A stretch of DNA of 20,155 nt from a virus, in IMG/VR virus record IMGVR_UViG_3300025909_000124, positions 1 to 20,155 of that record; one strand, written 5' to 3'. Made by a program: the position numbers and the translations under genes. The notes under the pieces were generated by a model. The model was not told where the DNA came from. It ran no database searches and saw only the letters and a list, made by a program, of their open reading frames with translations. Within the stretch, counting starts at the first letter, position 1; each line of letters starts with the position of its first letter. Of the stretch, positions 1-20,155 are shown one piece after another.

Positions 1-2
1 CG

Positions 3-41
3 CCCTACCATTACCGCAATCCGGTGAGCGGGCGGGAGTAG
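3..41 (+). CDS. possible C-terminal end of an upstream gene (partial)
   Basis: The frame that starts at base 3 reads PYHYRNPVSGRE and then stops at TAG. It looks like the tail of a protein cut by the window edge. The other two forward frames close at different places (27 and 69), so the choice rests only on plausible residue composition. No function can be given. A short inverted repeat (CGCG-TTCTA-CGCG, about 69-81) follows but has no good U-tract. Confidence 0.25.
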   Translation, partial: PYHYRNPVSGRE

Positions 42-177
42 GATGGTGCCCCTGGCCTGCACCGTGACGCGTTCTACGCGACTGATTACCTTTAGAAAAT
101 CCATTCGAGCCTCAGCCAGTCCACCTTCGCGTCCACCGTACAAATCCGCTTTTGCGGCATAACCGTTGTCTGGTACA

Positions 178-183
178 TATGAT
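178..183 (+). promoter_or_regulatory. -10 box TATGAT ahead of the AlpA-like gene
   Basis: TATGAT (one mismatch to TATAAT) ends five bases before the ATG at 189. If used, it would start the transcript at or within a base or two of that ATG, giving a leaderless mRNA. No convincing -35 is seen at the normal spacing. The pattern repeats at several other genes in this window, which raises its credibility. Confidence 0.4.
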
Positions 184-188
184 CCGCC

Positions 189-446
189 ATGAGCATGCCG
201 CTCATGGCGATTGCCGTCCGGGCGGCTCCAATAGGAGCAGTTCGGATGGAAAGGCTACTGAGCAAGAAGGCGGTTCGGGAGATTGTTGGCGTATCGTTCG
301 CCGAGATCGCCAGGAGAGAGCAGCAAGGCAGGTTCCCCAAACGCATCCGCGACGGTGGGCGTGTCTTCTGGGCTTCCAGCGAGATCGAACAGTACGTGCA
401 GTCGAAGATCGCCGCGAGGGACGCCGCCGGCTCCAAACGGGGCTAG
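189..446 (+). CDS. AlpA-family helix-turn-helix regulator
   Basis: This is a small DNA-binding protein, 85 aa from ATG 189 or 66 aa from ATG 246. The core from MERLLSKKAV onward fits the AlpA/MerR-like winged HTH pattern: a first helix, the turn VGVSFAEIARRE, then GRFPKRIRDGGRVFW and a SSEIEQYV helix. The GR.P...R.G.R..W...EI..Y signature is typical of AlpA proteins, which in phages and plasmids act as small transcription activators or excision directors. The shorter start matches the usual family length of about 65-70 aa. The longer one is supported by a -10 box placed for leaderless expression from 189. It stands alone, with a strong terminator directly after it, and may control the neighbouring replication module. 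That role is inferred. Confidence 0.75.
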   Translation: MSMPLMAIAVRAAPIGAVRMERLLSKKAVREIVGVSFAEIARREQQGRFPKRIRDGGRVFWASSEIEQYVQSKIAARDAAGSKRG

Positions 447-451
447 GCAGG

Positions 452-482
452 AGAGGCAGGGTCTAACCGCCCTGCCTCTTTT
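452..482 (+). terminator. intrinsic terminator after the AlpA-like gene
   Basis: A perfect 10-bp stem, AGAGGCAGGG (452-461) with CCCTGCCTCT (470-479), encloses an 8-nt loop. It runs into TTTT (479-482). It closes the AlpA-like transcription unit. Confidence 0.85.
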
Positions 483-496
483 CCACGGAGCACTGC

Positions 497-637
497 ATGA
501 CCGTCGACGAGAAACTGCGAACCGCCACCCATGACGAGCTCTTGGCCGACGTAAAAAGGAAGCTCCGCCAGCTCCATGAGCTCGGCCACCGCTACGAGCT
601 GGTGCTCGCTCGCGCCGAATTCACTATCAGCCGTTAG
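497..637 (+). CDS. small hypothetical helical protein, 46 aa
   Basis: The ORF starts at ATG 497, seven bases past a GGAG Shine-Dalgarno-like sequence (487-490), and ends at TAG 635-637. It encodes a highly charged, Leu/Lys/Arg-rich peptide (MTVDEKLRTATHDELLADVK and onward) that should form one or two amphipathic helices. There is no transmembrane segment and no recognisable motif. Codon choice (GAC, GAG, CTC, CGC) resembles the clear genes nearby. It lies between the terminator at 452-482 and a repeat-rich non-coding stretch. It would be transcribed by read-through or by a promoter I cannot see. Function is unknown, and it may be spurious. Confidence 0.45.
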   Translation: MTVDEKLRTATHDELLADVKRKLRQLHELGHRYELVLARAEFTISR

Positions 638-755
638 TCGCACCACACAGCCACGGCATACTGCTACATATCCTGTATATGCAGACTATCGCCGCACACT
701 CCCGCCAGAAACGGCGGGTATCCTACATTTCCGCACCACATGTCCGTCGGGCTCA

Positions 756-876
756 CGCCACGACCTCCCGCCTTCATTCCTCTCTCCCATTTCCCGCTCT
801 CCCTCACGGTCGCGCGCTCAAGGACGGAATCGGACAGACTGACACAGCCTGTCCTTGAACGCGGGAGGTCGTGGCG
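756..876. repeat. 16-bp perfect inverted repeat with nested inner repeat
   Basis: CGCCACGACCTCCCGC at 756-771 is the exact reverse complement of GCGGGAGGTCGTGGCG at 861-876, with 89 bases between. Nested inside is TCAAGGAC (818-825) with GTCCTTGA (851-858), and inside that GGACAG/CTGTCC (832-837/849-854). The arms could extrude as a large cruciform, or pair in RNA. Confidence 0.85.
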
Positions 877-968
877 CTTTGCGCACAACGACGGACAGTG
901 GGCGGTACGATACTGTCCTTTACCGATGACCGTACCGTACAGCCGCCACAACAACGGAAGCTCGGCGG

Positions 969-974
969 TATAAT
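969..974 (+). promoter_or_regulatory. -10 box TATAAT ahead of the plasmid-like module
   Basis: Perfect TATAAT consensus. It lies 74 bases before ATG 1049 and 41 bases before an alternative TTG at 1016. There is no good -35. The dyads at 893-936 lie over the expected -35 region and upstream of it, so a repressor bound there could control the whole 1049-4833 operon. Confidence 0.55.
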
Positions 975-1048
975 GGAGTTGGACGTTCCCGTTTCGCGGC
1001 TGGCGGACGCAACCCTTGCCGCAGTCGAGGCACTACGTCCCCCAGCCC

Positions 1049-1804
1049 ATGATCCTGATCGGCACCGACCCCAGCAGACTTTTCCCGTACATACCGAGGA
1101 GCGACTACCTCCTCATCGCCGGGAGCGACTACATTTCACACGTGCGCCATCGCGCAAAGAAGTTCGACCCGACCAAGCACTGTTTCAATCCGCTGTCCGG
1201 GATGACCTACCACAAGGCCCGCCAGATGCGGGACCTGTTCTCTGCCACCTTTCCAGAGAGCGAGAGCACCCTCACCAAGAGCGGAGGGCTGCGGCATATC
1301 CTCAAGACCTTGGTGCGGGACAAGCCGGCCACGCTGGACGACCTGGCACCCGCTCCATCGAAGACCGATACCGGGCTCCAGTGGGCGCATGAGAAGGTGG
1401 AGGAGCTGTTGCTCTCGCCCATCCTGTCGCGTGTCCTTGAGAGCAACCTCTATGTCTTTAAGGGGACCATCCACGCTGTCCTTGACCGAGAGTCGCTCGG
1501 CGACTTCGATTGCCGGCTCTTAGGCAGGCTGCTCATCATGCATTATCCCGGAACGGTAGTGGTGCCAGATTTCGGCTTCTACGCCCTTCCTGCCCACGTG
1601 TCCTTGATACGGGAGAGGAGGCTCATCGCGAGCATCCGAGAACTCGCCGAGGTGCCTGAATTGAGCACCGATGTCCTATTCAGCGAGGAGGTGCTCCCGG
1701 CCCGGTGCACGGCTGACGATGCCGAGACGCTCGCCACGTATCGATCGGGCCACCGCAAGGGGACGGAGGGCTATTCTATGTACGTCGAGAACGCCATCGC
1801 TTGA
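1049..1804 (+). CDS. putative degenerate RecA-fold/TraG-like protein without a P-loop
   Basis: A protein of 251 aa from ATG 1049 (262 aa from TTG 1016; neither start has a clear SD). I see no Walker A motif. The middle and C-terminal parts nevertheless follow the element order of HerA/VirD4-type ATPases: a strand and FNPLSGMTYHKARQ segment like the 'DP...FNPL' region of coupling proteins, a TVVVPDFGFY strand in a Walker-B-like position, an arginine-rich LIRERRLIASIRELAEVPEL segment where those ATPases have their sensor region, and CTADDAETLATYRSG near the end. It is followed 30 bases later by an intact ATPase of that class, so it may be a non-catalytic partner or paralogue. This is inferred from motif order only; it could also be an unrelated protein. 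Confidence 0.6.
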   Translation: MILIGTDPSRLFPYIPRSDYLLIAGSDYISHVRHRAKKFDPTKHCFNPLSGMTYHKARQMRDLFSATFPESESTLTKSGGLRHILKTLVRDKPATLDDLAPAPSKTDTGLQWAHEKVEELLLSPILSRVLESNLYVFKGTIHAVLDRESLGDFDCRLLGRLLIMHYPGTVVVPDFGFYALPAHVSLIRERRLIASIRELAEVPELSTDVLFSEEVLPARCTADDAETLATYRSGHRKGTEGYSMYVENAIA

Positions 1805-1834
1805 CTCTTGCGTCGGGGCGGAAAACTCTGCCGC

Positions 1835-3838
1835 ATGTTCCCTCTGTTCTCCCACTGGACGACGGAAGAATCCGATGACCCGGACGACGACCCGTATATC
1901 GTGCGCCTGTACAAACGGGTGTATCGCGATCTTCTCACCGCACGGGGCATCAAGAAGCTCCCGACCTTCCGGGTAGAACGAGACCCCGGCCGCTTCCTTG
2001 GTCCCGCGCTCGCAAATTTCAACAAATGGCTGGAGACGGAATTCCCGTCACAACATCCGCTCGATAAGGCGCTGAACGACACGTGGAGCGACGCCAAGGC
2101 ATCAGCCTTCACGGATGAGGAGTGGCGGCCGTACAAGCAGCACGAATTCACGCTCGCTCTCTGGGCGCACCTCCACGAACATCGAGAGCAGATTCAAAGC
2201 TCGCTGGACTTAGCGGTATTCTCGCTCACCACACAGTTCTATCCCGCGCAGTTGGCTGCTGCGGATGGGCCTTCGCCTTGGCGTGTGCCACTCTATCAAC
2301 TCCTTCCTGACCCAGCCAAGGCCGTTGAGCACGTGCACGACACCTTTGGCCGCGGTACGTTCAGCTATGATCAGAAGCGGCTTTTTGTCAGTTCGTTTGT
2401 GGCCCTGCACGATCTCGCTAGATCGGTCACAATGGCCCACCATCGGCTCTGCGCCCGTCGGAAGTCAGACCCCGAGAGGACCTATCCTGGAGATTTCGAC
2501 CTCCCTGCGAGAGACCTGATCCGCGAATACTTTTCCGGTACCCCTTTACTCGATTTCTTCATGACCGAGGTCCCTGTTCCGTGGGAGAACAAGGACCGTT
2601 TCCGGCATACGCACATCATCGGCGGGACCGGTGCCGGCAAGACCACGCTCCTCAAGCATCTCATCACGCACGACATCTGGTTCGGGCGCGACAGGCCTTC
2701 GATGGTGATCGTCGACCCCCACTCCGTCCTGGCCTCCTGGCTCACGCAGATGAAGCTGCCGAACGACCGGCGCCTCATCCTCATCGACCCCAGGGATATC
2801 GAGCACACGCCGGCCATCAACCCCTTCGCCATTCAAGGCGTCAGCGAGTTCGACCGGGAACGTGCGACCAACGACGCCCTGGAGACGCTTGAGTACGTCA
2901 TGGGCGCGCTGGACCTTGAGATGACCGGGAAGCAGGCGACCCTGTTCACCTACGCCGTGCGATTCCTGCTAACCTTCCCCCAGACGATGGGGCGCAACGC
3001 CACACTGCGCGACTTGCGCGACCTCCTGAAGAACGCGGAGCCATACCGCGCCGCAATAGAGAAGCTGCCTGACACGCAGCGGAACTTCCTCACTCAGGAG
3101 CTGCTGGAAGTGAAGACGAGTCGCTTCGGCGACACGCGCGGGGAGATCGCCCGGCGCATCGACGGCATCCTCGCGAATCCCACGCTGGAGCGGCTCTTGT
3201 GCGCTCCCGAGACGAAGGTCGACTTCTTCGCGGAATTGAACCGTGGCTCGACCATCGTCATCGACACGGCCGAGGACTTCCTAGGAGAGAGCTCAAAGCT
3301 CTTCGGTCGCATGTGCATCGCGCTTGTCATGCAGGCGCTCAAGCGCCGCTTCCCCATCCCGGAGGAGAAGCGTTATCCGACGTATCTGATCGTGGACGAG
3401 GCCCACAACTACTTCTCCGACAGGATGGAAAAAGCACTCACCGACCTTCGTAAGCTCCGGTGCGGCTGCATCTTCGCTCATCACTACCTGGGGCAGTGCA
3501 CGGAGAGCTTGCGCGGCGCGCTCATGGCCAACACCGCCATAAAGTTCGCCGCTGACGTGCAGAACGACGCGAAGCCCATGGCCGACGCGATGAGAACCAC
3601 GCCCGCCTTCATCCACGCGCTGCCCAAGTATACGTTCGCGGCGTACATCAACGGCGTTACCCCTCACGCGGTGGGCTTCCCGGTGCGGGAGTTCCGGGAG
3701 ATCAAGAAGACCCCGACGGAGATGGCCGAATTCCTCGAGCGAAACCGAAGGTTGGTGTCGGGCACGCCAAGGCCGACACCGGCCGCTGCGAGCTCTCCCC
3801 AGGACGAAGACGGCGACCTCAGCCCGAGCTGGGAGTGA
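1835..3838 (+). CDS. HerA/VirD4-type P-loop ATPase (type IV coupling protein-like)
   Basis: A 667-aa DNA-pumping ATPase of the HerA/FtsK superfamily. An N-terminal helical domain of about 250 aa precedes the motor. Walker A is GGTGAGKTT (about 263-271), the following strand is SMVIVDPHS, LILIDPRD and INPF follow, and Walker B is YLIVDEAHNYF (about 517-527). It ends with a proline-rich, acidic tail. The motifs and the DPHS/NPF segments fit VirD4/TraG coupling proteins and related 'type IV secretion DNA-binding' ATPases. I see no obvious N-terminal transmembrane helices, unlike classical VirD4, which suggests a soluble motor. The start at ATG 1835 is preferred to TTG 1808. It sits in one + strand operon with the P-loop-less protein upstream and the replication-relaxation protein downstream. 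Its likely role is moving DNA during replication, partition or conjugation-like transfer. Confidence 0.85.
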   Translation: MFPLFSHWTTEESDDPDDDPYIVRLYKRVYRDLLTARGIKKLPTFRVERDPGRFLGPALANFNKWLETEFPSQHPLDKALNDTWSDAKASAFTDEEWRPYKQHEFTLALWAHLHEHREQIQSSLDLAVFSLTTQFYPAQLAAADGPSPWRVPLYQLLPDPAKAVEHVHDTFGRGTFSYDQKRLFVSSFVALHDLARSVTMAHHRLCARRKSDPERTYPGDFDLPARDLIREYFSGTPLLDFFMTEVPVPWENKDRFRHTHIIGGTGAGKTTLLKHLITHDIWFGRDRPSMVIVDPHSVLASWLTQMKLPNDRRLILIDPRDIEHTPAINPFAIQGVSEFDRERATNDALETLEYVMGALDLEMTGKQATLFTYAVRFLLTFPQTMGRNATLRDLRDLLKNAEPYRAAIEKLPDTQRNFLTQELLEVKTSRFGDTRGEIARRIDGILANPTLERLLCAPETKVDFFAELNRGSTIVIDTAEDFLGESSKLFGRMCIALVMQALKRRFPIPEEKRYPTYLIVDEAHNYFSDRMEKALTDLRKLRCGCIFAHHYLGQCTESLRGALMANTAIKFAADVQNDAKPMADAMRTTPAFIHALPKYTFAAYINGVTPHAVGFPVREFREIKKTPTEMAEFLERNRRLVSGTPRPTPAAASSPQDEDGDLSPSWE

Positions 3839-3841
3839 TGC

Positions 3842-3847
3842 TAAAAT
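3842..3847 (+). promoter_or_regulatory. -10-like box TAAAAT ahead of the replication-relaxation gene
   Basis: TAAAAT sits just after the stop of the ATPase gene. A short hairpin, GCGGC-GTCAT-GCCGC (3864-3878), lies in the leader that would result. It could give the next gene its own promoter, about 100 bases before ATG 3946. Confidence 0.35.
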
Positions 3848-3945
3848 AGTTTCGGTATCCATGCGGCGTCATGCCGCACCCCCGAGGCCATGCCTTCCAA
3901 CACCGAACGATTACACACGGTCCCGCGGCCATTACGTTGCCGCGC

Positions 3946-4833
3946 ATGAAGACCGACGCGCTCGCACGCCGGCTGCGCTTTGCTCCCCCAGCCCCGAAGG
4001 TCGCCCGCATCATCCCGCAGGAGGCAGACCGGCTCCTCTTCGACGCGATCCATCGCCATGGCCCCTTGCCCTCCGGCTACCTTTACGAGCTATCCAAGCA
4101 CGTCCGGAAGGACTTGATGACGCTCAAGCATCGGCTCACGGAGTTCTACAACGGCGACAAGGCCGGACCATTTCTGACCCGCCCTCCCCAGCAGTTCGCC
4201 GGGTACGAGGCGCGCTATCAGCACTTGGTCTATGACCTTGCTCCCCGCGCTCTTGCCTTCATCGGCAAGCCGCACCGGACGCGCAACGACCCGTTCCTCC
4301 ACCAGCTCATGCAGGCGTGCGTTGGAGCCTCCCTGGAGCTCCTCATCACCCGTGCCGGATTGCGCTACATCGGGCGCGATGAGATCCTCAAAGGCAAGCC
4401 GCTTCCCCTTGCGCTCGGCAACGGCAACACCCTCATCCCGGACGACCTGTTCGGCATTGAGTACCCGGAGGGCTTCCGCTTCTTCGCGGTGGAGATCGAC
4501 CGCAACACCGAGAGCATCGAGCGCAAGAACCTCGGCTACAACACCTTCGGGAAGAAGGTCGAAAACTACTTCCAGGCGCTGGAGGACAAGCGCTTCAAGG
4601 AGTGGGGCATCCCGAACCTCTCCGTGCTCGTCGTGACGACAAACGCCACGCATGCGCTCAATATGCTCGGCTACATCGAGCGGCAGGACCGCCCGCGCTA
4701 CAAGGACCGCTTCGCCTTCCAGGTGGAGCCGTGTTTCGGTGCCCTGTGGCGCGTTCCCAAGACACTGCTAGCGCAGCTGACCGAGCAGCCGTGGCAGACC
4801 GCCTCTGGCACCAAGGACATCACGAAGGCATAA
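3946..4833 (+). CDS. replication-relaxation family protein
   Basis: A 295-aa protein from ATG 3946. An upstream in-frame ATG at 3871 would add 25 residues whose codons and composition look non-coding. The N-terminal half has a winged-helix look (LLFDAIHRHGPLPSGYLYEL, then SKHVRKDLMTLKHRL, then a YDLAPRAL segment), as in the Replic_Relax family needed for replication and plasmid DNA relaxation. The C-terminal half resembles the family's nuclease-like domain: FRFFAVEIDRNTESIERKN, YNTFGKKVENYFQAL, LSVLVVTTNATHALNML and a final FGALWRVPK. The VEIDR and K residues could be catalytic, but this is not established here. It closes the operon with the VirD4-like ATPase, a pairing seen on plasmids and integrative elements, and probably recognises or processes the element's origin. 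Its TAA stop overlaps a terminator that reads in the opposite direction. Confidence 0.75.
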   Translation: MKTDALARRLRFAPPAPKVARIIPQEADRLLFDAIHRHGPLPSGYLYELSKHVRKDLMTLKHRLTEFYNGDKAGPFLTRPPQQFAGYEARYQHLVYDLAPRALAFIGKPHRTRNDPFLHQLMQACVGASLELLITRAGLRYIGRDEILKGKPLPLALGNGNTLIPDDLFGIEYPEGFRFFAVEIDRNTESIERKNLGYNTFGKKVENYFQALEDKRFKEWGIPNLSVLVVTTNATHALNMLGYIERQDRPRYKDRFAFQVEPCFGALWRVPKTLLAQLTEQPWQTASGTKDITKA

Positions 4834-4865
4834 AAAAAACCGAACCGCCCAGAGGAGCGGTTCGG
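4832..4865 (-). terminator. strong minus-strand intrinsic terminator
   Basis: Reading the minus strand, CCGAACCGC (4865-4857) pairs with GCGGTTCGG (4848-4840) around an 8-nt loop and runs directly into eight T residues (4839-4832). It ends minus-strand transcription entering from 4.9-5.2 kb. On the plus strand the hairpin has no U-tract. Confidence 0.85.
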
Positions 4866-4921
4866 AACCATATGAAGCGTCGCACTTGGGGCGGGGCAAT
4901 TGGGTGCGGGCTCTCGCCCGC
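4832..4921 (-). ncRNA. candidate small RNA, about 90 nt, on the minus strand
   Basis: A minus-strand extended -10, TGGTATACT (4936-4928), would start a transcript near 4921. The transcript would open with a 6-bp hairpin capped by a GAGA (GNRA-type) loop: GCGGGC-GAGA-GCCCGC (4921-4906). It would end at the strong terminator 4865-4832. No good ORF with a ribosome site lies between. Promoter, structured 5' end and terminator together make a compact small-RNA unit antisense to the 3' border of the replication-relaxation gene. No known RNA family is recognised. Confidence 0.45.
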
Positions 4922-4927
4922 CGTTTC

Positions 4928-4936
4928 AGTATACCA
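4928..4936 (-). promoter_or_regulatory. minus-strand extended -10 promoter TGGTATACT
   Basis: TGG plus TATACT read on the minus strand, a classic extended -10 that does not need a -35. Directly upstream (4943-4976) lies an imperfect hairpin, GGAA-A-GCTCCC with GGGAGC-G-TTCC. A second minus-strand TATACT (5024-5019) lies further upstream and could act in tandem. Confidence 0.5.
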
Positions 4937-5032
4937 CCCCAACGGAAAGCTCCCGTGTCGAGAGGGAGCGTTCCGCTGAATTACGTCAAACTATCAGCCT
5001 GCTTCCCAGGCCACACTTAGTATACAAGTAAA

Positions 5033-5054
5033 GCTCCCGCACGAATGCGGGAGC
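5033..5054 (-). terminator. minus-strand terminator after the 61-aa gene
   Basis: A 9-bp stem, GCTCCCGCA/TGCGGGAGC, with a CGAA loop. On the minus strand it is followed by TTTACTT, a modest U-tract. It ends the small gene at 5063-5248. Confidence 0.65.
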
Positions 5055-5062
5055 CCTGTGGA

Positions 5063-5248
5063 TTAGTCCTCGCGCGCTTCGAACAGCACGAGCTCGCCGG
5101 ACACGGCGATGTTGGGGCGCAGCTTCACGCTGATGCCGTTGGCCTTCTCGGACTCGAACGCCCAGCCGCCACCAACGTCGGTGTAGAAGCGGTTGCCGTT
5201 CTCGCCCTCGGCCACGCACACCCGGTAGTCGGGTTTCTTGCCTGCCAT
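5063..5248 (-). CDS. small hypothetical protein, 61 aa
   Basis: Starts at the minus-strand ATG 5248 with a good Shine-Dalgarno sequence (AAAGGAGAAGG just upstream) and ends in a terminator at 5033-5054, so expression is well supported. The product (MAGKKPDYRVCVAEGENGNR and onward) is soluble with no membrane segment. The pattern YRVCVAEGENGNRFYTDVGGGWAFES, then NGISVKLRPNIAVSGELVLFE reads as a short all-beta protein, like many small 'hypothetical' proteins that phages and plasmids use in replication regions. I do not recognise a named family. It is divergent from the primase-like gene at 5356, with about 107 bases between the two starts. Confidence 0.75.
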   Translation of the reverse strand: MAGKKPDYRVCVAEGENGNRFYTDVGGGWAFESEKANGISVKLRPNIAVSGELVLFEARED

Positions 5249-5318
5249 GGTCCTTCTCCTTTCTGCCCCCATTGAAGCACGGATATGCACCCCTTCCCCA
5301 GCCACATGGGGATAGCGG

Positions 5319-5350
5319 TGGTATGCTTTTGGGAGAGCGACCAGAGGAGG
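5319..5350 (+). promoter_or_regulatory. extended -10 and Shine-Dalgarno of the primase-like gene
   Basis: TGG-TATGCT (5319-5327) is an extended -10. It is followed by AGAGGAGG (5343-5350), a strong ribosome-binding site five bases before ATG 5356. This gene therefore uses ordinary SD-led initiation. Confidence 0.6.
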
Positions 5351-5355
5351 CTCCC

Positions 5356-5940
5356 ATGGCATTCATCGACTTTGCAGCGGTGAAGGAGGCCGTAAGCTTC
5401 ACTGACGCGATCCAGTACCTTGACCTGGCAATGAAGAAGGCCGGCAACCAGTGGCGCGGCGCATGCCCTGCATGCGGCGGCCAGGAGCGCGGGCTCGTGC
5501 TCACGGAAGGCCGCGGCTACTACTGCTTTTCGGACAAGAAGGGCGGAGACGTTATCGCGCTCGCATCGCACGTGCTCGGCGTGCAGGCGAAAGAGGCGGC
5601 GCAATTTCTCGCTGAGAAGGCCGGAATTGTACCAGTACCTAGTGGTACCGTACAGTCCAAAGTTACCCGTCCAGAGAGCGAGGAGGGCAAGCCAGGAATG
5701 GCTCCTCTGAGCTACTTGGAGCACGCGCATGATCTCGTCTTGGCTCTGGGTTTTGCCCCTGAGTTCTGCGAGCTTCATGGCATCGGCTACGCCCCCAAAG
5801 GGGTAGTCCGAGGTTCGGTCGCTATCCCCTTCCGGGACAGGGACGGCGTGCTTCTCGGTTACATCGGTTTGCAGGACATCACGTACCTTCCGACCGACTT
5901 CCAGGTATCCAACGTCGTCCCGCTCAAGCGGCCGGCGTGA
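5356..5940 (+). CDS. CHC2 zinc-finger primase-like protein, no TOPRIM
   Basis: A 194-aa protein. The N-terminal part carries a primase-type zinc-binding module: CPAC (Cys37, Cys40), then GRGYYCFSDKKGGDVIALA (Cys57), followed by helices, as in DnaG-like CHC2 fingers. The fourth ligand position (usually CFGC or similar) reads CFSD here, so Cys is replaced. After a linker (about 95-120) comes HDLVLALGFAPE and IGYAPKGVVRGSVAIPFRDR, DGVLLGYIG, which resembles the start of the primase catalytic core (TOPRIM-N-like region). It stops before any TOPRIM acidic motif would occur. It is probably a DNA-binding primase fragment that works with another replicase subunit or the host primase, or a decayed primase. 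A strong SD and an extended -10 precede it. Confidence 0.75.
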   Translation: MAFIDFAAVKEAVSFTDAIQYLDLAMKKAGNQWRGACPACGGQERGLVLTEGRGYYCFSDKKGGDVIALASHVLGVQAKEAAQFLAEKAGIVPVPSGTVQSKVTRPESEEGKPGMAPLSYLEHAHDLVLALGFAPEFCELHGIGYAPKGVVRGSVAIPFRDRDGVLLGYIGLQDITYLPTDFQVSNVVPLKRPA

Positions 5941-5945
5941 ACCAC

Positions 5946-5973
5946 AGCACCTCTCCCTCACCGGAGGGGTGCT
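5946..5973 (+). terminator. hairpin after the primase-like gene (weak terminator)
   Basis: AGCACCTCTCC (5946-5956) pairs with GGAGGGGTGCT (5963-5973), with one G-U pair, around a CTCACC loop. Only CCTTTC follows, so termination may be partial. Confidence 0.45.
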
Positions 5974-6170
5974 AGCCTTTCAAAGGCTCGATGCACCTCG
6001 TGTGATACTCCGCCGCAGGGCCGACGATTGGCTTGCATGGGAGGGAGCTCGGCGGACGAGCTCGACGCCGCCCACCCTCGCCCAATACCCATAGTTGAGA
6101 TAGCGGACGGCAAAGCGCACCAGCCCGACACGCACAGCGAACGCGGGGCATATCCGGACGAGCCTACCCT
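5974..6170. other. non-coding gap; possible small RNA start
   Basis: No ORF with a ribosome site is seen; the long frames here run through the terminators that follow. An extended -10, TGT-GATACT (6001-6009), could start a plus-strand RNA near 6016 that would end at the 6171-6196 terminator, about 180 nt. The interval includes a CGAGCTCG palindrome within a GGCGG/CCGCC stem (about 6050-6080). It may equally be only the 3' untranslated region of the primase-like gene. Confidence 0.3.
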
Positions 6171-6196
6171 AGCCCCGCTTCGGCGGGGCTTTGCTT
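6171..6196 (+). terminator. strong plus-strand terminator with UUCG loop
   Basis: AGCCCCGC-TTCG-GCGGGGCT (6171-6190), an 8-bp GC stem with a UUCG tetraloop, then TTTGCTT. It closes plus-strand transcription from 5356, or from a small RNA start near 6016. Confidence 0.9.
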
Positions 6197-6199
6197 ATG

Positions 6200-6229
6200 A
6201 AAAGAGGCCGGGGTATACTTACCCCAGCC
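6200..6229 (-). terminator. minus-strand terminator, back to back with the plus-strand one
   Basis: On the minus strand GGCTGGGGTA (6229-6220) pairs with TACCCCGGCC (6215-6206), with one G-U pair and an AGTA loop, then TCTTTTC. It ends the minus-strand unit 6914-6336 and, with 6171-6196, forms a two-way barrier. The TATACT inside its plus strand is part of the hairpin. Confidence 0.8.
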
Positions 6230-6335
6230 TCCCTTTCATCTTCTGCTACCGGGTTCCGCCACTTAGTTTCTAGAGTTCGTGGCACCGAGGCCCGGAGCTA
6301 AGGCGGCAAGTCGGCCAGGGACCGACCCCGCCAGA

Positions 6336-6914
6336 TCACCAATATCTGCTCGAAGAGTAGTAGAACTCTCCTTCGGTTCTCCCGGCTTGCTCGCATTTCA
6401 GACGGGCAATCAGGTTACGGGTGTCCTCCACGGCTTTGAGGTACTCTTCATCGTACTCGCCGGTACCGCCATACTTCTCACTGGCCGGCAGCTCACGGTG
6501 CGCCACGTTCACATTCTTGATCGCCTTCCGAGGATTGCCGACGGCATTTTTCGCTTCGGATGACCACCAATCATAGTTCTCGCGACTGAACGTCTCTACC
6601 GGCACCAATTGCGAAGCAAACAGCACCTTCTCACAAGCGGCAAGCAATGAGCTCAAGTCTCTCATCGTCACGCGGACAGGACCGTTTCCCGCCTCGCTGA
6701 TGCCCTTCACATTGCGAACGAACCAAGCATGAATGTGACCAGCATTGGTCAGCTTCAATACCTCTTCTTCGACGCTTACATTGATAATCCGGTCAGGATC
6801 GAATCCCTCGACCGGCTTGCCGTCCTTAGTCACCGAGACCAACGGACGCCCTTCTGAACGCTGAGAATTCCAGTTGATCGGAGCTCTCCTAGTAACAGTC
6901 ATTGCATATCCCAT
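6336..6914 (-). CDS. phage hypothetical protein of a widespread family
   Basis: 192 aa from the minus-strand ATG 6914. ATG 6902 (MTVTRRAPINW) is an equally good start; neither has a strong SD. The mid part, AGHIHAWFVRNV, then VRVTMRDLSSLLAACEKVL, and the C-terminal GGTGEYDEEYLKAVEDT match the pattern I know from a common but unnamed phage family: 'HKWFV.NVQ..D.CG.Y.VS...L..L...C..VL' and 'FFFG.TEYDE.Y...I..T'. The usual CGEY segment is altered to NGPVRVTM and the 'LLPT.SG' part differs. Members are small soluble proteins in phage early regions with no known function. An inverted repeat, CCGGTG-GGTTG-CACCGG (6951-6967), just upstream may be an operator. Confidence 0.75.
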   Translation of the reverse strand: MGYAMTVTRRAPINWNSQRSEGRPLVSVTKDGKPVEGFDPDRIINVSVEEEVLKLTNAGHIHAWFVRNVKGISEAGNGPVRVTMRDLSSLLAACEKVLFASQLVPVETFSRENYDWWSSEAKNAVGNPRKAIKNVNVAHRELPASEKYGGTGEYDEEYLKAVEDTRNLIARLKCEQAGRTEGEFYYSSSRYW

Positions 6915-6950
6915 AGGGATGGTACTTAGTGTTAACAGCCTCTCAGCTGA

Positions 6951-6967
6951 CCGGTGGGTTGCACCGG
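6951..6967. repeat. inverted repeat CCGGTG-5-CACCGG, possible operator
   Basis: A perfect 6-bp dyad with a 5-bp spacer in the intergenic space between a minus-strand gene (start 6914) and plus-strand transcription (TACAAT at 6990). Its site between divergent units suits a repressor site; this is inferred. Confidence 0.4.
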
Positions 6968-6989
6968 CAGCGTTCTTATACGCTTCCTC

Positions 6990-7098
6990 TACAATTGAGA
7001 CAATGCGCTTTATTTGCGCTATTCATACCTGTTCTTATTTCTACATGGCTTCTCATGCCGAACGCCTATGCACACCTCCAGCGATGGAGGTGTTTTTT
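6990..7098 (+). ncRNA. candidate short plus-strand RNA ahead of the HNH gene
   Basis: A -10-like TACAAT (6990-6995) would start RNA near 7002, and a strong terminator ends it at 7098, giving about 96 nt. The ATG at 7003 opens a frame that runs past the terminator and is not plausible coding. Small hairpins (TGCGC-TTTATT-TGCGC-like, and GGC-TTCTCAT-GCC) lie inside. It may be a small RNA, or a leader or decoy left over from insertion of the endonuclease gene. Confidence 0.3.
7072..7098 (+). terminator. strong terminator upstream of the HNH gene
   Basis: ACACCTCCA-GCGA-TGGAGGTGT (7072-7093), a 9-bp stem with a GCGA (GNRA) loop, then a run of six T (7093-7098). It isolates the endonuclease gene from upstream transcription. 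Confidence 0.9.
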
Positions 7099-7100
7099 CA

Positions 7101-7109
7101 TGCGATAAT
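7101..7109 (+). promoter_or_regulatory. extended -10 TGC-GATAAT of the HNH gene
   Basis: TGCGATAAT, an extended -10, ends six bases before ATG 7116, so the transcript should start at the ATG and be leaderless. It lies immediately after the terminator at 7072-7098. Confidence 0.6.
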
Positions 7110-7115
7110 AGACGT

Positions 7116-7607
7116 ATGTGTCTCTGCTACTGCGACATTGCTGACTGCGGCGACTACCTTGAGCTCATTGTCCGGAACAAGAAGAGCGAGGAGGTCGCCC
7201 GATCCAAGTTCGACCATGAATATCGGGACGCTGTTGCCGCCCTCAAATGGAGCCTTTCAAGCGGTGGCTATCCCCGCAACATCAAGACTCGCAGCAACCT
7301 CCACCAAGTCGTCATGGGCCGGCGGGCCGGATACGAGGTTGACCATATCAACGGTGACAGGTTGGACAATAGGCGCATCAACTTACGCTGGGCGACCCAT
7401 GCGGAAAACGGCCGCAACCTCAAGCTATCCAAACGGAACAAGAGCGGCTGCCGAGGTGTCTGGTGGGACCAAACGAACAAGGCCTGGATGGTGAAGATCA
7501 CCCTCAACTATAAGCAGATGCACCTTGGGCGTTTCAACGACTACGACGAGGCGGTTAGGGTCAGGAAGGAGGCAGAAATCCACCACTACGGCGAGTTCAC
7601 CCGCTAG
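7116..7607 (+). CDS. HNH endonuclease with AP2 DNA-binding domain
   Basis: A 163-aa protein, a free-standing homing-type nuclease. The HNH fold is visible as VMGRRAGYEVDHINGDRLDN then RRINLRWATHAENGRN, with Asp76-His77 and the Asn residues of the HNH pattern (about 68-101). It is followed by an AP2 domain (about 110-155: SGCRGVWWDQTNKAWMVKI, then HLGRFNDYDEAVRVRKEAE), the usual partner in phage HNH-AP2 homing endonucleases. ATG 7116 is chosen over the upstream TTG 7014 because an extended -10 sits six bases before it and a terminator would cut a longer leader. Such genes nick or cut DNA to spread between phages. Its own promoter and the bordering terminator fit an independent selfish insertion. 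No intron or intein is visible around it. Confidence 0.9.
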   Translation: MCLCYCDIADCGDYLELIVRNKKSEEVARSKFDHEYRDAVAALKWSLSSGGYPRNIKTRSNLHQVVMGRRAGYEVDHINGDRLDNRRINLRWATHAENGRNLKLSKRNKSGCRGVWWDQTNKAWMVKITLNYKQMHLGRFNDYDEAVRVRKEAEIHHYGEFTR

Positions 7608-7611
7608 GGGG

Positions 7612-7647
7612 TGGTACGATTAAGCACAGCCCTGTTCTTTGAAAGGA
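7612..7647 (+). promoter_or_regulatory. extended -10 and strong Shine-Dalgarno of the DUF932-like gene
   Basis: TGG-TACGAT (7612-7620) is a plausible extended -10. AAAGGAGG (7640-7647) lies seven bases before ATG 7655 and is a near-ideal ribosome-binding site. Confidence 0.55.
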
Positions 7648-7654
7648 GGCTGCA

Positions 7655-8422
7655 ATGCTTAATCTTCACAGCGGCGGCGAGCTCATCACGCTCGACGCTC
7701 TCTCACACGTTCCAGTACCGGAAGCCACTCCTACGCATTGCCCGCTTCCGCACATCGAGCTGGTCAACATGGTCAAGTACGCGCTCGGCTATTACGGGCA
7801 CGAGGTCGTGGACGAGCAGCACGCAATCGACAAGGACGGGCTCCGCTACTTCGGGCTCCTGTCCCTGCGCAGCGACTACGGGGACTACACTGACACTGTC
7901 GGTTTGCGGAATTCCGCAGACAAAAAATTCCCCATCGGCATATCCATCGGCGCCAAGGTCTTCGTGTGCTCGAACCTCAGCTTCTGCGGCGACTACGTCA
8001 TCCGCAGGAAACATACCCCTGGCGCGAAGAAGGACTTGCCGGGTCTCGTGGCCGGCGTAATCGAGCCGCTGCGCGAGAGCCGTATCGAGCAGGCGCAGAC
8101 GTTTCAGATGTACCGCTCGACGGCGCTGCGTCCCCGGCACGTCGACCACGCCATCATGCAGCTGTTCCGGGAAGGCGTCATAGGCGTCCAGCGGATCGCC
8201 GAGGTGCTGGCGGCATACGAGCAGCCTCCCCATGATTGGGGAGCTGAGACGGCCTTCCGGCTCTTCAACGCGGTGACGTTCACCATGAACGGCCGCGTGA
8301 TGGAATCGCCGGGCACGACCGCCAAGCTCCACACCCTCATGGACGCTGTCTGCGAGGAAGCGTTCTGGGACAAGGCCCAGGTGCCACACCAGGAGCAGCA
8401 GCTACTGCCGTATTACGGTTGA
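7655..8422 (+). CDS. DUF932-like protein
   Basis: A 255-aa soluble protein. The core TVGLRNSADKKFPIGISIG, then AKVFVCSNLSFCGDYVIRRK and a following HTPG closely follows the DUF932 pattern (RNSHDKS...G..VFVC.NL.FSG....RKHT). This family is common on phages and plasmids and has no settled biochemical role. A helical C-terminal half follows, with FRLFNAVTFTMNGRVMESPG near the end where DUF932 proteins usually carry an 'N..T...K' segment. It has a strong SD and its own extended -10, and ends at a UUCG terminator. It may act in replication, DNA binding or anti-defence; I cannot say which. Confidence 0.75.
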   Translation: MLNLHSGGELITLDALSHVPVPEATPTHCPLPHIELVNMVKYALGYYGHEVVDEQHAIDKDGLRYFGLLSLRSDYGDYTDTVGLRNSADKKFPIGISIGAKVFVCSNLSFCGDYVIRRKHTPGAKKDLPGLVAGVIEPLRESRIEQAQTFQMYRSTALRPRHVDHAIMQLFREGVIGVQRIAEVLAAYEQPPHDWGAETAFRLFNAVTFTMNGRVMESPGTTAKLHTLMDAVCEEAFWDKAQVPHQEQQLLPYYG

Positions 8423-8426
8423 CTCA

Positions 8427-8450
8427 GGCTCCCCTTCGGGGGAGCCTTTT
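8427..8450 (+). terminator. strong terminator with UUCG loop
   Basis: GGCTCCCC-TTCG-GGGGAGCC (8427-8446) followed by TTTTCCTT. It closes the DUF932-like gene. The next gene starts only 26 bases after the T-tract. Confidence 0.9.
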
Positions 8451-8475
8451 CCTTGCTCAAGACAGGGGGGATGAC

Positions 8476-8739
8476 ATGGACGACGTGGCGAAACTCAAAG
8501 CGGAGGTGCGTGGATTGAGCATGAAGCTCTCCTGCCTCATGGACGAGATGGAAGTCTTGCGCCCCGGTTCCTCGCAACGGGTGTTCGACAACTCCATCAA
8601 ATTCCTAGAAGAAAGCCTGGAAAAGCGCCTTGAGCCGGACTGGAAAGACGCGGTGGACTTATTGCGCATTACTGACGACATCAGAAACGGACGCATCACC
8701 GACGAGGAAGCGATCGATTGGTTTGCTAGCCGGGCCTAA
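8476..8739 (+). CDS. small coiled-coil hypothetical protein, 87 aa
   Basis: ATG 8476 follows a purine-rich GGGGGG tract (8465-8470), a weak SD. The longer frame from 8419 would begin inside the terminator at 8427-8450, so it is rejected. The product (MDDVAKLKAEVRGLSMKLSC and onward) begins with a heptad-like helix of about 30 residues and has two more charged helices ending in DEEAIDWFASRA. There is no membrane segment and no enzyme motif. It is probably a small helical protein, perhaps an oligomeric partner or adaptor. Family unknown. Confidence 0.65.
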   Translation: MDDVAKLKAEVRGLSMKLSCLMDEMEVLRPGSSQRVFDNSIKFLEESLEKRLEPDWKDAVDLLRITDDIRNGRITDEEAIDWFASRA

Positions 8740-8763
8740 TCGAGAATTCTGAGTGCCGGGAAC

Positions 8764-8813
8764 GGCCGAAGCCCCGCGCGCATAACGCAGGGCTCCAGGT
8801 TCGGCTTTCATTT
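8764..8813 (+). terminator. probable terminator after the coiled-coil gene
   Basis: GCCGAA (8765-8770) pairs with TTCGGC (8800-8805), with an inner GCCC/GGGC stem and a bulge, followed by TTTCATTT. A moderately strong terminator. Confidence 0.6.
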
Positions 8814-8831
8814 CCGTGAAGCTAGAAGCGG

Positions 8832-8949
8832 GTCTCTCCGCGAGACGATTTCAATGAGCAGTATGGAAAGCCACCGCTTTCACCAGGGGACTATACCCAG
8901 GGGCAGCTGAAGAGGTTGTGAAGCCTGATACACTCAAAGGAGTCGAATG
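8832..8949 (+). promoter_or_regulatory. complex leader upstream of the Acb2-like gene
   Basis: Contains GTCTC-5-GAGAC (8832-8846), a hairpin GAAAGC-CACC-GCTTTC (8866-8881) and two copies of CCAGGGG (8883-8889 and 8897-8903) flanking TATACC (8892-8897). Then come a TGATACACT box (8926-8934) and AAAGGAG just before an ATG at 8947 that opens a nine-codon ORF. This looks like an operator/promoter with a leader. Confidence 0.35.
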
Positions 8950-8976
8950 CAGCGCGCAGGCGGCATAAGACAATAA
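8947..8976 (+). CDS. nine-codon leader ORF (possible)
   Basis: ATG 8947 encodes MQRAGGIRQ and stops at TAA 8974-8976, five bases before ATG 8982. An AAAGGAG ribosome site (8936-8942) precedes it, while the next gene has none, so translation could be coupled through this leader. It is too short to judge on coding grounds. Confidence 0.25.
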   Translation: MQRAGGIRQ

Positions 8977-8981
8977 TTCTT

Positions 8982-9284
8982 ATGGACGAAAGCATCAGTG
9001 CGAACACAGGCGCGTTTCAGGCTCCGTCGATAGACCAAGAGCGCGAACGCTTACTAACCCCCATCAAAGACTTCCGTAAGGCAGTCGACGCGTTAATTCA
9101 CAAGTTCCCGTTGAAGGCCAGCGACCAGACCGGATCGCTCAAATCTCACATCTACAACCCCGAGTACCAAGCAGCTTACGAGCAGGCTCGCACTCACCTC
9201 ATTGAGGCGAAGATGTGGGGAGGCAAGCTGCTAGAGGCATTGGGTAACCCATTCCCGCCAGAGCTCGCTGACAAGGCAGAATAG
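8982..9284 (+). CDS. Acb2-like small protein (candidate anti-CBASS)
   Basis: A 100-aa helical protein. The second half (HIYNPEYQAAYEQARTHLIE, then AKMWGGKLLEALGNPF) fits the helical-hairpin domain of Acb2-type proteins: two helices, with a '..L.EAKMW..K.L' second helix. Acb2 (anti-CBASS) proteins are small phage oligomers that bind and hide cyclic nucleotide signals used by host CBASS defence; related domains also serve against Thoeris. The first helix here, IKDFRKAVDALIHKFP, suits the partner helix. The N-terminal 20 residues are disordered-looking. The similarity is recalled from pattern, not a search, so this is a tentative call. No SD precedes ATG 8982; a weak -10-like sequence lies close and a leader ORF ends five bases before. 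It may be accessory and transferred. Confidence 0.5.
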   Translation: MDESISANTGAFQAPSIDQERERLLTPIKDFRKAVDALIHKFPLKASDQTGSLKSHIYNPEYQAAYEQARTHLIEAKMWGGKLLEALGNPFPPELADKAE

Positions 9285-9327
9285 GACGATAATTACTAAA
9301 CTGCCGCCTGCGCATTGCATTTGTATG

Positions 9328-9359
9328 AAAAATATCGCCCCTCAGTGTGAGAGGGGCGA
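9328..9359 (-). terminator. minus-strand terminator of the zinc-ribbon operon
   Basis: On the minus strand TCGCCCCT (9359-9352) pairs with AGGGGCGA (9342-9335) around a 9-nt loop, followed by TATTTTTC. It ends the two-gene minus-strand unit 9750-9391. Confidence 0.8.
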
Positions 9360-9390
9360 GCTAGTCTATTCCTAGCAGCCAAGATGCTGG

Positions 9391-9582
9391 TCACCTGCCT
9401 TTCTGTAGATGCCACGTGAGCTGAAGGCCGGGGGCCGTATGCGGCACGAAGATGTGCAGCCTAGTTCCGCAGGCGGGGCATTCTTTCCTGCTTTCCGTCA
9501 CGAGGAAAGACGTGGCGCCGGTCGTCTCGATACGGACGAGCTCGGTTGAGAAGGTGCGGTGGCCGCAGTTGGGACAGTCCAT
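9391..9582 (-). CDS. small zinc-ribbon protein, 63 aa
   Basis: Starts at the minus-strand ATG 9582 behind a good SD (GGGAGG, six bases upstream). It has two Cys pairs, MDCPNCGHRTFSTE near the start and CPACGTRLHIF in the middle, separated by a beta-rich stretch. This is the layout of a four-cysteine zinc ribbon of the sort used in small transcription or nucleic-acid-binding proteins. It is second in a minus-strand operon with the 50-aa cysteine-rich gene at 9750, 15 bases apart. A terminator lies downstream. The role is unknown; a regulator of early genes is possible. Confidence 0.75.
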   Translation of the reverse strand: MDCPNCGHRTFSTELVRIETTGATSFLVTESRKECPACGTRLHIFVPHTAPGLQLTWHLQKGR

Positions 9583-9597
9583 AGCGTCCTCCCATGG

Positions 9598-9750
9598 CTA
9601 GACCACGTCGATGCGGGTGGAGGGCACGCACGAACGCTCGGGCCGGGCTTGGTACGTGGGAATGGTCGGGTGGTCGCAGCAGAGCTCATCGGAGCTGATG
9701 CGGCTACAGCGCGCGCAGACGCGCATTTGAGGCGGCGGGGCGTAGAGCAT
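9598..9750 (-). CDS. small cysteine-rich (zinc-binding?) protein, 50 aa
   Basis: Minus-strand ATG 9750 follows AAAGGAG nine bases upstream and a TAGAAT -10-like box (9780-9775). The product starts MLYAPPPQMRVCARCSRISS, and Cys residues at 12 and 15, then a CCDH group at about 24-27, could bind a zinc ion. It ends at TAG (9600-9598), 15 bases before the zinc-ribbon gene. The sequence is too short to place in a family. The SD, promoter and operon context support it as real. Confidence 0.6.
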   Translation of the reverse strand: MLYAPPPQMRVCARCSRISSDELCCDHPTIPTYQARPERSCVPSTRIDVV

Positions 9751-9774
9751 GGGGAAGAACTCCTTTCTGCTCTC

Positions 9775-9780
9775 ATTCTA
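9775..9780 (-). promoter_or_regulatory. minus-strand -10 box TAGAAT
   Basis: TAGAAT read on the minus strand, 24 bases upstream of ATG 9750, with the SD between. It would drive the two zinc-ribbon genes, divergent from the plus-strand morphogenesis promoter at 9851-9859. Confidence 0.4.
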
Positions 9781-9786
9781 CTTCCG

Positions 9787-9867
9787 CTAATCAGCCGCCT
9801 TCACGTAATGCACAGGCACTCCTTGCCAGCCTGGCTGAATTACCAGGGCGTGGTATAACTCAAGCAT
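9787..9867 (-). CDS. possible 26-aa minus-strand peptide
   Basis: ATG at 9867-9865 opens a 26-codon frame (MLELYHALVIQPGWQGVPV and onward) ending at TAG 9789-9787. The peptide looks protein-like (PGWQGVPVHYVK), and its start codon abuts the plus-strand ATG at 9868 inside CATATG. No SD; a TATAGT box lies three bases upstream, too close for a normal start. Weakly supported. Confidence 0.25.
   Translation of the reverse strand: MLELYHALVIQPGWQGVPVHYVKAAD
9851..9859 (+). promoter_or_regulatory. extended -10 TGG-TATAAC at the head of the morphogenesis cassette
   Basis: TGGTATAAC (9851-9859) is a strong extended -10. It ends eight bases before ATG 9868, so RNA should begin about at the start codon. 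It is the first of six -10 boxes placed just upstream of genes in the structural region. Confidence 0.65.
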
Positions 9868-9990
9868 ATGACTATAGACGAATATAAGGCCGTCAGGGAC
9901 CAAGCGAGCAGGGACGCGGGCAAGGTGCTCTTCTATCTCTTCATCGTTCTCCCGGTCGTGCTGGTGCTGTTCTTCTACATAATCCTCTAA
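9868..9990 (+). CDS. 40-aa single-span membrane protein
   Basis: MTIDEYKAVRDQASRDAG, then a strongly hydrophobic stretch (VLFYLFIVLPVVLVLFF and a short YIIL tail) gives one predicted transmembrane helix that runs almost to the C-terminus. It is led by an extended -10 at 9851-9859 and ends five bases before the next start. It begins the terminase operon. In phages such tiny membrane proteins at this spot are usually unassigned; a holin-like or superinfection role is possible but there is no direct evidence. It is shorter than a typical holin. Confidence 0.6.
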   Translation: MTIDEYKAVRDQASRDAGKVLFYLFIVLPVVLVLFFYIIL

Positions 9991-9995
9991 GGACC

Positions 9996-10388
9996 ATGGC
10001 TGCCGCCAAAAGCAGTGGGAAGAACACAGCCAAGCGCGGCAACACGGACAACCTCATCCCGTGGAAGCCGGGCCAGAGCGGCAATCCCAACGGGCGGAAG
10101 CTCGGCACCCGCAATCGCAAGAGCGTCATCATGGATGCCATCAAGCGGCTCGCCGAGGCGCAGAAGATGGACGCCGCGGAGCTTGAGGACGCCATCCAGG
10201 CGGTCGGAATCCAGAAGGCGATGAAGGGCAGCTTCTTCCACTGGGCCGAGATCAGCAACGGCCTGTACGGCAAGATCACTGATAAGATGGACCTGACCAG
10301 CGGAGGCAAGACCTTGGCTGACCTAATGACCATCGCCAATGGCAAAACAAAGCGAGGAGGAAGTACTACGAAGCCGGATTTGGAATGA
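9996..10388 (+). CDS. DUF5681-like protein, putative small terminase subunit
   Basis: A 130-aa basic protein. The N-terminal part has WKPGQSGNPNGRKLGTRNRK (about 23-42), the signature of DUF5681 proteins (KPGQSGNPNGRPKGSRN), which are usually found next to phage terminase large subunits. A helical middle (IMDAIKRLAEAQKMDAAEL) and a tail that overlaps the terminase gene follow. The position directly upstream of terL, with a 50-base overlap, suggests a DNA-recognition (small terminase-like) role in packaging, though this is inferred from position and charge. Start ATG 9996 lies just downstream of AAGGA, and translation may be coupled to the 40-aa gene upstream. Confidence 0.75.
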   Translation: MAAAKSSGKNTAKRGNTDNLIPWKPGQSGNPNGRKLGTRNRKSVIMDAIKRLAEAQKMDAAELEDAIQAVGIQKAMKGSFFHWAEISNGLYGKITDKMDLTSGGKTLADLMTIANGKTKRGGSTTKPDLE

Positions 10389-11706
10389 GCCGGAGTTCTT
10401 CTACCGCGAGGTGCTCGGGTACGAGCCGTGGCAGAAGCAGCTCGACATCAGCTACTCGGTCCGTGACCACCGCAACACCGCGATCCGCAGCAACAACGGC
10501 TCGGGCAAGACCTACCACATAGCGCGTGAGGCGCTCCGCTTCCTGTACGGCCAGGGGCCTGACGCGATCGTCATCAACACCGCGCCCACGTGGACGCAGG
10601 TGGAGAACCAGTTCTGGCGGTATCTGCGCGATGCCTACCAGAAGGCCAATTACCCGCTCGGCGGCAACCTCCTCAAGACCAAGCTCGACATCGACGAGAC
10701 CTGGTTCGCCATCGGCCTCGCCAATGACGAGAACAACATGGAGGCGTTCCAGGGTTGGCACGCGCGCAAGATACTCGTCATCTTCGACGAGGCCTCAGGC
10801 ATCTCCCCTCGCATCTTCGAGGCCGCGGCCGGCGCCATGGCCGGAGGCGAGCTGGTTCGCTTCGTGCTGCTCGGCAACCCCACGCAGAACAGCGGCCCGT
10901 TCTTCGACGCCTTCCGCGACCCGACCTTCAGCAAGATCCACATCAGCGCCTTCGACACGCCCAACGTGCAGGCAAAGAAGCAGCTCGTGCCCGGCCTCGT
11001 CACATGGGACTGGGTGGAGGAGATGCGCCGCAAGTACGGCGAGGACAGCGATATCTACCGCGTCCGCGTGCTCGGCCACTTCCCCCAGCACGCCAGCGAC
11101 ACCCTCATTTCCATAGACAGCATCGAGGCGGCGTTCAGCGCCGACCGCGAGCTCACCAACCAGGATGACTGCGTTGCCGGGCTCGATGTGGCCCGCTTCG
11201 GCGACGACGACAGCGCCTTGGTCCGCCGCACCGGCAACCGCGCGAAGGTGGAATGGGTAGTCAACGGCAACGACACCATGACGCTGGCTGGCAAGAGCGC
11301 GATCTACCTGCGCGCCAACAAGTCCGTCCGGCTCTTCATCGACATCACCGGGGGCCTCGGTACCGGCGTATTCGACCGCCTGCGGGAGCAGCCTGACATC
11401 TCAGGCCGCGTCTTCGGCGTGAACGTCGCCAGCAAGGCGCGCGACGAGGCAGAGCACATCAACATCCGCATCGAGAGCTGGGTGAACGTGCGGGACTGGC
11501 TACGGGACGCCATCCTCGAGAAGCACGAGGGCTTCTACGAGCTGGCCCAGCCCAAGTACAAGATCACCAGCGCCGGCAAGCTCCAGCTGGAGAGCAAGGA
11601 GGACATGAAGAAGCGGGGCGTGCCCTCGCCTAACGTCGGCGACGCTCTCGCCCTCACCCTTTCGCGGCCGACAGAAGGGGAGAACCTCGGCCTCGTGTGG
11701 ATTTAG
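10339..11706 (+). CDS. terL: terminase large subunit
   Basis: A 455-aa packaging motor and nuclease that cuts DNA into genome units and pumps it into the prohead through the portal. The N-terminal ATPase shows Walker A SNNGSGKT (51-58) and Walker B ILVIFDEAS (about 145-153, Asp150-Glu151), then a coupling-like LLGNPTQNSGPF (177-188). The C-terminal RNase H-like nuclease has its acidic residues in GLDVARFGDDDS (Asp283), LFIDITGG (Asp335) and NVGDALALT (Asp435). All ATPase and nuclease motifs are present, so it should be active. ATG 10339 lies inside the preceding gene (overlap 50 bases) and gives the right N-terminal length. Followed by the portal gene after 17 bases. Confidence 0.95.
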   Translation: MAKQSEEEVLRSRIWNEPEFFYREVLGYEPWQKQLDISYSVRDHRNTAIRSNNGSGKTYHIAREALRFLYGQGPDAIVINTAPTWTQVENQFWRYLRDAYQKANYPLGGNLLKTKLDIDETWFAIGLANDENNMEAFQGWHARKILVIFDEASGISPRIFEAAAGAMAGGELVRFVLLGNPTQNSGPFFDAFRDPTFSKIHISAFDTPNVQAKKQLVPGLVTWDWVEEMRRKYGEDSDIYRVRVLGHFPQHASDTLISIDSIEAAFSADRELTNQDDCVAGLDVARFGDDDSALVRRTGNRAKVEWVVNGNDTMTLAGKSAIYLRANKSVRLFIDITGGLGTGVFDRLREQPDISGRVFGVNVASKARDEAEHINIRIESWVNVRDWLRDAILEKHEGFYELAQPKYKITSAGKLQLESKEDMKKRGVPSPNVGDALALTLSRPTEGENLGLVWI

Positions 11707-11711
11707 CCCTG

Positions 11712-11717
11712 TATACT
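11712..11717 (+). promoter_or_regulatory. -10 box TATACT of the portal gene
   Basis: TATACT ends six bases before ATG 11724, so transcription should start at the ATG. It lies just after the terL stop. There is no SD in the short gap. Confidence 0.65.
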
Positions 11718-11723
11718 TGAGCC

Positions 11724-13811
11724 ATGAACCTCTTCTCGTGGGCGCGCAGCATCACGTCCCGCACCTCCAAGCGAGAGATCGGCTTCCCGGAGAGCTGGAT
11801 ACCGATGACGGGCGGCTACCCGAGCGTGAACCAGTCGCACCTGCTGGAAGCCAACAAGGAGTGGGTGTTCGTCGCCGTCGACAAGGTGGCGTCGTCGATG
11901 GCAGGCGTGCGATTCAAGGCCATGCGCTACTCCCGCGCAGGGGACGACCAGGAGGTGTTCACCGGGCCGCTCGTCGACTTCCTTGAGTCGCCCGCGCAGA
12001 ACTTCACCGGCAAGGACTTCATCTACCTCAATGCGGTCTACAAGGAGCTGACCGGCAATGCGTTCTGGGAGCGACTGCACGGCGGCCGCAAGCTCTCGCC
12101 ACTCGTCCCCACCCGCGTCACGCCGGTGCTCAGCAACGGGCAGCTCGTGGGCTACCGCTACACCAATGGCTCCGACCAGCGCACCATTAAACTCAAGGAC
12201 CTGCTGCACGACCGCTACATCGACCCGGCCAAGCCGTACTGGGGCAAGGGCAAGCTGGAGCGCATCGCTCCCTGGGTGGACGCCAGCGCGTTCGCGACCG
12301 AACTCCTCAACCGCTTCTTCGTGAATGGCGCCACCTTCGGCGGCTTCATCGAGACGGAGGAGGAGAGCGAGGAGCGCATCAAGCTCATCAAGGCCGGAAT
12401 CAGCAACGACCACGTGGGCGTCGCCAAGGCGCATAAGATCGCCGTGCTCCCCAAGGGCAGCAAGTTCACCAAGGGCGTGGCCAACATGGCCGAGATGGAG
12501 ATGGGCGCGACCGACGACCGCTACCGCGATAAGATACTGGCGGCGTTCGGCGTGCCAAAGACATTGGTAGGGCTGACCACAGAGGTGAACCGCGCATCGG
12601 CCGAGGCCAGCGAGTACATCTACGCCAAGTACACGCTCAAGCCGATCGCCGACCAGTTCCTGGAGTTCCTCAACGCCAACGTGGCAGGCCTGCTCGACCC
12701 TACCGGCAAGCAGTATTTCGCATACGACGACTTCGTGCCCGACAACATGGAGCTCAAGATCAAGGAGCGTGAGAGCTCGCTCAACAAGCAGCCGTACAAG
12801 ACCGTCAACGAGGTGCGCGCAGAGGTGGGCCTTCCCCCGGCACAGGGCGGCGACGTGGTGTACGGCACGCCCGGCCAGGCTCCGTTAGGCGAGCCGCAAC
12901 CGGCCGCCGTTCCCGCAACCGCACCCGAGGACGACAACGCGGACGAGGAGCCGAAGAAGGCGCTGCCTGCTCGCGCCCGCTCAGCCTTCCGCCGCGAGCG
13001 CATCTTCGACGGCATAGTCCAGAAGGTGGCGGAGATCGCCGAGACACAGGACCTGGACGCCGAGGATCACCGCGCCTTCGTGGACCGCGTCGATGCCAGG
13101 AAGGGCAGTCTCGAGGAGACGGTCCGCCAGTTCAACGCCATCCAGGAGAAGGAGGTGCTGGAGCGCGTCCAGCGCATCACCAAGGCGGTGGACCAAAACG
13201 AGCTCTTCGACATGACCGGCGACGTGGCGCTCCTCGTCGATTTCGTGTCGCCCATCCTGAAGGACCTCATGCTGGAGCAGGCAGCCGCCGACTTCATCGG
13301 TCAGGAGTTCCCCGGCACGTTCGACCAGGCCAAGCCCCGCATCGCGCTCACCATCGAGACGGCGGCAAAGCGGCTAGCCACCAGCTACAACAGCACGACC
13401 GCCAAGCTCATCGCCAAGCAGCTCAACGAGGGCATCGAGAAGGGCGAGGACCTCCGCCAGCTCACGCAGCGGGTCAACTCCGTTTACGACTACTCAAACA
13501 CCGTGCGCGCCGAGACGGTGGCGCATACGGAGGCCTTCTACATCGCCAACGAGGGCAGCCGGGAGGCCTACCGGCAGAGCGGCGTGGTGAAGACCATGCG
13601 CTGGTACACCGCCGAGGACGAGAGGGTGTGCCCATTCTGCGGGCCGGAGGACGGCCGCATCATCGGCGTCGACGACGTGTTCTACGAGAAGGGCACCACC
13701 CTGTCAGTGGACGGCAAGACGCTGGACCTCGATTACCGCACCATCGACGTGCCGCCGCTCCATGCGCGGTGCCGCTGCCGCATCCTCCCGGAGGAGATCG
13801 CCATCAATTAG
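11724..13811 (+). CDS. portal protein fused to a MuF/SPP1 gp7-like domain
   Basis: A 695-aa fusion. Residues about 1-400 resemble HK97-family portal proteins (NLFSWARSITSRTSKREI, LLEANKEWVFVAVDKVASSM, LVDFLESPAQNFTGKDF, KTLVGLTTEVNRASAEASEY), which form the dodecameric DNA channel at the capsid vertex. After an Ala/Pro-rich linker (about 380-415), the C-terminal part is a MuF-like head-morphogenesis domain: a helical region, then WYTAEDERVCPFCGPEDGR (Cys636, Cys639) and VPPLHARCRCR (His680, Cys683, Cys685), the classical D.R.C..C...G / P..H..CRC signature. In most phages these are two genes, so the fusion is notable. It is preceded by a TATACT box and a short gap after terL. Confidence 0.92.
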   Translation: MNLFSWARSITSRTSKREIGFPESWIPMTGGYPSVNQSHLLEANKEWVFVAVDKVASSMAGVRFKAMRYSRAGDDQEVFTGPLVDFLESPAQNFTGKDFIYLNAVYKELTGNAFWERLHGGRKLSPLVPTRVTPVLSNGQLVGYRYTNGSDQRTIKLKDLLHDRYIDPAKPYWGKGKLERIAPWVDASAFATELLNRFFVNGATFGGFIETEEESEERIKLIKAGISNDHVGVAKAHKIAVLPKGSKFTKGVANMAEMEMGATDDRYRDKILAAFGVPKTLVGLTTEVNRASAEASEYIYAKYTLKPIADQFLEFLNANVAGLLDPTGKQYFAYDDFVPDNMELKIKERESSLNKQPYKTVNEVRAEVGLPPAQGGDVVYGTPGQAPLGEPQPAAVPATAPEDDNADEEPKKALPARARSAFRRERIFDGIVQKVAEIAETQDLDAEDHRAFVDRVDARKGSLEETVRQFNAIQEKEVLERVQRITKAVDQNELFDMTGDVALLVDFVSPILKDLMLEQAAADFIGQEFPGTFDQAKPRIALTIETAAKRLATSYNSTTAKLIAKQLNEGIEKGEDLRQLTQRVNSVYDYSNTVRAETVAHTEAFYIANEGSREAYRQSGVVKTMRWYTAEDERVCPFCGPEDGRIIGVDDVFYEKGTTLSVDGKTLDLDYRTIDVPPLHARCRCRILPEEIAIN

Positions 13812-13828
13812 AAGGGGAATTGCCCGTG

Positions 13829-13834
13829 TATACT
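13829..13834 (+). promoter_or_regulatory. -10 box TATACT of the prohead protease gene
   Basis: TATACT ends seven bases before ATG 13842, again matching leaderless initiation. The box is preceded by GTG and the gap from the portal stop has no SD. Confidence 0.65.
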
Positions 13835-13841
13835 AATCACC

Positions 13842-14741
13842 ATGAAAGACGCATTAAAGAACATCAGCCAGGAGCTTGCGGAGAAGATCGTCGAGCGCTT
13901 CCAGTCAGACGACATCAAGCGATTACTAGCTGATACCAAGGCAGCGTCAGAAGCCGAAAGCGGCATATTCGAAGTCGTCATCACCACCGAGAACCTGGAC
14001 CGCTACCAGGAGGTCATCAAGCTCGATGGCTGGGAGACCGAACGGTACCTCGCCAATCCCGTCGTACTCTGGGGACACGACCACAACCGCATCATCGGCA
14101 TGGCCACCTCCCTTGAGGTGCGCGACGGCAAGATGATCGCCAAGGGCAAGTTCGCCCCGACCGAGGAAGGCCAGGAGAAGCGCCAGCTCTACGATGCCGG
14201 CTTCCTGCGCGCCACGTCCGTCGGCTTCATGGAGAAGGAGCGCGAGGGCAACCTGATCACCAAGGCGGAGCTCCTGGAGTTCTCCTTCGTCTCCGTTCCG
14301 GCCAACCCGTACGCCCTCTCGCTGGCCATGGAGCGCGATTTCTCCGTCAACGAGCTCGTCACCAAGGGCATCATGTTCGTCGAGAAGTCGGAGGAGGCTG
14401 AAAATGAGCCTGAGACGGCCGCAGACGCGGCTGATGAGGAAACGGCCGAACCGGAGGAGCAAGACGCTCCAGAGGGCGAAAACGAGCCCCAGGAGCGCGA
14501 TTTCAGTACCAAGCAGCTCTCGCCGGTCATCGACAGCCTCAAAGCGGCAGTCATCGCCTTAGAAGCACTCGGCACCAAGTCCGAGGAGCCTGAGGGTGAT
14601 GACGCTGCCGAGGCTGACACCGAGGAGGAGCGCAAGCTGGCAGAATTCAATGCCAAGCGGAAGCTCATCCAGGAGGCCGCAACCGTGATAGGCGATATCC
14701 TTGCCGAGGCTCGCCAGGCGCTCAAAGCGCGCGGATTATAA
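13842..14741 (+). CDS. prohead protease with acidic scaffold-like C-terminal extension
   Basis: A 299-aa HK97-type (U9/S78 class) prohead protease, which cleaves the capsid delta domain during maturation. The core shows ENLDRYQEVIKLDGW, LANPVVLWGHDHNRIIGMAT with the His in WGHDH (His79), a beta-rich FAPTEEG segment, and LLEFSFVSVPANPYALS with the Ser in EFSFV (Ser148). The catalytic His and Ser are therefore present. From about residue 185 the sequence becomes strongly acidic (ENEPETAADAADEETAEPEE), then helical, a scaffold-like tail of about 110 residues, so one gene may serve as both protease and scaffold. That is common in this family. The coding end overlaps the -10 box of the capsid gene. 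Confidence 0.9.
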   Translation: MKDALKNISQELAEKIVERFQSDDIKRLLADTKAASEAESGIFEVVITTENLDRYQEVIKLDGWETERYLANPVVLWGHDHNRIIGMATSLEVRDGKMIAKGKFAPTEEGQEKRQLYDAGFLRATSVGFMEKEREGNLITKAELLEFSFVSVPANPYALSLAMERDFSVNELVTKGIMFVEKSEEAENEPETAADAADEETAEPEEQDAPEGENEPQERDFSTKQLSPVIDSLKAAVIALEALGTKSEEPEGDDAAEADTEEERKLAEFNAKRKLIQEAATVIGDILAEARQALKARGL

Positions 14742-14742
14742 T
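14737..14742 (+). promoter_or_regulatory. -10 box TATAAT of the major capsid gene
   Basis: A perfect TATAAT that overlaps the TAA stop (14739-14741) of the protease gene. It ends 21 bases before ATG 14764, giving a leader of about 15 bases that contains no Shine-Dalgarno. A strong extra promoter for the capsid gene would raise output of the most abundant protein. Confidence 0.65.
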
Positions 14743-14763
14743 CGGCCTAATCTTACCCATTTC

Positions 14764-15906
14764 ATGGAATTAGCAGACCTTAAAAAGGAGCTGTTCGACC
14801 ACGTAGACGAGGGGCTCAAGGAGATCGTCTCCGAGGAGCTCAACCCGCTCATCGCCGAGAAGGTGGAGAACGCGGTTCGCGAGTCCCGCGCCCTCGACGT
14901 GCTCAACGGCAAGGAGTCGCTCAGCAACGACTCCAAGCAGGCGCTCGTCGATGACGTGCGCCGCATCGCTGCCAACGAGAAGGCAGCGTACCTGACCGTC
15001 AACGACCAGACGGGCGGGTATCTCGTTCCGACGGAAGTCCACAACGAGATCATGCGCATCGCCGAGACCACCGGTATCGTCGCCCGCGACGCCCGGAACT
15101 TCGGCGTCACCGACATCGAGATTCCGATCTACACCGGCTCTGCCATGCAGGGCTCGTACGTCGGCGAGGACGAGGCCGGCGATGAGACCCAGGAGGACCT
15201 CGGCGTCGCTCGCCTTGTCGAGGCCAACTGGATGAACATCGTTCGCCTGTCGAACAAGCTCATCAGCAAGGCCAACGTCAATGTCGCCGAGTGGCTCATG
15301 GCCATCGTCGCGGAAGGCTTGGCCTACCGTCTCGATCGCGAGGGCTTCATGGGAGGCACCTACGCCGGCTCGCCGTTCGTCGGGCTTCTCCAGTCGGCCG
15401 ACGTATCCGCACAGACGCTCGCATCGACCAAGACGGGCTTCGAGGACTTCGACCTCGACGAAGCATCCGTCGCAATCGGCTCGCTGCCAACCGCAGCACT
15501 CGCTGACGCGGCGTTCTACTTCCACCGTACCGTGTGGGCCAAAATCCGCACGCAGAAGAGCGGAGACAACTACGTCTTCGGCCAGAGCAATCTTGCCAGC
15601 CTGCGCCGCCCGAGCGGTATCCAGCCGGTAGGCCAGATCCTCGACTTCCCGGTCTACCAGGTGGACGTGCTCCCGGCGTACTCTTCGAGCGGCGTCAGCA
15701 CCAAGTTCGGCGCCTTCGCCAACCTCAAGCTCGCGCTCGCGCGCGGCGAGACCGGCCCGATGTCGGTTGCCCGCTCCGACAGCGCCGTCATCAACGGCAA
15801 GAGCACCTTCGAGCGCAACCAGACTGCCATGCGCTTCACGCATGACCACGCGCTCTCGATCATGCTTCCGGATGCAGCCACCACCCTTAAGACCGCGGCT
15901 TCCTAG
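14764..15906 (+). CDS. major capsid protein, HK97 fold
   Basis: A 380-aa HK97-type capsid protein. An N-terminal helical delta-like region (MELADLKKELFDHVDEGLKE, about 1-70) precedes the mature fold, which probably begins around residues 78-90 (ADQT-like segment YLTVNDQTGGYLVPTEVHNE, the typical N-arm). Then come IYTGSAMQGSYVGEDEAGDE (E-loop region), EANWMNIVRLSNKLISKANV, YRLDREGFMGGTYAGSPFVG, FYFHRTVWAKIRTQKSGDNY and the final strand region with FAFANL-like features. ATG 14764 is chosen over 14701 because it has a -10 box upstream and avoids overlap with the protease. It is the shell subunit; the delta domain should be removed by the upstream protease. Confidence 0.93.
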   Translation: MELADLKKELFDHVDEGLKEIVSEELNPLIAEKVENAVRESRALDVLNGKESLSNDSKQALVDDVRRIAANEKAAYLTVNDQTGGYLVPTEVHNEIMRIAETTGIVARDARNFGVTDIEIPIYTGSAMQGSYVGEDEAGDETQEDLGVARLVEANWMNIVRLSNKLISKANVNVAEWLMAIVAEGLAYRLDREGFMGGTYAGSPFVGLLQSADVSAQTLASTKTGFEDFDLDEASVAIGSLPTAALADAAFYFHRTVWAKIRTQKSGDNYVFGQSNLASLRRPSGIQPVGQILDFPVYQVDVLPAYSSSGVSTKFGAFANLKLALARGETGPMSVARSDSAVINGKSTFERNQTAMRFTHDHALSIMLPDAATTLKTAAS

Positions 15907-15919
15907 CCCCGCCTAGCTT

Positions 15920-16237
15920 ATGCAGTACACAACCAACTGCGGAATCGTCTTCAAGGGCGACCGCATCCGCAAGGGCGGGATCATCGAGATGACCGATGAG
16001 GAGGCTGCCGTGCTCGACCCGGCCGACATCTCCCCTGTGGGAGGTGAGCAGGCCGCGACTGCAGCCGAGGAGCAGTGGGACGAGACCCCCATTGAGGAGA
16101 TGAGCCAGGCGCAGCTTAAGGCGCGCGCCAAGGAGCTCGGCCTCAAGCAGGCAGGCTCCGTCGCCGACCTCCGGGAGCGCATCACGCTTCACCTCACTGG
16201 CGACCCGGATGAGGAGGGCGACATTACCAGCGAATAA
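15920..16237 (+). CDS. small acidic protein with SAP-like helix pair, 105 aa
   Basis: Starts at ATG 15920, 13 bases after the capsid stop, with no SD. The N-terminus (MQYTTNCGIVFKGDRIRKGG) is a small beta unit, and after an acidic linker the C-terminal half, MSQAQLKARAKELGLKQAGS, then VADLRERITLHL, is a textbook SAP-like helix-helix motif (L...A...GL...G....L..RI..HL). SAP motifs often bind DNA; in phage head cassettes such proteins are small, usually unassigned, and may be decoration, head-completion or scaffold-associated. The SAP call is firm as a pattern. The function is not known. Confidence 0.75.
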   Translation: MQYTTNCGIVFKGDRIRKGGIIEMTDEEAAVLDPADISPVGGEQAATAAEEQWDETPIEEMSQAQLKARAKELGLKQAGSVADLRERITLHLTGDPDEEGDITSE

Positions 16238-16249
16238 CCCACTTCATTC

Positions 16250-16642
16250 ATGAAGCTATTCGATAACATCAACGTGCTCGCATCGCTGGTACCGGCGACC
16301 CGTACGGCCGACACGAACGGCACCGGCGTCGATACGCAGGGCTATCGTGACGGCATGCTCGTCGTCTCCGCAGGAGACATCGACCTCGCCAGCACGGACG
16401 AGACCTACGCCATCAACATCGAGGAGTCAGACGACAACTCGACGTTCGCGGCGGTCTCCGGCCTCACGACAACCGTGACGGCGGACAATCAGGTAAAGCT
16501 GATCCGCGTGTCCGAGCTCAACGTGACGCGTAAGCGCTACCTCCGGGCGGTGCTCGACGTTGGCGGCACCACGCCATCGATCCCGCTGGCGGCCATCTTC
16601 CTCTTGGGAGAGAGCTACACCGGGCCGGTGAACAGCGACTAG
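16250..16642 (+). CDS. small beta-rich structural protein, 130 aa
   Basis: MKLFDNINVLASLVPATRTA starts a protein rich in Thr, Val and Asp with alternating strands (YAINIEESDDNSTFAAVSGL, TADNQVKLIRVSELN, RKRYLRAVLDVGG). It resembles a family of short proteins encoded just after the capsid gene in many siphoviruses (MK.FDNI.V...L.PA..TAD.NGTGVD... and I.ESDDNSTF...), thought to be virion proteins such as capsid decoration or head-tail parts. The function has not been shown. It ends 61 bases before the connector gene; between them lie a hairpin and a -10 box. Confidence 0.7.
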   Translation: MKLFDNINVLASLVPATRTADTNGTGVDTQGYRDGMLVVSAGDIDLASTDETYAINIEESDDNSTFAAVSGLTTTVTADNQVKLIRVSELNVTRKRYLRAVLDVGGTTPSIPLAAIFLLGESYTGPVNSD

Positions 16643-16655
16643 TCGTTGTCCCCCA

Positions 16656-16680
16656 GCACCCCTGAAAAGCTCGGGGGTGC
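16656..16680 (+). terminator. hairpin without U-tract upstream of the connector gene
   Basis: GCACCCCTGA (16656-16665) pairs with TCGGGGGTGC (16671-16680), one G-U pair, around AAAGC. No T-run follows; the -10 box at 16687 begins six bases later. It may be a weak terminator, an RNA end-protecting hairpin for the upstream message, or both. Confidence 0.45.
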
Positions 16681-16686
16681 GACGGG

Positions 16687-16692
16687 TATAAT
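16687..16692 (+). promoter_or_regulatory. -10 box TATAAT of the connector gene
   Basis: A perfect TATAAT ending 11 bases before ATG 16704, so the leader would be only a few bases. It lies directly after the hairpin at 16656-16680. Confidence 0.65.
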
Positions 16693-16703
16693 GACCCTGA
16701 CGC

Positions 16704-17543
16704 ATGTACGGAGACGCACTCACCACCATCGATCGCATCAAGGACCGGCTCGGCATCACCGGGACGGATTTCGACACGGTCCTCACCCGCCTCATCCTCT
16801 CCGTAACGGGCCGCATCGAGGCCATGTGCGGCCGGCGCTTCATCCAGGGCACCTACACGCACGAGCTCCACGACGGAGGGGACGTGTTCGGCAGCCGCCG
16901 CAACTACCTCATCGTCAAGAATGCCCCGGTCCAAACGGTCAGCAGCATCCAGTACCAGGCAGGGAGCAACAGCGATCCAGATTGGACCGACTTCGACCAG
17001 GACGAATACTCGGTCGATCTCCAGGCGGGCATCGTCCAGTTCCCGGCCGGACTCCCCAACGGCTTCCAGAACATCCGCATCACCTACACGGGCGGCTTCT
17101 CCGGCTACTCCATCGGCGTCGACAACTTCTGGGTGTTCAACATCACGCCGACCGGCACCGTCGACGGCTCCAATCTGACCTTCACCCTCCCGGAGGAGGC
17201 CAGCCAGGTGGTCGTCTATCCTGACGGGCTGCGCGAGGCGGCGGCCAACATCACCTTCACCGAAGGCACCGATACCTTCACCTTCGCCGCCGGCCGCGCC
17301 CCGACGAGCACGATCGCCGCCGACTACTTGCGGGAGAACGCCAGCACCGACGGCGACTACTATCTGCCCGAGGAGCTCGTGGAGGCCTGCGAGGAGGCCG
17401 TCGTCCGTATCTTCAAGCGTCGCGATTCCGAGGGCCGCGCAAGCGAGACCATGCAGGAGAGCTCCATCACCTGGAACAAGTCGGTGTTCACGGCCGAGGA
17501 CCTGGCGACCATCAAGAATTACCGTCGCGGCTACAGCCTATGA
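16704..17543 (+). CDS. gp6-like head-tail connector with inserted domain
   Basis: A 279-aa protein. The N-terminal part, YGDALTTIDRIKDRLGITGT then VTGRIEAMCGRRFIQGTY, matches the phage gp6-like/DUF-type head-tail connector (adaptor) pattern: a helical '..V..RL.I.....D..L..LI...S..IE..CGR.F' core. The following beta part, YEVDGGDVFGSRRNYLIV-like and TDFDQDEYSVDLQAGIVQFP with NIRITYTGGF, is also typical. An extra beta-rich segment (about 136-205, NFWVFNITPTGTVDGSNLTF, then LREAAANITFTEG) is inserted before the C-terminal helices (LPEELVEACEEAVVRIFKRR). Usual members are about 100-200 aa, so this one is long. Overlaps the next gene by ATGA. Confidence 0.8.
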   Translation: MYGDALTTIDRIKDRLGITGTDFDTVLTRLILSVTGRIEAMCGRRFIQGTYTHELHDGGDVFGSRRNYLIVKNAPVQTVSSIQYQAGSNSDPDWTDFDQDEYSVDLQAGIVQFPAGLPNGFQNIRITYTGGFSGYSIGVDNFWVFNITPTGTVDGSNLTFTLPEEASQVVVYPDGLREAAANITFTEGTDTFTFAAGRAPTSTIAADYLRENASTDGDYYLPEELVEACEEAVVRIFKRRDSEGRASETMQESSITWNKSVFTAEDLATIKNYRRGYSL

Positions 17544-17944
17544 TCACCCTCACCGTTTCCATACGGAATTTGGACCAGCTGCGCGCCAATTTCGCCAAGG
17601 CTCCCGCGCTCGCGCTCAGGTACCTCTCCGCAGCGACCAAGGCCTCCATCTTCGAGATCGAGAAGCAGGCCGTGGACCGCAATTTCCGCTTCAAGTGGCC
17701 GCGCTCCATGCGCACCGGCTACCTCGCCCTGTCCTTTTCGTACGGCCAGTCATTCAGCGCTGACGGGCTGCGCGGCGCCATCGGGCCGACCGCCTTCTAC
17801 TCTCCCTTCGTGTACTTCGGCACCCGCCGAGGAATGCGACCGAATCCGTACATGGACCGCATCGCCGCAGCAGCCACGCCGGCCGTCAACAAGCAGTTCG
17901 AGACCGCCGTGGATAGGATCGTAACCGAGCTCGCCGCCGTATGA
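17540..17944 (+). CDS. HK97 gp10-like head-tail/tail completion protein
   Basis: A 134-aa protein whose ATG overlaps the stop of the connector (ATGA), a sign of coupled translation. The pattern is MITLTVSIRNLDQLRANFAK, a helix, KQAVDRNFRFKWPRSMRTGY, then GPTAFYSPFVYFGTRRGMRP followed by NPYMDRIAAAA. It fits the HK97 gp10 family (G..P.AFY...VEFGT...PA.PF...A), a neck/tail-completion protein made before the tail tube. Position and length are as expected. It ends with ATGA overlap to the next gene. Confidence 0.75.
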   Translation: MITLTVSIRNLDQLRANFAKAPALALRYLSAATKASIFEIEKQAVDRNFRFKWPRSMRTGYLALSFSYGQSFSADGLRGAIGPTAFYSPFVYFGTRRGMRPNPYMDRIAAAATPAVNKQFETAVDRIVTELAAV

Positions 17945-18378
17945 GCGCGATCACCATCAAGAACGCCATCAAGGCCAATCTGGACGCGCTGGTGACCGCT
18001 GAGGTGCTCGCCGGGGCATCCTCCAGCGACCTCAAGAAAGACCCGCTGGCGGCCGATATCCCGAGCTTCCCGTACGCCTTCCTCATGCCGCCTTCCATCG
18101 AGAGCGAGGCGCTGGACAACCGCACCAACATCCGCACCTACGTCTACGACATCATGATCCTGTGGAACGCGCTCAACATCAGCGACGCCGTGACGGTAGA
18201 GGACGATATCGAGCAGGTCCTGAGCACGTTCGACAACGACCCCACGCTCGGCGGCACCGCTATGGCCGGCGTCCTGCCCGTCTCATCCTCGCCGCAGCCC
18301 TTCCAGCACGCGGGCAAGGACCTCATCATGGCCGTAGTGCAGGTACAGGCGAAGCAGCACGTCTCGCTTTCTTTCTGA
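17941..18378 (+). CDS. tail terminator/tail completion-like protein, 145 aa
   Basis: Begins at ATG 17941 overlapping the previous stop. Sequence elements AITIKNAIKANLDALVTAEV (helix), a DIPSFPYAFLMPP strand, then NIRTYVYDIMILWN and LIMAVVQVQAKQHVSLSF at the end suggest the beta-alpha sandwich of small tail completion proteins (gpU-like). The order (gp10-like, then this, then the tail tube) is the standard place for the tail terminator that caps tail growth. No single motif proves it, so this is a position- and shape-based call. Confidence 0.6.
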   Translation: MSAITIKNAIKANLDALVTAEVLAGASSSDLKKDPLAADIPSFPYAFLMPPSIESEALDNRTNIRTYVYDIMILWNALNISDAVTVEDDIEQVLSTFDNDPTLGGTAMAGVLPVSSSPQPFQHAGKDLIMAVVQVQAKQHVSLSF

Positions 18379-18419
18379 CCGCCTTCTCCCCTGCGGCCCG
18401 GCTCGCTGTGGAATGCGGG

Positions 18420-18428
18420 TGATATACT
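18420..18428 (+). promoter_or_regulatory. extended -10 TGA-TATACT of the 60-aa gene
   Basis: TGATATACT (18420-18428), an extended -10 ending six bases before ATG 18435, again places the start at the ATG and gives a leaderless message. It marks the start of the tail tube transcription unit. Confidence 0.6.
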
Positions 18429-18434
18429 TCCGAC

Positions 18435-18617
18435 ATGACCCAGCAACGAGGCAAGCGCGTAGCGAGCAGTGACCGCAGCATGGAAACGGACAAGGAGGAC
18501 CGCTCACTGGTGTTCTTCTTCCCCAAGCATGCGGCCGGGCCTGTCTCGGTCCGCGCGGCGAGCCGCGAGGAGGCTGAGAAGCAATTAGAAGACCCTAACA
18601 CCAAGGAGCATGACTAA
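18435..18617 (+). CDS. small hypothetical protein, 60 aa
   Basis: ATG 18435 sits six bases after an extended -10. The product (MTQQRGKRVASSDRSMETDK and onward) is charged; the last part, FFFPKHAAGPVSVRAASREE, then AEKQLEDPNT, is a short beta-hairpin-plus-helix layout (F..P......V.A.S.EEAE..L), as in small tail-region proteins. It overlaps the major tail protein gene by eight bases. No known family. It may merely serve to lead translation of the tail tube gene. Confidence 0.6.
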   Translation: MTQQRGKRVASSDRSMETDKEDRSLVFFFPKHAAGPVSVRAASREEAEKQLEDPNTKEHD

Positions 18618-19584
18618 GTTCATTGGCCGTCTGGCCGATATCGGAATTGCAAAGGAGGCGACGCGCGGCACCGCAGAGAGCACCGCGGACTTCTTCCTCC
18701 CCAAGACCAGCCTGTCCATCGACGACGGCGTCGAGCAGGTGATCGACGAGAGCTCAGTCGGTGTCATCGAGGACTCCACCGACGCATCAGTCGTCTCGAA
18801 GTTTGCCGAAGGCGAGATCGAGGGCAACATCTTCGATAAGTCCTTCGGGCTCATCCTCCTGGCGTGGCTCGGCTCCGTCTCCTCGACTGGCCCGACCGAC
18901 ACCAGCGTCTACACCCACAGCTTCTCCGTCCTCCAGAGCGCGCAGCACCCGTCGCTGACCTTGTTCCTGGACGACCCCAATCAGGACTACAAATACGCCC
19001 TGGCGGTCCTCAAGTCGCTCGACCTGGACGTGATGCTCGGCAAGTACGCCACCTACAAGGCGGGCTTCCGCTCCAAGGCCGGCGCCACCGCCACCATCAG
19101 CCCGTCATACACCGCTGAGAACCACTTCCTCCCCCAGCACGGAAGCATCAAGATCGCCTCCGCCCCCTCCGGCCTGGATTCCGGCACCGAGGTCGACATC
19201 CGCTCCATCAAGATCACCAGCAACAAGAACGTGGAGGACGACCGCAAGCTCGGCTCGCTCGACCAGGCCGACATCCTCAACAAGCAGTTCGCGGTGGAGG
19301 GCACCATCGAGCTCGTCTTCGATGACGAGACCTTCAAGACCGAGATGCTCGCGGACACCGCCAAGGCGCTGCGCATCGCACTCGTGAACAGCGAGGTGAC
19401 CATCGGCGCGGCATCCAACCCGTCGCTCACCCTCGACCTGGCCAAGGTGAAGTTCTCCAAGTTCGAGCGCGGCTACTCAAACGACGACACCGTAACCGCC
19501 ACCGTGGACTTCAAGGGCTTCTACAGCCTCTCCGACACGTCGATGATCACCGCGGAGCTTATCAATGAGCAGTCATCCTACTAG
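18610..19584 (+). CDS. major tail (tube) protein
   Basis: A 324-aa protein at the position of the major tail protein, before the tail assembly chaperone. Residues MTKFIGRLADIGIAKEATRG followed by TAESTADFFLPKTSLSIDDG and EGEIEGNIFDKSFGLILLAW are typical of phage tail tube proteins (G...E..RGT....D..L..). The long beta-rich body ends with TVTATVDFKGFYSLSDTS. It forms the hexameric rings of the tube that carry DNA out. No Ig-like C-terminal extension is obvious. Its start overlaps the 60-aa gene. Confidence 0.85.
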   Translation: MTKFIGRLADIGIAKEATRGTAESTADFFLPKTSLSIDDGVEQVIDESSVGVIEDSTDASVVSKFAEGEIEGNIFDKSFGLILLAWLGSVSSTGPTDTSVYTHSFSVLQSAQHPSLTLFLDDPNQDYKYALAVLKSLDLDVMLGKYATYKAGFRSKAGATATISPSYTAENHFLPQHGSIKIASAPSGLDSGTEVDIRSIKITSNKNVEDDRKLGSLDQADILNKQFAVEGTIELVFDDETFKTEMLADTAKALRIALVNSEVTIGAASNPSLTLDLAKVKFSKFERGYSNDDTVTATVDFKGFYSLSDTSMITAELINEQSSY

Positions 19585-19587
19585 CCT

Positions 19588-19905
19588 ATGCGCGAGACCA
19601 CGAAGGCCACGATCGGCAGCCACGCGTACGAGGTGAAGACCTACGCCACGGCGCTCGAGGCCAACACCATCCAGCAGGCGTACTTCAAAGGGACGAAGCT
19701 GGAGGTCGTCGGCGACACGCCCAAGATCAGCGAGTTCAATCCCGGCGTCCGCTTCGAGGTGGAGCAGGAGATGATCCGGCAGGTGGTCGTCTCCATGGAC
19801 GACAGTGCCGAGAACGTCCTGGAGCGCTGCCTGGAGCTCCCGAGCAGCGACTTCAATGAGCTGGTTGCCGCGCTCGACGAGATCATTGCAAAAAAAAAGA
19901 GCTAG
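19588..19905 (+). CDS. tail assembly chaperone, short form (gpG-like)
   Basis: A 105-aa protein made without frameshift. The N-terminus (MRETTKATIGSHAYEVKTYA) and FEVEQEMIRQVVVSMDDSAE followed by a helix match phage tail assembly chaperones, which coat the tape measure and recruit tail tube subunits. It ends ...IIAKKKS at TAG 19903-19905, right behind nine A residues where a -1 shift can occur. Begins four bases after the tail tube stop, with no clear SD. A companion longer form is listed separately. Confidence 0.8.
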   Translation: MRETTKATIGSHAYEVKTYATALEANTIQQAYFKGTKLEVVGDTPKISEFNPGVRFEVEQEMIRQVVVSMDDSAENVLERCLELPSSDFNELVAALDEIIAKKKS

Positions 19906-20102
19906 CCGAGGCGATCAGCCACTACAGCATGGGGCGCATGAACCGCGAGATGCAGCGCATCGCGATCATGCAGGAGTTCAAGTGGACCTACGAGGACTAC
20001 CAGAACACCCCCAACCACGTGATCACGCTCATCATCGAGAAGATGAAGCGGGACGCCAAGGACCAGGAGCTCAAGTCTAAATCCCACCACTTTGGCCACT
20101 AA
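19588..20102 (+). CDS. tail assembly chaperone, -1 frameshift product (gpGT-like)
   Basis: Reading of 19588-19896 continues in the -1 frame through TAA 20100-20102 to give about 171 aa. The shift site is the A9 run (19890-19898), with heptamers A-AAA-AAA and A-AAA-AAG in phase. The downstream frame (KELAEAISHYSMGRMNREMQ, then RIAIMQEFKWTYEDYQNTPN, then IEKMKRDAKDQE) is clearly coding, helical and charged, and has no start codon with a ribosome site of its own near its beginning. This is the well-known G/GT arrangement of siphoviruses: the minor T-extended form bridges tape measure and tail tube protein. The fusion ends where the tape measure gene begins. Confidence 0.85.
19890..19899 (+). promoter_or_regulatory. 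programmed -1 ribosomal frameshift site
   Basis: Nine A then G (AAAAAAAAAG): in the zero frame, GCA AAA AAA AAG. Both A-AAA-AAA and A-AAA-AAG slippery heptamers are in register, and a TAG stop follows four bases later. No strong downstream stem is obvious. Confidence 0.85.
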
Positions 20103-20155
20103 ACAGACACAGCTTCAGATCGTCGTAGATGCCGTCAACAAGACCGGCTCGACCT
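20092..20155 (+). CDS. tape measure protein, N-terminal start (partial)
   Basis: The frame from TTG 20092 reads (M)ATKQTQLQIVVDAVNKTGST to the end of the window. The motif TQLQIVVDAVNKT is typical of the N-terminus of phage tape measure proteins, which set tail length. TTG 20092 is the only start-like codon in frame near this point, and it overlaps the chaperone stop (20100-20102), a common coupling. Only 21 residues are seen; the bulk lies outside the window. Confidence 0.7.
   Translation, partial: MATKQTQLQIVVDAVNKTGST

Follow-up and report, generated by a model that had tools for sequence, protein, structure and literature searches.

Gene Layout of the Locus

A viral DNA stretch of 20,155 nucleotides (the window) was analysed around three ORFs at positions 1049-4833, which encode gpA, an ATPase and a PF13814 protein and were placed as the sequence-only reading had given them. 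The features of the locus are as follows.

189..446, + strand: AlpA-type excisionase/regulator (PF05930, E 2.9e-6; PHROG excisionase families, best E 3.7e-8)
1049..1804, + strand: gpA, predicted VirB4/VirD4/HerA-fold protein, P-loop-less (pseudo-ATPase), in no known family (AlphaFold2 model, PDB matches, Walker A check, profile comparison)
1808..3838, + strand: VirD4/HerA-superfamily DNA-translocase ATPase, coupling-protein-like (Pfam, PDB profile matches)
3871..4833, + strand: PF13814 (Replic_Relax) MOBC-relaxase-like protein with predicted winged helix and PD-(D/E)XK nuclease (PF13814, AlphaFold2)
5063..5248, - strand: small antisense gene (MAGKKPDYRV...) between the PF13814 and CHC2 genes (similar ORF at the same place in relative L006, 9833-10192, - strand)
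5356..5940, + strand: CHC2 zinc-finger primase-like protein (PF01807, E 1.3e-8)
7655..8422, + strand: DUF932-family protein, a constant neighbour of the module (relatives match PF06067; synteny)
9996..15906, + strand: terminase small and large subunits, portal-MuF fusion, protease and major capsid protein (Pfam, PHROG, synteny)

According to the annotated terminase, portal-MuF, protease and capsid genes downstream, the context of the module is a tailed phage, in agreement with its earlier placement in a phage. The window begins after the expected place of the integrase. No primase catalytic domain was detected in the CHC2 protein by Pfam search. The start codon of the ATPase gene was TTG at 1808, with an alternative ATG at 1835, and the sequences of relatives suggest that the true start of the PF13814 protein is the ATG at 3946. 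The conserved block between the PF13814 and CHC2 genes was rejected as a candidate origin, as it holds the small gene instead. A search of intergenic stretches for direct and inverted repeats revealed no convincing oriT-like cluster.

Recurrence in Phages, Plasmids and Islands

The same three-gene order was sought elsewhere and recurred in many divergent phages. The module adjoined CHC2, DUF932 and AlpA genes, usually together with a tyrosine integrase gene, in more than 20 divergent temperate phages, which were mainly of alphaproteobacterial type. The gene order in these phages was Int-AlpA-(gpA)-(small gene)-ATPase-PF13814-CHC2, and Int/AlpA adjoined the cassette in nearly every one. The ATPase and the nuclease were also present on 19 of the 22 IMG/VR contigs retrieved through gpA alone, even where gpA lay at the far end; two of the remaining three were cut at CHC2, and one was without any of the module. 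One relative was a prophage in an isolate, on a contig of 625 kb where host genes followed on the far side of the integrase. In relative L006, a tRNA-Gly gene was located upstream of the integrase, and no second copy of an attL/attR repeat of at least 15 bases was found in the contig.

A chimera of plasmid and phage sequence, which the sequence-only reading had allowed for, was excluded by the same gene order in many independent contigs and in the isolate. Its suggestion of a phage-plasmid was rejected for the relatives, which have a tyrosine integrase and AlpA beside the module and include the chromosomal prophage, and by inference for the window itself. Moreover, no ParA or plasmid Rep was among the Pfam and PHROG matches listed for two near-complete relatives.

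The ATPase-PF13814 pair without gpA was found on plasmids, beside other replication genes, and in chromosomal islands, some of which bore Int or defence genes. The pair is of the plasmid and integrative-element kind, as proposed, and its homologues were not confined to chromosomal replication operons. The neighbour gene on a Sinorhizobium plasmid was related to the PF13814 protein (hhalign 88%); that in Mwe-JY31 was not convincing as PF13814-like (hhalign 9%). MobB and MobC were not annotated in the CloDF13 record, which was therefore left out as a yardstick.

Coupling-Protein-Like ATPase

The window ATPase had a length of 676 aa, with both Walker A (GGTGAGKT) and Walker B (LIVDEA) intact, and matched TrwB_AAD_bind, DUF87/HerA and T4SS-DNA_transf in Pfam, which confirmed the VirD4/HerA-type assignment made from the sequence. 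TrwB_AAD_bind was matched by 17 of 24 ATPases, and the TraM-recognition domain by 4 of 24. The best PDB profile match was DptH of a restriction system, and TrwB, HerA and FtsK were also matched. When the ATPase alone was used as the query of a viral scan, nothing was found on the first pass.

An N-terminal transmembrane (TM) domain is a feature of most T4CPs. The RecA-type nucleotide-binding domain of a coupling protein, with Walker A and Walker B, was present in the window ATPase, but the N-terminal TM domain was not; no TM segment was predicted (maximum 19-residue hydropathy 1.19), and no anchor gene adjoined it. Hence, the protein was named coupling-protein-like rather than T4CP. Several phage relatives had either TM segments at the N-terminus of the ATPase or, in the gene just upstream, a tail-anchored protein.

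Fold and Distribution of gpA

The window gpA (251 aa) had no match in Pfam, PHROG, NCBIfam or PADLOC, no homologues were found by tblastn with the window protein in the plasmid and annotated-phage collections, and the sequence search against the PDB gave only a chance match of 21 residues. The AlphaFold2 model of gpA (pLDDT 93) matched Cag-beta, VirB4, HerA and TrwB in the PDB; the Z value was 17.1 for VirB4, across 238 of 251 residues, and 13.6 for TrwB. Furthermore, the gpA profile matched the neighbouring ATPase family. Walker A was absent from all 34 gpA ORFs (some of which were one contig fetched twice), and PDFGFY occupied the position of the Walker B DE. These results upheld the description of gpA as a RecA-fold-like protein without a P-loop. 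On the evidence of the predicted structure, gpA is an undescribed family of P-loop-less translocase-fold protein.

A motor fold without a P-loop would suit a dominant-negative mimic by which the prophage inhibits the motors (T4SS or HerA) of competing elements, in which case the adjacency of gpA to the pair would be incidental. In about 10 contigs, gpA lay apart from the pair, on the opposite strand and at the far contig end, and it was conserved more evenly (29-45% identity to the window protein) than the phage ATPases (20-38%); both observations favour such an inhibitor. However, the pair co-occurred in 19 of the 22 gpA contigs, and the identity patterns of gpA and the ATPase were correlated (r 0.44; none of 2000 permutations was as high), although shared phage ancestry alone may be the cause of this correlation. 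Such inhibition of competing elements was considered highly doubtful. That gpA is unrelated to the pair, as raised by the gpA-only loci, was likewise weakened when the full-contig searches located the pair.

Architecture of the PF13814 Protein

The match of the window protein to PF13814 (E 2.7e-5, 24.8 bits) was just under the gathering cut-off of 25.3, but 21 of the 27 aligned family members matched this domain, with a best E of 1.8e-16. No match at E 0.001 or better was obtained by Foldseek with the AlphaFold2 model (pLDDT 90), and none by a PDB sequence search with the family. The fold was assigned from a second-look structural alignment, the Pfam match and the conserved residues. Residues 49-133 of the model were MarR-like (Z 10.5), and residues 141-310 resembled the PaqCI nuclease domain with a middling Z of 9.4 over 136 residues. 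D191 and E208 were invariant in the 27 family sequences, and K229 was present in at least 90%.

PF13814 relaxases form the MOBC family (PMC5357655). MOBC relaxases are of PD-(D/E)XK type, and an N-terminal winged helix is present in pAD1 TraX (PMC12857230). The winged helix and the PD-(D/E)XK domain with conserved acidic residues that mark MOBC were both seen in the predicted structure. The PF13814 protein is thus predicted to share the MOBC-relaxase architecture, and by homology it is a putative relaxase.

A nuclease encoded beside a HerA-type translocase could also serve in defence or superinfection exclusion, where the translocase would load the PD-(D/E)XK nuclease on invading DNA and gpA would act as a regulator or decoy. 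HerA-nuclease pairs are established defence systems, and the ATPase matched the PADLOC mad8 (E 3.4e-18) and HerA models, with DptH as its closest PDB profile. The phages that hold gpA at the far contig end, away from Int, also point this way. In contrast, PADLOC gave neither gpA nor the PF13814 protein a match at E 0.01, PF13814 is treated in the literature as a relaxase family, the cassette adjoins Int/AlpA, and the islands with the cassette carry separate defence systems as cargo. A defensive function was judged improbable.

Possible Mobilisation and Replication

The IME gene set, namely an integrase, a putative relaxase by homology, a coupling-protein-like ATPase and no T4SS of its own, was present in the relatives. 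VirB4 was found in none of the 11 phage contigs tested and in 10 of the 11 host genomes, which fits a mobilisable, non-conjugative element. PF13814/MobC is also found with an integrase and a VirD4 coupling protein in two IMEs of streptococci (PMC5357655), and CloDF13, the MOBC prototype, likewise encodes a coupling protein of its own, MobB (PMC7431656). The MOBC-like architecture, the Pfam matches of the ATPases, the membrane segments or anchors of several relatives, the recurrence of the pair on plasmids and in islands, and the set on 19 of the 22 gpA contigs speak for mobilisation as well. We tentatively favour, at somewhat under an even chance, the reading of the region as an IME-like, MOBC-type relaxase/motor cassette of an integrating temperate phage, which would mobilise, and perhaps replicate, the excised genome. 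After excision, the PF13814 protein would nick the phage circle at an origin, and the ATPase would engage the nicked DNA-protein complex and drive strand movement, while gpA would perhaps partner or gate the motor without hydrolysis. The likeliest purpose would be conjugative mobilisation of the excised genome via the T4SS of another host element, which would provide the phage with a second between-cell route. As happens in some ICEs, replication of the excised genome may also begin at this nick. In an extended form, which is quite unlikely, a widespread lineage of integrating tailed phages would also be conjugatively mobilisable, leaving the cell by virion or by hijacked T4SS with gpA as the switch.

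Several results count against mobilisation. The TMD of CloDF13 MobB is essential for mobilisation (PMC7431656), whereas the window ATPase has neither a TM segment nor an adjacent anchor gene. The lack of an oriT-like cluster in the stretches tested and the PF13814 score under the cut-off are further points against it. Defence roles exist for ATPases of the VirD4/HerA superfamily, and these also point away from mobilisation. Moreover, the cassette was kept in nearly all gpA phages, as if it were needed each time the phage completes its cycle; occasional mobilisation explains the retention less well than replication would.

If the cassette is mainly a replication-initiation module, a nick by the PF13814 protein in the excised circle would lead to strand-displacement replication, the ATPase would move on or remodel the DNA, CHC2 would help priming, and the concatemers would pass to the terminase, with no conjugation involved. 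Besides the retention of the cassette, this explanation is favoured by the location of the module, which is the one expected for early replication genes and has the CHC2 and DUF932 genes next to it, by the soluble window ATPase, and by the Pfam and PHROG matches listed for two near-complete relatives, among which there was no initiator, ParA or DnaB-type helicase. The relaxase of an ICE can also act as its replication initiator, as in ICEBs1 (PMC5357655). However, homologous pairs occur on plasmids with separate replication proteins and in chromosomal islands, and no catalytic domain of a primase was detected in the CHC2 protein. The family lists ended at 25 entries, and a PHROG with the label DNA polymerase was among the matches. 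In addition, VirD4/HerA motors are not known to be replicative helicases. Replication initiation as the main function, to the exclusion of conjugation, was regarded as rather unlikely.

Relation to Known Systems

Phages and conjugative elements are commonly regarded as separate vehicles. Here, diverse phages of an integrating lineage regularly carry a mobilisable-element relaxase/motor cassette, which therefore was not captured just once by chance, and dual transfer, or the use of a relaxase in phage replication, is now directly testable in an isolate prophage, as in the Parerythrobacter lacustris RS5-5 lysogen.

As in the window, the motor and the relaxase occur together without their own T4SS in the MOBC modules (CloDF13 MobB-MobC and the streptococcal IME class 8 VirD4-PF13814). 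An integrase is also near in IME class 8, as in the phage relatives, but it is a serine integrase there and a tyrosine integrase here. The present locus further differs from these modules in its complete tailed phage, the additional gpA, CHC2 and DUF932 genes, the window motor without a TM segment, and the absence of a detected oriT. The earlier statement that no described phage system is built on these genes held for the three-gene set including gpA, of which no description was found in the literature, but not for the pair, since a T4SS protein is adjacent to a replication-relaxation protein in Bacillus tyroviruses (PMC9703825). These Thrax phages (gp17-gp18) are likewise temperate, and the likeness is one of description; they differ as large Bacillota phages with ParM and a ParG-like gene, the cassette is absent in sister phages, and no gpA is reported (PMC9703825).

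HerA-NurA, DUF4297-HerA, SIR2-HerA and MADS mad8 share a HerA/VirD4-superfamily motor encoded with a nuclease, whereas the nuclease here is the PF13814 protein, which has a predicted winged helix, no PADLOC match and a location with Int/AlpA. Plasmid-type genes in a phage are also found in P1-like and other phage-plasmids, but the relatives here carry integrases, and one of them is chromosomal. The gpA model aligned at full length with the motor domains of VirB4 and VirD4 (TrwB, Cag-beta), from which gpA differs in the missing P-loop and in PDFGFY for the Walker B DE; an inactive-motor family of this kind could naturally regulate VirD4/HerA machines.

Gene organization and distribution of the cassette

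The viral record of 20,155 bases carried three consecutive genes, encoding a protein of motor fold without a P-loop (gpA), an ATPase of the VirD4/HerA superfamily and a Replic_Relax (PF13814) protein. The layout of the window was as follows:

189–446: AlpA gene, 5' of the module
1049–4833 (+): consecutive gpA, ATPase and PF13814 genes
5356–5940: CHC2 zinc-finger gene, 3' of the module
7655–8422: DUF932-family gene
3' of the DUF932-family gene: head module of ordinary type (terminase, portal-MuF, protease, capsid)

The window started just before AlpA, and the integrase (Int), located upstream in the relatives, was not within it. An HNH endonuclease gene with a weak AP2 match (7014–7607), possibly a homing endonuclease, lay between the CHC2 and DUF932 genes. 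A small antisense gene (5063–5248, −) separated the PF13814 gene from the CHC2 gene; an ORF resembling it occupied the equivalent site in the related contig L006 and probably also in L079 and L007.

The scans gave 24 IMG/VR matches for gpA and 19 bacterial loci for the ATPase. The order Int–AlpA–gpA–(small gene)–ATPase–PF13814–CHC2–DUF932 could be followed, although with gaps, in 15 contigs, the window among them. In about ten other contigs, gpA was on the opposite side and the opposite strand, and Int–AlpA–ATPase–PF13814–CHC2 stood at the other end. According to whole-contig searches, the ATPase–PF13814 pair was present in 19 of 22 gpA records; two of the other three were cut at CHC2, and the third (G016) had no module gene in the stretch read. 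Window-like head genes were found in L007, L014 and L017, and the terminase of L006 differed. Among 398 genomes from the order of Parerythrobacter, gpA occurred in one and the PF13814 family in eight. The contig bearing the P. lacustris prophage was 625 kb long, and host genes (carboxylesterase, DHDPS family) lay 5' of the integrase. Judging from these relatives, the window host would also be of alphaproteobacterial type.

In L006, a tRNA-Gly (CCC) at 3485–3560, immediately 5' of the integrase, is a likely attachment site; no second repeat copy was found within the contig. The L006/L007 phage genes included matches to a PvuII-type restriction endonuclease (PF09225) and an N6/N4 methylase; the scan did not specify which member matched, and they were placed at L007:11386–13275 by gene order.

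A T4SS-protein/replication-relaxation pair has already been published in temperate phages, the Bacillus tyroviruses (PMC9703825). Two features are new: the gpA family, and the fixed link of the cassette to an alphaproteobacterial-type lineage of integrating phages.

Structural features of gpA

The window gpA had no family match in Pfam, PHROG, NCBIfam or PADLOC, and the Pfam matches of its homologues were marginal only. The AlphaFold2 model from a 27-sequence alignment was confident (pLDDT 93). The top PDB matches in Foldseek were Cag-beta (VirD4), VirB4, HerA and TrwB (best E 1.8e-4), and a second structural aligner gave Z values of 17.1 for VirB4, across 238 of 251 residues, and 13.6 for TrwB. 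Moreover, hhalign against the neighbouring ATPase family gave 87% across the C-terminal half containing Walker B. Walker A was absent from every gpA examined, and P-D-F-G-F-Y stood at the Walker B position. Hence, the sequence-only reading of a P-loop-less RecA-fold-like protein was right and can be sharpened: gpA has the motor fold of the VirB4/VirD4/HerA superfamily and probably does not hydrolyse ATP.

In L024, a Rhodoplanes MAG element, a 408-aa ATPase paralogue (1951–3177) occupied the gpA slot, with the P-loop shortened to GKRAGKT and DR, not DE, at Walker B. This paralogue may be a pseudo-ATPase of separate origin or an intermediate on the way to gpA.

The ATPase and the PF13814 protein

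The ATPase relatives matched TrwB_AAD_bind (17/24), DUF87/HerA (14) and TraG-D_C (4), and the PDB profile search returned DptH, TrwB, HerA and FtsK. By pattern search, the P-loop was recognisable in all but one of 24 phage ATPases.

PF13814 was matched by 21 of 27 family members. In the AlphaFold2 model (pLDDT 90), residues 49–133 formed a MarR-like winged helix (Z 10.5), and residues 141–310 aligned with the type IIS nuclease PaqCI (Z 9.4, 136 residues, rmsd 3.5); Foldseek alone gave no significant match for this model. D191 and E208 were invariant and K229 nearly so. PF13814 has been equated with MOBC relaxases (PMC5357655); these have been described as PD-(D/E)XK enzymes, and pAD1 TraX as having a winged helix (PMC12857230).

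Proposed function of the cassette

The cassette resembled the core of an integrative mobilisable element; it combined an integrase, an AlpA-type protein, a coupling-type motor and a relaxase-type nuclease, and it lacked a T4SS. None of the 11 phage contigs tested contained VirB4, which was present in 10/11 host genomes. On these grounds, mobilisation of the excised phage genome by the cassette is favoured with moderate confidence, and for it we infer nicking, pumping and a role of gpA. This confidence is limited in that the searches recovered no oriT and the window ATPase had neither N-terminal TM segments nor a tail-anchored protein gene directly upstream. The window motor thus lacks a membrane anchor, whereas the TMD of CloDF13 MobB is essential (PMC7431656). 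N-terminal TM segments were present in the ATPases of several phages, and a small tail-anchored protein was encoded directly 5' of the ATPase in other phages or in islands. Furthermore, the near-universal retention of the cassette also fits replication initiation, the main rival; defence ranks behind replication.

Mobilisable plasmids can arise from P1-like phage-plasmids (PMC10879196). Plasmids of Sulfitobacter, Methylomagnum and Sinorhizobium carried the ATPase–PF13814 pair, and so did chromosomal islands; a CBASS-like operon adjoined the pair in one island, and a GmrSD gene lay nearby in another. On the ATPase tree, in which several long branches call for careful reading, the label had to switch between phage and island a minimum of four times, indicating that the pair moved between both kinds of element. 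Within the searches run, no island or plasmid examined yielded gpA, which does not prove its absence.

In the Sphingomonas island L019 (9448–16104), the genes downstream of the pair were CBASS-like and encoded a DncV-like cyclase and E2/ThiF proteins. Plasmids L002, L003 and L005 were typed as non-mobilizable by MOB-suite, yet carried the pair; hence, this branch of MOBC may escape MOB typing. L004 (Microcystis phage Mwe-JY31), recorded as a phage, may be plasmid-like: in addition to a gene homologous to the DUF932-family gene of the window, its stretch 11700–15988 contained a ParA-like gene and encoded a VirD4-like ATPase.
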